A DNA stretch of 64,000 nucleotides from Synechococcus lacustris. GTDB taxonomy: Bacteria; Cyanobacteriota; Cyanobacteriia; PCC-6307; Cyanobiaceae. Where the stretch lies: positions 62,001 to 126,000 of the forward strand of contig CAJAQB010000013.1 of NCBI GenBank assembly GCA_903943975.1, in the 5' to 3' direction. Position numbers and translations under genes: made by a program. Shown here one piece after another: positions 1-64,000 of the stretch. Each line of letters opens with the position of its first letter. Position 1 is the stretch's first letter. The notes below the pieces were generated by a model. It was not told the DNA's origin and did no database searches. It saw only the letters and a list, made by a program, of their open reading frames with translations.

Positions 1-1460
1 GTACGGATCTGGCCCTGCTCCATGGCCTTGGCCATTTGCTCAAGCAAGGCAACACCCTTGACCTTGGCTTTATCGCTGACCACACTGAAGGGTTTGATCG
101 CTACAAAGAGCTGTTGCGGGCTTGGACGCCGCAGCGGGTTAGTGATATCTGCGGTATCGACCCCACGGAGCTGGAGGCCGTGGCCCAGGCCTGGGGGCAC
201 AGCCCAGCGGTGCTCAGTGGTTGGTCGATGGGGGTGAACCAGTCGCAGGAAGGCAGTGCCACGGTGAGTGCCATCGTTAATTTGCACCTGCTCACTGGTC
301 AGATTGGCAGGGCTGGTGCCGGTCCCTTTTCGCTCACTGGCCAGCCCAATGCCATGGGCGGCCGCGAGGCGGGGGGCTTGGCCCAGCTGCTGCCTGGGTA
401 TCGCAGCGTCGCTGTTGCCGACCACCGGGCTGAGCTCGAGAGCCACTGGGGCCTGCCTGGGGGTTCGATCGCTGCGGAGCCTGGCCTCGATGTGTGGGCC
501 CAGGTGGAGGCCATGGAGCGGGGTGAGTTGGGTCTTTGGTGGGTGGCTGCCACTAATCCGCTGGTGAGCTTGCCTTCCCTCGATCGGGTGCGGGCTGCGG
601 CCCAGAACTGCCCCCTGGTGGTGCTCAGTGAGGCCTATGCCGGCACAGAAACCGCTGCGGTGGCCCACCTTGTACTGCCGGCCGCCCAGTGGAGTGAGAA
701 GCAGGGGGTGATGACCAATTCGGAAAGGCGGGTCACCCTCTGCCGCCAGTTCCGACCGGCGCCCGGGGAGGCCCGGGCCGATTGGGCGATCTTTGCTGAG
801 TTGGGGCGAAGGCTGGGATTTGGGGAGGCCTTTAGCTATGCCGATAGCAGTGAGGTGTTCGCCGAGTTTGTGGCGTTAACTGCTGGTCGTGTTTGCGACA
901 TGGCCGGTCTTAGCCATCAGCTCCTGGCTGACCATGGCCCCCAGCAATGGCCGTTTAGCCAAGGCACCGCTCCTGGCGCTGGCACGGCTCGGCTTTACCT
1001 GGACCACTGTTTCCCAACGGCGACCGGTCGGGCTTTATTCCATTGCGACCAGCCCTTTGGTCTGGCGGAACCCCCCTGTGACTCGTATCCCCTGGTGCTC
1101 AGCGTTGGCCGTTACTTGGGCCATTGGCACACCATGACCCGCACGGCCCAGGTGCCAAGGTTGCTTAAGCAGCATCCTGAGGCGTTGCTGGAGGTGCATC
1201 CCCGCGATGGCGCCAGCCATGGACTAGTTGATGGGGGCTGGGCCGAGGTGCGCTCGCGGCGGGCGGCGATCAGCGCAAGGGTGCAGATAACTGATTTGAT
1301 CCGTCCTGGCACCGTGTTTTTGCCGATGCATTGGGGTGCTTCCCAGCCCAATCCCTGTGAGGCCAATCGTCTGATGCACGAGCTGGGTTGCCCCCACTCC
1401 AAGCAGCCGGAGTTGAAGGCTGCAGCGGTGAGGCTGACGCCATTGCCCCAGGGCGGGTAA
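1..1460 (+). CDS. narB: Ferredoxin-nitrate reductase, C-terminal part (5' end outside window)
   Basis: Reduces nitrate to nitrite in the cytoplasm with a molybdenum bis-MGD cofactor and an Fe-S cluster, taking electrons from ferredoxin. The open frame enters from the left edge (codons run from base 3, reading TDLALLHG), so the N-terminal Fe-S and first Mo domains are missing. What is visible is the second half of a molybdopterin oxidoreductase, ending in the molybdopterin-dinucleotide-binding domain (about the last 120 residues; motif GHWHTMTRT). The gene converges on nrtD with only 8 nt between stops. In many freshwater cyanobacteria narB closes a nirA-nrtABCD-narB operon; here it faces the transporter genes instead. 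NarB is preferred over formate dehydrogenase because narM, nrt and nirA are neighbours. Confidence 0.93.
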   Translation, partial: TDLALLHGLGHLLKQGNTLDLGFIADHTEGFDRYKELLRAWTPQRVSDICGIDPTELEAVAQAWGHSPAVLSGWSMGVNQSQEGSATVSAIVNLHLLTGQIGRAGAGPFSLTGQPNAMGGREAGGLAQLLPGYRSVAVADHRAELESHWGLPGGSIAAEPGLDVWAQVEAMERGELGLWWVAATNPLVSLPSLDRVRAAAQNCPLVVLSEAYAGTETAAVAHLVLPAAQWSEKQGVMTNSERRVTLCRQFRPAPGEARADWAIFAELGRRLGFGEAFSYADSSEVFAEFVALTAGRVCDMAGLSHQLLADHGPQQWPFSQGTAPGAGTARLYLDHCFPTATGRALFHCDQPFGLAEPPCDSYPLVLSVGRYLGHWHTMTRTAQVPRLLKQHPEALLEVHPRDGASHGLVDGGWAEVRSRRAAISARVQITDLIRPGTVFLPMHWGASQPNPCEANRLMHELGCPHSKQPELKAAAVRLTPLPQGG

Positions 1461-1468
1461 CTGGGTTT

Positions 1469-2266
1469 TTAGCCCCCCTGGCGTTCGTATAGAAACTCAA
1501 GGGCGCGGTTGCGAAGTTCTCCGTAACGGCGGTCGTGCAGCAGGGAATCGCGGTCACGGGGGCGATCAAAGGGAATTGTCAGGATTTCGCCAATGCTGGC
1601 GGAGGGGCCATTGGTGAGCATTACAACCCGATCGGAGAGAAATAGGGCTTCATCAATGTCGTGGGTGATCATTAGCACCGTGCAGGATTGCTGTCGCCAA
1701 AGGGCAAGTAATTCCTCTTGTAATTCCTCCTTGGTGATCGGATCTAGGGCCCCAAAGGGTTCATCTAGGATTAATACTGGAGGTTTCATCGCCATGGCCC
1801 TGGCAATCGCTACTCTCTGGCGCATGCCACCGGATAATTCGCCAGGGTGACAGTCAAGGGCATCACCTAAGCCAACGGTTTCGAGCATGGCCTTGGCTTC
1901 TGCCACCAATAATTTACGCGGTTCCCCCCGGCGGATTGAACGAAGGCCTAAGACCACATTCTCGAGGGCCGTTTTCCATGGCAGTAGGGCGTAGTTCTGA
2001 AACACCACCATGCGGTCTGGACCTGGTCCTGCCACCGGCTTACCTTCCACTAGCACGCTGCCGCTGCTTGGGATTTCAAAGCCAGAAAGTGTGTTTAGCA
2101 GGGTGGATTTGCCACAGCCAGAGTGGCCGATCACGCAAACAAATTCACCAGCTGCCACACTTAGGTTGACCCCTTGCAGCACCTCTATACTGCCCGAATC
2201 AGAGGGAAAACTTTTGCCTAGGTCATTAAAGTCAACCCGGCGGCCGCGGCGTTCGGACACAGTCAT
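1469..2266 (-). CDS. nrtD: Nitrate ABC transporter ATP-binding subunit NrtD
   Basis: One of two ATPases that power the NrtABCD nitrate/nitrite importer at the inner membrane. It is 265 residues with a Walker A GHSGCGKST, signature LSGGMRQR and Walker B ILDEPFGALD, typical of the NrtD/SsuB/TauB family. The start is the ATG at 2266, which overlaps the nrtC stop in an ATGA; a TTG 9 nt upstream is possible but less likely. It is the last gene of nrtA-B-C-D on this strand. It lacks the substrate-binding-like C-terminal domain of its paralogue NrtC, as expected for NrtD. Confidence 0.95.
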   Translation of the reverse strand: MTVSERRGRRVDFNDLGKSFPSDSGSIEVLQGVNLSVAAGEFVCVIGHSGCGKSTLLNTLSGFEIPSSGSVLVEGKPVAGPGPDRMVVFQNYALLPWKTALENVVLGLRSIRRGEPRKLLVAEAKAMLETVGLGDALDCHPGELSGGMRQRVAIARAMAMKPPVLILDEPFGALDPITKEELQEELLALWRQQSCTVLMITHDIDEALFLSDRVVMLTNGPSASIGEILTIPFDRPRDRDSLLHDRRYGELRNRALEFLYERQGG

Positions 2267-4248
2267 GGCAGGCAAGGGCTGAGGGTGGAAAAGGGCAAGT
2301 TGTGGGCGTAGCGCAGGGGTTCGTCTAGATCGAAATACTCACCCTCGGTCAGTTGGTATCTCCGCTGGGTGGGTTCTTGGTCACTGATGCCCAGGCGACC
2401 GCAGGCCTCCAGGAACAGGCGCCGGCCATAGACGCGTTCAAGCAGCTCTTGGCGATGGCTGGGCCATTCGGCCATGCCCCAGCGGGCCAACTGGGTTAGT
2501 ACCCATAAACCCTCCGCCGGGTCTGGGTAACTGGCTTGGCCCAGGAAGAAACGGTTGAAACGCAGCAAGCTCGTGGCCTGGTTTAGGTCGTTGGCCAAAT
2601 TTGATTCGGCCAGACCCTCCTGCAGGGGGGCGAGTAACTGGGGGCCGAAGGCTTGGGGTTCCGTGAGGACCTCAAGTAGTTCTTGGCGATGGCTGGTTTG
2701 GTCACAAAAGGCGGCAGCCTCGAGCACGGCCGCAATAAGACCAACGGCAATACTGCTGGATTGATTGCTTTGGGCATCTACCCAGGATTCGCGTAGGGCA
2801 AGTACCTTCTCGGCATGGTTGGGCCAGATGGCGGCGTCCGTGAGTACCACGCGGCCACTACGTCGATGCTGGGCCAGGCAGGCCCTTAATTTCCCTGCGG
2901 CAAAGCCATCAATTAGCCCCCCTTCCAGGGCAGCTAGCAGACCCAGTGGGCTGCGCCGTTGCCAGATCACCTGGGCTGGATCCACCCCTTGGCGGGCCAA
3001 CCAATGGCGCAGTAATAATTCCGCCATGGAGAGCCGATCGGGCACCCCCAGCCGTAGGGGACGGCCCTGGCGCAGGTGGAGTAGCAGGCCGTCGCTGGAG
3101 CTGATCGAGAGCTGGGTGCCCAGCACTAGGGCGTTGCCATTGCGGCTGAGGGTTTGGGTAACCACCATGGGCAGCGGTGTGCTGCCCATGGCACCGGCGG
3201 CCATGGTTAGGGGCTGGGCGGCACTGAGGGCAGCGCCGTCCAGTCTTTCTATGCGTAGTAAGTCGTCAATTTCCTCCCAGCTCTGGCAGCCCAGCAGCTC
3301 GACCCGCAGCCCCTGTTTTTCGAAAAGTTGCTTTTGGCGGGCCACCAGTAGGGGGGCGGCATCCAGGCCGGGCAGGTAGCCGAGGCGGATTGGCTTGGGG
3401 CTGGGGCTGCTGGCTACGGCGGTTGGCAGCTCCGCTGCCGGTTTTGGTGGGGCCGGTTTTCGGTTTGACAACCGGCGTTGGTCGTGGAGGAACTCGAGTA
3501 ATTCGTTGCGTAGTTTGTAGTAATCGGGGTGTTGGAGCACCGCCTTGCGGCAGCGGGGCCGCTCGAAAGGTACCGCCACGATGCGGCCGATATGGGCTTT
3601 TGGCCCATTGGTGAGCAACACCACTCGATCACTAAGTAGCAACGCCTCATCGACGTCGTGGGTGACCATCACCGTTGTGATGCCAGCCTTTTGGCAGAGC
3701 TGCATTAATTGCTCTTGCAGATGGCCCCGGGTGAGGGCATCGAGGGCGCCAAAGGGTTCATCCAGTAACAGCAGCTTGGGTTCGAGGGCCAGGGCCCGGG
3801 CGATGGCTACCCGTTGGCGCATGCCCCCAGACAGTTGGCCCGGCATCCGCTCAGCCACCTTGTCGAGATTCACCATGGCCAAGGCTGCTTCGGTGCGTTC
3901 GGCCCGTTCCGATGCACTTAGCTCGCGTTTAACTTCCCGCAGGGCCAGGGCGACGTTCTGGCGCACGCTGCGCCAGGGCAATAGCGAATAGTTTTGAAAC
4001 ACCACCATTCTTTCTGGGCCTGGTTCGGTGACCTGGCGACCCTCAAGGATTACCCCCCCACGGCTGGGTTGGCTAAGACCGGCCAGGATATTTAGCAGGG
4101 TTGATTTGCCACAGCCGGAGTGGCCCACCAGGGAAACAAATTCTCCCTTACTGATTTCAAGATTGATGGTGCTCAGCGCCTCAAGCACCGTGCCATCGGC
4201 TCGGGTGAAGTTTTGCTCCACCGAATCCAGTTGCAAAAAACTCGCCAT
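2263..4248 (-). CDS. nrtC: Nitrate ABC transporter ATPase with NrtA-like regulatory domain, NrtC
   Basis: A 661-residue two-domain protein. Residues about 1-265 are an ABC ATPase (GHSGCGKST, LSGGMRQR, LLLDEPFGALD). After a proline-rich linker (about 270-295) comes a domain of about 365 residues resembling the binding protein NrtA (begins PIRLGYLPGLDAAPLLVA). In the family this cytoplasmic C-terminal domain binds nitrate/nitrite and mediates inhibition of the transporter by ammonium. Length and architecture match NrtC. The stop overlaps nrtD by 4 nt, and 40 nt separate it from nrtB upstream, so it lies in the nrtABCD operon. Confidence 0.95.
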   Translation of the reverse strand: MASFLQLDSVEQNFTRADGTVLEALSTINLEISKGEFVSLVGHSGCGKSTLLNILAGLSQPSRGGVILEGRQVTEPGPERMVVFQNYSLLPWRSVRQNVALALREVKRELSASERAERTEAALAMVNLDKVAERMPGQLSGGMRQRVAIARALALEPKLLLLDEPFGALDALTRGHLQEQLMQLCQKAGITTVMVTHDVDEALLLSDRVVLLTNGPKAHIGRIVAVPFERPRCRKAVLQHPDYYKLRNELLEFLHDQRRLSNRKPAPPKPAAELPTAVASSPSPKPIRLGYLPGLDAAPLLVARQKQLFEKQGLRVELLGCQSWEEIDDLLRIERLDGAALSAAQPLTMAAGAMGSTPLPMVVTQTLSRNGNALVLGTQLSISSSDGLLLHLRQGRPLRLGVPDRLSMAELLLRHWLARQGVDPAQVIWQRRSPLGLLAALEGGLIDGFAAGKLRACLAQHRRSGRVVLTDAAIWPNHAEKVLALRESWVDAQSNQSSSIAVGLIAAVLEAAAFCDQTSHRQELLEVLTEPQAFGPQLLAPLQEGLAESNLANDLNQATSLLRFNRFFLGQASYPDPAEGLWVLTQLARWGMAEWPSHRQELLERVYGRRLFLEACGRLGISDQEPTQRRYQLTEGEYFDLDEPLRYAHNLPFSTLSPCLP

Positions 4249-4288
4249 GGAATTGCCTTAGGGGTGCCGTGGGTGGGGGATTTTGCTT

Positions 4289-5077
4289 TTAGCGTTGTGG
4301 ACCACTAACCCGGTCACCAACCCAGGCCACCAGTCGGTCGAGGAGTAAACCCACTACCCCCACATAGAGGATGGCAAGCAGAATTTGGCTGGTGCTGGAG
4401 TCGCCACCGGCGTTGTAGGCATCCCAGATGAAGAAGCCAATGCCACCATCGGCTTTAAGCATTTCTGCCGCCACGATGGCCAACCAGGCTAAGCCAATGG
4501 CAATGCGGAGGCCGGTGAACACATAGGGGGCCGTTGATGGCACCACGATGTCCCAAAGAAAGCTGCGCTTACGTAGCCGTAATACCCGGGCGACGTTGCG
4601 ATAGTCCTGGGGGATTTCGCGGATGCCCATGGCTGTATTTATCACAATTGGCCAGATGGCCGTGATAAAGATTACAAAAATGGCTGCGGCATCGGCCTGC
4701 TGAAATAGCAGTAGCGAAATTGGCAGCCAGGCCAGGGGGGGCACCGTGCGTAGTACCTGGATCACTGGGTCAAAACCGCGACGAACGAAGCGGTTAAGGC
4801 CCAGGGCGAGGCCGCAGGAGATGCCCACCACTGCGGCCAGGCTGTAACCCACTGCGACCCGTTGTAATGAGATCAGGATTTGCCAGCCGAGGCCCTTGGC
4901 GGTGCCGCCGTCGTCATAGAAGGGTTTAACGATGTATGGATTCCAGGTTTGAGTGATCACCTGGATCGGTCCGGGGAAATCACTGTTGGTGCCACTGCAG
5001 AGCAGTTGCCAAATCAGCAGTATTGCTGCGGTGCAGATAAGGGGGGGCTTGATCTGCCGCACCAGGGAGTTGGTCAT
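4289..5077 (-). CDS. nrtB: Nitrate ABC transporter permease NrtB
   Basis: The membrane channel of the nitrate importer: 262 residues with about six hydrophobic segments. The EAA-type coupling loop is visible as IPQDYRNVARVLRLRKRSF followed by GLRIAIGLAWLAIVAAEML, typical of the NrtB/SsuC/TauC family. It lies 87 nt downstream of nrtA and upstream of nrtC in the same direction. The nrtA-nrtB gap holds a CCCCCGGGGG palindrome (5128-5137) that could help set the higher level of the binding protein relative to the membrane genes; this is inference. Confidence 0.94.
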   Translation of the reverse strand: MTNSLVRQIKPPLICTAAILLIWQLLCSGTNSDFPGPIQVITQTWNPYIVKPFYDDGGTAKGLGWQILISLQRVAVGYSLAAVVGISCGLALGLNRFVRRGFDPVIQVLRTVPPLAWLPISLLLFQQADAAAIFVIFITAIWPIVINTAMGIREIPQDYRNVARVLRLRKRSFLWDIVVPSTAPYVFTGLRIAIGLAWLAIVAAEMLKADGGIGFFIWDAYNAGGDSSTSQILLAILYVGVVGLLLDRLVAWVGDRVSGPQR

Positions 5078-5164
5078 GGCGAGGACTGGATTTAGATAAT
5101 GGGAAAAGCAAGGGGAGGCACTAGGCCCCCCCGGGGGTTCAGGACCTCACCGCAGTCTTTTAAA

Positions 5165-6433
5165 TTATTTAACGGCTTTGATCTTGAGGCTGTTGAGGTA
5201 GCCCATGGGGTTTTTGGGATCAAATTTAACCCCATCAAAGAAGACCTCTACCCCACGGGAATCGGTGGCAGGAATCTCTTTGATGCCATTGGCCTTGGCT
5301 GCGGCACGCCAAAGGTCTGAGCGGTTTACCTTGTCGACAAGCGCCTTGATATTTGTGCTTTTAGGCAAATAGCCCCAGCGAATATCCTCTGTGACAAACC
5401 AGGTGTCGTGGCTTTTGTAAGGGAAGGAGGCATTGTTCTTGAAGAATAGCATTTTATAGGGGCTGTTGCTCACCTTACGGCCATCTCCATAGTCCACATC
5501 CCCTTGCAGGCGGGGCAGCAGGTCATCTACGCTGGCTTTCACATATTTGTCTTCAGATAGGATTTCGGCCAGTTCCTTTGTGTTGGTTGGGTTGTCGGCC
5601 CACTGTTGGGCTTGCTGCACAGCCATTAACAGTCGTAGGGTGGCGTTAGGATTTTTCTTCACCCAATCGGCCCGCATCGAGAAAGCTTTCTCGGGGTGTT
5701 CCTTCCAGATTTCACCGGTTTGGGTAACGGTATAGCCGAGCTTTTTGTTGACTAGGCGCTCGTTCCAGGGTTCGCCAACACAGAAGACATCCATGGTGCC
5801 AGACTGCATGTTGGCCACCATCTGCGGAGGTGGGATCACCACTACGTCGGCATCTTTGTTGGGATCAACTCCATTAGCAGCCATCCAGTAACGCATCCAG
5901 AGGTCGTGGGTGCCGCCCGGAAATGTTACTGCTGCCTTGAATTTGTCGCCGGTCTTATTTTTTTTCTCGATTGCCGATTCAAGGTTAGTCGACTTTGCCT
6001 TGAACTTGTCGGCCAGGAATTCTTTAGAGCTTGAGATTGCTTGCCCCTGGGTGTTCAGTCTGGCTAGCAGCACCATTGGTACGGGCTGACGGCTTTTGCT
6101 GATTGCTCCTGTGGTTAGTAGATAGGGCATCGGCGAAAGAATATGGGCGCCATCAATGCCACCTCTCTCTCCGCCAAGTTCTAGGTTATCGCGGGTTACC
6201 GCCCAAGATGTTTGCTTCATTAGCTTCACCCCAGGCATGCCCTGCTTGTCAAAGAAGCCCTTTTCTTTGGCGATAATCAGTGGGGCTGCGTCGGTTAGGG
6301 CAATGAAGCCCAGCTCCACGTTGGTTGTTTCCGGTTTGCCAGGGGCAGCTTGGGCGACTAAGGGGGCTAGCAGCACCGTGGCAGCGCTCAAGGCAGCCGT
6401 TTTCAGGGCGAAACGCCGGGTAAGTGGTCCCAT
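5165..6433 (-). CDS. nrtA: Nitrate-binding protein NrtA
   Basis: The periplasmic receptor that captures nitrate/nitrite and hands it to NrtB. It is 422 residues with the family signature near the mature N terminus (ELGFIALTDAAPLIIAKEKG), followed by the NrtA/CmpA-type body. The signal region starts MGPLTRRFALK, a twin-arginine-like motif, then a hydrophobic stretch and an AQA/A site at about residue 29. There is no lipobox cysteine, although NrtA of freshwater model strains is a lipoprotein. It heads the nrtABCD operon. CmpA (bicarbonate) is the main alternative, but the surrounding nitrate genes argue for NrtA. Confidence 0.93.
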   Translation of the reverse strand: MGPLTRRFALKTAALSAATVLLAPLVAQAAPGKPETTNVELGFIALTDAAPLIIAKEKGFFDKQGMPGVKLMKQTSWAVTRDNLELGGERGGIDGAHILSPMPYLLTTGAISKSRQPVPMVLLARLNTQGQAISSSKEFLADKFKAKSTNLESAIEKKNKTGDKFKAAVTFPGGTHDLWMRYWMAANGVDPNKDADVVVIPPPQMVANMQSGTMDVFCVGEPWNERLVNKKLGYTVTQTGEIWKEHPEKAFSMRADWVKKNPNATLRLLMAVQQAQQWADNPTNTKELAEILSEDKYVKASVDDLLPRLQGDVDYGDGRKVSNSPYKMLFFKNNASFPYKSHDTWFVTEDIRWGYLPKSTNIKALVDKVNRSDLWRAAAKANGIKEIPATDSRGVEVFFDGVKFDPKNPMGYLNSLKIKAVK

Positions 6434-6555
6434 GACAGAAATAAGTTTCAGTGGAACCCGGAGTCAGAAAGGTGCAGCCGGGTAGGGGGTGCGGCGCGAC
6501 TGCTGACCGCCTAAGTAGATCACCATGGGCAGGGGCAGTTGCATTGTGCTAATTG

Positions 6556-7065
6556 CTACCGATCGCCCAGCAGATCCCAGGCCGGATTAAGCCGGCCCAG
6601 GATTTCAGGCAAGGCCACTGGCAGGTTTCGATGTTCATGGCCGGGGTGGGAGAGCTTCACTAGGGCGAAGCGTTCCAGTTCTTGCAGGCGCTGCCATTGG
6701 TGGAGGCTGGGAGGCTGGCAGTCGATCTGGCGGCAGGCTTGCCCCAGGGCCTCGGGCACGGGGCCCAGCTGTTGCCAGCTTTCGTTGCTGGCCGGCGCCA
6801 GGGGAGTGGTGATGGCCCCTAAGCGTTCCGCCAGTTGGCTCAGATCTGCCGGGCCATCACCCCAGAGCAGCAGGGTTGTGCGCTCGGCCTCTGGCAATTC
6901 AAGCCAGTGTTGTAGGCGCAGCTTGCGGCCGCAGAGGTCTAGTTTGCGCCGCACTGCCATCGGTATGCATCGCAGGTTGCTGCTGAACTCGGCTTCAAAT
7001 GCGAAGCAGTGGCTGCATTGGTTAAGGGGGGACGTACTGGCTGGTCTGGTGCTTTCGGTATTCAT
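6556..7065 (-). CDS. narM: NarM-type nitrate-reductase-associated protein
   Basis: A 169-residue soluble protein. The stretch FEAEFSSNLRCIPMAVRRKL (about residues 23-42), followed by DLCG, matches the cyanobacterial nitrate-reductase-associated family (NarM, TIGR02664), which is needed for active nitrate reductase in Synechococcus by an unclear maturation role. The start ATG overlaps the stop of the upstream TrpD-like gene by 4 nt, so the two are very probably co-transcribed. nrtA follows 122 nt downstream on the same strand. A CxxC pair near residues 17-20 may be incidental. Confidence 0.85.
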   Translation of the reverse strand: MNTESTRPASTSPLNQCSHCFAFEAEFSSNLRCIPMAVRRKLDLCGRKLRLQHWLELPEAERTTLLLWGDGPADLSQLAERLGAITTPLAPASNESWQQLGPVPEALGQACRQIDCQPPSLHQWQRLQELERFALVKLSHPGHEHRNLPVALPEILGRLNPAWDLLGDR

Positions 7066-8156
7066 GGGGCGAGCGCCTTTTGTAGTTTCCCTAGCTGGCT
7101 AAGCACCGCTCCGCTTTGCAATAGCTCAGCTGCCTGATTAAGGCCCTCTTCGATGCTGCTTTGGTGGCCGCAAAGCCAGAGCAGAGAACCCAGGTTCCAA
7201 TGCAGGCTCTGGGCCAGGGGGCCGCTGCCCTCCAGGGCGGCCAGGGCTTGGCTGCTCCAGGTTTCCAGATCGATCCAGGGGGGTTCAGCCCCGGTAAAGC
7301 CATGGTCCCGCGGGTGCAGGATTAGTCGTTCGCTTTGACCCCCACGGACGCGACCGCTTATGCAGGCCCGGCTGAGGGGTAGATCGGTGGAGCCCTCCAG
7401 GCCCTTCACCGTGAGTAACTCGTTTTCCCCGGCCAGGGCTAAGGCGGCCCAGGCGCGCACCTCCGTGGGCGGATGAACAAAGCCACTTATCAAGAGGTGC
7501 TCCCCCTGGTGGGGGGTCCACAGCAGCTCAAGGCTGGCCACAGGCGGCCGTTTGCCAATCTGATCGCGCACCGGTATCAGCCGTTCGGCGGCAGGGAAGT
7601 GTCGTGGCTGATGGCAGAGCGCCAGGCCTTCCTGGTCAAGCAGCTTTTGCAGCTGGGCCAGCTCTAGGGGGCGCCAGTCGAGCCCGAGGCCGGCCATTAA
7701 TTCGGCCAGGGTGATGCCGAATTTCACTGGCATCGGGTTTCCGCCAGCGAGCACCACGGTTTCACCGGCTGCCACCAGGCCCACGGCTGTGAGTGGCAGC
7801 AGGGGGGCGGTACGGTTTCTGCCGTCGTAGGGCACCCCAAAACAAAGGGCCCTACGGCCCGGGCTATGCAGTAGTGGCCCGTGCCTGCGATAGCTGGCCA
7901 GCATCCCCGCCAGCTCCTGGGGTTCGGGCCGCCGAATCCGGTGGGCGATCAGGAAGGCCCCCATCTGGGCTTCCGAGGCTTCGCCCAGCAACATGGCGTC
8001 CATGGCTTCTTCCGCCTCCGCCAGGCTGAGGCCGCTGCTGGTGTGTTCGCCGCTGCCCACCTTGGCGATTAGCTCTCGGAACCGTCGCTGGGCCGGGCCT
8101 AAGGAGGAGCCTCGGTTGCTGGCCAGGTCCAAGGTGGCGGGTAATAAAGGAACCAT
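7062..8156 (-). CDS. TrpD2-like (anthranilate phosphoribosyltransferase family) protein
   Basis: A 364-residue member of the glycosyltransferase family 3/TrpD fold: an N-terminal helical domain (LSLAEAEEAMDAMLLGEASE) and an alpha/beta domain. The phosphoribosyl-pyrophosphate loop expected in true TrpD (GTGGD) appears altered (GVPYDGRNRTAPLLP). This points to the TrpD2/YbiB branch, whose E. coli member binds nucleic acid rather than making tryptophan. It is divergent from nirA with an 85-nt gap and coupled to narM by an ATGA overlap, which suggests a role in nitrate assimilation; that role is inference. Tryptophan biosynthesis is unlikely given the context. Confidence 0.75.
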   Translation of the reverse strand: MVPLLPATLDLASNRGSSLGPAQRRFRELIAKVGSGEHTSSGLSLAEAEEAMDAMLLGEASEAQMGAFLIAHRIRRPEPQELAGMLASYRRHGPLLHSPGRRALCFGVPYDGRNRTAPLLPLTAVGLVAAGETVVLAGGNPMPVKFGITLAELMAGLGLDWRPLELAQLQKLLDQEGLALCHQPRHFPAAERLIPVRDQIGKRPPVASLELLWTPHQGEHLLISGFVHPPTEVRAWAALALAGENELLTVKGLEGSTDLPLSRACISGRVRGGQSERLILHPRDHGFTGAEPPWIDLETWSSQALAALEGSGPLAQSLHWNLGSLLWLCGHQSSIEEGLNQAAELLQSGAVLSQLGKLQKALAP

Positions 8157-8241
8157 TCAAGCTTCTCGACTTTTGGTAGCGGATCGCACAGGGGGTTTCA
8201 GGGTTCGCTGGAGACAGTGGGACCCGTTGATCGCCTCCCCG

Positions 8242-9756
8242 ATGACGAGCGCCCCCCTGAGCAAGATCGAGCAGGCCAAGGCGGAGCGTTGTGGGTTGGC
8301 CCTAGAGCCGGAGCTTGAGAGTCTGGCGCGGCGGGGCTGGGAACAGTTGAGCGAGGCGGAGCTCACCATTCAGCTCAAGTGGTTAGGGATTTTCTTTCGT
8401 CCTGTTAGCCCTGGGCGGTTCATGCTGCGACTGCGCTTGCCCAATGGGGTGATTAATGCTGAGCAGTTGACGGTGCTGGCCGAGGCACTGGACCGCTGTG
8501 GTGCTGAGGGCAGTGCCGACCTCACCACCCGCCAGAACCTGCAGCTGAGAGGGCTGCTGTTTGAAGACATGGCGCCCCTGCTCAAGTTGATGCGAGCGGT
8601 GGGTCTTACCAGCCGCCAGTCGGGTCACGACAACCCCCGCAACATCACCGGTAATCCCCTGGCGGGGATTGATCCTGAGGAGTTCATCGACACCCGACCC
8701 CTGGTATTGGCTATCCAAGAGCTGTTATTGGGGCCTGATGGCCCCCGCAACTTACCCCGCAAGTTCAACGTGGCGGTGGGTGGGGCCCCAGACAGCTTTT
8801 TGCTCCACAACGACCTCGCCTTTTTACCTGCCCGATTGGATGGGGACCTGGGCTTCACCGTGATGGTGGGTGGCTTCTTTTCAGCCCAGCGCAATGAGTT
8901 GGCTATACCTCTGGGGATCTGGCTGCGGCCTGATCAGCTAGCCGGTTTCAGCCTTGCCCTGCTGCTTCATTTCGAGCGCGAAGGTAACCGCTCGGCCCGC
9001 AACAGGAGCCGTTTGATGTATTTAATCGAGGAATTAGGGCTCGATGGCTACCGGGATCAGCTACTGGCCAGTTATGGCGAAGCGGTAGTGGCCCACGATG
9101 GCAGCCATCTGGTGGATAGGGCGCCCAGATCCTGTCTGGGGGTTCATGGCCAGGCCCAGCCAGGGCTCCACTGGGTTGGCTTGCATGTGCCGATGGGCAG
9201 GCTCGATGGCGAGTTGATGCTGGCCTTAGCCCAGTTGGCACGCACCTATGGCAAGGGGGAGCTGCGGCTTACGGAGGCCCAAAATCTGTTGATAACTGAT
9301 GTGCCCACGGGGCTGCTACCGACATTGTTAGCTGAACCGCTGCTGCAACGCTTCCGTCCCGACCCTGGGCCCCTGCAGGCGGAGGCGGTGAGTTGCACCG
9401 GAAGTCGCTATTGCAGTTTTGCCTTGATCCCCACCAAGACCACCGCCCAAGCGGTCATTGATGAGTTGGAGCGGCGCCTGGAGCTGCCTAACCCGTTGCG
9501 AAGCCACTGGACCGGTTGCTCTAATGCCTGTGGCCAGCCCTACATGGGTGAAATTGGTTTGATGGGGGCCAAAGCCCGCCATAACGGTGAGATGGTGGAG
9601 GCCGCCAAGATCTTTTTGGGCGGTTCCCTCGGCGTAGATCCGCAGCTGGCCCAACTCCATGAAAAGGCCGTACCTCTGGTGGAGTTGGTTGGGGTGCTGG
9701 AACAGCTCTTGCTGGATCGCTTTGGGGCCCGGCGACGGCCCCAGCTGGTGCAGTGA
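8242..9756 (+). CDS. nirA: Ferredoxin-nitrite reductase
   Basis: Six-electron reduction of nitrite to ammonium with siroheme and a [4Fe-4S] cluster, electrons coming from ferredoxin. The protein is 504 residues, normal for the family. Cluster/siroheme cysteines are visible as CTGSRYC and, about 40 residues on, GCSNACG; the active-site region TTRQNLQLRG is also present. The frame is open further upstream to 7993, but that part is antisense to the TrpD-like gene. The ATG at 8242 gives the family's usual N terminus (SKIEQAKAERCGL). It heads an operon with the chelatase-like gene and cobA, which make its siroheme. Confidence 0.96.
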   Translation: MTSAPLSKIEQAKAERCGLALEPELESLARRGWEQLSEAELTIQLKWLGIFFRPVSPGRFMLRLRLPNGVINAEQLTVLAEALDRCGAEGSADLTTRQNLQLRGLLFEDMAPLLKLMRAVGLTSRQSGHDNPRNITGNPLAGIDPEEFIDTRPLVLAIQELLLGPDGPRNLPRKFNVAVGGAPDSFLLHNDLAFLPARLDGDLGFTVMVGGFFSAQRNELAIPLGIWLRPDQLAGFSLALLLHFEREGNRSARNRSRLMYLIEELGLDGYRDQLLASYGEAVVAHDGSHLVDRAPRSCLGVHGQAQPGLHWVGLHVPMGRLDGELMLALAQLARTYGKGELRLTEAQNLLITDVPTGLLPTLLAEPLLQRFRPDPGPLQAEAVSCTGSRYCSFALIPTKTTAQAVIDELERRLELPNPLRSHWTGCSNACGQPYMGEIGLMGAKARHNGEMVEAAKIFLGGSLGVDPQLAQLHEKAVPLVELVGVLEQLLLDRFGARRRPQLVQ

Positions 9757-9797
9757 TCAATGTTGGGCTAGCCGCGGTGCGAAGTTGAGAAGAGCTG

Positions 9798-11030
9798 TTG
9801 CCCACCGTGGACCTATCCCCGGATGACTGGCTGGCCGCCCTTCGGGCTGGTGAGCTGAACCTGGATAGGGAGGGGCTAGCCGAGCGGCTGGCCGAGCTCA
9901 GTGCTGACCAGGCCCTGGGCTTGTTGGCCTGGTGGTTAGAGCAGCTCCTGGCGGGGGGGCTGGGGTATGGCTTGGGGCAGTTTGCTGATTTGGTGGGGCG
10001 CCCCCAAGGGGTGGCTGCTGCTGTCCTGCTGCGTCAGGCCCTTGGCACAGCCCAGGGGGGCAGCCCAGATCCAGCCCTGCTGGCGTTGCTTCTCCCCCTG
10101 CTGGGTTACCAGCGCGATCCTGAGGATTTTCCTGGGCTCCAGGCCCTGGCCCTGAATCCGGGGGCCCTGGTCCTGCGGCGGGGGGCCCTCGAGGGGCTGG
10201 CTCGTGGCTTGAGCTGCTGGCCCCTGGGGCCCCTGCGCCAGCTATTGGTGCAGCTCAGTGCTGATCTGGACCCCCAGCTGGCGGCAACGGCCATGGACCT
10301 GTTGGCCCGGCTGCCCTGGGCGAGGGAGGGGCTCTCTGCCGTGGCGGCCCGGGGTGTTGATCCCCTGTTGGCGCCCCGGCTGGCCCGGCGCCGCGCGGCG
10401 GCTCCCCCCTCCGACCTTTTGTTGTTGATCCATGGGCGCAGTGGCGGGGTGGTGCCCGATGAATTGCTGCAGTTGGCCGAGGAGTTGCGGCAGCAAAGGG
10501 GTTGTCGGGTGATCGTGCAGCCGCTCACGGATCCGCTGGCGGCGGAGCAGGCCCTGGCCCTGGAGCCCGCTCCGCTCACCTTGGTGCCCCTGTTTCAGCT
10601 GCCCGGCCACCACGTGCGCCACGATCTGCCAGCGATCGCCGCCCAGTGGCGCCTGCGGCGCTGGCCCCTGCGGCGGCTGCCTTTCCTCGGGGCCTGGCCC
10701 CGCTGGCAGCAAGAACTGGCCGAAGCCCTGGGGGAGGCCCAGGCCCAGGGCTGGCGGCCCGAGTTGTTGCACCATCCCCTGGGCGGCCCCCTGGCGGCCC
10801 GCTATCCCCAGGCCCTAAGCCAGCGCTTGGGGCTGCCCTGCCGCCCCTGGGACGTGGCTGCCTACAGTGGCGAGCGCGCCTTACTGGTGCCGTTGGCGGT
10901 GGCGGCCAATCGCCTCAGTGAGACCCTGCAGCGGTGGGAGCGACCCCCAGGGGTGCAGGTGTGGCCGCCCCTGCTGCAACAGCTCCGTTTTCGCCGTTTG
11001 CTGCTGGAGCAGCTTCTCTTGTTGGCATGA
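9798..11030 (+). CDS. HEAT-like plus CbiX/SirB-type chelatase domain protein
   Basis: A 410-residue protein with two parts. Residues about 1-205 are leucine/alanine-rich helices resembling HEAT-type repeats. Residues about 210-410 resemble the CbiX/SirB sirohydrochlorin chelatase family: DLLLLIHGRSG at the start, and VPLFQLPGHHVRHDLP, where family chelatases carry metal-site histidines. Lying between nirA and cobA, it is a plausible ferrochelatase inserting iron into sirohydrochlorin for siroheme. The start is ambiguous: TTG at 9798 has a purine-rich GAGAAGAG at a good distance, while GTG at 9807 is the alternative. Its stop overlaps the cobA start by 4 nt (ATGA). Confidence 0.78.
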   Translation: MPTVDLSPDDWLAALRAGELNLDREGLAERLAELSADQALGLLAWWLEQLLAGGLGYGLGQFADLVGRPQGVAAAVLLRQALGTAQGGSPDPALLALLLPLLGYQRDPEDFPGLQALALNPGALVLRRGALEGLARGLSCWPLGPLRQLLVQLSADLDPQLAATAMDLLARLPWAREGLSAVAARGVDPLLAPRLARRRAAAPPSDLLLLIHGRSGGVVPDELLQLAEELRQQRGCRVIVQPLTDPLAAEQALALEPAPLTLVPLFQLPGHHVRHDLPAIAAQWRLRRWPLRRLPFLGAWPRWQQELAEALGEAQAQGWRPELLHHPLGGPLAARYPQALSQRLGLPCRPWDVAAYSGERALLVPLAVAANRLSETLQRWERPPGVQVWPPLLQQLRFRRLLLEQLLLLA

Positions 11031-11824
11031 CCTCTGGGACCGTAGCTGGAATTGTTTATCTGGTGGGCGCCGGCCCTGGGGACCCCGAACTGTTGACGTT
11101 GCGGGCCCATCGGCTCCTGCAACGTTGTGATGCCCTGGTGTACGACGCCCTGGTGCCGTTGGAGTTGTTGGAACTCGTCAAGGAGGGTTGTGAATTGCAT
11201 GCCGTGGGTAAGCGCCGCGGTCAGCATTCATTACCGCAACCAGATACCAATGCCCTGTTGGTGGAGCTGGCCGGCCAGCATCGCTGTGTGGTGCGCCTTA
11301 AGGGTGGCGATCCTTTTCTGTTTGGCCGGGGTGGTGAGGAGGCGGCTTTTCTGGTGGAAAACAGCGTGGCAGTGGAGGTGGTGCCCGGCGTTACCGCCGG
11401 CATTGCTGCCCCGGCCTATGCCGGCATTCCCGTGACCCATCGCAACGCCGGTTCCTCGGTGACCTTTGTGACCGGCCATGAGGAGATCGAAAAGGGTCGG
11501 CCCGGGGTGGATTGGCGGGGCCTGGCCCGCAGCAGTGATGGCTTGGTGATCTACATGGGTTTGCACAACCTGCGCCGTATCTGTGGGGAGTTGTTGGCCG
11601 GTGGCCTCGCCCCCCACACCCCGGCGGCGATTATTCAGCAGGGCAGCGTCAACGGCCAGAAACAACTGATCGCCAGCCTCATGGACCTGGCTGAGGAGGC
11701 GGAGGCCCAGGGCTTTGGCGCCCCCGCCATCGTGGTGATCGGCCAGGTGGTGGCCCAAAGGGTGCCGGCCTGCGCCCCCCTGCCTGCCCCCGTGACCATG
11801 CCCCAACCCCTGAGGGGGGACTAG
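11027..11824 (+). CDS. cobA: Uroporphyrinogen-III C-methyltransferase
   Basis: Methylates uroporphyrinogen III at C2 and C7 with S-adenosylmethionine to give precorrin-2, the branch point to siroheme and cobalamin. The 265-residue protein has the family signatures VYLVGAGPGDPELLTLRAHR at the N terminus, VVRLKGGDPFLFGRGGEE, VVPGVTAG and PVTHR. The frame is open upstream, but the ATG at 11027 overlaps the previous stop (ATGA). It lacks the CysG dehydrogenase/chelatase extension, so oxidation and iron insertion need other proteins, one probably being the preceding gene. It converges on the transglutaminase gene with a 4-nt overlap of tails. Confidence 0.95.
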   Translation: MTSGTVAGIVYLVGAGPGDPELLTLRAHRLLQRCDALVYDALVPLELLELVKEGCELHAVGKRRGQHSLPQPDTNALLVELAGQHRCVVRLKGGDPFLFGRGGEEAAFLVENSVAVEVVPGVTAGIAAPAYAGIPVTHRNAGSSVTFVTGHEEIEKGRPGVDWRGLARSSDGLVIYMGLHNLRRICGELLAGGLAPHTPAAIIQQGSVNGQKQLIASLMDLAEEAEAQGFGAPAIVVIGQVVAQRVPACAPLPAPVTMPQPLRGD

Positions 11825-12696
11825 CCCGTTGCTTGCTGCTGCGTCTGCACTTCAGTGCTGCTGATTTTTACCTGATAGCTCAGCTGTGCCTGTACTCCGG
11901 TGCCCCGATAGCTACCGCTCACCGGGGCGGCCAGCTGATGGTCTGGGGCGCTCACCAGGGCCACATGGCCATCGGCCACCGCCAGGCCGAGGCTGGGGTC
12001 GTAGCCGCGCCAGCCGCCCCCGGGCAGGTACACCTCCGCCCAGGCATGCAACTCCTGTTCGGTTACCTCCGGCGGATGGTGGATCGAATAGCCGCTCACA
12101 AAGCGGGCGGCCAGGCCCTGGCTGCGGCAGGCGGCAATAAACAACATCGCCATGTCACGGCAGGCGCCGCTGCGCTGGCTGAGGGTGTCGTGGGGGCTGA
12201 AGGGCTCCCCCTCGGGGCGGCTGCCGTGCTCGAAGTTGTGGTGGATTTCGTCGGCCAGCTGCTGGGGGAAGGCGGCCGTGGCCCCGGCTACGGCGGCGGC
12301 TTGGTCTGCGGCCCATGCGGCCACCGCAGCACTGGCCAGGTTCACCAGATAGGGCTGGAGGCTGGCGGCCAGGGGGGCTCCGTAGTGGAGGGGCAGGGTC
12401 TGGGCTCCGGCTTCGCTGAGGATCCAGTCGAAGGGGTTGCTGCGCAGGGTTTCCAGCTCAGAGCGCACCCTGATCTCAAGGCGGTCGCAGGGGTCGTTAA
12501 ACCAGAGCACCTGGCCATCGCTGCCGTCTGGTTCCTGCATGGCGCAGCAGCCGGCGGGGCTGGGGGACACCTCTAGCCCGTGGCTGATTAGGCGCTGGCT
12601 GCTGTTTTGGCGGGGGCTGAGCCGCAGGCTGTGGGGTTCGAGGAAGACCGGCCGCTCGTATTGATAAATGAGGCGGTGATCAATGGCGATCTGCAT
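11821..12696 (-). CDS. Transglutaminase-like cysteine protease family protein (second copy)
   Basis: A 291-residue protein with the bacterial transglutaminase N-terminal region (IAIDHRLIYQYERPV) and a transglutaminase core. The catalytic triad is visible: Cys in RSGACRD, His in ELHAWAEVY, Asp in YDPSLG. The start is taken as the ATG at 12696, giving the family's N terminus; the frame is open upstream. Proteins of this family accompany ATP-grasp, Alpha-E and DUF2126 proteins in a predicted peptide/amide-forming system. It is separated from the main operon by the cupin gene but shares its family with the gene at 15490-16359. Confidence 0.85.
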   Translation of the reverse strand: MQIAIDHRLIYQYERPVFLEPHSLRLSPRQNSSQRLISHGLEVSPSPAGCCAMQEPDGSDGQVLWFNDPCDRLEIRVRSELETLRSNPFDWILSEAGAQTLPLHYGAPLAASLQPYLVNLASAAVAAWAADQAAAVAGATAAFPQQLADEIHHNFEHGSRPEGEPFSPHDTLSQRSGACRDMAMLFIAACRSQGLAARFVSGYSIHHPPEVTEQELHAWAEVYLPGGGWRGYDPSLGLAVADGHVALVSAPDHQLAAPVSGSYRGTGVQAQLSYQVKISSTEVQTQQQATG

Positions 12697-12951
12697 GGGT
12701 TGGCGATCTGATGGCAGGGATGCAGCACGGTTGCCATAAAAAAGGCGATGCCAGAAGACACCGCCCACCTGTCCCATGCCCCAACCTTTTCAGGCCGGGC
12801 CACCAGTGTGCGGGTAGGCCTGGGGGGCCATTGTGATTGATGACACCGTTCTGGGTATTTGCGGGGCAAGTTGGAATTCCGTAGCGGATGTAGTTGCAGG
12901 GGCTGCGGTTGTTTGAGTCACTGGGGGTATTCCTGCCTCCCCCTTGCTGCC

Positions 12952-13437
12952 ATGGCCGTGCCGATGTTTGAGCTGATTCCCTACGAACGCTTTCGCGACA
13001 CCCCCGCGGTGCGCTTCTTTGATGTGACCGTGGCCGACTCCAACGCCAGGGATTTGGTGATCCATGGGGGGTCGGCCGTGAGCCCCCCTGACGCCAGCGA
13101 TGGCAGCTGGCAGTTTTATCTGCATGCCCACCAGGAGGACAACCTGCTGGCCCTGCATGGGGCCCGCACCTTCTACCTGGTGAATCTGGGCTGGAATTAT
13201 CCATTTCACATCGTGCGGCTGGAAACCGGCGGCGACATCCTGCGCATCCCCCGCGGCACCTTCCACCGCTCCATATCTGATCCCGATGGCTCCACGGTGT
13301 TGAACCAGGCGGTGCGGGACCAGGGGGCCGATGTGCTGCGCGAATTCCGGGTTTACAACAGTGCCCACATCCCCCGCCTGTTTGCGGTGACCAGTCGCAC
13401 GGCCCCCCTGCCGAAATTGCACGGCTGTTGTTGGTGA
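12952..13437 (+). CDS. Small cupin-fold protein
   Basis: A 161-residue protein with a single cupin-like domain: an HxH pair (H58, H60, in YLHAHQEDN) and a second motif IPRGTFHRSISD (H105) like the PxGxxH of cupins, so a metal site is likely. The start ATG at 12952 precedes AVPMFELIPYE; upstream open frame is not convincing. It is divergent from the transglutaminase gene (255 nt apart) and converges on the DUF2126 gene (19 nt). No substrate can be read from the sequence. Its position inside the amide-ligase locus suggests a linked role, which is inference. Confidence 0.75.
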   Translation: MAVPMFELIPYERFRDTPAVRFFDVTVADSNARDLVIHGGSAVSPPDASDGSWQFYLHAHQEDNLLALHGARTFYLVNLGWNYPFHIVRLETGGDILRIPRGTFHRSISDPDGSTVLNQAVRDQGADVLREFRVYNSAHIPRLFAVTSRTAPLPKLHGCCW

Positions 13438-13456
13438 ATTAGGTGTTGTTGCTGAT

Positions 13457-15493
13457 TCAGCTCAGTCTTAGGTCCACGCAGATGTCTTCCCGGTGCCAGG
13501 TGGTTAGGGGCTGATCGTTTTGTGGGGGCCAATTTTCGCTGTTGCCAACCACAAACTCAGACTTATCGGCGCGGCGTTCAAACCAGGCCACAGGGGTGCC
13601 GTTGTGCTTTTCGATGCTGAGTTGCAGGGGCAGATCCACTGGTAACTGCGGATGCAGGCAGGGATAAAGATGACTATGGCGGTAGCGCACCCCCACCAAG
13701 GCCTCCGCCGCCTCAGGGATCACCACCCCCCGCTGCAAGGGCAGGCTGCGGCCATTGAGCCGCAGTTGGTATTGCTCCAGGAAGCCGCCGGAGCAGCCGA
13801 TCTCCAGCCGTTCCAGGGAGGTGTCCACAAAACGGCTGGTGATTGCCCCCAGTTCCGGCATGTCGGAGAGCAGCGGCCAAGGTTCTAGGGCCCGCCGCAC
13901 CCAGAGCCGACAATTGCCTTCCTGCCATTGGAGCAGCAGCGGGAAGCGCCATTCCCAGATCTGGTGGTAGAGCTCGGGGTCGAGCCGTAGGCCGTTGAGC
14001 CCCAGTTCCAGCAACAACCCTTCCAGGTCTTGCCAGAGCACCGAGGGCAGCAGGTAGCGGTCGTGGAGCCGCTGGCCATGGGCCATCAGCTTTCTGGGCC
14101 GTTGTTCTGGGTCTAGTAACTGGGCGCCCAGGCAACTCCAGAGCAGGGCCACCGCCGCCATCCACTGGGCCTCGGGCAGGCTTTCCAGGGCCCTGAATTC
14201 CAGCAGGCCCTGGCAGCCAACCATGGAGCCAGGGTTCCAGTATTTGTCAAAACTGATTTCACTGCGGTGGGAATTACCGCTGCGATCCACCTGGAGATGG
14301 CGCATGGTTTCGCCGATTGCCTGGCGATGGTCCCCCTCAGGTAGTTGTTCGAGGCTGGATAGCGCCAGTTCGAGATCAAGCAGGTCGCAGGCGATCGCAT
14401 CCGCCCGGGGGGCCTGGCTGGCGGGACCCACCGGGTCGCTGCCAAATAGATAGGAAAGGCTGGGATGGTGCTGCCAAGTGCGCAGCAACGCCACCAGCCA
14501 GGCGGGCCGCTGGAACAGGGGGTTTTCCGCCAGGGTCGGTCCGCCCCAGAGCAGATGGTTACCGCCGCCGGTGCCGCTGGTTTGGCCAGCCGGGTCCTGC
14601 TTCCAGGAGCGCAGCCCCACCTGGGCGCCGGCGGCCTCCAGTTGCAACAACCAGCCGGCATAGCTCTCCCAGTTGGCACAAACCGGCAGATTTATCTCCA
14701 GCACGCCGGGGTCGGCGGCGAGGCCCAGCACGGTCCAGCGGGCCTCCAGGTCAAAGGGCAGCACCCCGCTCAGTTCAGGGGCCGTAAGCGCTTTGCTGGC
14801 CAGTAGGGCGGCAATCGCCCGGATCAGCTCCTCAAAACTGTCCTGTTCCAGGGGGGGCAAAAACAGGCCCCAGCCATCGCTGGTTTGATCAAGGGTGAGC
14901 ACCTGGCGGGGTACCCCCTCCGGCAGCTGTTGCAGCGGTAGCCGCAGGCCGGGGGGCCCCTCGGTGGCCACCAGCAGCTGTTCTGCCTCAGCCAGGGGCC
15001 AGGGGGAGCTGGCCCAGGCCTCGCCATCGTGGGAGAGGGGCACGGCCCACACCTGCCGTTCTGGGGCCAGGGGATCCTTGAGTTTCACCGGCTCCAGACC
15101 CAGGCCCAAGGCCGCCCCAATCGCCTTCAACAGCTCCTGGGGCGGCTCTGCCAGGGGACCGCTGCCGGGCCAGGGCACCAGGGGGCTGAGGTCCCGTTGG
15201 CAGAGCAGCCGCAGGGCCCAGCGGGGGTTGGTTTCGCCGGGGTAGTGCTTGCCGGGGCAGAAGAAACAGAGGCTGCCGGGCAGGCTGCTGCGTTGTAGTT
15301 CTGCGGCCAGGGCCCGGGCTAGGGGCAGTTTTGTGGGGCCATCGGCCGCCACGCTCCATTCCGGCCCCTGGGGATCGAGGGGCACATAGGTGGGTTCCCC
15401 CCCCAGGGTGAGGGCCATGCCGGCCCCCTGGAAGCGGGCCCGGGCTTCCCGGGCCGCGGTGCCCATCCAGGCGGGCAGGGGGGAGTTGCTCAT
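13457..15493 (-). CDS. DUF2126 protein (predicted amide ligase component)
   Basis: A 678-residue protein matching the DUF2126 family: MALTLGGEPTYVPLDPQGPEW near the N terminus, GKHYPGETNPRWALRL, then a long C-terminal region. In many bacteria DUF2126 is the C-terminal half of a protein of about 1100 residues with an N-terminal transglutaminase. Here the two halves are separate genes joined by a 4-nt overlap (15490-15493). The family has been proposed to be related to ligases forming amide bonds and occurs with ATP-grasp, Alpha-E and transglutaminase partners. The biochemical product is unknown. It is the last gene of the operon starting at 18751. Confidence 0.85.
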   Translation of the reverse strand: MSNSPLPAWMGTAAREARARFQGAGMALTLGGEPTYVPLDPQGPEWSVAADGPTKLPLARALAAELQRSSLPGSLCFFCPGKHYPGETNPRWALRLLCQRDLSPLVPWPGSGPLAEPPQELLKAIGAALGLGLEPVKLKDPLAPERQVWAVPLSHDGEAWASSPWPLAEAEQLLVATEGPPGLRLPLQQLPEGVPRQVLTLDQTSDGWGLFLPPLEQDSFEELIRAIAALLASKALTAPELSGVLPFDLEARWTVLGLAADPGVLEINLPVCANWESYAGWLLQLEAAGAQVGLRSWKQDPAGQTSGTGGGNHLLWGGPTLAENPLFQRPAWLVALLRTWQHHPSLSYLFGSDPVGPASQAPRADAIACDLLDLELALSSLEQLPEGDHRQAIGETMRHLQVDRSGNSHRSEISFDKYWNPGSMVGCQGLLEFRALESLPEAQWMAAVALLWSCLGAQLLDPEQRPRKLMAHGQRLHDRYLLPSVLWQDLEGLLLELGLNGLRLDPELYHQIWEWRFPLLLQWQEGNCRLWVRRALEPWPLLSDMPELGAITSRFVDTSLERLEIGCSGGFLEQYQLRLNGRSLPLQRGVVIPEAAEALVGVRYRHSHLYPCLHPQLPVDLPLQLSIEKHNGTPVAWFERRADKSEFVVGNSENWPPQNDQPLTTWHREDICVDLRLS

Positions 15494-16359
15494 CGGCTGA
15501 TTGGGGTGAGTTCCGTGGCGTGGATCTTCCAGCTCAGGCGGCTTTCCACCCCTGGGGGACCACTAAAGCTGCCACTAACTGCTGCGGTGAGTTCAGGATT
15601 TGAGGAACTGGCCACAGCGATGTAGCGGTCATCCACCGGTCCAGCACCGCTGGGGTCAAAACCCCGCCAGCCAGCCCCCGGCAGATACACCTCCGTCCAG
15701 GCATGGAGGTCATAGGCCTCGGGGGCCGGTTCCACCAGGTGATAACCACTCACAAAGCGGCTGGGCAGACCAATCGCCCGGCAGCACTCCAGCATCAATA
15801 CCGCCAGGTCTCGACAGGAGCCCACCCGTTCCCGCAGGGTGCGGCCGGCGGACCAGGGGGGCCCCTGGTGGCGTTTGGTGTAGCTCACCCTTTCTTTGAT
15901 TATTTCCACCAGTTGCTGCAAAAAGGTGAGGCAATGGTGGTTGCTGCCGATCAGGGCCTCCTGGGCCAGAACCACGGCGGCGGGGTCGTGCTGGCCGTTG
16001 GGGAGCCAGCCCTGCAGATTGCTCAGCAGATCACCATTCAGGCGCCCGACCGGATAGGGGAGCCGCGGCTCCTGTTCCTCTAGGCAGAGTTCAAGCGGGG
16101 GAGGGGTTTCAGTGATCAGCTCGGAGATCGAAAGGATCTCAAAGCGGTCGGTGCTGCCGATGAAGCGGGTGCGCAGAATCTGATCCCCCCCGGCCGCCAC
16201 CAGGGGGAACTGGTTAGAGGGTTCCGGTGTGAACTGCAGTTGATGGCTGATCAGCCGCTGGAAGCCCAGCGGCCGGGGCATCAGGCACAGGCGGTGGGGC
16301 CCTAGCTGCACCGGTTTGGTATAGGAGTACGTGAGCTGATGGCTCAGGCGGACGTGCAT
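15490..16359 (-). CDS. Transglutaminase-like protein, operon copy
   Basis: A 289-residue protein with the bacterial transglutaminase N-terminal region (LSHQLTYSYTKPVQLGPHRL) and a transglutaminase core with the triad Cys (RVGSCRD), His (DLHAWTEVY) and Asp (GFDPSGAG). It overlaps DUF2126 downstream by 4 nt and follows the Alpha-E gene by 5 nt, so translation is probably coupled. It corresponds to the N-terminal half of the fused transglutaminase-DUF2126 proteins of other bacteria. It is clearly related to, but distinct from, the copy at 11821-12696. Confidence 0.88.
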   Translation of the reverse strand: MHVRLSHQLTYSYTKPVQLGPHRLCLMPRPLGFQRLISHQLQFTPEPSNQFPLVAAGGDQILRTRFIGSTDRFEILSISELITETPPPLELCLEEQEPRLPYPVGRLNGDLLSNLQGWLPNGQHDPAAVVLAQEALIGSNHHCLTFLQQLVEIIKERVSYTKRHQGPPWSAGRTLRERVGSCRDLAVLMLECCRAIGLPSRFVSGYHLVEPAPEAYDLHAWTEVYLPGAGWRGFDPSGAGPVDDRYIAVASSSNPELTAAVSGSFSGPPGVESRLSWKIHATELTPISR

Positions 16360-16364
16360 GGCGC

Positions 16365-17327
16365 CTAGATCGCTTCCATTGGGCCGTGGGAACTAATGAA
16401 GTATCTCTCTTCAATCAGGTGATGCAGTTGATTCAGCTGCTGTTGCAGGGTGTCGATCACCTCATGCAGGCCACGATTTACCACTTCTTCCACCCGGCTG
16501 TAGTTCCAGTGGGCCTGGAGCAGCCCCATGGTGCGGGCCAGCTCGTCGGCCCCCTCCGTTAGGGGCCGCTGGTCGATGCCATTCAGGGCCTCTGCCATGC
16601 CGTTGAGGCAGTAGCGCACCGAGCGGGGGAAGGCTGGATCGAGCAGCAGGAAGGCGGCCACCCCACTGGGGCTGATTGGTTGCTGGGTGTGCTGGCGGAA
16701 CACCTGATAGGCACTGGCACAGCGCAACAGGGCGATCCATTGCAGTTCATCGAGGGCGCCCCCCACATCCTCAAGGCTGGGCAGCAGCAGGAAGTACTTC
16801 ACATCAAGGATGCGGGCGGTTTTATCGGCCCGTTCAATCAGCCGCCCCAGGTTGGCGAATTGCCAGCTGAGATCCCGGCGCATGGTGGAATCGGCGATGC
16901 CATAGAGCTGTTGGCAACGGCTGCGGATCTGTTGGAGTTGCTCCTGTTCAGGCAGTTGCCAGAAGGGTTCGCCATCCTCCAGGTCTAGGTAGAGGGCGTT
17001 GAGGTCTTCAAAGAACTCGTTGGGAATCACCTCGCGGATCTGACGGGCATTTTCCCGGGCAATGGCCAGGCAATTGCGAATCGCATTGGGGTTCTCTGCT
17101 TCCCGCAATAGATATTCGCCCACTTCATTGGCACCGCCCCCGGGGTGCAGTTCCTCAAAACGACTGCGATCGGCGCAAACATCAATCAGCGGCAGCCAGA
17201 CATCGTCTGCATTCATTGGTGTGTCGAGGGCCATCGACTGGCTCACCTCCAGGAAGCGTGCCAGGTTCTCAGCCCGTTCCACGTAGCGGAAGATCCAGTA
17301 GAGCTGTTCGGCTACACGGCTGAGCAT
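16365..17327 (-). CDS. Alpha-E (DUF403) domain protein
   Basis: A 320-residue, almost entirely helical protein with the Alpha-E family signature at its N terminus (MLSRVAEQLYWIFRYVERAE) and a later IERADKTARILDVKYF. The family is widespread next to circularly permuted ATP-grasp and transglutaminase proteins; its role is not established. The start overlaps the end of the ATP-grasp gene by 16 nt and the stop lies 5 nt before the transglutaminase gene. Confidence 0.9.
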   Translation of the reverse strand: MLSRVAEQLYWIFRYVERAENLARFLEVSQSMALDTPMNADDVWLPLIDVCADRSRFEELHPGGGANEVGEYLLREAENPNAIRNCLAIARENARQIREVIPNEFFEDLNALYLDLEDGEPFWQLPEQEQLQQIRSRCQQLYGIADSTMRRDLSWQFANLGRLIERADKTARILDVKYFLLLPSLEDVGGALDELQWIALLRCASAYQVFRQHTQQPISPSGVAAFLLLDPAFPRSVRYCLNGMAEALNGIDQRPLTEGADELARTMGLLQAHWNYSRVEEVVNRGLHEVIDTLQQQLNQLHHLIEERYFISSHGPMEAI

Positions 17328-18751
17328 GAGACCACCCAGGTGTCCTTGCTGCCGCCGCCCTGGGAGGAGTTCACCACCAGGGAACCGCGTTTGAGGGCCA
17401 CCCGGGTGAGACCGCCTGGGGTTACCCAGCTCTGGCGGCCCCGCAGGATGTAGGGCCGCAGGTCCACATGGCAGGGGTAGAGCTCGCCATTGCTCAAGGA
17501 GGGCACTGTTGAAAGTTGCAGGGTTGGTTGGGCGATGTAATTGCGGGGGTCAGCCTTGATCCGTTCGCGGAACTCGGCACATTCCTGGGCGCTGGCATGG
17601 GGACCGATCAACATCCCGTATCCGCCCGCCTCAGACACGGCCTTCACCACCAATTCCGGCAGATGTTCCAGCACGTAGCTGAGGTGATCGGGGCGGGAAC
17701 AGAGGTAGGTGGTGACGTTTTCAATGATCGGCTCCTGTTGCAGGTAGTAGCGGATCATTTCCGGCACATAGGCATAAATCAGCTTGTCGTCGGCCACGCC
17801 GGTGCCAGGGGCATTGGCAATGGCGATCGAGCCCTGGCGATAGCAAGCCATCAGGCCGCGCACCCCCAGCATTGAGTCGGCACGGAAGCAGTCGGGATCG
17901 AGGAAATCGTCGTCGATGCGGCGGTAGATCACATCCACGCGTTCCAGGCCGGTGGTGCTGCGCATCCAAACCTTGCCATCGCTGCAGACCAGGTCTTGGC
18001 CCTCCACCAGCTGGATGCCCATCAGCCGCGCCAGGTAGCTGTGCTCGAAGTAGGCGCTGTTGTGCACCCCGGGGGTGAGCAGCACCACCGTTGGGCTGCT
18101 GCTCCAAGGGGCCATGTCCTGGAGGGTTTGGAGCAGCTGGGAGGCGTAGTCGTCGATGGGGGTGACCCGCTGGCTGCTAAACAAGCCGCCAAATAGCTGC
18201 TTCATCACCCGGCGATTTTCCAGGAAGTAGGCCACCCCGGAGGGGCAACGCAGGTTGTCTTCCAGCACCCGCCAGGCGCCTTCCCCATCGCGGATCAGGT
18301 CGAGGCCTGAGATCTGACACCAACGCCCCAGGGGGGGCAGCACCCCCACCATTTCCGGTCGCCAGCCATGGCTGCTGAATACGTCTTCAGCGGGGATCAC
18401 CCCGTCCTTGAGGATGCGTTGGGGGCCGTAGACATCGGCCAGGAACAGGTCGATCGCCTCCAGCCGCTGGATCAGACCCGCCTCCAGCACCATCCAGTCG
18501 TCATGGTCGATCAGCCGCGGTAGGGGATCAAAGGGCAGAATTCGCTCGCTGGCCCCTTCGGTGCCACTGTTCAAACGGAAGGTGGCCCCTAGGCGCTTCA
18601 GCAGTTTTTCGGCGGCCTGGTGGTTGCGGTTGAGCTGGGGCAGGCCCAGGGCCCCCAACTGATCCATCAAGGTACCCATCGCCTGGCGGGGGGTGTGGGT
18701 GGGGCTCATGTATTCGTCGAAACCCCCGTTGGGGGCATAGCTTTCAAACAT
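17312..18751 (-). CDS. Circularly permuted ATP-grasp protein (DUF404/DUF407)
   Basis: A 479-residue protein of the circularly permuted ATP-grasp family: YAPNGGFDEY at the start, DHDDWMVLEAGLIQR, LEDNLRCPSGVAYFLENR and a C-terminal GSLVVNSSQGGGSKDTWVV. ATP-grasp enzymes activate carboxylates as acyl-phosphates for attack by an amine or thiol, so with its partners it is predicted to form an amide or peptide bond; substrates are unknown. The start is the ATG at 18751; a TTG 6 nt upstream has AGGA 5 nt before it and may be used. It is the first gene of the operon ATP-grasp, Alpha-E, transglutaminase, DUF2126. Confidence 0.9.
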   Translation of the reverse strand: MFESYAPNGGFDEYMSPTHTPRQAMGTLMDQLGALGLPQLNRNHQAAEKLLKRLGATFRLNSGTEGASERILPFDPLPRLIDHDDWMVLEAGLIQRLEAIDLFLADVYGPQRILKDGVIPAEDVFSSHGWRPEMVGVLPPLGRWCQISGLDLIRDGEGAWRVLEDNLRCPSGVAYFLENRRVMKQLFGGLFSSQRVTPIDDYASQLLQTLQDMAPWSSSPTVVLLTPGVHNSAYFEHSYLARLMGIQLVEGQDLVCSDGKVWMRSTTGLERVDVIYRRIDDDFLDPDCFRADSMLGVRGLMACYRQGSIAIANAPGTGVADDKLIYAYVPEMIRYYLQQEPIIENVTTYLCSRPDHLSYVLEHLPELVVKAVSEAGGYGMLIGPHASAQECAEFRERIKADPRNYIAQPTLQLSTVPSLSNGELYPCHVDLRPYILRGRQSWVTPGGLTRVALKRGSLVVNSSQGGGSKDTWVVSCSAV

Positions 18752-18919
18752 GTGCAACCCGTTCCTGGGGTAATGGTCGGCAATTGAGAGGCCCTAGCAG
18801 CGTTGCTGTTGCTACCGAATGCCTGTTTTGCCGCAGACCAGAGCCAAAATGTCGTTTTGACTACTTATTGGCCCCCGGGGGCCTTGCTGGCATCAGGTCT
18901 CTGACTTTAAGTTCAGCCA

Positions 18920-19789
18920 TCAATAGATATTAGGAACAAAGAATTGTTCATTGAGCGGCGGTCGTTGATAGTTGCCGCCGCTTTTGCGGGGGGGTAGTTT
19001 AATTGCTTCGGGGGTCATGTCCTCGTAGGGAATTTTGCTGAGCAGGTGATGGATGCAATTTAGCCTTGCCCGGCGCTTGTCATCTGCCTCCACGGTGAAC
19101 CAGGGGGCCTCTGGGATATTGGTGTGGGCAAACATCTCATCTTTGGCCTTTGAGAAGTCCACCCAGCGCCGCCGTGATTCTAAATCCATGGGACTCAGTT
19201 TCCAGCGGCGGGTGGGATCATCGATGCGCGATTGGAAGCGAATTTCCTGTTCCTCATCGCTAACGGAGAACCAGTATTTGATCAGTACAATCCCGGCTCG
19301 CACCAGCATCTGTTCAAATTCCGGACAGGAGTATAGAAACTCATTGGTTTGGGCCTCCGTGCAGAAGCCCATCACCCGTTCTACGCCAGCTCGATTATAC
19401 CAACTGCGATCGAATATAACGATTTCACCTGCCGAGGGAAAGTGTTCAACGTAACGCTGAAAGTACCATTGGGTCTTTTGATGATCGGAGGGGGTGCCAA
19501 GGGCGATCACTTGGCAGCCGCGGGGGTTGAGGGGTTCAGTGATGCGTTTGATCGTTCCCCCCTTGCCTGCCGCATCTCTGCCCTCAAAGACAATGATTAA
19601 ACGATAGCCAACATGTTTTACCCAGTATTGCATTTTTACGAGTTCTACATGTAATTTGGCTAATTCCTTTTCGTATATTTTGCGCTCAAGCTTGCTGGCC
19701 GGTCCATCGCTGCTGGCCGCCAGATCCTCGAGTAGATTTGAGGGCTCGTAGAGATCTTCTTTGGTTTTTTTACGGCTTGATTTAGACAT
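18920..19789 (-). CDS. ppk2: Polyphosphate kinase 2
   Basis: Transfers phosphate between polyphosphate and nucleotides. The 289-residue protein has the PPK2 Walker A FEGRDAAGKGGTIKRI, the DHQKTQWYFQRYVEHFPSAG segment, Walker B FDRSWYNRAGVERVMGF and the C-terminal RRRWVDF region, matching the one-domain class. The start at 19789 (MSKSSRKKTKEDLYEPSN) has GGAG upstream; the frame is open 63 nt further. It lies 29 nt downstream of the small zinc-ribbon-like gene and on the same strand as ureABC, so read-through from the urease genes is possible. Confidence 0.93.
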   Translation of the reverse strand: MSKSSRKKTKEDLYEPSNLLEDLAASSDGPASKLERKIYEKELAKLHVELVKMQYWVKHVGYRLIIVFEGRDAAGKGGTIKRITEPLNPRGCQVIALGTPSDHQKTQWYFQRYVEHFPSAGEIVIFDRSWYNRAGVERVMGFCTEAQTNEFLYSCPEFEQMLVRAGIVLIKYWFSVSDEEQEIRFQSRIDDPTRRWKLSPMDLESRRRWVDFSKAKDEMFAHTNIPEAPWFTVEADDKRRARLNCIHHLLSKIPYEDMTPEAIKLPPRKSGGNYQRPPLNEQFFVPNIY

Positions 19790-19818
19790 CGTTCCGGTCT
19801 CCGGTGGAGGGTGGTGGG

Positions 19819-20034
19819 CTAGCGCCCCAGTTCCTTGAGGCAGAAGCGACATCCCCCCGTGGTGATCAGATGGCGTTCCGGGGTGATTACGATCTGGGCG
19901 ACAGGGTGCTGGCGACAGCGTAGTTTCACCGGCGTTCGATAGCTCTTGTACAGGATTTCAGAGTAGTCAAAGCGATCGCCAAAACGGGCGTTTGCCCGGG
20001 CCAGGAAGGTTTCCTTGCTGATGCGGGTCCCCAT
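19819..20034 (-). CDS. Small zinc-ribbon-like protein (DUF723-like module)
   Basis: A 71-residue protein. The segment ARFGDRFDYSEILYKSYRTP followed by VKLRC resembles the DUF723-type module found in DNA-associated and homing-endonuclease-like proteins (consensus around GDKYDYS...V...C..H). A possible zinc site is C40-x2-H43 with C62-x2-C65. It stands alone as one module. It lies 14 nt after ureC and 29 nt before ppk2, all on the minus strand, so it looks like a passenger in the ureABC transcript. The function is unknown; nucleic-acid binding is a guess from the module. Confidence 0.7.
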   Translation of the reverse strand: MGTRISKETFLARANARFGDRFDYSEILYKSYRTPVKLRCRQHPVAQIVITPERHLITTGGCRFCLKELGR

Positions 20035-20048
20035 GGTGCTAGCAGCCC

Positions 20049-21758
20049 CTAGAGCAGAAAATAGCGCTGGGCCATGGGCAGCAGCTCGGCCGGTTCACAG
20101 CTGAGCAGTTCGCCATCGGCATACACCTCATAGGTTTCTGGATCCACCTCCATCGCTGGCATGGCGTCGTTGTTGCGCATCGCCGTTTTGCCGATGCTGC
20201 GGGTGTTCTGCACCGGCACACAGGGGCTCCGCAGCCCCAACTGGCGGGGCAGGTCGGCGTCTAGGGCCGCCTGGGAGAGGAAGCTGAGCCGGCTGGGGGC
20301 GGTGGCGCCGCCGAAGCCGGCAAACATCGGTCGGCCGTGCACCGGGCCGGGGGTGGGAATCGAGGCGTTGGCATCGCCCATCTGGGCCCAGGCGATCATG
20401 CCCCCCTTGATTACCAATTCAGGCTTCACCCCAAAGAAGCCCGGCTTCCACAGCACCAGGTCGGCCAGCTTGCCCACCTCCACCGAGCCCACCTGGCTGT
20501 CGATGCCATGGGCAATGGCGGGGTTGATGGTGAATTTGGCGATGTAGCGCTTGATCCGCTGGTTGTCGTTGCGGCTGCTGTCGCCCGGCAAAGGTCCCCG
20601 TTGCACTTTCATCTTGTGGGCCGTTTGGAAGGTGCGGGTGATCACTTCCCCCACCCGACCCATCGCCTGGGAATCACTGGCGATGATGCTGAAGGCCCCC
20701 AGGTCGTGGAGGATGTCTTCGGCGGCGATTGTTTCGCGGCGGATGCGTGATTCAGCAAAGGCCACATCCTCGGGAATGCCCGCATCGAGGTGATGGCACA
20801 CCATCAACATGTCGAGGTGTTCCTCCAGGGTGTTGCGGGTGTAGGGGCGGGTGGGGTTTGTGGAACTGGGCAGCACATTGGCTTCCCCGCAGATCTTGAT
20901 GATGTCGGGGGCATGGCCGCCGCCGGCCCCCTCGGTGTGGAAGGTGTGGATTGTGCGCCCGGCAATGGCGCGGATTGTGTCTTCCACAAACCCGGCTTCA
21001 TTGAGGGTGTCGGTGTGGATACACACCTGGATGTCGAAGCGGTCAGCTACCCCTAGGCAGCAATCGATGGCGGCGGGGGTGGTGCCCCAGTCTTCATGCA
21101 ACTTGAGGCCACAGGCGCCGGCCCGGATCTGTTCCTCCAGGGCCTCGGGGCTGCTGGCATTGCCCTTGCCAAAGAAGCCCAGGTTGATCGGGAAGCCATC
21201 GGCGGCCTGCAACATCCGGGCCAGGTGGAAGGCCCCCGGGGTGCAGGTGGTGGCATTGGTGCCCGTGGCTGGGCCGGTGCCGCCGCCGAGCAGGGTGGTA
21301 ACGCCGGAGGCCAGGGCGGTTTCAATCTGCTGGGGGCAGATGAAGTGGATGTGGGTGTCGATGGCACCGGCGGTAACAATCTGGCCTTCGCCGGCAATCA
21401 CCTCGGTGCCAGGACCAATCAGTACGTCGATGTTGTCGCTGATGTCGGGGTTGCCGGCCTTGCCAATGGCACAGATACGTCCATCGCGCAGGCCGATGTC
21501 TGCCTTCACAATCCCCCACCAATCGAGGATCAACGCATTGGTGATCACCGTGTCTACGGCCCCTGCTGCCCGGGATGTTTGCCCTTGACCCATGCCATCG
21601 CGGATTACCTTGCCGCCGCCAAATTTCACCTCATCGCCGTAGCTGGTGAAGTCTTTTTCCACCTCCAGGATCAACTCGGTGTCGGCTAGGCGCAGGCGAT
21701 CGCCGCGGCTGGGACCATAGGTTTCGGCGTAGGCCCGACGGTCCATCTGGTACGCCAT
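20049..21758 (-). CDS. ureC: Urease alpha subunit
   Basis: The catalytic subunit that hydrolyses urea at a dinuclear nickel centre. All key residues are visible: H136 and H138 (DTHIHF), the carbamylated lysine K219 (GLKLHEDWG), H248 (CIHTDTLNE), H274 ([10 protein letters not shown]), the flap Cys-His (MVCHHL) and the metal Asp in ASDSQAMGR. The length of 569 is normal. The start ATG at 21758 overlaps the ureB stop by 1 nt (TGATG). It is the third gene of ureA-B-C on the minus strand. Confidence 0.98.
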
Positions 21759-22066
21759 CAGAGCGCTCCGTTGATCAGGCCGTTGAAACCCACCACCCGG
21801 CGGGCACCCACAAAGGGCACCAGCTGCACCTCGCGGCTGTCCCCTGGTTCAAAGCGGATGGCGGTGCCGGCGGGGATGTCTAGGCGCTGGCCCCGGGCGG
21901 CTTCCCGGTCAAAAAGCAGGGCAGCGTTGGCTTCCATGAAATGGAAATGGGAGCCCACCTGCACGGGGCGATCACCGCTGTTGGCCACCGTGACCAGGGT
22001 TACGGGCCGGCCGGCATTTAGCTCAATGCTGCCGGGTTCAGGGAACAGTTCACCGGGGATCATCAT
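21758..22066 (-). CDS. ureB: Urease beta subunit
   Basis: Structural subunit of the urease trimer (102 residues, usual size), with the family's [15 protein letters not shown] start, the HFHFMEAN segment and the C-terminal [11 protein letters not shown]. Two ATGs stand in tandem at 22066 and 22063; the first overlaps the ureA stop in ATGA. It is translationally coupled to ureA and ureC. Confidence 0.97.
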
Positions 22067-22365
22067 CGGATTGGTTGGTGCAGGGTCACGAGCTTGGTGC
22101 CATCGGGGAAGGTGGCTTCCATCTGAACTTCGGGGACCAGTTCCGGCACCCCTTCCATCACCTGGTCCCGGCGCAGCCAGGTGCTGCCCTCCTGCATCAG
22201 GGCGGCCACGGTTTTGCCATCCCGGGCCCCCTCCAGGATCTGAAAACTAAGCCAGGCCACCGCCTCCGGTTGGTTCAGCCTCAGGCCCCGCAGCAGGCGC
22301 CGCTCCGCCAGTAGGGCAGCGGTCACCACCAGCAGCTTGTCTTTCTCCTGGGGGGTGAGGTGCAT
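22063..22365 (-). CDS. ureA: Urease gamma subunit
   Basis: Small structural subunit of urease (100 residues) with the typical [23 protein letters not shown] start and [27 protein letters not shown] end. It heads ureABC. In most marine picocyanobacteria ureD lies directly upstream on the same strand; here a divergent two-gene cassette (22528-26069) is inserted between ureA and ureD. The 162-nt divergent intergenic region carries an unusual cluster of GTTC/GAAC half-sites. Confidence 0.97.
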
Positions 22366-22477
22366 GGTTCAGTCCAGGGAACAGGCACTTTGCCAGCTCC
22401 GCTTGGTTCCTGGTGGTTCAGGCGGAACGTTCGGGCTGAACAGTTCAGTTAAGCTCGCTTGCCGAGAAGCGTGGTTC
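22366..22477. promoter_or_regulatory. Cluster of GTTC/GAAC half-sites in the ureA/cyclase divergent promoter region
   Basis: Nine GTTC or GAAC tetramers lie in 112 nt: GTTC at 22367, 22406, 22416, 22429, 22443 and 22474; GAAC at 22379, 22425 and 22438. Several form palindromes: GAACGTTC (22425-22432), CTGAACAGTTCAG (22436-22448) and GTTC-N8-GAAC (22367-22382). By hand estimate fewer than one such tetramer is expected in this length. The region lies between the divergent ureA and cyclase-like genes, so it may be an operator array. No known regulator was matched. Confidence 0.45.
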
Positions 22478-22527
22478 TGCCTGCGTGAATGCACCGCTTG
22501 CCTCGCCCCTCGGCTGAGCCTTTGCCA

Positions 22528-24618
22528 ATGACTGTTTTCAGCAAGCTGGGGATCCAATCGAAGCTGCTGGCCCTGGTGCTGGCGGTGAGTTTGTTCACCC
22601 TGCTGCTCACTGGTTTTGTGAGCTATAGCAGTAGCCGCCAGGCCCTGATGGCTGCTGCTGATGCCCAGCTGGTAGGCCTGCGCAATTCCCGTGCCCAGGC
22701 GATCGAGAGCTATTTCAAGGGCTTGAAGGCCCATGCCCTCACCTTGGGCTATCAGCAGATGGCTGTGAATGCCATCAATAGCCTTGGACCGGCGATCAAT
22801 AGCTTGAACAGCAGCCAGATCACAGCCGAGCAGGCGGAGAGGTTGAGGAATTTTTATGCCAAAGACTTCCTACCGAAATTAAAAAAGAATATTGAGGGCG
22901 ATCCAGCGCTGGCCACTTATTTGCCCATTTCTGCGGCGGATAAGTATCTTACTTACCACTATACGGTGGCAAATCCCTACCCCAAAAATCGCGCTCAGTT
23001 GTTGAAGGCTGGGGACGGTAGTGAATATAGCGAGCTGCATGGGGCCGTGCATAAGCGCTTTCGGGTGATTGCCGAGGAGTTTGGCTATCCGGATCTTTAT
23101 TTGATTGATGCTAAAGGCAATGTTTTATATTCGGTGGCCAAGAAGATTGACTTTGGTGGCAATATTACCGATGGTCCCTTTGCGGGTAGTTCCCTCGATA
23201 AAGCCTTTGAGATGGCCCGTCAATCGCGGGATCCAGATTTCGTTGGTATAACAGACTTTGAAAACTATAAGCCTGGCTATGGGGTGCCGTCAGCCTTTGT
23301 AAGTACGACGGTTTTTGATAAAGATAAGTTTATCGGTGTCTTGGTGCTTGAGGTGCCTTCCCAGCGCATTGATCAGATTATGAATGTGGATAAACGCTGG
23401 CAGCAGGTGGGCCTTGGTGAGTCAGGAGAAACCTATCTGGTGGGGCAAGACCAGCGCATGCGTTCCTCCAGTCGTTTCCTCTTCCAGGATCCCAAGGGCT
23501 ATTACAAGGCCCTCGAAGCCCAGGGGGTGGCCGCTAAGCAGCTTGGCCTGATTAAATCCGCCCAGTCTTCAATTCTGATCCAGCAGGTTAAATCAAAGGG
23601 GGCCCTGGCGGCCTTGGCTGGTAAAGCTGGTTTGGCTTCCTATAACGACTATCGGGGCGTGGCCGTACTTGGAGCCTATGCCCCAATCAAATTAGGTGAT
23701 TTTGACTGGGCTTTAGTGGCCGAGATTGACCAGGCTGAAATATTTAGTGGTGTGCATACGCTTACCCGCAATATGCTGATAACCGCCGCGATCATGATGC
23801 CTTTGATCACCCTGGTTTCTGGGGCGGTGGCTAAAACTTTTCTTACGCCGATTCGCCGCTTGATTGCCGGAACCCACGAGATTGAACGCGGCAATAGTGA
23901 GGTGCAGATTCCGGTGGGCTCCCAGGATGAATTTGGGGAGCTCACCCAATCCTTCAATGCCATGGCCAAGGCTTTGCATGGAAAGGAACAGGCAATTCAG
24001 GCCCACATGCAGGAGAACGACCGCCTGCTGCTCACGATCCTGCCCCCTGGGGCGGCGGAGCGGCTTAAGAGTGGTGAACAGGATATTTCCGATAGTTTCC
24101 CAAATGTGACGGTGCTGTATGTGAATGTTGACGGTGTTGATTCACTTTCGGCCAGTCTTTCAGAGGGGCATGCATATCAACTATTGAATCAGTTGAATGA
24201 GGCCTTTGACGAGGCGGCTGAGCGCTTTAGTGTGGAGAAGATTCGCAGTATGGGATCTATTTATGTTGCTGTTTGCGGTTTGTCGATCCCGCGGGTGGAC
24301 CACGCCAAGCGGATGGTGGATTTTGCCCTGGCGATGATTAATATTATTCGGCGTTTTAACCGCAAGGAGGGCTTGAACCTTGGCCTCGATATCGGCATCC
24401 ACAGTGGGCCAGTGTCGGCGGGGGTGGTGGGTAAAACCAGATTTAATTACGAGGTTTGGGGGGAAACAATGAACATCGCCAAGCAGATCCATGAATCCCC
24501 CGGTCAGAATCAGATCCATGTAAGCCAGTCGGTTTATGAGGCCCTCCAGGGCCTCTACAGCTTTGAGCCAGTTGCTGAACAAGGCAATGCTGAACTGCCG
24601 ATCTGGCGGGTGAGTTAG
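22528..24618 (+). CDS. Membrane Cache-HAMP class III cyclase-like protein with degenerate active site
   Basis: A 696-residue protein: TM1 about residues 14-34, a large extracytoplasmic sensor region about 40-415 (Cache-like), TM2 about 417-438, a HAMP linker about 440-495 (GTHEIERGNSEVQIPVGS) and a class III nucleotidyl cyclase domain about 525-690. The cyclase fold is clear (VTVLYVNVDG, EKIRSMGSIYVAVCG, GIHSGPVSAGVVG, YEVWGETMNIAKQI). However, the two metal-binding Asp positions are N533 and S577, and the transition-state Arg position is Q653; K571 and N649 remain. Catalysis by the usual two-metal route therefore looks impossible. The ATG at 22528 is chosen from the hydrophobic N terminus. 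The stop lies 2 nt before an MscS-like channel gene. Confidence 0.88.
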   Translation: MTVFSKLGIQSKLLALVLAVSLFTLLLTGFVSYSSSRQALMAAADAQLVGLRNSRAQAIESYFKGLKAHALTLGYQQMAVNAINSLGPAINSLNSSQITAEQAERLRNFYAKDFLPKLKKNIEGDPALATYLPISAADKYLTYHYTVANPYPKNRAQLLKAGDGSEYSELHGAVHKRFRVIAEEFGYPDLYLIDAKGNVLYSVAKKIDFGGNITDGPFAGSSLDKAFEMARQSRDPDFVGITDFENYKPGYGVPSAFVSTTVFDKDKFIGVLVLEVPSQRIDQIMNVDKRWQQVGLGESGETYLVGQDQRMRSSSRFLFQDPKGYYKALEAQGVAAKQLGLIKSAQSSILIQQVKSKGALAALAGKAGLASYNDYRGVAVLGAYAPIKLGDFDWALVAEIDQAEIFSGVHTLTRNMLITAAIMMPLITLVSGAVAKTFLTPIRRLIAGTHEIERGNSEVQIPVGSQDEFGELTQSFNAMAKALHGKEQAIQAHMQENDRLLLTILPPGAAERLKSGEQDISDSFPNVTVLYVNVDGVDSLSASLSEGHAYQLLNQLNEAFDEAAERFSVEKIRSMGSIYVAVCGLSIPRVDHAKRMVDFALAMINIIRRFNRKEGLNLGLDIGIHSGPVSAGVVGKTRFNYEVWGETMNIAKQIHESPGQNQIHVSQSVYEALQGLYSFEPVAEQGNAELPIWRVS

Positions 24619-24620
24619 CC

Positions 24621-26069
24621 ATGGCCACTGGCGTAGCGATCCAGGGCTGGGCCCTGGGCTGGACCCTGGGCCTGGTGTTGGGCTTTCCCCTGTTGATGTT
24701 GCTGCTGGGGGAGCTGCAACTGCGGCTGGAGCGGCGTCAACAACCCCTGGCTCAACCCTTGGCAATTTTGCGTCAGGGGAGCCTGCCCCTGGCGGCGGCT
24801 TTTGTGCTGCTGCGGCAGGTGTTGCAATGGCCGGCCGGCGCGATCTTTGTGCGGCTGGCGGAAACCTTCCTTTGGATCACCTTGATCTACGCAGCCTTAA
24901 CGCTGCTGAATGTGCTGCTGTTTGAGCGGGGTGGCAGTGCTGGCTGGCAGGCAAAAATCCCCCAGATATTGCGGGATCTAGGTCGTTTTGTGCTGGTGTG
25001 CATCGGTTCGGCTTTTGTGTTGTCTTCGGTGTGGGGCGCCAATCTTGGCGGTCTGCTCACTGCCCTGGGGGTGGGTTCGCTGGTGGTGGGCCTGGCCCTG
25101 CAGGACAGTCTTGGCAATATCTTTTCGGGGATTTCGCTTTTATCTGAACGGCCATTTAGCCTGGGGGATTGGATTCGTATTGGCGATAAATTTGGCAAGG
25201 TGGTGGAGATAAACTGGCGCTCTGTGCACTTGGTCACCCGCTTTACAGACCTTACGGTGGTGCCTAATTCTGTATTGGCAAAAGAAACATTTTCCAATCT
25301 CAGTAGACCGCGCAGGCTTCACAATGAACGGCTATTGCTTTCGTTCTCCTACGATGATCCCCCCAACAAGGTGATTAAGGTGATCCGAGATCTCTTGGCT
25401 AATATTAATGATGTACTTGAGCGACCCCGCCCCGATGTGTCGGTATATGAGTATGGCGATTCGGCGATTAGTTATTCGATTCGTTTCTATTCAGAGGGCA
25501 TCGAGGAGGCCTTTGATGCGGTTGATGATTTTAAGCTGCGCATCTGGTATGCCGCCAAGCGCCATGGGCTCACGATGCCCTATCCAATCCAGCAGGTGAT
25601 GGCGCACCGCCCCCCTGGGCCCACGGGCGAACAGCGGCGGCGTTTGCAGCTCCAGGGCTTGCAGCGGGTGGCTTGCTTTGCAACATTGCCGGCCGCTGAG
25701 TTGGAATCTATTTTGGCTATATGTGAACAGCAGCGCTATGCCAGCCAGGAGTTGGTGTTGCGCCAAGGGGAGCGTCTGCCTGGCTTATTTGTGATTATGG
25801 AGGGCCGGGCAAGCTTGAATGTGATAGATGCTGAGGGCCGAATGTTTACGATTGGCGTGCTTGCAGCCGGTGAGTACTTTGGTGAGAATGCATCATTACT
25901 TACGGAGCAATGTATCGATACGATGGTATTGGCAACCGAGGATCTCAGTGTGTTGTTGATCGATGCCGACACCCTGCACCATCTGCTGGAAGTGCAGCCC
26001 CGCGTTGCCCAGGACATTGGTGAGGTGATCGAAGTACGCCGCCGTGCCATTCGCGCCCTGGCGCTTTAG
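24621..26069 (+). CDS. MscS-family channel with C-terminal cNMP-binding-like domain
   Basis: A 482-residue protein with several N-terminal membrane segments, the MscS pore/beta region (GLLTALGVGSLVVGLALQD and QDSLGNIFSGISLL, then GDWIRIGDKFGKV), the cytoplasmic vestibule and, from about residue 345, a cyclic-nucleotide-binding-like domain (about 350-475). This is the bCNG architecture. In the phosphate-binding cassette (GENASLLTEQCIDTMVLA, residues 421-438) the GE pair is kept, but the Arg expected before the A-x-V segment is replaced (about I432). It starts 2 nt after the cyclase-like gene, so the two are co-translated. Its stop overlaps the convergent ureD stop by 4 nt. Confidence 0.9.
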   Translation: MATGVAIQGWALGWTLGLVLGFPLLMLLLGELQLRLERRQQPLAQPLAILRQGSLPLAAAFVLLRQVLQWPAGAIFVRLAETFLWITLIYAALTLLNVLLFERGGSAGWQAKIPQILRDLGRFVLVCIGSAFVLSSVWGANLGGLLTALGVGSLVVGLALQDSLGNIFSGISLLSERPFSLGDWIRIGDKFGKVVEINWRSVHLVTRFTDLTVVPNSVLAKETFSNLSRPRRLHNERLLLSFSYDDPPNKVIKVIRDLLANINDVLERPRPDVSVYEYGDSAISYSIRFYSEGIEEAFDAVDDFKLRIWYAAKRHGLTMPYPIQQVMAHRPPGPTGEQRRRLQLQGLQRVACFATLPAAELESILAICEQQRYASQELVLRQGERLPGLFVIMEGRASLNVIDAEGRMFTIGVLAAGEYFGENASLLTEQCIDTMVLATEDLSVLLIDADTLHHLLEVQPRVAQDIGEVIEVRRRAIRALAL

Positions 26070-26929
26070 AGGGGAGCCTCCTGGAAGGGCCAAACCCGCG
26101 GTAATTCCACCGCCGCTAAGCCCCGCTGCTGGCGGATCCGGGCCCAGATCCGGGTGAACCAGAAGCGGGCGGCCTGGCTGGAGGGCCCCCGGTAGCGGGC
26201 GATCAGGCCCCGCTCGAGGGCGCCGCAGGCCAGGCTGCCGGGCAGGCCAGCGCTGTCGGCGCGGCAGAGCTCCAGCAGCTCGGCGGCCACGGCCCCCGGG
26301 CTGGCCCAGACGAGGCTGCCGAACACCGGCTGGCCGTCCATGCCGTGGGGCGCCCCCAGGGCATCGCCCCCCAGCTCAAGCCGGTCCACAAACTCCCAAC
26401 GGCCCTGCCGCTGGATCTCCAGCTGACTGCGCCATTGGCCGCAGCCAAGGCTTTCACCGCTAGCGGTGCGCCCCAAGCGCACCACCTCAGCGCCGAGCCA
26501 GTGGGCATCGGCCCCCAGCTGCACCCGGCAGTGTTGTTCGAACAAGCCACCGCTGAAAACCACGGTTTCCTGGGGTAGCCATTCGAGGTCGGCCGCTGCT
26601 TCCAGCTGAAATTGCAGTTGTTGCCGGGCCCAAAGGCCCTGGGGTTGTTGGCGGGAACGGCCCCTGGTGCCATAGACCTTTTGGGCCGCCACGCTGGTGA
26701 CCAGGGCGCGGCTACCGGCCGCCAGGTGCGCCTCCACCCCCAGCTCATCACCCCCCACCAAACCGCCGGCGGTGTGCAGCAACGGCAGTTCGCAGCGGCC
26801 ATCGCCCCGGCGGAAACTGCGCTGCAGCCGCAGGGGCGCCGTGCTGCCCCCCTGGAAACCGGTGTTGCCATCGGCATCCAGGGCAAAGTGCAGTTCGGCC
26901 CTGCCGCGCCAGGGGTAAGCAATGGCCAT
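26066..26929 (-). CDS. ureD: Urease accessory protein UreD
   Basis: Scaffold for nickel insertion into urease, working with UreF and UreG. The 287-residue protein shows UreD features: PLRLQRSFRRGDGRCELPLLH, TAGGLVGGDEL, TSVAAQKVYGTRG and PQETVVFSGGLFEQHCRVQL. The ATG at 26929 (MAIAYPWRGRAELHF) is chosen; the open frame continues upstream but lacks family similarity and would enter the divergent ureE region. It is divergent from ureE, and separated from ureA by the inserted cyclase/MscS cassette on the opposite strand. Confidence 0.93.
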   Translation of the reverse strand: MAIAYPWRGRAELHFALDADGNTGFQGGSTAPLRLQRSFRRGDGRCELPLLHTAGGLVGGDELGVEAHLAAGSRALVTSVAAQKVYGTRGRSRQQPQGLWARQQLQFQLEAAADLEWLPQETVVFSGGLFEQHCRVQLGADAHWLGAEVVRLGRTASGESLGCGQWRSQLEIQRQGRWEFVDRLELGGDALGAPHGMDGQPVFGSLVWASPGAVAAELLELCRADSAGLPGSLACGALERGLIARYRGPSSQAARFWFTRIWARIRQQRGLAAVELPRVWPFQEAPL

Positions 26930-27033
26930 GGGGTGATGCTTCTCCTGCTGCCCCCAAAACTTGGTAACAACCAACACCTTTTTCCCTGCCTCTGGCCGGG
27001 AGGCTGGGGCCAGGACCAGGGGGATAAGCGTTG

Positions 27034-27498
27034 ATGGCGGATGGGGAGTTGGCAGCACTGGTGCTCGAGCGGCGGTTGGCGGCCCCAGGTCAGCAGCCTG
27101 TCCCCAGCCTCTGCCTGCCATTGACGGCGGCGGAACGCACGGTGCTGCGCGGCCGGCGCCTCAGCAGCTGCGGCCAGCCATTGCTGTTGCAATTGCCCCG
27201 GGGGGCGGCGCTGCGGCCGGGGGAATGGCTGGCGGCGGCGGATGGTTTGGCCTTGGTCCAGGTGCAGGCGGCGGCGGAGAGCTTGCTGCGGGTCACGGCC
27301 GTTGAGCCCCTGGCCCTGGTGCAGGCCGCCTATCACCTCGGCAATCGCCATGTGGCCCTCGAGTTGCACTGCGGCGAGCTGCGGCTGCTGGCCGACAGCG
27401 TGCTGGCCGATCTGCTGCGCCATCGGGGCCTCCGGGTTGAAGCCCTGGAGGCCCCCTTCCAGCCGGAGGCGGGGGCCTATGGGGGGCATCATCCGTGA
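27034..27498 (+). CDS. ureE: Urease accessory protein UreE
   Basis: Nickel metallochaperone for urease, 154 residues, with the two-domain UreE layout: an N-terminal segment with LTAAERTVLRGRRL and a C-terminal metal domain with AAYHLGNRHVALEL. The C terminus ends GGHHP, far shorter than the His-rich tails of some enterobacterial UreE. The start is the ATG at 27034; a TTG 3 nt earlier is in frame. The stop overlaps the ureF GTG start (GTGA). Confidence 0.93.
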   Translation: MADGELAALVLERRLAAPGQQPVPSLCLPLTAAERTVLRGRRLSSCGQPLLLQLPRGAALRPGEWLAAADGLALVQVQAAAESLLRVTAVEPLALVQAAYHLGNRHVALELHCGELRLLADSVLADLLRHRGLRVEALEAPFQPEAGAYGGHHP

Positions 27499-28184
27499 GC
27501 GGGCCCCAGCTGCAGCTCCTGCATTTGCTGCAATTGGTGAGTCCGGCCCTGCCGGTGGGGGCCTTCAGCTATTCCGAGGGGCTCGAGGTGTTAGTGCAAC
27601 AGGGCGGGATCACTGGCCCTGTCCCCCTGAAGGCCTGGCTTGGGGCCGAACTGGAACGGGGGGCGGTGGCGCTTGAGGCGGCGGCGCTGGGGCCCCTGGG
27701 CTTGGCCCTGGCGGCCTGGCAGGCGGATCCCAGGGGTACCGGCGAAGCGCAGCTGCGCGACCTGGATGGCTGGTTGTTGGCCCAGCGGGAGGCGCCGGAA
27801 CTGCGGGCCCAACAGCGCCAGATGGGTCGCTCGCTGCTGCAGCTCTTGGCGGAGCTGGGCTGGCCCCTGCCCGGCGGGGTTTGTGACCTGGGCTGGCCGG
27901 CGGCCTGGGCCTGGGCCGGCCACTGCCTCGAGCTGCCCCAGCTGGCACTGCTGGAGGGATATTTGTATGGCTGGCTGGCCAACCAGTTGAGTGCGGCGGT
28001 GCGGCTCGTGCCCCTGGGGGCCACCACTGGCCAACGCTTGCAACTGGAGCTGGCGCCGGTGCTGCGGCGGCGGGCTGAGCAGTTGTTGGGGGCTGATCCG
28101 CGTCAGCTCTGGAGTGGCGCCGTGGGGGCGGGGTTGGCTCAGCTGCAGCACGGCAGCCTGTATTCGCGGCTGTTTCGCAGCTAG
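27495..28184 (+). CDS. ureF: Urease accessory protein UreF
   Basis: Activating partner of UreD-UreG in urease maturation. The 229-residue helical protein has the family's QLVSPALPVGAFSYSEGLE motif near the N terminus and ATTGQRLQLEL near the end. It starts with GTG overlapping the ureE stop. In related picocyanobacteria ureG follows directly; here about 10.2 kb of other genes intervene before ureG. Confidence 0.94.
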   Translation: MSGPQLQLLHLLQLVSPALPVGAFSYSEGLEVLVQQGGITGPVPLKAWLGAELERGAVALEAAALGPLGLALAAWQADPRGTGEAQLRDLDGWLLAQREAPELRAQQRQMGRSLLQLLAELGWPLPGGVCDLGWPAAWAWAGHCLELPQLALLEGYLYGWLANQLSAAVRLVPLGATTGQRLQLELAPVLRRRAEQLLGADPRQLWSGAVGAGLAQLQHGSLYSRLFRS

Positions 28185-28409
28185 TTCTGCCTGGGCTACG
28201 ACTAGCCCCGGGGGCCTTGGCCTGGGTGCAAAAGACCATGGCAAGGCTGCATTGAATGGCAGACCTCTCAGCAGAACCCTCGGGCCAACAGGGCCGGAAG
28301 TAGGCCCAGAATCATGGACCAATAATCAGAACTATCAGAACTATTGGCATTGAATTCAAATTAAAATTTATACCTTCTAGGCGGCAAATGCGTTATGCCT
28401 GAATTACAA
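28185..28409. other. Intergenic boundary between ureF and the AT-richer island
   Basis: This 225-nt stretch has no convincing gene. It begins GC-rich, with a CCCCGGGGG palindrome near 28208, and turns visibly AT-rich from about 28320, marking the left edge of the island. The two gene strings, ureEF (plus) and the Cache gene (minus), converge here. No clear direct repeat matching the right edge near 34840 was found. Confidence 0.5.
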
Positions 28410-29435
28410 CTAAGAGCCATGTAAAGGGGCGGAAATATTCAGTTTATCCTTGCGTCTGCCAATGGTAAGGCCGGCCAGTAAAAACCCTAAAGAAAGAATA
28501 ACCCCGGCTTCAAAGATTTTTAAAGCCTTGTGCCGAGATGAAGCATACACTTCACTTTGAGGGCTTTCAACCAGTAGGGCAGTCCGGAAATTTGGCAAAA
28601 ATTGGTAAACCCCGATCACAGGAATACCGTCACTATTTAGATAAAGGCCTTGGCCGGAAATGCCATCAAGAGCCTTGGTAATACCAGCGCTGTCTAAGGG
28701 TTTAAACTTATAGTCAGATTGACTGGAATCTGGAGGGGCAATAAATGTAGCCTGGTCTAGGGAAGTTCTTGCAACTAAGTAGGATTTATAGGAGCCAGGG
28801 CTGTCTGCGGAGCCTTGAAGGGCTGTGGAATTATCTAAGACTTGCTTGTTTAACATCTGGAGATTGAGGTCAATTGCCAAAAAGCCTGCCCTCGCCTTAG
28901 CCTCTGAGTGAATTGGTAACGCAACTGATATAGATGGAAGACCAGTGATGGAATCAGTAAAGAAATTCAGAGGTTTTCTTGGCAGTTCAAAAAGCTCAAG
29001 AGTTGTGGTTGTATTTTTGAGGGGTTGATAGGCAGCATATCTTTTGTGATTAGTTGAAAAAACCACAATGCCGCCTTTGGTCAGCAAAGATGCGCTGTTA
29101 CGGTTTTTAGAGTGGCTGGAAAGAATTGACTCAAGAACCTGGCTATTCTCAGAAGTTATATCGGATTTGCTGTGCCGTTTTGCTTGTAGAATATTAAGTG
29201 AACGAGAATGTAATTCAGGGTTGCTGAGATCCTGTCCAATGTTTTCAACTTCAGATTGCCACCATTTTGCGATGCGTGACTGATTGTCATTTAGAATTAG
29301 TTTCTGCCTTTCAATCGCTTGGCTGGTCAATGGTATGTTGCCTAAATTATAGGTTGCCAGGGAAATAACACTTGACGAGGTCAAGGTTGCAACTGAAAGT
29401 CGGAGCCAGAAGGAGTGTGTTTTCATGATGGTCAT
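28410..29435 (-). CDS. Membrane-anchored Cache-like sensor domain without an output domain
   Basis: A protein of about 341 residues: an N-terminal TM (about 5-27), a large extracytoplasmic region with Cache-like features (GIVVFSTNHKRYAAYQPL, ITGLPSISVALPIHSEAKAR, AGFLAIDLNL), and a C-terminal TM (about 305-325) ending RRKDKLN plus a short tail. No kinase, cyclase, GGDEF or chemotaxis domain follows. The start is uncertain: ATG at 29435, 1 nt after the preceding stop, or 29426. It is last in a four-gene minus-strand run after the solute-binding lipoprotein. It may be a sensory or accessory partner of that lipoprotein, or a 3'-truncated receptor. Confidence 0.7.
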   Translation of the reverse strand: MTIMKTHSFWLRLSVATLTSSSVISLATYNLGNIPLTSQAIERQKLILNDNQSRIAKWWQSEVENIGQDLSNPELHSRSLNILQAKRHSKSDITSENSQVLESILSSHSKNRNSASLLTKGGIVVFSTNHKRYAAYQPLKNTTTTLELFELPRKPLNFFTDSITGLPSISVALPIHSEAKARAGFLAIDLNLQMLNKQVLDNSTALQGSADSPGSYKSYLVARTSLDQATFIAPPDSSQSDYKFKPLDSAGITKALDGISGQGLYLNSDGIPVIGVYQFLPNFRTALLVESPQSEVYASSRHKALKIFEAGVILSLGFLLAGLTIGRRKDKLNISAPLHGS

Positions 29436-29436
29436 G

Positions 29437-30810
29437 TTAATTATGGTCGGCAAAAATCTTTTTAATGTCTATTATTGCAGCATCAGCGGCCTTTTCCGTT
29501 GATAGAGTGCCAGTGGCAATAGACTCTATTGCGACGCCCCATATATTTTTGGCAATCACTTCGCTATAGGCTGTATTTTGAATCCATGCAGGATCCTTCG
29601 GTGTGTTCAGATTATTGATTGCCGTCTTAATGTGCTCATCTTTTTGGCTATGCCAGAATGGCATTGCCATGATAGGTTTGGTTGCCGGTAGAAATCTTCC
29701 TTGAGATCCTATAACGTAACGACCTAAATTTTCAGTTTTCAACAGATAAGAGAGTAAACTTTTTGCTTCGCTTGTATTAGAGCTATCAAATACAATTGCC
29801 TGTTTAATTGAGGCATAGGAGCGCATGGGTGTGCCGTCAATCTTATTGGGCCAAGCTACTGATCCAATTCGATCAAAATAGGCAATTTCGTCAGAAAGCT
29901 GAGAACCTGGTATGGAAAGTGTAGGATTTGCTGTCATGACTGATAGACTGCTTAGGAAATTTATATTGTTGTCGGGATCTGACCAAGTAGTCGCCTTAGG
30001 GGGGACAAAATGCTCCTTATAGTTACTTGTGTAATCAGTAAGAGCCTGAATGATCTTTTTCCTAGTGCCAGGCTCATCGACGGTCAGCTTCCCAGCTGTA
30101 CTGATTAGGCCAGCATCGTAAGCCTCCAAAAAGAATTCAAAAATATAGGTTGTATCCCTTGCTAGGCTAGACATGGGCAGCGCTAATCCGTAGACGTCGT
30201 TATATCCTTTGCTTCGTAATTCTTTCTGCGCAGTGTGCCAGAATTCCCAGAATTTCTTCCATTCACGAGGAATAACATACTCTTTTCCATCGCCGCCAGA
30301 GGCAATCTCAAGCAGATCTTTCCAGTAGTGTAGGTTGACTGAGTGTTGAGATATTGGGGCGCCATAAATTGATTTTTTATTCTTTTCTTTATTGAAATAA
30401 CTTATGCCGTCTATTACACCTGGCAGTAGATCCGGCTTGATTGGTTTGATTATGTCGTCTAAGGGGACTAGCTTGTTGTTATAACTTAGAATTGGCACTA
30501 CTGTGTCATTAATGCCATAGCCATACATTAGGTCAGGTGTTGGGCCACCATTAATTGCAGAGCGCGCTTTGGCCGCCAGTTCATTTTCACTAAAAAAGGT
30601 TAGCTTGATTTTATTGCCTGTGAGCCGCTGCCAATTCTTAAAGATTGTTTCAATGGCATCTGTCTCTTCAGGGTAATATCCTTCAGACCACCAAACTTCT
30701 AGATCGTGCTTTCCTTTCTTGTTGCCGCGGCTGCTCAGCAGGTCTATGTTCGTGCAGGAGGCCAACAGACCGCTGGCAATTCCGGTGCTGATGAAAACCC
30801 GTCTCTTCAT
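29437..30810 (-). CDS. Orphan family 1 extracellular solute-binding lipoprotein
   Basis: A 457-residue protein with a lipoprotein signal (MKRRVFIS...LLASC, lipid-attached C19) and a solute-binding family 1 body: DLEVWWSEGYYPEETDAIE near the mature N terminus, PTPDLMYGYG, then a tryptophan-rich second lobe (EWKKFWEFWHTAQKEL). Such proteins bind sugars, oligosaccharides or related solutes for ABC importers, but no permease or ATPase lies next to it. The next gene in the direction of transcription encodes a Cache-like membrane protein, so it could act in sensing. Base composition is AT-richer than the flanks. The ligand is unknown. Confidence 0.82.
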   Translation of the reverse strand: MKRRVFISTGIASGLLASCTNIDLLSSRGNKKGKHDLEVWWSEGYYPEETDAIETIFKNWQRLTGNKIKLTFFSENELAAKARSAINGGPTPDLMYGYGINDTVVPILSYNNKLVPLDDIIKPIKPDLLPGVIDGISYFNKEKNKKSIYGAPISQHSVNLHYWKDLLEIASGGDGKEYVIPREWKKFWEFWHTAQKELRSKGYNDVYGLALPMSSLARDTTYIFEFFLEAYDAGLISTAGKLTVDEPGTRKKIIQALTDYTSNYKEHFVPPKATTWSDPDNNINFLSSLSVMTANPTLSIPGSQLSDEIAYFDRIGSVAWPNKIDGTPMRSYASIKQAIVFDSSNTSEAKSLLSYLLKTENLGRYVIGSQGRFLPATKPIMAMPFWHSQKDEHIKTAINNLNTPKDPAWIQNTAYSEVIAKNIWGVAIESIATGTLSTEKAADAAIIDIKKIFADHN

Positions 30811-30982
30811 GCTTGATGTGGCATTGGTCTAATGATAGCAGATAGAGTTGGGGAAAGCTATGGTTAGGAATATGTGCATAATCTAGTCAATTGTTTGGCG
30901 AGGGAATATCGCTTGTCACCATTGATATAGACGGCAACTGGCAGCGGCTACAGGCAAGGAGCATATATGCTATTTGCATTAT

Positions 30983-32077
30983 TTACCATGTCGTAAATAG
31001 TGAAGTCCAGATTGGCAGGGTAAAGGCAAAGACAATGCAAGATAGCAGTATGGATGCAACTGTTAGTTCAACGTCAAGGTCGTAATTTTCGGCTAAGATT
31101 AGTGAAACAAAAGCGCAGGGCATAGAGGCCTGAAGAACTAGAACCAATCTTTGGGGACCATCAAACCCAAAGACGGTTAAGCAGGCTGCCGTGATGAGGG
31201 GAACAAGAATTGTTTTAATTGCAACAGGTTGGATGGCTAAGCGAAAATCTATTTTTGATGAAAGTTGTTGAATTCGCATTCCCATCACACAAAGCGCGAC
31301 CATAATAGAGGCCCATGCGATGGCATTTAGTGTTGCCACAATCCAATCGGGAATTGCCAGTGTCTTTAAAAATAGCCCGACAAAGAAGGCGTAAAATGTT
31401 GGATTTTTAACGATTTCCGTTAGGGAATCCAGCAAGGGATTTGATACAAGGCTATTGCTCTTATCTTTCAGGAGGTTTGGTTTGGATAAGTTGGTTTCAG
31501 AAATTGTTGTTGCCAAGGATTGATCATTATCATCTACAGATTGGCTTGGGTCGTTTTTCGTTGAAAGGCTCATGCGACCGGCTTGCCGCGCAATAAATAC
31601 CCCCAGCCCGTATCCAGCTAAAAGTGTGCCGAGAATATCGTAAAGAACCGCAGAGCTAAAATAGCGTGGTCCTAATTGTGGCAACAGTAGAATTACGGGA
31701 AAACCTAGATAGCTTGTATTGCCAAGATAGCTAAGCAGCATAAAGCTGGCTTTTGTAGTGGCTTTTTTGGGTTTATTTGAGCTTTTTATAAAAAGCCAGC
31801 ACAATAGAATCGCCAATAAGACTGCCGCCCAGGCGATCACGGGGGATAACCACACAGTCGAATTGAATTCGGCCTTGCGTATGAAATTTGCAACCCCAAT
31901 TGGAATCCCAAACAAGTAAAGACTTCGGGCCAGAAAGTCTGGGACTATCTCCTGAATCGGCTTGTTTTTGAATTGGCGACCTGCCTTAGTCAGTGCCTTG
32001 CTGAGTAATATTCCGATGACGCAAGCAGCTATAATAGGGAAATAGACAGCGGTGGCGATCTGAAGAAAAGATTGCAT
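30983..32077 (-). CDS. AEC family (auxin efflux carrier-type) permease
   Basis: A 364-residue membrane protein with about ten hydrophobic segments in two halves joined by a polar central loop of about 45 residues (about 175-220). The N-terminal half has LFGIPIGVANFIRKAEF and SYLGNTSYLGFPVILLL, typical of cyanobacterial AEC carriers. Family members move organic acids such as malate or lactate as well as indole compounds. It lies 80 nt downstream of the LarA-like gene on the same strand, so an organic-acid substrate shared with that enzyme is plausible (inference). Confidence 0.85.
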   Translation of the reverse strand: MQSFLQIATAVYFPIIAACVIGILLSKALTKAGRQFKNKPIQEIVPDFLARSLYLFGIPIGVANFIRKAEFNSTVWLSPVIAWAAVLLAILLCWLFIKSSNKPKKATTKASFMLLSYLGNTSYLGFPVILLLPQLGPRYFSSAVLYDILGTLLAGYGLGVFIARQAGRMSLSTKNDPSQSVDDNDQSLATTISETNLSKPNLLKDKSNSLVSNPLLDSLTEIVKNPTFYAFFVGLFLKTLAIPDWIVATLNAIAWASIMVALCVMGMRIQQLSSKIDFRLAIQPVAIKTILVPLITAACLTVFGFDGPQRLVLVLQASMPCAFVSLILAENYDLDVELTVASILLSCIVFAFTLPIWTSLFTTW

Positions 32078-32157
32078 TGGTTTGGCTGGCGCGCTGTGGA
32101 GTGAGCTTGGCTGCTGGGGTTAAAAAGCCTTCTGTAAGCTTACAGGATTAGCCATCA

Positions 32158-34083
32158 TTATGCAATTGGGACAAGCGAACTCATCGTTTTTTTCATTGAT
32201 GGGGCTAGGCTTCGCTTGAGGATTACTGGTTGCTGGATAAATGCTAATTGCGCTGCACGGTAAGGGTCTATTTTCTTTTGTTTGTGTATTGCTAGCGCGA
32301 TCTCAAGGGCATTTTGGCAAGAGTGGTCCCGGAGGGAAATTCCAGTGAGGCCTAATATGTTAATCGATGAAATTGGTGAGGTCTTATCTGCTCTAATTTG
32401 AGCTTGATCTGCAGTGGAATCGTAACTGAAATCTTTTATAAAGTCAAGGACATGTTGATTGTCAGTGGCAATAAATAGATCGTTGAAATTGCGAAGAATA
32501 AGCAGTAGTCGAAGTGCCCGTTGGCCTCCTTCTCCTAGGCCCTTAAAACCAAGCTCACTGGTTGTTTTCCGCAGAAAGGTAAGGGCAGCAATGGCTCCGC
32601 TGCCAACAAAATTTTGAAGAGTGCCAATAATGACATGTCGGTGCATGCCATGGCTATGGTCTAAAGATTCATTCAAGCATTGGCTCAGTGAATTAACAAG
32701 AGTCTCTTTTTCCACTGGTTTTATTTCCAATGAAATATTAACCAGCATGGTTTCAATTTTGGCAAAGAACTGGTCTTCTTCGCTCACCAGTCGCAGATAG
32801 GCCTCCCAGCGATTGAGAATCGCCGTTTTTAGCTGACTGGCTCTGTCAGCGGCCAGCTGTTTGATATGTGTGGAGTTTTCAAGATTGCTCGTCTGTATGA
32901 TTGATTCTCGTACAAAGCTTCGGAGAGCTTTTAGATGTAGAAGAGTTCCTGAATTGCCGATACCATTTGAATTTTTTAATTCATGGCAAGCATTAAACAT
33001 TATGGCGCTGCGATGGGCTGGCAGGGGCGATAGGAGTTGGTTTGATTCATCGTCAAAGCTGCAAATGAAGTGCAGGCTTCTGGCGCCAGCCAGAATATCT
33101 GTCGCCTTTTCTTTCTCAGTATCTGTAACAACAAAATCAATGGGCTCATCAAGTGGGACTGTGCGTTCAATTTCCAATTGCTTGGTAAGTACTGTCCGTT
33201 CCTCGTCTTGATTGCCAACCCAGATGTGTTCAGGTTGATCTATTTTTTTTGCTAGCACGGAGACCCCGAGCGGGGTGCCCCTAAGGCGACTGGGATATTT
33301 TCTTAAGCTAGCAGTAATTTCCCTGGCAAAATGATCTATTAGCTTAACAAAGTGATTGTTTGGTTCCGCTGGTCTTGTTAGGGGATGCGAAAGTATATCA
33401 ATGGCATGGGTAATGCGAATTGTGGTTAGGCAGCCAACCCCAATTGCTAGCATTTTGTTAATTCCTCCGCTACCGCTTCGACCTTCGTAGGGGTGAAGGT
33501 CTGTATCTCCACCTACTAGGATGTGCTCGTAATCCCATAGGGCAGCGGGAAGTCCTAGGCGAATCTCTTCTGTGTCGAGCAATTCACTTGCCGAGGAGGA
33601 CCCATAGGACTTGGCTGGGTTGTCGATTTTTATGTAGTGTTGAGGTAGAGGGTTTAGGGTTGTTTGCTGTTGCAAAGTAGTCCCTAATGCTACAAGTTTT
33701 GCTAGTCTTTGGGCTCCTAGCATTGACTCAATATCCTGCTCTGACATGATGGGATGGGTGCCCAGGCCAAAAATAATATCGAAAGAAAAATTCTGCTCTA
33801 ATTGACAGACCTCAACCATGGCGTCAATCAGTAGACGTGCTGCTGTCTGCTTTCGAGTTTTATCGGGTAATAGCAAGAGGGCCCTTTCTTTCCTTCGTAA
33901 GCCGCTGGCCGATGATTTCATTAAAGGCAAGAGTAATGTAAGTAAGCTTTGTAAGCTGCTTTCTCTGTCTATCGGTCTAGGTGTTACTGGCGCCGGTGTA
34001 AGGATTTGAGTTGCTGGGGGCAGTGTAAGAAAGCTGTTGGGATAGCTTTTCAAAGGTACCGGTAAATGTTTGGTTAATGTCAT
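32158..34083 (-). CDS. LarA-like (DUF2088) protein, probable nickel-pincer enzyme with long C-terminal extension
   Basis: The N-terminal region resembles lactate racemase LarA: LLPDKTRKQ (like DxTRP, residues 72-80), GLGTHPIMSEQDI with H110, DLHPYEGRSGSGGINK with H197 and K210, and RITHA with H226. In LarA the three equivalent histidines and the lysine hold the nickel-pincer nucleotide; the K-to-H spacing of 16 is the same here, while H-to-K is 13 instead of 10. At 641 residues it is about 200 longer than LarA (about 425), with a helical C-terminal part that I do not recognise. No larB, larC or larE is in the window. It is likely a racemase or epimerase of a hydroxy acid; the substrate is unknown. 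Confidence 0.75.
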   Translation of the reverse strand: MTLTKHLPVPLKSYPNSFLTLPPATQILTPAPVTPRPIDRESSLQSLLTLLLPLMKSSASGLRRKERALLLLPDKTRKQTAARLLIDAMVEVCQLEQNFSFDIIFGLGTHPIMSEQDIESMLGAQRLAKLVALGTTLQQQTTLNPLPQHYIKIDNPAKSYGSSSASELLDTEEIRLGLPAALWDYEHILVGGDTDLHPYEGRSGSGGINKMLAIGVGCLTTIRITHAIDILSHPLTRPAEPNNHFVKLIDHFAREITASLRKYPSRLRGTPLGVSVLAKKIDQPEHIWVGNQDEERTVLTKQLEIERTVPLDEPIDFVVTDTEKEKATDILAGARSLHFICSFDDESNQLLSPLPAHRSAIMFNACHELKNSNGIGNSGTLLHLKALRSFVRESIIQTSNLENSTHIKQLAADRASQLKTAILNRWEAYLRLVSEEDQFFAKIETMLVNISLEIKPVEKETLVNSLSQCLNESLDHSHGMHRHVIIGTLQNFVGSGAIAALTFLRKTTSELGFKGLGEGGQRALRLLLILRNFNDLFIATDNQHVLDFIKDFSYDSTADQAQIRADKTSPISSINILGLTGISLRDHSCQNALEIALAIHKQKKIDPYRAAQLAFIQQPVILKRSLAPSMKKTMSSLVPIA

Positions 34084-34855
34084 TGGAATATATGAATTAA
34101 ATACCTGTGGAGGGTAATTCTATGGGAGTTTTCTTCTATGGAAGGCCTAGATAACTGCTCGGCGAGAAATGGAGGCCAGGAAGGGGGCATGGGTCTTACG
34201 CCCTAGGCTGACAGACTTGACGGGTTTTTGGGCCCTCCGTCATCGTTCTCACTTGCGCGAGCCCCGAAAATCAACAAAATCATAGCTAAGGGTCAGCATT
34301 TGACATGTGTTTTAGATATGTCCTTGTTGATTTGGAAATCCACCTTAGGCTTCTGTATCAGTAAATACATTGGCGGGATCTTGTCCCGTTTAGAGTACTC
34401 TATTGGAGCCATGAGCCTTTAATGTGTTATCACAAATCCATTGTCTTGCTGTGATGATCTCTTTTGGTTGACGCCTGGCCATTGTGCGTTGATTTTGGGA
34501 TCTTGGTTCGGCTGCAATTAAGTGCAACTATTGATATGCAAGCTGCCTGAAGTGGACTTAATTGAGCATGGCGTCATTGAGGCATTGACTAATACGAGTG
34601 GCGCAACTGCTTGGCCGACGTGCCGGAGATGATGTTTAGATTTTGCTATTTAGTTTAAGCATTGGAGCTTCTTCCACAAATAAAGCCCAGGCTAGAACCT
34701 GGATGATATCGATTTTTCTGTATTGGCCTGACAGTTTGTGTGCTGATGTTGAATACCATGGCAATGCTCTTATTGCTCAGCATTTTATTGGATCTATTGG
34801 CTGAGGCCCCCTGAATAATCCCCAAGCATTCTTGCTGCGCGCTTGGGGCAGGGGG
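34084..34855. other. AT-richer intergenic stretch without a convincing gene
   Basis: These 772 nt separate the island from the GC-rich TauE gene. The only frames are short and show no recognisable family. The part next to 34083 should hold the promoter of the LarA-like gene. An inverted repeat CCCCAAGC...GCTTGGGG (34820-34827 and 34841-34848), just after the TauE stop, could end that minus-strand transcript, although it lacks a clean T-run. The region may be decayed sequence from the island's acquisition. Confidence 0.5.
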
Positions 34856-35569
34856 TCAACTTGTTATTGATATGGTCTGCTGCAACCAGGCCAGGGCCCC
34901 CTGGGGTAGCCCCAGCCGCCAGAGGAAGCCCCCCACCTCCAGGCCCACCACCACCAGCAGAAAACGAAAGATCAGTTGGCTGGCCCGGGGGCCCAGGGCC
35001 AGCTTGGCGGCCAGGTTGGCGCCCACCATGCTGGCCAGGGCCAGGGGCAGGGCCCAGAGCCAGTTGATTTCCCCGCGCAGGCCAAACACCAGCAGGGCAA
35101 TCAGGCTCGAACTAAGCCGCACGAAACACTTGAGGATGTTGGCGGTTTTGAGCGGGATCTTGCCGGCTAGCACCAGTACCAGCAGGGTCATCACCCCGGA
35201 GCCCAGCGAGATAAAACCGGCCCAGAGGCCGGTGAAGGCCATCAATAGATAAAAAATTGGACCCAGCCGCAGGTCTTCCAGCGCCACTTCGCTGTCTTTG
35301 AGCAGGCGCCCCGGCTGGCTGATCAGGGTCACCAGCACAAACAGCAACGACACGGCGATCGCCAAGCTGATCCACTGGTCCCCCACGGCGGTGGCCCCCA
35401 GGGAGCCGAGGGTGGCGCCGATCAGCATCGGCACCGTGGCCAGCAGGGTGAGCCGCCAGGGAATCGCCCCCGCCTGCTGGAAGCGCCAGGTGGCGGTGGC
35501 CAGGCCAGCCACGGCCGCCAAGCGGTTGGTGCCATTGGCCACCCCGGGCTCCAGGCCCATGGCGATCAT
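34856..35569 (-). CDS. TauE/SafE-family membrane permease
   Basis: Probable exporter of sulfite or another sulfonate/organic anion. From the first ATG it is 237 residues with about six TM segments and the family pattern GLEPGVANGTNRLAA in the first repeat and WAGFISLGSGVMTLLVLVLAG in the second. The reading frame continues upstream to a stop at 35693-35695, and this upstream part encodes LLISCGLLGGFINTIAASGA, the conserved first TauE motif. It has no ATG, GTG or TTG, so the true start is odd or lost. It is divergent from the ABC permease gene. Confidence 0.8.
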   Translation of the reverse strand: MIAMGLEPGVANGTNRLAAVAGLATATWRFQQAGAIPWRLTLLATVPMLIGATLGSLGATAVGDQWISLAIAVSLLFVLVTLISQPGRLLKDSEVALEDLRLGPIFYLLMAFTGLWAGFISLGSGVMTLLVLVLAGKIPLKTANILKCFVRLSSSLIALLVFGLRGEINWLWALPLALASMVGANLAAKLALGPRASQLIFRFLLVVVGLEVGGFLWRLGLPQGALAWLQQTISITS

Positions 35570-35715
35570 TGAGGGCAGGGTGACCGTGGCGCCACTGGCC
35601 GCAATCGTGTTGATGAAGCCGCCCAGCAGCCCGCAGCTGATCAGAAGCAGTAGGTCCAGAACTTCGATCGGTCGGCAGCAGCCATCAGCACGCTAAGGGG
35701 TGCAAAAATTTGCCC

Positions 35716-36600
35716 ATGCTTTCTCTTTGGCTCGGCGCCTTCGACCAGGGTCTGGCCTACGCCGGCCTTGCCCTCGGCGTGTATCTCACCCTGCGGGTGC
35801 TTAATTTCGCAGACATCACCGTTGATGGCTCCTTCGCCCTAGGGGGCGGCAGCGCGGCGATGCTGATAAGTAACGGGGTGGCCCCGAGCCTGGCCCTGCT
35901 GGCGGCGGTGATCCTTGGCGGCTTGGCCGGCTGTGTAACCGCCCTGATCCACACCCGCTTGGGGGTGAATGATCTCTTCGCCGGCATCCTCACCACCACC
36001 GGTCTTTATTCGATCACCCTGCGGTTGATGGGCCGCTCCAACATTCCCCTCACCGACCTGAACCTGGGGTTGGGGCCCCTGCCTGATTTCGGCACAGGTT
36101 CTGATGGGGATTGGGGTTTTGCCCTCACCCTGGTGGTGGCGGGCTTGATCGGGCTGCTGGCGCTGCTGCTCTCCACCGACCTGGGCCTGGCCCTGCGGGC
36201 CCTCGGCAATAACCCCACCATGGCCCGGGCCAATGGCATCAGTGGTCGCACTGGCCTCACCCTTGGCATCGCCGCCGGCAATGCCCTGGTGGCCCTGGCT
36301 GGCGCCCTGGTGGGGCTCTACCAGGGTTTTGCCGACGTAACCATGGGCATCGGCTCCTTGATCCTTGGCCTCGGCGCGGTGATCGTTGGCGAGTCGGTGC
36401 TGCGGCCCCGCACGATTCCGATGGCGCTGCTGGCGGTGGTGCTGGGTTCGATCCTGTTCCGGCTGATGATCGCCGTGGCCCTGCAGTTGGGGCTGGAGCC
36501 GGTGGACCTCAAGTTGGTAACTGCCCTGTTGCTGCTGGCGGCCCTGGCCCTGGGGCGCCTGCGGCTGCCAGGGGTTTCCGATGGGGGTAAAAGCCCATGA
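35716..36600 (+). CDS. ABC transporter permease (COG4120-like, TrpY-type)
   Basis: A permease of 294 residues with about eight hydrophobic segments and the family start GLAYAGLALGVYLTLRVLNF followed by ADITVDGSF, as in the uncharacterised COG4120 / tryptophan-tyrosine type permeases, which are related to branched-chain amino-acid permeases. An AAGGGG at 35695-35700 is 9 nt from a TTG (35710) and 15 nt from the ATG (35716), so TTG may be the start. It is followed by the ATPase with an ATGA overlap and by the binding protein, and the set runs into ureG. Confidence 0.87.
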   Translation: MLSLWLGAFDQGLAYAGLALGVYLTLRVLNFADITVDGSFALGGGSAAMLISNGVAPSLALLAAVILGGLAGCVTALIHTRLGVNDLFAGILTTTGLYSITLRLMGRSNIPLTDLNLGLGPLPDFGTGSDGDWGFALTLVVAGLIGLLALLLSTDLGLALRALGNNPTMARANGISGRTGLTLGIAAGNALVALAGALVGLYQGFADVTMGIGSLILGLGAVIVGESVLRPRTIPMALLAVVLGSILFRLMIAVALQLGLEPVDLKLVTALLLLAALALGRLRLPGVSDGGKSP

Positions 36601-37391
36601 GCCTGCAGGTGAGTGGCTTGGGTTGGGGCCACAGCCAGCCCGGTGGCGGTTGGCGCCAGCTGTTCAGCAACTTCGAGCTGAGTTGCCCCAGCGGTCAGTT
36701 TTTGGTGGTGATCGGCAGCAATGGCTCCGGTAAATCCACCCTGCTCAATTTGGTTGCCGGCACCCTGCGGGCCCAGCAGGGGCGCATCGAGCTGGAGGGT
36801 CGGGCCCTGGAGCAACAGCCAGACCACCGCCGGGCCCGCTGGATCGGCCGGGTGATGCAGAACCCCCTAGATGGCACCGCCCCGGGGCTCACCATTGCTG
36901 AAAACCTGCGCCTGGCGGAACGGCGCCGCCGCTCACCGTTTGGCTGGCGCGGCTTACTAGGGCTACACCCCAGTGCTGGCGACCGCCGTCGTTATCGGGC
37001 GCTGCTCGAAAACCTGGGGCTGCCGCTGGCCGATCGCATTGATACGCCGGTGGGTCAGCTCTCCGGTGGCCAACGCCAAACGATCAGCCTGGTGATGGCC
37101 ACCCTGGGGGAACCGCAGCTGCTGTTGCTGGATGAACACACCGCCGCCCTTGATCCAAAGGCGGAAGCCACGGTGATGGCCCTCACCGATCGCCTGGTGC
37201 GGGAACTGGGCAGCACCGCCCTGATGGTGACCCACAACCTCGACCAGGCCCTGGGCCATGGGGACAGGTTGGTGATGTTGCAGGACGGCCAGCTGCTGGG
37301 GGATTGGGCTGGGCCCGAACGCCAGGCGCTCACTGTCAGTTACTTGAGGTCGCTCTATGGCTCTGCCAAAGTGCCGCCAACGGAATCTTGA
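36597..37391 (+). CDS. ABC transporter ATP-binding protein (COG1101-like)
   Basis: A 264-residue ABC ATPase with Walker A GSNGSGKST, signature QLSGGQRQ and Walker B LLLLDEHTAALDPK. The long insert around GRVMQNPLDGTAPGLTIAENL with LAERRRRSPFGW is typical of the COG1101 ATPases paired with COG4120 permeases and COG2984 binding proteins. It overlaps the permease by 4 nt and is 5 nt from the binding-protein gene. Confidence 0.9.
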   Translation: MSLQVSGLGWGHSQPGGGWRQLFSNFELSCPSGQFLVVIGSNGSGKSTLLNLVAGTLRAQQGRIELEGRALEQQPDHRRARWIGRVMQNPLDGTAPGLTIAENLRLAERRRRSPFGWRGLLGLHPSAGDRRRYRALLENLGLPLADRIDTPVGQLSGGQRQTISLVMATLGEPQLLLLDEHTAALDPKAEATVMALTDRLVRELGSTALMVTHNLDQALGHGDRLVMLQDGQLLGDWAGPERQALTVSYLRSLYGSAKVPPTES

Positions 37392-37396
37392 TTTCA

Positions 37397-38410
37397 ATGG
37401 CCCTGCCCCGCCGCAGCTTTCTTGGTTTGGTTGGTGCAGGGCTTGGCAGCAGCCTGGTGTTGGCGGCCTGCGGCAAATTCGGCGGGGCCAAACGGGTGAA
37501 GGGGCCCACCATTGGCATGCTCCAGTTTGTGGATGCGGCCCCGCCAAATGCCGTGCGCCAGGGCTTTGTGGCTGCCCTGGCTAAGGCCGGTTATGTGCAA
37601 GGCAAAACCGTCAATTTCCTCCAGAAAGACGCCGCCGGCGAACTGCCAAACACCAGCCTCGTGGTTAAGCAGTTCGTTGGCGATGACGTGTCGATGATCC
37701 TGGCGATCGGCACCCCGCCGCTGCAGGCGGCGATGCAGGCGGCCCCCGCCTCCCTGCCGGTGGTGTTTTGCTATTGCTCCAACCCCTGGGGGGCTGGGGC
37801 TGGCACCCCCCCCGGCGGCGTTGGTCAACATCGCGCCAACGTGGTGGGCACCGTGGGCACTAATCCGGTGGGTAAGGAGCTCGACTTAGCCCGTCAGCTG
37901 GATCCAGGCCTCAAAACTGTGGGCTTGATCTACAACCCAGGCGAACCCAACTCCGAATTTGAAGCGAAGTTGCTTAAGCAAGAGGCCAGCAAGCGGGGCA
38001 TCAGCGTTGAAGACCAGTCGGTGGCTAATTCCGGTGAGGTGTTGCAGGCGGCCCAAGCCCTAGCGGAGAAGAAGGTGGGTGCCTTTGTCAAAATCGGTGA
38101 TTACGCCACGATCCAGGCCTTTGGTTCGATCTGCAAGGTGGGCCTGGAGCACAAGATTCCGGTGTATTCCGTTGATCCCCCAGATATCGACCTGCCCGGT
38201 TGCCTTGGGGTGATTGGTTGGAGCTATTACGAGGATGGTTTTGCCGCTGGGGAACTGGCGGTGCGGGTGTTGAAGGGCGAATCGCCGGCGAAGTTGGCCT
38301 TTGAACCGCTCAGCAAAACAGAACTGTTGCTGAGTAAAACCACCGCCAAGGCCCTTGGCATAACCCTGCCGGAGGCTTTGCTCAAGGAAGCCAACAAAGT
38401 GGTGGGATGA
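37397..38410 (+). CDS. ABC substrate-binding lipoprotein (COG2984/TrpX-type)
   Basis: A 337-residue periplasmic binding protein. The signal begins with a twin-arginine-like PRRSFLG and ends in a lipobox LAAC (C25). The body is that of the uncharacterised COG2984 family ([43 protein letters not shown]). Characterised relatives bind aromatic amino acids, but the ligand cannot be deduced here. The stop overlaps the ureG start in ATGA, so it is translated together with a urease accessory gene. That context favours a nitrogen compound as substrate (inference). Confidence 0.87.
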
Positions 38411-39018
38411 GTCGGCTGCGCTTGGGGGTGGCTGGACCGGTGGGTTCCGGCAAAACCGCCTTGGTGGAGGTGCTCTGCCGCCGGCTGCGCGATCGCCTGC
38501 AGCTGGCGGTGGTCACCAACGACATCTACACCCAGGAGGATGCCCAGTTCCTCACCCGCGTTGGCGCCCTGGCCCCGGAGCGCATCCGTGGGGTGGAAAC
38601 CGGCGGCTGCCCCCACACCGCCATCCGCGAAGACTGCTCGATTAACCGGGCGGCGGTGGAGGAGCTGGAGCTGGCCTTCCCAGACCTCGATCTGGTGCTG
38701 GTGGAGAGCGGTGGTGACAATCTGGCCGCCAGCTTTAGCCCGGAGCTGGTGGACCTCTGCATCTATGTGATCGATGTGGCCGCCGGCGACAAGATTCCCC
38801 GCAAAGGGGGGCCCGGCATCACCCGCTCCGACCTGCTGGTGATCAACAAGATCGACCTGGCCCCGTTTGTGGGGGCGAGCCTGGCGGTGATGGAGCGCGA
38901 CACCAAACGCATGCGAGGGGAGCGGCCCTGGTGCTTTACCAACCTGCGCAGCGGCGAAGGCGTAGATCAGGTGGAGCAGTTTTTGTTGCAACAGCTACCA
39001 AACGCTCCAAACGGTTAG
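38407..39018 (+). CDS. ureG: Urease accessory GTPase UreG
   Basis: GTPase that drives nickel delivery to urease with UreD/UreF/UreE. The 203-residue protein has the P-loop [14 protein letters not shown], the metal-binding CPH in [30 protein letters not shown] and the guanine-specificity NKID. There is no His-rich N terminus. The start overlaps the preceding ABC binding-protein stop, and urtA follows after 82 nt. It is separated from ureEF by about 10.2 kb. Confidence 0.97.
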
Positions 39019-39055
39019 TTCTGCTACTAAACGCAGGCCGGTTCGCCCATACGGT
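39014..39055 (+). promoter_or_regulatory. Candidate NtcA-activated promoter of urtA
   Basis: A GTT-N8-TAC element (39014-39027, matching the relaxed NtcA form GTN10AC) overlaps the ureG stop codon. Exactly 22 nt later comes TACGGT (39050-39055), which fits the -10 pattern TAN3T. Site, 22-23 nt gap, then TAN3T is the established layout of NtcA-activated cyanobacterial promoters. It would place the start of transcription about 40 nt before the urtA ATG. A hairpin-capable CGGTTCG...CGAACCG (39039-39065) overlaps this region. Confidence 0.5.
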
Positions 39056-39100
39056 CGCCGAACCGCTTTAAGGCGGATCTACATCCAGAGGATTTCGTTC

Positions 39101-40396
39101 ATGCTGTCCGCTCCTTTGCAGAAAACTTCATTCCGCCTTTTGAGTGGAGCCACCGCCCTGGCGGCTTCCCTCTCGCTGGTGGCCTGTGGCGGTGAGAAAA
39201 AGAGTGAGGGGGGTGCGTTTGATGGCGAAGTGAAGGTGGGCATCCTGCATTCCCGCAGTGGCACCATGGCCATCTCCGAGAACACGGTGGCCGAAGCGGA
39301 ATTGATGGCCATTGATGAGATCAACAAGGCCGGCGGTGTGCTAGTAGACGGCAAGCACCTCAAGATCGTTCCCGTGGAGGAAGACGGTGCCTCTGACTGG
39401 CCCACCTTCGCCGAAAAATCTAAGAAGTTGATTGACCAAGACAAGGTGGCCGTGGTTTTCGGTGGCTGGACCTCCGCCAGCCGCAAGGCGATGTTGCCGG
39501 TCTATGAGGCCAAGGATCACTTCCTCTACTACCCGATTCAGTACGAAGGTCAGGAGTGTTCTAAGAACATCTTCTACAGCGGTGCCACCCCCAACCAGCA
39601 GGCGGAACCTGCTGTGCAGTGGTTGCTCAAGAACAAGGGCAAAGACTTCTTCCTGGTCGGTTCCGACTACGTGTATCCGCGGACGGCGAACACGATCATG
39701 AAGGAGCAACTCAAGGCTGAAGGCGGCAAGGTTGTTGGTGAGGATTACCTGCCCCTGGGTAACACCGAGGTGGCGCCGATCATCGCCAAGATCAAGCAGG
39801 CCCTGCCCAAGGGTGGTGTGATTGTTAACACCCTCAACGGCGACAGCAATGTGGCCTTCTTCAAGCAAATGAAGGCTGCGGGCATCACCCCCGCCAACGG
39901 CTACTCAATCATGAGCTTCTCGATCGCCGAAGAGGAGATCGCCGCCATTGGTCCTGAGTACCTGGAAGGCACCTATGCCGCCTGGAACTTCTTCCAGAGC
40001 CTTGATACCCCCGCCTCCAAGAAGTTCACCGCAGACTTCAAGGCCAAGTATGGCGAGAAGCGGGTCACCAGTGACCCCGCCGAAGCCGCCTACGCCATGG
40101 TTTACCTCTGGGCCAAGGGGGCTGAAAAGGCCAACAGCGTCGACGACAACAAGGTGCGGGATGCCTTGGTGGGTGTGAGCTTCGACGCCCCCGAGGGCAA
40201 GGTCACCGTGGAACCCAACCATCACATCTCCAAGCTGGTGTTGATTGGTGAAGTTCAGAAGGACGGTATGTTTAAGATTCTCGAGAACAAGGGAATCGTT
40301 AAGCCGATCGCCTGGAACCAGTTCGTGCCCGAAACCAAGGGCTACAGCTGCGATTGGACCCAAAAGCGCCCTGACGCTGGCAAGTTCAAGATGTGA
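39101..40396 (+). CDS. urtA: Urea ABC transporter substrate-binding protein
   Basis: Periplasmic urea receptor of the high-affinity UrtABCDE importer. The 431-residue protein has a signal peptide ending in a lipobox LVAC (C29) and a body typical of UrtA/AmiC-like proteins: VKVGILHSRSGTMAISE, FGGWTSASRKAMLPV, YYPIQYEGQECSKNIFY. A candidate NtcA promoter precedes it and a strong terminator follows it, as expected for a nitrogen-regulated, highly expressed binding protein. Confidence 0.97.
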   Translation: MLSAPLQKTSFRLLSGATALAASLSLVACGGEKKSEGGAFDGEVKVGILHSRSGTMAISENTVAEAELMAIDEINKAGGVLVDGKHLKIVPVEEDGASDWPTFAEKSKKLIDQDKVAVVFGGWTSASRKAMLPVYEAKDHFLYYPIQYEGQECSKNIFYSGATPNQQAEPAVQWLLKNKGKDFFLVGSDYVYPRTANTIMKEQLKAEGGKVVGEDYLPLGNTEVAPIIAKIKQALPKGGVIVNTLNGDSNVAFFKQMKAAGITPANGYSIMSFSIAEEEIAAIGPEYLEGTYAAWNFFQSLDTPASKKFTADFKAKYGEKRVTSDPAEAAYAMVYLWAKGAEKANSVDDNKVRDALVGVSFDAPEGKVTVEPNHHISKLVLIGEVQKDGMFKILENKGIVKPIAWNQFVPETKGYSCDWTQKRPDAGKFKM

Positions 40397-40426
40397 TCAG
40401 CGCCCTGCGGCGTTGATATGAGACTG

Positions 40427-40452
40427 CGGGGGGCTTGCGGCCCCCCGTTTTT
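40427..40452 (+). terminator. Rho-independent terminator/attenuator between urtA and urtB
   Basis: The stem CGGGGGGC (40427-40434) pairs with GCCCCCCG (40440-40447) around a 5-nt loop and is followed directly by TTTTT. It lies 31 nt after the urtA stop and 43 nt before the urtB ATG. It should stop most transcripts after urtA and let a fraction read into urtBCDE, giving excess binding protein. Confidence 0.85.
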
Positions 40453-40494
40453 AGTTCCGATTGTTTCTCCCACCATTTGTCCCTGCGGGAGGGT

Positions 40495-41652
40495 ATGAAT
40501 CTTTTCTACGACACGCTGTTTAATGGTTTAGCGATTGGCTCAGTGCTGGTGCTAGCGGCCCTAGGCCTGGCGGTGGTGTTTGGTTTGATGGGCGTGATCA
40601 ACATGGCCCATGGCGAATTGATGATGTTGGGTGCCTACACCACCTTTGTGGTGCAGAACGTTTTCAAGGCTGTGCTGCCGGAGAGTGTGTTCCCGATCTA
40701 CATTCTTGTGGCGATTCCCTTTGCCTTTTTGGTGAGTGGTTTGGCCGGATTGTTGTTGGAAAAAACGGTGGTTCGGCGCCTATATGGTCGACCCCTGGAA
40801 ACCCTGCTGGCCACCTGGGGGGTGAGTTTGATTCTGCAGCAATTCGTGCGTTCGGTTTCCAGTGCCTTTGCGATTGGTTTGCTGCTGGCTGTGGCTATCG
40901 GGCTTTTTCTGCCCCGGCTGTTGGTGCGGGTGCAGCTGGCGCCCCGCTGGGCTGGCCTCAAAGGCACGATCAGCTGGATCAGTGCCGGCCTGGTGGGTAT
41001 TGGGGTTGCCTCATTGTTGGGGGAAGAGCGCAGCCTTGATCAACCCTGGTTTAGCGCCCGCAACCTTGATGTAACCGCGCCCAGCTGGTTGCGTGGTTCG
41101 ATTGAACTGGGCGGCGTAACGATGCCCACGGCGCGACTTTTCATTATTGCCCTCACAATTCTGGCCCTCTGGGGGGTGACCTGGTTCCTGCAGAAGAGTG
41201 TGTGGGGAATCCGCATCCGGGCCGTAACCCAAAACCGCAGCATGAGTGATTGCCTCGGCATACCCACCGAAACCGTTGATGCGCTCACCTTCCTGATTGG
41301 TTCCGGTTTGGCGGGGGTGGCCGGCGTGGCGGTAACCCTGCTGGGTTCCGTAGGACCAAATCTTGGCGGTAATTACATCGTTGATTGCTTCATGGTGGTG
41401 GTGCTTGGTGGGGTGGGCAAGCTTCTCGGCACGGTGCTGGCGGCCCTGGGCATTGGTGTGATCAGTTATGTGGTTGGTTCTGGTTCGTTGCTGTTGATCT
41501 GGCCGGCGATGCCAGCGGGGCTGAATGAATTGATCACTTTCTTTGCCACCACCTCGATGGCCAAGGTGCTGGTTTTTGCCCTGATTGTGCTGTTTCTACA
41601 GGTGCGTCCCGCCGGTTTGTTTCCGCCCAAGGGGCGGATGGTGGAGGCCTGA
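40495..41652 (+). CDS. urtB: Urea ABC transporter permease UrtB
   Basis: First membrane subunit of the urea importer, of the LivH type: 385 residues with about nine TM segments, and conserved LVLAALGLAVVFGLMGVINM and GELMMLGAYTTFV stretches. The ATG at 40495 has a GGGAGGG just upstream; the open frame before it runs through the terminator and is not coding. It overlaps urtC by 1 nt (TGATG). Confidence 0.96.
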   Translation: MNLFYDTLFNGLAIGSVLVLAALGLAVVFGLMGVINMAHGELMMLGAYTTFVVQNVFKAVLPESVFPIYILVAIPFAFLVSGLAGLLLEKTVVRRLYGRPLETLLATWGVSLILQQFVRSVSSAFAIGLLLAVAIGLFLPRLLVRVQLAPRWAGLKGTISWISAGLVGIGVASLLGEERSLDQPWFSARNLDVTAPSWLRGSIELGGVTMPTARLFIIALTILALWGVTWFLQKSVWGIRIRAVTQNRSMSDCLGIPTETVDALTFLIGSGLAGVAGVAVTLLGSVGPNLGGNYIVDCFMVVVLGGVGKLLGTVLAALGIGVISYVVGSGSLLLIWPAMPAGLNELITFFATTSMAKVLVFALIVLFLQVRPAGLFPPKGRMVEA

Positions 41653-42692
41653 TGAACAGCTTTCCCTGGCTTAAGGCCTGGCGCCGCTGGCTGCCCTGGC
41701 TGGTGCTGGTGGTGGCCGCCCTGGTGCTGCCGATCGTGTTGCCACCCTTTCGTTTGAATCTGCTCGGTCGTTTCCTTTCCCTCGGCATCGTTGCCCTGGG
41801 GATTGATCTGATCTGGGGCTACACAGGCCTACTCAGCCTCGGCCAAGGGATTTTCTTTGCCCTTGGCGGCTATGCCCTTGGTATGCATCTGCAGCTGGGC
41901 TCCCTGGCCCCCGGCCAATTGCCGGAGTTCTTTGGCCTCTATGGAGTAAAGAGCCTGCCTGGCTTCTGGCAACCGTTTACATCACCGCTCTTTACCTTTT
42001 TTGCCATCTGGATAGTGCCCGCCCTGGTGGCCGGGCTGCTCGGTTATCTGGTGTTCCGTAATCGAATCAAGGGGGTGTATTTCTCGATCCTCACCCAGGC
42101 GGCCCTGCTGGTCTTTTTCAACTTCTTCAATGGCCAGCAGAAGTTGATCAATGGCACCAATGGCCTCAAAACAGACACCGCCAAGGTGTTTGGTGACCTG
42201 GTGGGCAGTGATCTTGTTCAAAAGGAATTGTTTTGGCTCACCGTGGTGCTGGTGGTGGCGGCCTGGTGGCTCTGCCGCTGGCTTACTAAAGGGCGCTTTG
42301 GTGATGTGTTGGTGGCCATTAGAGACGATGAACCGAGGTTGCGCTTCACCGGCTACAACACCACCAGCTACAAGACCCTGGTGTTTGCCGTGGCCGGCGC
42401 CCTGGCCGGAATCAGTGGTGCCCTTTACACCGTGCAATCGGGCATTGTTAGCCCCCAGTTCATGGCGGTGCCTTTCTCGATCGAAATGGTGATTTGGGTG
42501 GCGGTGGGGGGCCGCGGCACCCTGATCGGTGCTGTGCTCGGGGCGGTACTGATTAACTTTGCCAAGAGCCTTGTGAGTGAACAGTTACCGGAAACTTGGC
42601 TGTTCATCCAGGGGGGCCTGTTCCTGCTGGTGGTTACGGCCCTGCCCGATGGCCTGTTGGGCTGGTGGTGGCGCCGGGAGGTTAAGCCATGA
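41652..42692 (+). CDS. urtC: Urea ABC transporter permease UrtC
   Basis: Second membrane subunit, LivM type: 346 residues with many TM segments, the ALGIDLIWGYTGLLSLGQG motif and a C-terminal IRDDEPRLRFTGYNTTSYKT coupling region. It overlaps urtB by 1 nt and urtD by 4 nt, so it is part of a tightly coupled urtBCDE operon. Confidence 0.96.
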   Translation: MNSFPWLKAWRRWLPWLVLVVAALVLPIVLPPFRLNLLGRFLSLGIVALGIDLIWGYTGLLSLGQGIFFALGGYALGMHLQLGSLAPGQLPEFFGLYGVKSLPGFWQPFTSPLFTFFAIWIVPALVAGLLGYLVFRNRIKGVYFSILTQAALLVFFNFFNGQQKLINGTNGLKTDTAKVFGDLVGSDLVQKELFWLTVVLVVAAWWLCRWLTKGRFGDVLVAIRDDEPRLRFTGYNTTSYKTLVFAVAGALAGISGALYTVQSGIVSPQFMAVPFSIEMVIWVAVGGRGTLIGAVLGAVLINFAKSLVSEQLPETWLFIQGGLFLLVVTALPDGLLGWWWRREVKP

Positions 42693-43462
42693 CGGCTCTA
42701 AAGCCCTTGCTGGAATTGCGTGATGTGAGTGTGAGCTTTGATGGCTTCTGGGCCCTCAAGGAGCTCAACCTCAGCCTGCGGCCGGGGGAATTGCGGGCGG
42801 TGATTGGTCCGAATGGGGCCGGCAAAACCACTTTTCTTGATGTGATCACCGGCAAGCTGAAACCGCAGCGGGGGGATGTGTTCTTCCGGGGCAGTTCCTT
42901 GCTGGGTAAATCGGAAAATCAGATCGCCCGCCTCGGCATTGGTCGTAAGTTCCAAACGCCGCGGGTCTATCAAAACCTCAGCCCCCGTCGCAATCTTGAG
43001 TTAGCAATTAGCGGCCAAAGCACGCCGCTGCAGTTGTTATTTGGTGGCCTTGATGGGGCCGCCCGGGATCGGGTGCAACATCTGCTGGCGGTGGTGGGCC
43101 TAGAGGAGCAGGCCCATCGCTTGGCGGGGGGGCTCTCCCATGGCCAGAAGCAATGGCTGGAAATTGCGATGTTGGTGGCCCAGGATCCTGATCTGCTGCT
43201 GGTGGATGAACCGGTGGCTGGCCTCAGTGATGCTGAAACCGAACGCACCGCTGATCTGCTTAAGCGGTTGGCTGGGGAGCACACGGTGCTGGTGATCGAA
43301 CACGACATGGAGTTCATCCGCAATCTGCAGGCGCCGGTAACGGTGTTGCATGAGGGCCATGTGCTCTGTGAGGGCCCGATGGAGCAGGTGCAAAACGATC
43401 CCCGGGTGATTGAGGTTTATCTCGGCAGCGATGCTGATCTTGAGACGATGGAGGACCACTGA
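42689..43462 (+). CDS. urtD: Urea ABC transporter ATPase UrtD
   Basis: LivG-type ATPase, 257 residues: Walker A GPNGAGKTTFLDVITGK, IGRKFQTPRVYQNLSPRRNL, LSHGQKQWLEIAMLVAQDPDLLL and Walker B LLVDEPVAGL. The signature LSHGQKQWLEI is the form typical of UrtD. It overlaps urtC by 4 nt and urtE by 1 nt. Confidence 0.96.
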   Translation: MTALKPLLELRDVSVSFDGFWALKELNLSLRPGELRAVIGPNGAGKTTFLDVITGKLKPQRGDVFFRGSSLLGKSENQIARLGIGRKFQTPRVYQNLSPRRNLELAISGQSTPLQLLFGGLDGAARDRVQHLLAVVGLEEQAHRLAGGLSHGQKQWLEIAMLVAQDPDLLLVDEPVAGLSDAETERTADLLKRLAGEHTVLVIEHDMEFIRNLQAPVTVLHEGHVLCEGPMEQVQNDPRVIEVYLGSDADLETMEDH

Positions 43463-44169
43463 TGGCTGTGCTTGATGTGCGTGGGCTGAATGCCTACTAC
43501 GGCCAGAGCCATATCCTCCGGGACGTGGACCTCACGGTGCGCCCCGGCCAAATGGTCTGTTTGATCGGGCGCAATGGGGTGGGTAAAACCACCCTGTTGA
43601 AAACCGTGATCGGTTTATTGCAGCAACGCAGTGGTTCCCTTGAGTTGTTGGGGGAATCAATCACGGGCCTGCCCCCCCACCAGCGGGCCCGGCGCGGCAT
43701 CGCCTATGTGCCCCAGGGGCGGGAGATTATTCCCCAGCTCACGGTGCGGGAAAATCTGCTGCTCGGCCTCGAGGCCCTGCCGGGGGGCCTAGCCCGCCAG
43801 CGCCACATAGATCCGCTGGTCTTTGAGTTGTTCCCGGTGCTGGAGGGTTTCCTCAATCGCCGCGGCGGCGATCTCAGTGGCGGCCAACAGCAGCAGCTGG
43901 CCATTGCCCGCGCCCTGCTGGGGAAGCCCAAGTTGTTATTGCTGGATGAACCCACCGAGGGGATTCAACCTTCAGTGGTGCTGGATATTGAACGGGCCGT
44001 GCGGCGAATCATTGCCAGCACCGGCATCAGCGTGCTGCTGGTGGAGCAACATCTTCACTTTGTGCGCCAAGCTGATTGGTATTACGCCATGCAGAAGGGG
44101 GGCATGGTCGCCAGTGGCCCCACCGCTGAACTGAGCAAGGAAGTGGTGGATCGTTTTCTCAGTGTTTAG
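43462..44169 (+). CDS. urtE: Urea ABC transporter ATPase UrtE
   Basis: LivF-type ATPase, 235 residues: Walker A GRNGVGKTTLLKTVIGL, IAYVPQGREIIPQLTVRENL, signature LSGGQQQQLAIARAL and Walker B LLLLDEPTEGIQPS. It is the last gene of the urea transport operon; a short tandem repeat lies 24 nt downstream. Confidence 0.96.
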   Translation: MAVLDVRGLNAYYGQSHILRDVDLTVRPGQMVCLIGRNGVGKTTLLKTVIGLLQQRSGSLELLGESITGLPPHQRARRGIAYVPQGREIIPQLTVRENLLLGLEALPGGLARQRHIDPLVFELFPVLEGFLNRRGGDLSGGQQQQLAIARALLGKPKLLLLDEPTEGIQPSVVLDIERAVRRIIASTGISVLLVEQHLHFVRQADWYYAMQKGGMVASGPTAELSKEVVDRFLSV

Positions 44170-44192
44170 GCTGGGGATTAGAAGAAAGTTAG

Positions 44193-44263
44193 AGCTTGAA
44201 AGTAAGCAATAGCTTGAAAGCAAACAATAGCTTGAAAGCAAACAATAGCTGAAAGTAAACAAT
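44193..44263. repeat. Tandem repeat of an 18-nt unit, four copies
   Basis: AGCTTGAAAGTAAGCAAT (44193-44210) is followed by two identical copies of AGCTTGAAAGCAAACAAT (44211-44246) and a 17-nt variant (44247-44263). The block lies just after urtE in AT-richer non-coding sequence. There are no spacers, so it is not a CRISPR array. It may come from slippage; no function can be read from it. Confidence 0.85.
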
Positions 44264-44370
44264 AGAAGCAAATTATTGCTTATTGAAATGCGATCACAAG
44301 TTATATTATCATCTGGAAACCGGCTAAAATAGTTCTATTAGGCTGCGTTGGTAAATGATTGTTTGGGTTG

Positions 44371-44410
44371 AATCCCTGGCCCTCGCCTTAATGGCTGAGG
44401 GCCAGGGATT
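44371..44410. terminator. 14-bp perfect inverted repeat straddling the stop of the DUF1830 gene
   Basis: AATCCCTGGCCCTC (44371-44384) is the exact reverse complement of GAGGGCCAGGGATT (44397-44410), with a 12-nt loop holding the minus-strand stop codon (44388-44390). The right arm is therefore coding for the last residues of the DUF1830 protein. No T-run follows on either strand, so it is an unusual terminator or an mRNA-stability hairpin, possibly serving both urt and DUF1830 transcripts. Confidence 0.55.
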
Positions 44411-44666
44411 CAGCTTGCTTCAAAGCTTCCAGGGGCTCCAGCCCCTCTTCTTCGCAAATTAGTTCGCGCACGGGAGAGGTTTCCACCAGTTCAGGGCCGC
44501 CGAGGCCGTGGCTCCAGATTTCCACTTCCCCATCGGCGGGGGCGCTGAAATTCAGTAGTTCAAAGGGGAACACCACCCGCTCTAGGTAATACTGCTCGCT
44601 GCCAAAGCAGCGCAGAATTACCATTCTGTCGAGGCTATTGCGATAGCTGCAGGTGCGTTGAGCCAT
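44388..44666 (-). CDS. DUF1830 protein
   Basis: A 92-residue cyanobacterial protein with the DUF1830 features CSYRNSLDRMVILRCFG and YYLERVVFPFELLNF followed by an acidic tail (ICEEEGLEPLEALKQAE). The start at 44666 gives MAQRTCSYRN; the frame is open 57 nt further. The family has no known function. Its last codons form one arm of a perfect inverted repeat. Confidence 0.8.
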   Translation of the reverse strand: MAQRTCSYRNSLDRMVILRCFGSEQYYLERVVFPFELLNFSAPADGEVEIWSHGLGGPELVETSPVRELICEEEGLEPLEALKQAESLALSH

Positions 44667-44793
44667 GACGGCTGGTCCAGGTGTCCTCATCAAGTCATGG
44701 TTGGCCGTTGAGAACGGTGGCAATCGTCACGGAATCGCCATTTTGATTGGAAAATTCCGATTCTTTTCGCTATTAATGGCCTTAGCTGGCTGT

Positions 44794-45582
44794 TCAGCTG
44801 GTCAACAGTTGCTCAAATAGCTGTTGGGCCAAGGGTTCTGCGGCGCTATTCAGTGGACGGCAGTCCAGGCTATTCAGCAGTACTGCAGCTTCCCCTGGGG
44901 CCAGCTCGTTGCCCAGGGGCGCCTCTGCGGCAAGGCCCAGGCCCAGGGCCCGGCCCCGCATCACCCCCGCCAAGCAGCCACTGGCCTGGGCTGGCGTAAG
45001 CCAACGCGCCCCCCGCAGCACCAGCAGGTTGGCGGCAGTGCCGCAGCAGAGGCCGCCGGCGCTGCTTAGCAGCAGGGCATCGTCAAAGCCGGCCTGCTGG
45101 GCCTGGCGCCGGGCCAGCACCAGCTCCGTGTAGGCAAAGGATTTGCATTGGCTCAGGGGGCTAGTGGCGGAGCGGCTCAGCAGCGGACTCACCTGCACCC
45201 GCAGCGCTTGGAAACTTGGCTGATGGGGATAAAGGCTGCCCCAGCAGCGGCCGGGGCCGGGGGGCTCAGGGCTGCTCAAACCGCGGCCGCCACTGCCGCG
45301 GCTCCAATTGAGCCGTAGGGCGCCCGCTTGGATGCCACTGCGCTCCACGGCGCTAGCGGCCAGGCTTTGCACGGCGGCCAAGGCTGGCGGCGGTGGCAGC
45401 CCCAGCAGGGCGGCCCCCCGTTGCCAGCGGCCCAGGTGTTCCGCCAGCAGTTGCGGCTGCCCCTGGCGCACCAGCACGGTTTCAAATACCCCATCGGCGA
45501 GGTTCAGGCCGCGGTCATCGAGGGGCACCCCCAGCTGGTTTGGCGCCCCCCATTGATCGCCCAGCCAGCCGATGGCGTCCAT
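44794..45582 (-). CDS. pabC: Aminotransferase class IV, probable 4-amino-4-deoxychorismate lyase
   Basis: Releases pyruvate from aminodeoxychorismate to give p-aminobenzoate for folate. The 262-residue protein has class IV features: DDRGLNLADGVFETVLVRQG, the PLP lysine in CKSFAYTELVLARRQA, and GLCCGTAANLLVLRG. It starts 1 nt into the pabB stop (coordinates share 45582) and is therefore coupled to pabB, which supports the PabC assignment over branched-chain aminotransferase. Confidence 0.85.
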   Translation of the reverse strand: MDAIGWLGDQWGAPNQLGVPLDDRGLNLADGVFETVLVRQGQPQLLAEHLGRWQRGAALLGLPPPPALAAVQSLAASAVERSGIQAGALRLNWSRGSGGRGLSSPEPPGPGRCWGSLYPHQPSFQALRVQVSPLLSRSATSPLSQCKSFAYTELVLARRQAQQAGFDDALLLSSAGGLCCGTAANLLVLRGARWLTPAQASGCLAGVMRGRALGLGLAAEAPLGNELAPGEAAVLLNSLDCRPLNSAAEPLAQQLFEQLLTS

Positions 45583-46880
45583 CAGCTGAGGGCCTCCAGC
45601 AGCGGTTGCACCTTCCAGCCCAGTTCAGCGGCCTCCTGGCCAGGGTCGGAATCGGCAACGATGCCGCAGCCCCCATGCACCCGCAGGCGTTTGCCGCGCA
45701 ACATCATGCTGCGGATCAGCAGGTTGCTATCGAAGCTGCCATCGCTATCCAGTTTGAAGAAACTGCCGCAGTAGGGGCCCCGGGCCAGTGGTTCCAGCTG
45801 GTTTAAGCGCTGGCAGGCCCGGATCTTGGGGGCGCCAGTGATTGAACCGCCGGGCCAGCAGGCCCGCAGCAGGGCCACCAGGTCTTGGTTTTTCCGCAAC
45901 TTGCCGGTAACCACCGAGGTGAGGTGATGCACCTGGGCATAGCTCTCGAGGCCCAAGAGCTGGGGCACATCGATGCTGCCCGGTTCACAAACCCGGCCCA
46001 GGTCATTGCGCATTAGGTCCACGATCATCACGTTTTCGGCCCGGTCCTTGGCGCTGGTAATTAGTTCGGCGGCGGCATCGGCATCCAGGCTTGGCTCCTG
46101 GTGGCGGGGTCGGGTGCCTTTGATTGGTCGGGTTTCCACCAGGCCAGAGGGCTGCAGTTGCAGGAAGCGTTCCGGTGATGCACTGAGCACCGCCTCTTGA
46201 GCGTCGGCCACCATCAGCCCACCAAAGGGGGCAGGGCAGACCCGGCGCAGCTGTTGGTACAGGGCGAGCGGATCAACGGCGGCGGCCAGGCTCTGTTCGG
46301 CGCAGCTGGTGAGATTCGCCTGGAAGAGGTCGCCGGCGCTGATCCAGGCCTGCACCTCTTGCACCTGCCGCTGGAAAACGGCAGCGGAACTGTGCCAATG
46401 CCATTGCTCTAGGGCCAGGCCGGCCGGACTTTCCAGCGGGGCCGCCGCCGCCCCTGGCCCGGAGCGAATTAATTCCTCCAGGACCTGGCGCTGGCGACCT
46501 TCCCCCACCACCCAAAGCTGGTGCCGGTGCAGATCCAACTGCACCACCGCTTCGTAGCGGCCGGCCCAGAGCATTGCCATGTCGGGCCGTTGCCAATGGG
46601 GGCCCGGTTCCACCCAGGCGCCGGCCTCATAGGCCAGCCAGCCCAGCCAGGTGCCGCGGCGGTCTTGGCTCAGCTCCTGTAGGGCCTCAAACGGATCGCG
46701 GCTGCCGCCATCGCCGGGGAGGCCATCACAGCGCAGCCGTTGCTGGGGGGCCACCGCCAACAGCCCTCGCCGCCCCAGGGGGCTGCCATCACCATCCAGC
46801 CACACCAACCCCTCCTGGCCAAAGCAGCGGGCTAGGGCCGCCGCCAGGCAGCTGGGTTCCCACCAGGGCAGCGGCGTCAT
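45582..46880 (-). CDS. pabB: Aminodeoxychorismate synthase component I
   Basis: Converts chorismate to aminodeoxychorismate for folate synthesis. It is a 432-residue chorismate-binding protein. The motif [12 protein letters not shown] carries the PIKGT lysine typical of PabB rather than the PIAGT of Trp[31 protein letters not shown] and [15 protein letters not shown] are also present. The ATG at 46880 overlaps the queC stop in ATGA. The order queC, pabB, pabC links two pterin-related routes in one transcript. Confidence 0.9.
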
Positions 46881-47554
46881 CGACCGGCCAGATCCGGCCG
46901 GCCGGCCTCCGTTAGGGCGGCATCGCGAATCCGGCAACTGTCACAGCGGCCACAGGGTTTGTTTTCACCGGAGTAACAGCTCCAGGTGAGCTCGATCGGC
47001 AGCGCCAGCCGCAGCGCTTCTTGCACGATCCGGGTTTTGCTCCAGCTCAGCAGCGGCGCCCAGAGCTGGGCGCCATGGCCCTCCCGACCACTCTTGCTGG
47101 CCAGATCCGCCAGTTTTTGGAAGGCCTCCAGGTAATCGGGTCGACAGTCGGGGTAGCCGGAATAATCCACGGCATTTACCCCCAACACCAGCCGTTCGGC
47201 GCCCCGGGCTTCCGCCAGGCTCAAGCCCAGGGCAATGAACACGGTGTTGCGACCGGGCACATAGGTGCTGGGGATCACCCCCTCCACCACCCCATCGCTG
47301 GGGACGGCCTGCTCTAGATCAGTGAGCGAGGAGCCCCCCCAGGCGGCCAGGTTCACGGCAATGGTGTGGTGTTCGGCAAGGCCCAGGTGGCTGGCGATAG
47401 CCACGGCGGCTTGGAGTTCGCGTCGGTGCCGCTGGCCGTAGTCAAAGGAGAGACCAATCACCCGCAGGCCGGCCTCCTGGGCCAGGGCCGCAGCGGTGGC
47501 GGAATCCAGGCCGCCGGAAAGCAGGGCAATGGCGGTGGGGGTGGAGGGGGCCAT
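46877..47554 (-). CDS. queC: 7-cyano-7-deazaguanine synthase QueC
   Basis: ATP-dependent conversion of 7-carboxy-7-deazaguanine to preQ0 for queuosine. The 225-residue protein has the PP-loop [16 protein letters not shown] and the C-terminal four-cysteine zinc site in [15 protein letters not shown]. The start at 47554 is chosen over an upstream in-frame start because the family begins just before the PP-loop. It is divergent from the ecotin gene by 38 nt. Confidence 0.95.
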
Positions 47555-47592
47555 GGGGGGGCCAGGATGGGCACCACTTTGATACAAGACCT

Positions 47593-48092
47593 GTGCGCAG
47601 CGTTGCTCTGTTCTCGGCTGTTTTGACTCTGGCGGTCGCTCCGGCTGGGGCGATCCCGCTGCTGGATCTCAAGCCCTATCCGGCGCCGGTGGCGGGGGAA
47701 CAACGCTGGGTGATCCAGCTCAACCCGCTGCTGAAACCATCCCCAGACCCCAGCATCTCCAACAACCCGGCCGATTGGCGGGTGCAGCTGTTGGTGGGCC
47801 AGGAGTTGGAGCTGGATTGCAACCTGCACCGCTTCACCGGTCGCCTGCGCTCTGAACGGCTGCCGGGTCTTGGCTACAGCGTTTACCGGGTGGAACAGCC
47901 CGGACCAATGGTCTCCACCCGTAAGGCCTGCCCTGGGCAGACCCCCAGCAAGCAATTTGTGCCCCTGGGCGATAAGCCATTTGTGCTGCCCTTCAACGCC
48001 AGCCTGCCGATCGTGGTGTACGCCCCCGACGGCTTCACGGTGCGCTATCGCCTCTGGAAAGCCGAAAACAGCAGCCAAGCGGCCCAGCTGCG

Positions 48093-48096
<4 letters not shown>
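47593..48096 (+). CDS. eco: Ecotin-family serine protease inhibitor
   Basis: A 167-residue exported protein: signal peptide about 1-20 (ending AGA), then an ecotin body: [66 protein letters not shown]. The disulfide cysteines C76 and C113 are kept. In E. coli ecotin the P1-P1' pair is Met-Met in the same loop (VSTMMACP); here it is R110-K111, which should favour trypsin-like targets. It starts with GTG. It sits between queC and queE on the opposite strand and overlaps the queE tail by 4 nt. Ecotin periplasmically blocks trypsin-fold proteases. Confidence 0.92.
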
Positions 48097-50861
<2,765 letters not shown>

Positions 50862-50950
50862 GGTGAGCGGTCTCAGTTGGGTTCTTATAGATAAATCTGG
50901 CCCTTACTGCGGCGTTCCGGCAAGGACATTTTCTATTTAGGAGACGTTCT

Positions 50951-51025
50951 GTTTAGGACCTTTTTGTTTAGGACCTTTCTGTTTAGGGCCTTTTTGTTTA
51001 GGGCCTTTCTGTGGAGGACCCTTTG
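50951..51025. repeat. 15-nt tandem repeat upstream of dps
   Basis: Four consecutive 15-nt units GTTTAGG(A/G)CCTTT(T/C)T run from 50951 to 51010, followed by a diverged fifth (51011-51025), with a possible diverged unit before 50951. The variants alternate A-T, A-C, G-T, G-C, as if a 30-nt pair had been duplicated. Each unit holds an AGGNCCT palindrome. It lies 90-165 nt before the dps start, in the likely promoter/leader region. Confidence 0.85.
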
Positions 51026-51048
51026 AGAAAGTGGTCTCCGAATCTCGC

Positions 51049-51080
51049 CGCTGCACTCTCGCGGCACTCTCGCTGCACTG
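51049..51080. repeat. Short 11-nt tandem repeat, three copies
   Basis: CGCTGCACTCT, CGCGGCACTCT and CGCTGCACTG(T) follow each other without spacers. It is part of the repeat-rich dps/aspS intergenic region and has no coding potential that I can see. Confidence 0.7.
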
Positions 51081-51093
51081 TTAATCCCTGCCT

Positions 51094-51159
51094 AGCCCAG
51101 CCTCTCTTGAAAATGACTAGGGTCATATGACTAGGGCCATATTCAAGAGAGGCTGGGCT
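51094..51159. repeat. 66-nt hairpin element with 17-bp terminal inverted repeats
   Basis: AGCCCAGCCTCTCTTGA (51094-51110) is the perfect reverse complement of 51143-51159. The interior is a tandem direct repeat ATGACTAGGGTCAT / ATGACTAGGGCCAT (51113-51126, 51127-51140) that extends the pairing with mismatches. It lies 36 nt after the aspS stop. There is no T-run, so it is more like a small palindromic repeat or processing hairpin than a simple terminator. Confidence 0.8.
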
Positions 51160-51195
51160 GAGAGGTTTTGAGCTAAAGGGCGATTGGGACCCCCC

Positions 51196-52986
51196 TCAGT
51201 TCTCCTCCGGTTCCACCCAGGTGCTGGCCACATGCAGTTCCTGCAGCTGGGCGTCGCTGGCGCCGCCGGGGGCGCCGGTCATCAGGCAACGGGCCTGCTG
51301 GGTCTTGGGGAAGGCAATTGTGTCGCGGATCGAATCCTCCCCGGCCAGCAACATCACCAAACGATCAACGCCAAAGGCAATGCCGCCGTGGGGGGGCGCC
51401 CCCATTTCCAGGGCCTCCAGCAGGAAACCAAACTGTTTTTCGGCCTCCTCTGGCGCTAGGCCGATGGTTTGCAGCACCTGGCGTTGGAGGTCTGAGTCGT
51501 GGATGCGCAGGGAGCCGCCCCCCAGCTCCAGGCCGTTGAGCACCAGGTCGTAGGCCTGGGCCCGGGCGCTGGCCAGGTCGTGGGCGTCCGCGGGGTTCGG
51601 GGCGCAGAAGGGGTGGTGCAGGGCTTCCAGCCGGTTTTCGTCGGCGTTGAACTCAAACATCGGGAAATCCAGCACCCAGAGGAAGTTCCAGGCCCCCTCG
51701 GGCACCAGGCCCAACTCCTTGGCCAGGTACTGGCGCACCCGATCCAGTGCTTTATTCACCGTGGCCGTATCGCCGGCGCCAAACAGCAGCAGCGTGCCGG
51801 GCACCGCGCCGGTGCGTTCCAGCAGCTCGGCCTTCTTGGCTTCGCTGAGGTTGTCCTTGATGGCGCCAATCGTGTCGATCTCGCCGTTCTCCCGCACCCG
51901 GATGAAGGCGAGGCCGCCGGCCCCCGCCGCCTGGGCCTGGCTGAACACATCGCCGCCGGGCTTGATCCGCACGTTGCTCACGGCGTCGTTGCCGCCGGGC
52001 ACGGCAATGCACTTCACGGAGCCGCCGCTGGCCACGGCGCCGGAGAACACCTTGAAGCCCATGTCGGCCACCAGGTCGCTCACGTTGGTGAGCTCCATGC
52101 CATAGCGGGTGTCGGGCCGGTCGCAGCCGTAGCGCTCCATCGCCTCGTGCCAGGTAAGCCGCGGTAGGGGCAGGGGCAGCTCGATGCCCTTCACCTTTTT
52201 CCAGATGGCGGCGATTAGCCGTTCGTTTAGCTCGAGGATCTGTTCCTGGCCCAGGAAGCTCATCTCCAGGTCCAGCTGGGTGAATTCCGGCTGGCGGTCG
52301 GCCCGCAGGTCCTCATCGCGGAAACAGCGGGCCACCTGGTAGTAGCGCTCCAGGCCGCCCACCATCAGCAGCTGCTTAAACAGCTGGGGCGACTGGGGCA
52401 GGGCAAACCATTCGCCGCCACACACCCGCGAAGGCACCAGGTAATCGCGGGCCCCCTCCGGGGTGGAACGGGTGAGCACCGGGGTTTCCACCTCGATGAA
52501 GCCCTCATCCTCCAGGAAGCGGCGGGCGGTTTGGATCGTGAGGTGCCGCAGGCTGAGGTTGCGGCGCATGCGTTCGCGGCGCAGGTCGAGGTAGCGGTGG
52601 CGCAGGCGCAGTTCCTCCCGCACCGGCTCCTCGTCGTGCACCGACACCTGGAAGGGCAGGGGGCGGCGGGGGGCATTGAGCACCAGCAGCGTTTCCGCCA
52701 ACACCTCCACCGCCCCGGTGGCGAGGCGATCGTTGAGGGCTTCCGCCGGCCGGGCCCGCACCACCCCTTTCACCTGCAGCACTGTTTCATTGCGCAGGTG
52801 TTCGGCCGCGGCAAAGGCTTCCGCCCCCAGGTCGGGGTCCACGGTGATCTGCACGGTGCCGCTGCGGTCGCGCAGGTCAATGAAAATCACACCGCCGTGG
52901 TCGCGGCGCCGGTCCACCCAGCCGCTCAGCAGTACGGTCTCGCCTATGGCTTCGCTGCGCAGGTCGCCGCAGGAGTGGCTGCGCAT
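51196..52986 (-). CDS. aspS: Aspartyl-tRNA synthetase
   Basis: Class II synthetase charging tRNA-Asp (possibly also tRNA-Asn). The 596-residue protein has the N-terminal OB-fold ([32 protein letters not shown]), class II motif 2 ([20 protein letters not shown]), the bacterial GAD insertion and motif 3 ([17 protein letters not shown]). The start at 52986 gives the family N terminus; the frame continues 39 nt upstream. It is followed by a large hairpin and then dps. Confidence 0.97.
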
Positions 52987-53000
52987 GGGGGTACCGGGGA

Positions 53001-53558
53001 TCAATGGGTGAGTTTCCCATGCCACTTATCTATGGACCCTGGGGCGGCTTTGCTTTCCCCCAGGCGTTCGAGCACGCCTTGACCCGCCAACTCCCTGGCT
53101 AGATCCTGCACCGTGCGGCCAGAGCCTGGGTGGATCCAGTTTGGAGCGATCTCCGCCAGCGGCGTCAGCACAAAGGCCCGCTCCCCCATCCGCGGATGGG
53201 GCAATTGCAGTTCTGCTGTGTGGAGGCTGAGCTGGCCGTAGAAGATCAGATCAAGGTCGAGGGTGCGGGGACCCCAGTGCTCGGCCCGGACGCGGCCGAA
53301 CTGATTTTCGGTGGCGAGCAACAGCTCCAGCAGGGCGGCGGCCGAGAGGCTTACCTCCAGCAGGGCACAGCCGTTGAGATAGTCCGGGTGGACAGGGCCG
53401 ATGGGGGCGGTGCGATACCAACTGGAACGGCAGAGCAGCCGCACCCCGGCGCTCCCGTTAAGCACCTCCAGGGCCTGCTCCAGGGTGCTGCGGCAGTCGC
53501 CCAGGTTGCTGCCGAGGGCAATGGCGGCTTGCGGCAGCGGTTCCTGGGAAAGCAGCAT
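53001..53558 (-). CDS. folK: Hydroxymethyldihydropterin pyrophosphokinase FolK
   Basis: Transfers pyrophosphate to 6-hydroxymethyldihydropterin in folate synthesis. The 185-residue protein has IALGSNLGD at the N terminus, [16 protein letters not shown], and the signature [33 protein letters not shown]. The ATG at 53558 is preferred; a TTG 12 nt upstream is in frame. It follows folB by 15 nt, forming a folB-folK pair, and precedes aspS by 14 nt. Confidence 0.95.
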
Positions 53559-53573
53559 GGAGTTGTTCAAAGC

Positions 53574-53999
53574 TCAGGAAAGCTCGCCTTTGGAGCGGGT
53601 CATCTCGATGGCGATCTGGCCCCCGAAGCCGGGGATCGGCGGGGACAACTTCACCAGCCGCGAATGCACTTTGTAAACGGGGGGAAAGGCAAGTACTGCT
53701 TCGGTGATTACGGAGTTGAGCCGTTCGATGGTCTTAAAGCGGGAGGTTTCTATCAATGTTTTCAGCCGTTCCACCACATCGGCGTAGTTGAGGCTGTGCT
53801 CCAGTTGATCGTTTGCACCGGTGATCGATAGATCCAGCCAGATGCTCAGATCCAGCTCAAACCACTGGCCGAGCTTATTTTCCTCAGGAAAGTAACCCGT
53901 GTAGCCGTAGCAGCGGAAGCCAGAGATGCGGATGACGTCTAGTTTTTGGGCTGGGTTTGTTGCTTCCCCTTTGCCTTTGCTGAACGTGCTGGGTTCCAT
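53574..53999 (-). CDS. folB: Dihydroneopterin aldolase FolB
   Basis: Cleaves dihydroneopterin to hydroxymethyldihydropterin, the step before FolK. The 141-residue protein has a folB core: RISGFRCYGYTGYFPEENKLGQ, LNYADVVERLK, ERLNSVITEAVLAFP, plus an N-terminal extension of about 20 polar residues whose role is unclear (start could be internal). It is directly upstream of folK on the same strand. Confidence 0.92.
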   Translation of the reverse strand: MEPSTFSKGKGEATNPAQKLDVIRISGFRCYGYTGYFPEENKLGQWFELDLSIWLDLSITGANDQLEHSLNYADVVERLKTLIETSRFKTIERLNSVITEAVLAFPPVYKVHSRLVKLSPPIPGFGGQIAIEMTRSKGELS

Positions 54000-54053
54000 G
54001 CCTAGCCGCCGCCCGCACCGAGGTTGGATCCTAACTAAGGGCCATTCAGTCGC

Positions 54054-54314
54054 TTAGGGGCTGTGGGGGGTGGGCGATGGCTCGAGGGCGATGTGATTGA
54101 GCAGGGTGGTGGTGAAGGCAAACAGTAAAAACGGCAGCGAGAGCACCAGGATCAGGCCCACCGCCACCAGGGCGAAGATCGGGTTATTGGCCCCCATCAG
54201 GGCCAGGCCCGCCGCCAGGCTGCCGAAGATCACCAGCATCCAGATCATGATTTGGCCGTAGATGTCGCCGAATTTGAGGGTGCAGCGCAGTTGGTAGGCG
54301 TGGGATTGGTCCAT
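54054..54314 (-). CDS. Small two-TM membrane protein
   Basis: An 86-residue protein with two hydrophobic segments (about 22-41, IMIWMLVIFGSLAAGLALMG; and 46-71, IFALVAVGLILVLSLPFLLF). The N terminus is polar. I do not recognise the family. It lies between folB and the divergent oxidase genes; the 54-nt gap to folB on the same strand allows co-transcription with folB. Confidence 0.65.
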   Translation of the reverse strand: MDQSHAYQLRCTLKFGDIYGQIMIWMLVIFGSLAAGLALMGANNPIFALVAVGLILVLSLPFLLFAFTTTLLNHIALEPSPTPHSP

Positions 54315-54418
54315 CGGAGCGACGCTGGGATTTTCCTCAGCTAAAGCCCGTCAGGCTTTGGGGATGGGCTTCGGAAATATCTTTATGCAGAGGCCGCCGC
54401 TGCCTAGTCTCCGGAAAC

Positions 54419-54532
54419 ATGCTTGCGATCCCGGCCATGACCCCCCACGACCTGGGCCTGCTGGTGGAGCTGCTGCTCCCTGGGATGCTGCTTTCGGTGC
54501 TGTTGCTTTCCACCTTTGCCGCCGGCGGCTGA
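54419..54532 (+). CDS. Candidate 37-residue single-TM protein upstream of ctaC
   Basis: The ATG at 54419 opens a 37-codon frame reading MLAIPAMTPHDLGLLVELLL then a hydrophobic stretch (PGMLLSVLLLSTFAAGG) to a TGA at 54532. It has the size and one-helix form of small membrane subunits of energy complexes, lies 109 nt before ctaC on the same strand, and is too short to judge by similarity. It could be a chance frame in GC-rich DNA. Confidence 0.35.
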   Translation: MLAIPAMTPHDLGLLVELLLPGMLLSVLLLSTFAAGG

Positions 54533-54641
54533 GCTGGGGCAAGGGTCGAGGCTTTCGATCCGCCCTTCAACACATCCGGTTAAGAGACCTGCCTGCTGGC
54601 TGCGTTCTCCATAGGGTGTAGCTCGTGCCGTTCCTGGAAGC

Positions 54642-55457
54642 TTGTCCATACGCGTTTCCGTACTGATCGCGCTGTTGAGCGTTCTGCTGGTGCTGGCAGG
54701 TCTCTGGGTGGGGGCAAACGTTGACCTGTTGCCCCTCCAGGCCAGCACCAATGCACCGGTTTACGACGAACTCTTCCAGGTGCTGTTCAGCATTGGCACG
54801 ATGCTGTTCCTCGGCGTCCTGGGCCTGCTGATCTACACCCTGGTGCGTTTCCGTCGCAGCAGTGGCGATCTCGGCGATGGGGCCGCCACCGAAGGCAACC
54901 TGCCCCTGGAGATTGTTTGGACGGCGATTCCGGCGGTGGTGGTGTTGTTTGTGGGTCTCTATAGCTACAACATTTACGAGCGCATGGGGGGCATGGTTCC
55001 CCTCTCTGACCACGGCGCCATGCATGGCATGGCGGTGGGGGAGGAGAACGGCAATGCCAAGGTTTGGGCTGGCATTGGTGCCGCACCGGGGCTGAGCCCG
55101 GCGGTGTCTGTGGATGTAACAGCGATGCAGTTTGCCTTCATCTTCCGCTACCCAGAGAGCAACATTGTTAGTGGTCAATTGCATGTGCCTGAGGGCCAGC
55201 TGGTGCAACTACACATGCAGGCCAATGATGTGATTCATGCCTTCTGGGTGCCCCAGTTTCGGCTAAAGCAGGACATCATTCCTGGCCAGCCCACCGTGCT
55301 TGCCTTCACCGCTAGCCGACCGGGCACCTACCCGATAATCTGCGCCGAGCTTTGCGGCCTTTACCATGGCGCAATGCATACTTCCATTGTGGTCCATGGG
55401 CGCGAGTCCTACGAGCAGTGGCTCACTGAAAACACCCCCCCTCCCGTCACCGCCTGA
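54642..55457 (+). CDS. ctaC: Cytochrome c oxidase subunit II
   Basis: Carries the CuA centre that receives electrons from cytochrome c6 or plastocyanin. The 271-residue protein has two N-terminal TM segments (about 7-27 and 47-68, plus hydrophobic 90-107) and the CuA motif CAELCGLYHGAMH in the periplasmic domain. No ATG fits; TTG at 54642 is the only reasonable start. It is followed by ctaD after 14 nt and ctaE in an operon. It is divergent from the folate genes. Confidence 0.95.
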   Translation: MSIRVSVLIALLSVLLVLAGLWVGANVDLLPLQASTNAPVYDELFQVLFSIGTMLFLGVLGLLIYTLVRFRRSSGDLGDGAATEGNLPLEIVWTAIPAVVVLFVGLYSYNIYERMGGMVPLSDHGAMHGMAVGEENGNAKVWAGIGAAPGLSPAVSVDVTAMQFAFIFRYPESNIVSGQLHVPEGQLVQLHMQANDVIHAFWVPQFRLKQDIIPGQPTVLAFTASRPGTYPIICAELCGLYHGAMHTSIVVHGRESYEQWLTENTPPPVTA

Positions 55458-55471
55458 GCTCCATAATTGCC

Positions 55472-57082
55472 ATGGCCAACAGCATTTCCCCCCATGCCAC
55501 CCACCTTCAGCCCCAGGGCTGGTGGCGTTATTTCGGCTTTAGCATTGATCACAAGGTGATCGGTATTCAATATCTTGTTACAGGCTTTTTCTTCTATTTG
55601 GTTGGTGGGGTTCTGGCGGGGATGATCCGCACCGAGTTGGCTACCCCGATCTCCGATTACCTCAGCCGTGAGGCCTACAACGAAATCCTCACTATGCACG
55701 GCACGGTGATGATCTTTCTTTGGATCGTACCGGTAGTTAATGGGGCGTTTGGTAATTATCTGGTGCCCTTCTATGTGGGGGCCCGTGACATGGCTTTTCC
55801 GCGACTCAACGCCGTGGCCTTCTGGATGATTCCACCGGCCGGTATTCTGTTAATTGGTAGTTATTTTATTGGCGGTGCCGCCCAGTCTGGTTGGACCGCC
55901 TATCCCCCGCTGAGCCTCACCACACCAGCAACCGGCCAGGTGGTTTGGATCCTGAGTGTGCTTCTGCTGGGCGGCAGCTCTATTCTTGGCGGGATTAACT
56001 TCATTGCCACGATCCTTAAGTTGCGGCGGCCTGGGTTGAAGCTGATGCAGCTGCCGATGTATTGCTGGGCGATGTTGGGCACCAGCATCCTGGTGGTGCT
56101 TTCCACGCCGGTGCTGGCTGGAACCCTGATCCTGCTGGCCTTTGACATCGTGGCCCATACGGGTTTCTTTAACCCCGTCCAGGGGGGTAATGCAGTGGTG
56201 TATCAGCATCTTTTCTGGTTCTATTCCCACCCGGCCGTTTACATCATGGTGTTGCCGGCCTTTGGCCTGGTTAGTGAGATCTTGCCAGTGCATGCCCGCA
56301 AGCCACTGTTTGGTTACACAACGATGGTGTATTCGATCCTCGCCATTGTTTTTCTGGGGCTGATCGTTTGGGCCCACCACATGTTTACCAGCGGCACTCC
56401 CCCCTGGATGCGCCTGTTCTTCACGATTGCCACCTCCTTCATCGCCGTTCCCACTGGCATTAAGTTCTTCAATTGGCTGGCCACACTCTGGGGGGGCAAG
56501 ATTGCCTTAAACAGCGCCATGCTGTTTTCCTGTGCCTTTATCCTTAATTTTGTTCTCGGCGGTATCACCGGTGTGGCCCTGGCCCAGGTGCCTTTCGATA
56601 TTCACGTGCACGATACTTATTTCGTTGTCGCCCATTTCCACTATATTGTTTATGGGGGTACAGTATTTGTGATTTTTGCCTCGGTATATCACTGGTATCC
56701 AAAGTTCACCGGCAGGCTGCTAAATGAGCCCCTGGGCACCCTCCATTTTGTGCTCACCTTCATTGGCTTCAACCTTTGCTTTGGTCCCCAGCATTGGCTG
56801 GGTATCAACGGCATGCCCCGGCGAGTTTCCGAATACGACCCCCAGTTCACCCTGATGAATCAGGTGAGCAGTGCCGGAGCCCTGTTAATGGCGATCAGCA
56901 CCCTGCCCTTCCTTTTTAATGTTATTTACAGTGCCTTCCGTGGTGAGCTGGCAGGGGACAACCCCTGGCGGGCCTTGACCCCTGAATGGCTTACCAGTTC
57001 GCCGCCGCCGGTGGAGAACTGGCATGGGCCTGCCCCCCACGTTGAGCACCCCTACGGTTACGGAATGGTGGACCCAGCATGA
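55472..57082 (+). CDS. ctaD: Cytochrome c oxidase subunit I
   Basis: Catalytic subunit with heme a and the a3-CuB centre, 536 residues and about 12 TM segments. Ligands are visible: TMHGTVMIFLW (heme a His), HLFWFYSHPAVYIMVLPAFG (CuB His and Tyr region), WAHHMFTSG and HDTYFVVAHFHYIVYG (CuB, heme a3/a His). It overlaps ctaE by 4 nt. Typical for the aa3 respiratory terminal oxidase of cyanobacteria. Confidence 0.97.
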   Translation: MANSISPHATHLQPQGWWRYFGFSIDHKVIGIQYLVTGFFFYLVGGVLAGMIRTELATPISDYLSREAYNEILTMHGTVMIFLWIVPVVNGAFGNYLVPFYVGARDMAFPRLNAVAFWMIPPAGILLIGSYFIGGAAQSGWTAYPPLSLTTPATGQVVWILSVLLLGGSSILGGINFIATILKLRRPGLKLMQLPMYCWAMLGTSILVVLSTPVLAGTLILLAFDIVAHTGFFNPVQGGNAVVYQHLFWFYSHPAVYIMVLPAFGLVSEILPVHARKPLFGYTTMVYSILAIVFLGLIVWAHHMFTSGTPPWMRLFFTIATSFIAVPTGIKFFNWLATLWGGKIALNSAMLFSCAFILNFVLGGITGVALAQVPFDIHVHDTYFVVAHFHYIVYGGTVFVIFASVYHWYPKFTGRLLNEPLGTLHFVLTFIGFNLCFGPQHWLGINGMPRRVSEYDPQFTLMNQVSSAGALLMAISTLPFLFNVIYSAFRGELAGDNPWRALTPEWLTSSPPPVENWHGPAPHVEHPYGYGMVDPA

Positions 57083-57681
57083 CTAGCTTGATTCCCCCAA
57101 GCACCGCTGAGCACGAAGCCGGTGCAGTGCTTGAGGAAGGCCACGGCGATTTCCGCCTCTTTGGCTTGGCGCTTTTCCTGGTGGCCGATGGCATGACCTT
57201 TGCCGGTCTGTTTGCGGCCTATCTCACCTTCCGGGCTGTTAACCCGCTGCCAGAGGGCGGCATCTACGAACTTGAGCTGCTGTTACCCACGCTCAACACG
57301 GTGTTGTTGGTGAGTAGCAGCTTCACTTTCCATCGGGCCGCCCGTCAGCTGCGCCTGGGGGAAGGGGCCGGCTGTCGCCGTTGGCTACTGATCACAGCGG
57401 CCCTGGGGGCAGCTTTTCTGGCCAGTCAGATGCGCGAGTATTTCACCCTTCCTTTCGGACTCACTTCAAACCTGTTTGCCAGCACCTTTTACGTGCTTAC
57501 CGGCTTCCATGGGCTGCATGTGTTCCTAGGCGTGATGCTGATTTTGATCGTTTGGTGGCAGGCGCGGGCCGGTGGTTCGATCAACAGCCAGCAACATTTC
57601 GGCCTCGAGGCGGCAGAGCTCTACTGGCACTTTGTTGATGGCATCTGGGTGGTGCTTTACGGAATCATTTATTTGCTTTAG
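57079..57681 (+). CDS. ctaE: Cytochrome c oxidase subunit III
   Basis: Third core oxidase subunit, 200 residues, with five or more TM segments and conserved FYVLTGFHGLHVFLGVMLIL and ELYWHFVDGIWVVLYGIIYL. Its ATG overlaps the ctaD stop, and its own stop overlaps the convergent gcvT stop by 4 nt. Confidence 0.95.
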   Translation: MTSLIPPSTAEHEAGAVLEEGHGDFRLFGLALFLVADGMTFAGLFAAYLTFRAVNPLPEGGIYELELLLPTLNTVLLVSSSFTFHRAARQLRLGEGAGCRRWLLITAALGAAFLASQMREYFTLPFGLTSNLFASTFYVLTGFHGLHVFLGVMLILIVWWQARAGGSINSQQHFGLEAAELYWHFVDGIWVVLYGIIYLL

Positions 57682-58766
57682 CTGCGCCTGTAGAAGGGGC
57701 GTTTCACCACCTGCACCGCTTCGCGGCGGCCGCGGATCTCCACCTCCAGGTTGGTGCCGGGCTTGCTCAGCGGGCTGGGCAGGTAGGCGAGGGCAATGGC
57801 CCGCCCCAGGCTGGGGGCCCAGCTGCCACTGCTGATTTCCCCCACCGGCTCCCCGTTGTGCCAGAGGGGATAGCCGTGGCGGGCGATGTTGCGACCCTGG
57901 AGTTCTAAGCCCACCAGGCGACGGCCCAAGCCAGTGGCTGTTTGTTGTTCCAAGGCCTCGCGGCCGATGAAGTCGAGCGGCATCTCCAGGTGCACCAGCC
58001 AGCCGAGCCCCGCCTCCAGGGGGCTGGTGCTGGCATCCAGGTCTTGGCCATAGAGGGGCAGGGCCGCCTCCAGCCGCAGGCTGTCGCGGGCGCCGAGGCC
58101 ACAGGGGGTAACCCCCGCCGCCAGCAGTTGTTGCCACAGCTTTATGCCGGGCGCTTGGGCGAGGAGCAGCTCAAAGCCGTCTTCGCCGGTGTAGCCGGTG
58201 CGGGCGGCAAACACAGGCTCCCCGGCGATGGTCAGTTGCCGATGGCCAAAGCGGGGCAGCCCCGCCAGGCCCTCGCCGCAGAGACGTTCCAGCTGGCCCA
58301 CCGCCTCCGGCCCCTGCAGGGCCAGCAGCACGCCATCGCCCTTGGGGTCGGCGATCTGGATGCCCTGGGGTTCCAGTTGCTGGCGGATCCAGGTGCTGTC
58401 GGCTTCGGCGCAGGCGGCATTGATCACCAGCAGCAGCTGTTCGTTGCCTTGCTGCAGGCCCTGGTCATAAACGATCAGGTCGTCGCGGATGCCGCCCTCG
58501 TTGTTGAGCAGCACGGTGTATTGGGATTCTCCGGGGCCGATGCGATCTAGGTCGCTGGGCACCAGGCCCTGGAGTTTGTTTTTCACCCCCGGCCCCCAAA
58601 GGCGCAGCACCCCCATGTGGGAAATGTCGAACAGGCCAGAGTGCTGGCGTACGGCCTGGTGTTCGGCCAGTACCCCTGCAAATTGCACGGCCATTTCCCA
58701 ACCGGCAAAGGGCACCATGCGGCCGCCGGCGCTGCGGCAGGCCTCAAACAATGGGGTGCGACGCAT
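57678..58766 (-). CDS. gcvT: Aminomethyltransferase (glycine cleavage T protein)
   Basis: Releases ammonia from the aminomethyl-lipoyl H protein and transfers the methylene to tetrahydrofolate in the glycine cleavage system, important for photorespiration. The 362-residue protein shows MVPFAGWEMAVQFAGVLAEH, GLFDISHMGVL, YTGEDGFELL, LGARDSLRLEAALPLYGQDL and VGEISSGSWAPSLGRAIAL. It stands alone, converging on ctaE. Confidence 0.96.
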   Translation of the reverse strand: MRRTPLFEACRSAGGRMVPFAGWEMAVQFAGVLAEHQAVRQHSGLFDISHMGVLRLWGPGVKNKLQGLVPSDLDRIGPGESQYTVLLNNEGGIRDDLIVYDQGLQQGNEQLLLVINAACAEADSTWIRQQLEPQGIQIADPKGDGVLLALQGPEAVGQLERLCGEGLAGLPRFGHRQLTIAGEPVFAARTGYTGEDGFELLLAQAPGIKLWQQLLAAGVTPCGLGARDSLRLEAALPLYGQDLDASTSPLEAGLGWLVHLEMPLDFIGREALEQQTATGLGRRLVGLELQGRNIARHGYPLWHNGEPVGEISSGSWAPSLGRAIALAYLPSPLSKPGTNLEVEIRGRREAVQVVKRPFYRRS

Positions 58767-58922
58767 GGACCGGGGGCGGTTGGGGCGGATCCTATGGGGG
58801 TAGCTGTGGATTTGTGCGTCTCAAGGTTTGCTTCGGTCTCCAGGAAAGAACCTGCTGATTCAGGCAAAACCCCTTGGTTTTCAGGGCGAACTAATTACGT
58901 TTGTGGCCAGTTCTGTTGCCCC

Positions 58923-59159
58923 ATGGCCCAAAGGGATAGTTGCCGCAGTTGCCGCCATTGCCATCCGGCAGGGAATGTTTCCTGGTGCCAGTTGCGCAAA
59001 CTGTCGTTGCATCCCGAGCTCACCGCGGAGCTGAGTTGCCACCACTGGACGGCCCGCCCCCCGGAGCTGCCCGATTTCCATGGGTTTAGCTCGGAGGGGG
59101 TGCGCCCCAATGACAGCCATCAGTTGCCGATCATGGGCTTGGTGCCGCTGCGAGGCTGA
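58923..59159 (+). CDS. Small cysteine-rich protein
   Basis: A 78-residue protein starting at the ATG at 58923 with cysteines at C7, C10, C13, C22 and C39 (CRSCRHCHP, WCQLRKLSLHPELTAELSCH), a pattern suited to metal binding and similar to small conserved cyanobacterial proteins. The C-terminal part is low in cysteine. It is divergent from gcvT and its last 29 nt overlap the convergent speB gene. The function is unknown. Confidence 0.6.
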   Translation: MAQRDSCRSCRHCHPAGNVSWCQLRKLSLHPELTAELSCHHWTARPPELPDFHGFSSEGVRPNDSHQLPIMGLVPLRG

Positions 59160-60009
59160 AGAGCAGGCTGCGCACCACCTTGGCGGCCAACACACTGCTG
59201 CATTCGCTGGGATCAAGGCTGGGGGCCAGTTCCACCACATCGGCGGCCACCAGCTGCTGACCTTGGAGTAGGTCGATCAGCCGGGCAAAGTCTGACCAGT
59301 GGAAGCCCCCAGGTTCGGGGGTGCCGGTGCCGGGCAGCACGGCGGGGTCAAACCAGTCCAGGTCTACGGTGAGATAGATGGGACGGCCCCGCAGTTTTTC
59401 CAGGCGCTCCTCCAGTTGGTTCAGCTGCACCAGCCGCTGCTGACGGCGCAGTTCCAGGAATTCGGCGCGGCTGCCGCTGCGGATCGCCACCTGCAGCAAT
59501 TCGCCGCTGGGCAGCACCTCTAGGCAGCGGCGCATGGCGCAGGCGTGGCTGTGGCGGCCCCCCAGCCAGCTGTCGCGCAGGTCGGCGTGGGCATCCAGCT
59601 GCACCAGGGCCAGGTTGGGGTAGCGGTTTGCCACGGCGGCCACGGCGCCACTGCTGATCGAGTGCTCGCCGCCAAGCATCAGCGGTGCCAGGCCCAGGTC
59701 GAGCACCGCGGCGGTGGCATTGTGCACGGCCTCCACCACCGGTTCCGGGGCGCCATAGGAGATCTCCACCGCCCCCAGGTCGACGTAGGCGAGTTCCTCC
59801 AGGTCGCGGTCCAGTTGGGGGTCATAGGTTTCAAGGCCTTCGCTCACCGCCCGGATGGCGGCGGGCCCAAAGCGGGTGCCGGGGCGGAAGGAGGTGGTGC
59901 CGTCGTAGGGCACCCCAAAGAGCCCCACCTGGCAGCCGACGGGATCGCGGCGGCTGCCCATGAAGATCGCCCCATCGCGGTTGAACAGGGAGAGGTTGGC
60001 GTTACCCAT
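59131..60009 (-). CDS. speB: Agmatinase/ureohydrolase family protein
   Basis: Hydrolyses agmatine to putrescine and urea with two manganese ions. The 292-residue protein has the arginase-family metal motifs GGEHS, DAHAD (with HSH) and TVDLDWFDP, and a GVPYDGTTSFRPGTRFGP start region. It lies 3 nt downstream of speE in a polyamine operon. The urea produced would feed urease encoded in this window. Substrate specificity within the family cannot be proved from sequence. Confidence 0.9.
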   Translation of the reverse strand: MGNANLSLFNRDGAIFMGSRRDPVGCQVGLFGVPYDGTTSFRPGTRFGPAAIRAVSEGLETYDPQLDRDLEELAYVDLGAVEISYGAPEPVVEAVHNATAAVLDLGLAPLMLGGEHSISSGAVAAVANRYPNLALVQLDAHADLRDSWLGGRHSHACAMRRCLEVLPSGELLQVAIRSGSRAEFLELRRQQRLVQLNQLEERLEKLRGRPIYLTVDLDWFDPAVLPGTGTPEPGGFHWSDFARLIDLLQGQQLVAADVVELAPSLDPSECSSVLAAKVVRSLLFSLAAAPSP

Positions 60010-60012
60010 GGC

Positions 60013-60909
<897 letters not shown>

Positions 60910-60927
60910 TTACTTGTCAGGTGGGCT

Positions 60928-61671
60928 ATGGCACCAAGCCGCAGGGATCTGTTGGGCAAGGCCGGCTTGCTGGGCGCCGGACTGCTGCTGGGGCAGCTGC
61001 TGCCAGCGGCCGCCGAGGCCGCCCCGATCGGGCCGCTGCTGCGGGCGCGCCTGCAGGCCTGCAGCCCCCGCTCCCAGCCGCTGCAGGCCCTGCTAGAGGG
61101 CAATCAGCGCTTCGTGGCGGCCTGGGCGGAGGCCCGCCAGGCGGCGAGCCCCCAGCTGCGGATGCAGGCCCTCAAGCAGGCCTACAACGACGATTGCCAG
61201 ATCGATCCCCAGGCTTTGGCTAAGGGGCAAAGGCCCTGGGCGGCGGTGCTCAGCTGCGCCGATGCCCGGGTGCCGGTGGAATGGCTGTTTAACGCTGGCG
61301 CTGGCGAGTTGTTCCAGGTGCGCATTGCCGGCAACAGCGCCTTTGATGACGGCATCGCTTCGCTGGAATACGCCGTGGACAGCCTGCAGGTGCCGCTGGT
61401 CCTGGTGTTGGGCCACAGCGGCTGTGGGGCGGTGCAGGCGGCCATGGGCCAGGGGCCGCTCAGCCCCCTGCTGGAAACGCTGGTGGCACCGATCCGAGCT
61501 TCGCTGCTGGCCGGCGATGACCTCACCGGGGCGATCCAGGCCAATGCCTGCTACGCCGCCGCCCAATTACCGCAGCGCAGTGCCCTGTTGAGCCAGGCCC
61601 AGGCCCGGGGCAAGCTCAGCATCCAGCCCGCCTATTTCGAGATCGCTTCAGGCCAGGTGAGTTTGCTGTGA
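60928..61671 (+). CDS. Exported beta-carbonic anhydrase
   Basis: Interconverts CO2 and bicarbonate with zinc. The 247-residue protein has a twin-arginine signal (SRRDLLGKAG then a hydrophobic stretch to about residue 31, site AEA/A) and a beta-CA domain with the zinc set C110, H163, C166 and the D112/R114 dyad (SCADARVP; GHSGCGAV). Tat export implies a periplasmic or extracytoplasmic enzyme folded before transport. The ATG at 60928 is chosen because it creates the signal; upstream open frame is antisense to speE. It converges on the next gene with a 3-nt gap. Confidence 0.92.
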   Translation: MAPSRRDLLGKAGLLGAGLLLGQLLPAAAEAAPIGPLLRARLQACSPRSQPLQALLEGNQRFVAAWAEARQAASPQLRMQALKQAYNDDCQIDPQALAKGQRPWAAVLSCADARVPVEWLFNAGAGELFQVRIAGNSAFDDGIASLEYAVDSLQVPLVLVLGHSGCGAVQAAMGQGPLSPLLETLVAPIRASLLAGDDLTGAIQANACYAAAQLPQRSALLSQAQARGKLSIQPAYFEIASGQVSLL

Positions 61672-61674
61672 GGT

Positions 61675-62421
61675 CTAATCAATAATCTTTTGGTAAGAAT
61701 TCTGGAGGTCATCCTGGAGTACATAGGCCACACCATTGGCCCGCAGCTCGGAATCTTTATCAAGCAATCGCACCTGATAACTCCAACCCTTGGGCAGCTT
61801 TAGGCGTTCGCCGAGGCGATCAAGATCCGTAATCTTGAGATTGGGGTCAACGATCTGGGCGTAGCTCTGCATCCGATATGTTTCCCCAGTGGGGGAGTTG
61901 AGCTCATATATTTTTTTACCCTTAAGATAGCTAAAGACAGTGGTGCGTTCCACCGTTATTGCCCGGTAAGGCCGTTGATTGGTTAACATGTTTGACAGGT
62001 TGAACTTCATCAAAGCCCGCTGGCGGAATTGCAAGCCATTGAACTCAACAACCCGTCCAGACTTGGTGGCCGCCTCGGCTGTAATTGAATCCATCATCCA
62101 ATAACGGGGCCCGTTTAATTTAACGAGAAAGGCGTCGTAGGTATTTGCCAGCTCCTTGGCATTTTGGCGGGCCCAGAGGTCTGCGGGGCAATTATTAAGA
62201 CCGGCGGTGTTGAATACCGGTATCTCAAAGTTGAAGCCGCGACGGAAGATGGGAATGATTTCGCAATAACGTGAGTCCCGCAGGTCCTTTGGGGGTGGGA
62301 GGAATTGGCTTTGCTTAACGGTGGGGATCGCCTCTGGGCCCTCAGGCTTGGCCGCGGCACTGGGGCCACTGGTGCTGAAAAGCGCCAGGGCAAGAAGCAA
62401 GGCCGCGCCCTTAACCACCAT
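61675..62421 (-). CDS. Conserved exported protein of unknown function
   Basis: A 248-residue protein with a signal peptide (about 1-24, ending SAAA), then a soluble domain including YCEIIPIFRRGFNFEIPVFN, TAGLNNCPADLW, RYWMMDSITAEA and a C-terminal DLGERL-like helix (RLGERLKLPKGWSYQVRLLD). Two cysteines may form a disulfide in the periplasm. Similar proteins of unknown role occur in other bacteria. The start is taken as the ATG at 62421; a GTG 3 nt upstream is possible. It stands alone. Confidence 0.75.
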   Translation of the reverse strand: MVVKGAALLLALALFSTSGPSAAAKPEGPEAIPTVKQSQFLPPPKDLRDSRYCEIIPIFRRGFNFEIPVFNTAGLNNCPADLWARQNAKELANTYDAFLVKLNGPRYWMMDSITAEAATKSGRVVEFNGLQFRQRALMKFNLSNMLTNQRPYRAITVERTTVFSYLKGKKIYELNSPTGETYRMQSYAQIVDPNLKITDLDRLGERLKLPKGWSYQVRLLDKDSELRANGVAYVLQDDLQNSYQKIID

Positions 62422-62471
62422 CACAGAAACCCTGGTTTAGACAATCTATTTTGCATGATTAGCCTGGGCCC

Positions 62472-62903
62472 ATGGAGCTAGACCAGCTGCGGCTCACTGA
62501 CCGGATTGCGATTCCAGCGGTGGAGTTTGGCTGGCGTTTTTCCCGTTCCTCCGGCCCCGGCGGCCAAAACGTAAACAGCACCGATTCCCGGGTGGAGCTG
62601 GTGTTCAACCTGGCCCAGAGCGAGGCGCTGCCCCCGGCCCTCAAGGCCCGCGCCCTGGAACGGCTGGCCAGTCGCCTGCTGGAGGGAACCGTGGTGATTG
62701 CGGCCTCGGAATACCGCTCCCAGTGGCGGAACCGCCAGGCGGCCCTGGCCCGCTTGGCGGAGCTGTTGCGCCAGGCGATCGCCCCGCCCGCCCCGCCCCG
62801 GCGCCGCACTAAACCCACCAAGGGATCGGTGGAGCGGCGACTCCAGGCCAAACGTCAACGCAGCTTTATTAAGGGTCAGCGCCGGGACAGTAAGGACGAC
62901 TGA
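62472..62903 (+). CDS. arfB: ArfB-type peptidyl-tRNA hydrolase (ribosome rescue)
   Basis: Frees ribosomes stalled at the end of truncated mRNA by hydrolysing peptidyl-tRNA. The 143-residue protein has the catalytic GGQ (SSGPGGQNVNSTDSRVEL) and the basic C-terminal tail (SFIKGQRRDSKDD) that inserts in the mRNA channel in ArfB/YaeJ. It is a release-factor-like single domain. It converges on mazG with a 13-nt gap. Confidence 0.93.
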   Translation: MELDQLRLTDRIAIPAVEFGWRFSRSSGPGGQNVNSTDSRVELVFNLAQSEALPPALKARALERLASRLLEGTVVIAASEYRSQWRNRQAALARLAELLRQAIAPPAPPRRRTKPTKGSVERRLQAKRQRSFIKGQRRDSKDD

Positions 62904-62916
62904 GCCCCGTTTGGCT

Positions 62917-63711
62917 TTAGGAACCTTGTTCCGCCCGAATCTCGGCCTTGGCTTGCTGCCAGAGGGCCTCCAGTTCCTCCAGGGGGCGACCGCTGAGGTC
63001 GCCGGCGAGGGCGGCTTCCACCCGGCCGAAACGCTCCAGGAAGCGCTGGTTGGTGCCGGCCAGCCCCTCCTCCGGGTCGAGCTGGCACCAACGGGCCACA
63101 TTCACCAGCGTGAAGAGCAGGTCGCCCAGTTCGGTTTGGGCATGGCTGCGGTCGCCAGTGGTTTCGGCTGCGGCGAGGGCCTGCTTGAGCTCATCCAGTT
63201 CCTCGTGCACCTTGGCCCACACGCCATCGATGTTGTTCCATTCGAAACCGGCGGCCGCAGCTTTCTTGGAGATCGCCATGGCTCCGGCCAGGGCCCCCTG
63301 GCCCCGCAACTTGCGGCGCAGTTCGTCGGCGAGGGAAAGGTCCTCCCCCCGGGTCGCCTGTTCCTGGCGTTTGATCTCCTCCCAGCTGCGCTGTTCACCG
63401 CCAAAGACATGGGGATGGCGCCGCACCAGCTTGGCGCTGATCGTTGCCGCGACGCTGGCCAGGTCAAAGGCCTGACGTTCCTGGGCCAGTTGGGCATGGA
63501 GCACCACCTGGAGCAGCAAATCGCCGAGTTCATCGGCTAGGGCAATGTCATCCCCCTGGCGCAGGGCATCGGCCAGTTCATGGGCTTCCTCCAGCAGGTA
63601 GGGGATCAGCGATTGGTGGGTTTGGGCCTGGTCCCAGGGACAGCCCCCTTCGGGATCCCGCAGGCGGGCCACCAGGGTCACCAGGGTGGAGATGGGGTGG
63701 GGGTCGCTCAC
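62917..63711 (-). CDS. mazG: Nucleoside triphosphate pyrophosphohydrolase MazG
   Basis: Removes aberrant or excess nucleoside triphosphates by hydrolysis to monophosphates. The 264-residue protein has two MazG repeats: LRDPEGGCPWDQAQTHQSL, LEEAHELADAL and DELGDLLLQV in the first, KVHEELDEL and ELGDLLFTLVNVARW in the second (EExxE and ExxD metal motifs). The GTG at 63711 overlaps the upstream stop (GTGA); a longer frame to 63834 runs over the neighbouring gene and is not convincing. Confidence 0.93.
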   Translation of the reverse strand: MSDPHPISTLVTLVARLRDPEGGCPWDQAQTHQSLIPYLLEEAHELADALRQGDDIALADELGDLLLQVVLHAQLAQERQAFDLASVAATISAKLVRRHPHVFGGEQRSWEEIKRQEQATRGEDLSLADELRRKLRGQGALAGAMAISKKAAAAGFEWNNIDGVWAKVHEELDELKQALAAAETTGDRSHAQTELGDLLFTLVNVARWCQLDPEEGLAGTNQRFLERFGRVEAALAGDLSGRPLEELEALWQQAKAEIRAEQGS

Positions 63712-64000
63712 CGGCGTAGGGGTGGGGGCAGGGGATCCCCATCCTGGAGGAGATGCAGCCAGGCGCTGGCCTCTAGGCCCGCAAGGGCGGTGAGCACCAG
63801 CGGTTGTTGCTGTTGCCAGAGGCTGGTGCCCCATTGCCAGAGCGCCGTGGGGCGCGGGGCGCCCAGGGGCTGTAGCAATAGCGAAAAGCCGAGCAGCAGC
63901 AGGCCGAGGTAGACGAGCCGCAGGCCACTGCCCAGCAGCGGGCCATGGGAAAGCAGGCCCCGGTGGCGCACCAGTTTTCGGTAGGGGGCCCAGAGGGGGG
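63708..64000 (-). CDS. DUF2227-like metal-binding membrane protein, C-terminal part (5' end outside window)
   Basis: The frame enters from the right edge and reads PLWAPYRKLVRHRGLLSHGP followed by LLGSGLRLVYLG, resembling the cyanobacterial DUF2227 family, where the HRG-x2-SH region is part of a metal site. It then has hydrophobic segments and ends at 63708 with a GTGA overlap with mazG. Only about 97 residues are inside the window. The family assignment is tentative. Confidence 0.55.
   Translation of the reverse strand, partial: PLWAPYRKLVRHRGLLSHGPLLGSGLRLVYLGLLLLGFSLLLQPLGAPRPTALWQWGTSLWQQQQPLVLTALAGLEASAWLHLLQDGDPLPPPLRR

Follow-up and report, generated by a model that had tools for sequence, protein, structure and literature searches.

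A conserved cyanobacterial gene pair of a dCache-HAMP (pseudo)cyclase and an MscS-type channel that probably signals without cAMP or cGMP

How does a receptor with a broken cyclase domain work beside a channel whose CNBD has lost the arginine that binds the cyclic nucleotide phosphate? The question is raised by two plus-strand genes in a 64,000-nucleotide stretch of Synechococcus lacustris DNA (hereafter, the window), whose nearest relatives are found in Synechococcus and Cyanobium records. The initial annotation proposed that both partners had degenerated together and had left cyclic nucleotides (cNMPs) behind as a unit. The features of the pair are as follows.

22528..24618, plus strand: coding sequence of the dCache-HAMP-pseudo-cyclase (696 aa; AlphaFold2 mean pLDDT 88.3)
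23083..23721, plus strand: dCache_1 Pfam match, residues 186-398 (43.2 bits, slightly below the curated cut-off of 45)
23827..23979, plus strand: HAMP domain, residues 434-484 (Pfam)
24091..24567, plus strand: class III cyclase homology domain (CHD), residues 522-680 (PF00211 Guanylate_cyc, 129 bits)
24124..24126, plus strand: Asn533, replacing the first metal Asp (alignment)
24244..24246, plus strand: Arg573, replacing the adenine-site Lys (alignment)
24256..24258, plus strand: Ser577, replacing the second metal Asp (alignment)
24451..24453, plus strand: Glu642, replacing the adenine-site Asp (alignment)
24472..24474, plus strand: Asn649, the sole retained catalytic residue (alignment)
24484..24486, plus strand: Gln653, replacing the transition-state Arg (alignment)
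24619..24620, plus strand: 2-nt spacer from stop to start codon, letters CC
24621..26069, plus strand: coding sequence of the MscS-type channel with a C-terminal CNBD-like domain (482 aa; AlphaFold2 mean pLDDT 89.6)
24627..25148, plus strand: five predicted membrane helices, of which the last (residues 142-176) is an MscS-like pore helix with a GLALQ motif
25104..25307, plus strand: MscS beta domain, residues 162-229 (Pfam)
25731..25991, plus strand: cNMP_binding match, residues 371-457 (the model shows a beta roll and B/C helices)
25884..25886, plus strand: Glu422, the conserved cassette Glu, retained (alignment)
25914..25916, plus strand: Ile432 at the position of the phosphate-binding Arg (alignment; Ser in 114 of the 124 family channels that could be scored)

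The 2-nt spacing given in the initial annotation is exact. We set the cyclase start at 22528 because homologues align from there, while the open frame would permit 22489. Over 113 linked pairs of the family, the median gap is 7 nt, and 47 of the 113 overlap or have a gap of zero (by open-frame limits); this spacing strongly suggests that cyclase and channel genes are coexpressed. A urease cluster surrounds the window pair, with ureABC-like structural genes on the minus strand on one side (20049-22365) and ureD, ureE-like, and ureF genes on the other (26066-28184). A link between the pair and urease was rejected, as urease genes lay near the pair in none of the 15 relatives examined. Further along, at 28410-29453, the window encodes a membrane protein that matches dCache_1 weakly and has no recognized output domain, adjoining a gene for a solute-binding protein (29437-30810).

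AlphaFold2 models of both proteins were built with 67 family members. In the cyclase model, the periplasmic sensor spans residues ∼40 to 410, and the CHD fold is kept (Foldseek aligns it to solved class III cyclases, with a TM-score for 5o5k of 0.88 by target length). The fold is thus that of a class III cyclase, but the two metal Asps are absent and the Asn + Arg pair is incomplete. The cyclase is therefore as degenerate as first described, with Asn533, Ser577, Gln653, and the substituted pair Arg573/Glu642 leaving only Asn649. Judged by the class III mechanism, this CHD should not work as a cyclase, whether by itself or in either position of a heterodimer; rescue by heterodimerization was rejected because the metal pair and the Arg are both missing.

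The window channel matches MS_channel_2nd, MS_channel_3rd, and cNMP_binding in Pfam, and its model resembles E. coli MscS and YnaI. It has the pore helix, the GLALQ-type gate region, and the fold of an MscS-type channel. As in bCNG channels, the MscS pore and beta domain are followed by a CNBD fold, but the Glu + Arg cassette of those channels is incomplete: Glu422 is retained and Ile432 stands in for the phosphate Arg, confirming the absence of that Arg. The channel has the MscS pore fold and may carry a mechanical or osmotic signal, a role that is unproven.

Loss of the Arg is not peculiar to the window. Among 127 family entries, the position holds Ser in 114, Ala in 5, Thr in 4, and Ile in 1 (the window channel), with 3 unscorable, so that the phosphate Arg is present in 0 of 124 scorable family channels. 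It is present in all 24 MscS-CNBD channels sampled outside the family (eight of the MscS2 clade, the planctomycete channel L151, and fifteen further planctomycete channels). Across the family the position is thus a conserved, nonrandom Ser. The cassette Glu is retained in 104 members and lost in 21 scorable ones, with 8 changes on the tree, and Asp441 occupies, in 122 of 125 rows, a position where other MscS-CNBDs have Glu. On these residues, cNMP gating of the family channels is not expected, and we consider it likely that coupling within the pair takes some route other than canonical cNMP binding to the channel.

A pocket of this kind may have been re-specified for another small ligand, a nucleotide or metabolite, with the receptor acting in parallel or through that ligand, so that contact between the proteins would be unneeded. 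The predominance of Ser, the retained Glu, and the near-invariant Asp441 make the pocket look selected rather than decayed, and the Glu kept in 104 members possibly points to a ligand, which counts against the two-gene module that we favor below. However, the Glu has been lost repeatedly, the window residue is Ile, and no candidate ligand is known; we regard this explanation as unlikely.

The partner cyclases are far more varied. Of the 117 in which all scored positions were readable, 7 keep both Asps, the Asn, and the Arg (L122, L129 from Nostoc, L141, L149, L144, L146, and L152), and 38 keep the Asps and Asn with another residue at the Arg position. Both metal Asps are found in 58/117 and the Arg in 16/117; at least one metal Asp is lost in 59/117, and in 50/117 the Arg is absent as well. 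The charges for base recognition are better kept, with Lys/Arg in 106/117 and Asp/Glu in 106/117. On a tree of the concatenated proteins with the trait columns masked, the minimum numbers of changes were 10 for the first Asp, 4 for the second, 9 for the Asn, 6 for the Arg, and 2 for the fully intact state. The closest nonfamily cyclases, which are similar over the HAMP and cyclase domains only, are intact in 11 of 11 cases. By these residues, most of the paired proteins cannot be canonical cyclases.

The degeneration was not joint. We rejected strict codegeneration, since the CNBD loss is invariant, while the state of the cyclases varies between full integrity (7/117) and complete loss. The CNBD Glu was indeed missing alongside loss of a metal Asp in 18/59 cyclases, against 3/56 with the Asps kept, but the association vanished with phylogenetically independent pairs. 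Pairs with one partner intact exist and the two degeneracies vary independently, the very pattern named beforehand as refuting the initial annotation, and its account of two partners leaving cNMPs together does not hold. What survives of the proposed cNMP independence is that the CNBD Arg is lost family-wide and that most partner cyclases are noncanonical. As the residue distributions read, loss in the receiver is ancestral, and loss in the writer is later, repeated, and incomplete. A receiver that lacks the Arg throughout, together with a writer free to lose catalysis, favors coupling without cNMP at the channel.

The preserved charges leave room for nucleotide binding, and the pseudo-cyclase might then be a nucleotide sensor that binds ATP or GTP without turnover and, gated by the Cache domain, reports the energy state of the cell to the channel. 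Those charges do outlast the Arg and the pair of metal Asps, but they may serve folding, and triphosphate binding should be weak in proteins without the metal Asps, so that we find this reading rather improbable.

Alternatively, the cyclases could still make cNMP, weakly or as dimers, for other targets such as CRP, the channel sharing only the stimulus. The seven cyclases that look catalytically complete may indeed make cNMP, which also counts against the favored two-gene module, and the 38 lacking only the Arg could be added to them; moreover, the window's genome elsewhere encodes a CRP-like regulator and two further cyclases with complete catalytic residues. This fits poorly with the 50 cyclases that lack both the Arg and at least one metal Asp, and with a window protein that keeps a single catalytic residue. 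We consider residual cNMP production for other targets a decidedly improbable explanation.

Returning to a pair coupled without cNMP at the channel, we asked how selection acts on the broken domain. Over the computed close pairs of all clades, Nei-Gojobori dN/dS values for the CHD ranged from 0.02 to 0.28 and were mostly 0.02 to 0.2; they were 0.03 to 0.05 in a clade in which the first Asp is changed to Gln, and 0.126 for L053-L074, from the window's own clade. The CHD is, in most pairs, constrained at least as strongly as the sensor or the CNBD. The dead CHD is thus still selected, also in clades with broken sites: purifying selection retains the broken cyclase domain for a purpose. A decaying operon in which both genes are becoming pseudogenes would account for two broken active sites but not for open frames, confident folds, low dN/dS in every clade, and a pair that persists across many cyanobacterial branches; with dN/dS and broad conservation against it, we rejected decay as very improbable.

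The gene pair is a conserved unit, as the initial annotation had supposed. When 84,980 species genomes were scanned, 80 channel-family loci came up, most with a family cyclase directly upstream; noncyanobacterial members include a Myxococcota MAG (L111) and the planctomycete Aeoliella (L087). In the window's class, HMMs for the two families were run against 291 genomes: 65 have the cyclase, 64 the channel, and 63 both, leaving 2 cyclase-only genomes and 1 channel-only genome (Fisher P of ∼2 × 10−60, which overstates independence, as the genomes are related). A contig end truncates the cyclase in the channel-only genome, and genome completeness is 72 to 77% for the two cyclase-only ones. Both genes are retained although far apart in 5 of the 63 genomes. 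That the two are chance neighbors with no functional link is favored by nothing except how common cyclase and MscS genes are in general, and 63 genomes with both families, including those five, against 3 with one alone place the adjacency beyond chance and make this reading close to negligible. Because dozens of cyanobacteria have kept the two genes together, the pair probably passes on its signal without cAMP or cGMP. We found no published description of the cyclase/channel pair in the open-access literature, and it is a real, conserved, and apparently undescribed system related to the bCNG channels.

Several loci depart from the usual arrangement. Gene order is reversed at two (L235 and L236). 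In Crocosphaera, Hyella, and relatives (L084-L086, L088, and L105), the flanking sequence examined around family channels lacks a family cyclase, and the Arg is lost there too. Two paired (pseudo)cyclases (L233:629-3229 and L237:663-3293) carry an added C-terminal globin (PF00042), and in a third (L238:877-3438) the PF00042 match is weak and under the cut-off; the globin is possibly a heme or oxygen input to the module. At L240:4794-7238, the same type of Cache-HAMP sensor bears an MCP signaling domain in place of the cyclase, and the next gene encodes a response regulator-cyclase. We count L240 and the globin-bearing cyclases as output swapping, in favor of the module. At L121:689-3409, Cache-HAMP and channel are joined in a single open frame that lacks the cyclase domain and the first channel helices; given a clean absence of ∼0.9 kb relative to L091 on a single MAG contig, we did not use it as evidence of a natural fusion.

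An intact counterpart lies in the same genome. About 100 kb from the pair (L020:2618-7751; G000:C13), a CHASE2-class III cyclase with both Asps, Asn, and Arg kept, a CRP-like regulator, and an Arg-bearing MscS-CNBD channel are encoded within ∼5 kb. Beside them lies a gene (L020:61-2637) for a membrane protein of 858 aa that ends in a CNBD and weakly matches 4Fe-4S (Fer4_5). Relatives of the CHASE2-cyclase and MscS-CNBD genes are similarly associated in L065, L066, L070, and L071, and likewise in L151, where the cyclase near the Arg-bearing channel is intact and of the CHASE2 type. In the best channel tree, L151 falls at the base of the family, with weak support (53). Its basal place and the CHASE2 counterpart suggest that a CHASE2 partner was exchanged for a dCache-HAMP partner and the Arg lost on one branch.

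We therefore describe the system, with confidence evenly balanced, as a conserved two-gene module in which a dCache-HAMP (pseudo)cyclase receptor is joined with a five-helix MscS channel whose CNBD-like domain has been re-specified away from cAMP/cGMP. In the working mechanism, the periplasmic Cache domain would sense a ligand or a physical state and move the HAMP domain and coiled-coil stalk; the cyclase-fold dimer would change shape instead of making cNMP, and this change, passed on through the CNBD-like domain, would make the MscS-like pore more or less likely to be open. The simplest carrier between dimer and CNBD-like domain would be direct contact, a route that we hold plausible at slightly less than even confidence. 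More tentative is the full proposal that a dead-cyclase-fold receptor gates an MscS-type channel through a cyclase-fold dimer touching the CNBD-like domain, the messenger having been lost. As for the order of events, the channel likely ceased to read cNMP first, on the branch that gained the dCache-HAMP cyclase partner, after which the cyclase would have been free to lose catalysis repeatedly.

Interprotein covariation gave no CHD-CNBD signal beyond clade structure, in what was a weak test (Neff, ∼59). CHD-CNBD pairs seemed enriched about twofold among the top 200 covarying pairs, but their number (29) equaled that in within-clade re-pairings (mean, 28.8), so the enrichment reflects clade structure, and we rejected it as a sign of direct contact. 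The mismatch in symmetry, seven subunits in the channel against two in the receptor, also counts against the module.

Among known systems, the closest are the bCNG channels, cyclic-nucleotide-gated members of the MscS superfamily described in 2010 to 2012, Ss-bCNGa being reported to answer tension (Caldwell 2010; Malcolm 2012; both cited in PMC4560390 and PMC13312541). The window channel is like them in its MscS-type pore, C-terminal CNBD, and, in the model, five predicted membrane helices; the family differs in lacking the phosphate Arg and in its tie to a dCache-HAMP (pseudo)cyclase. The CHASE2-cyclase/MscS-CNBD systems (L020, L065, L066, L070, L071, and L151) likewise place a class III cyclase near an MscS-CNBD channel, but there both active sites are intact, the sensor is CHASE2 (a domain tested in L020 and L151), and the genes are near without always being adjacent, L020 having the CRP-like gene between them on the opposite strand. 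The intact paralogous system in the window's genome is thus a control, and the family itself forms a natural series: its cyclases extend from those with complete residues to fully broken ones, and the receiver is changed in all pairs. Together, series and control make the link between sensor and channel after loss of the messenger directly testable in culturable cyanobacteria.

Kinases and GGDEF domains offer well-known cases of pseudo-enzymes that go on signaling once catalysis is gone; for a conserved pseudo-cyclase linked to a channel, we found no description in the open-access literature. Another relative is the CyaG kind of cyanobacterial membrane adenylyl cyclase (Kasahara 2001, cited in PMC4284465). 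The HAMP-class III cyclase architecture is shared, but CyaG is reportedly an active enzyme, whereas catalytic residues are missing from most members of the present family. In KCNH (EAG/HERG) channels, the CNBD fold has ceased to respond to cNMPs, but these channels differ from the window channel in their unrelated, voltage-gated K+ pore and have no paired cyclase-fold receptor.
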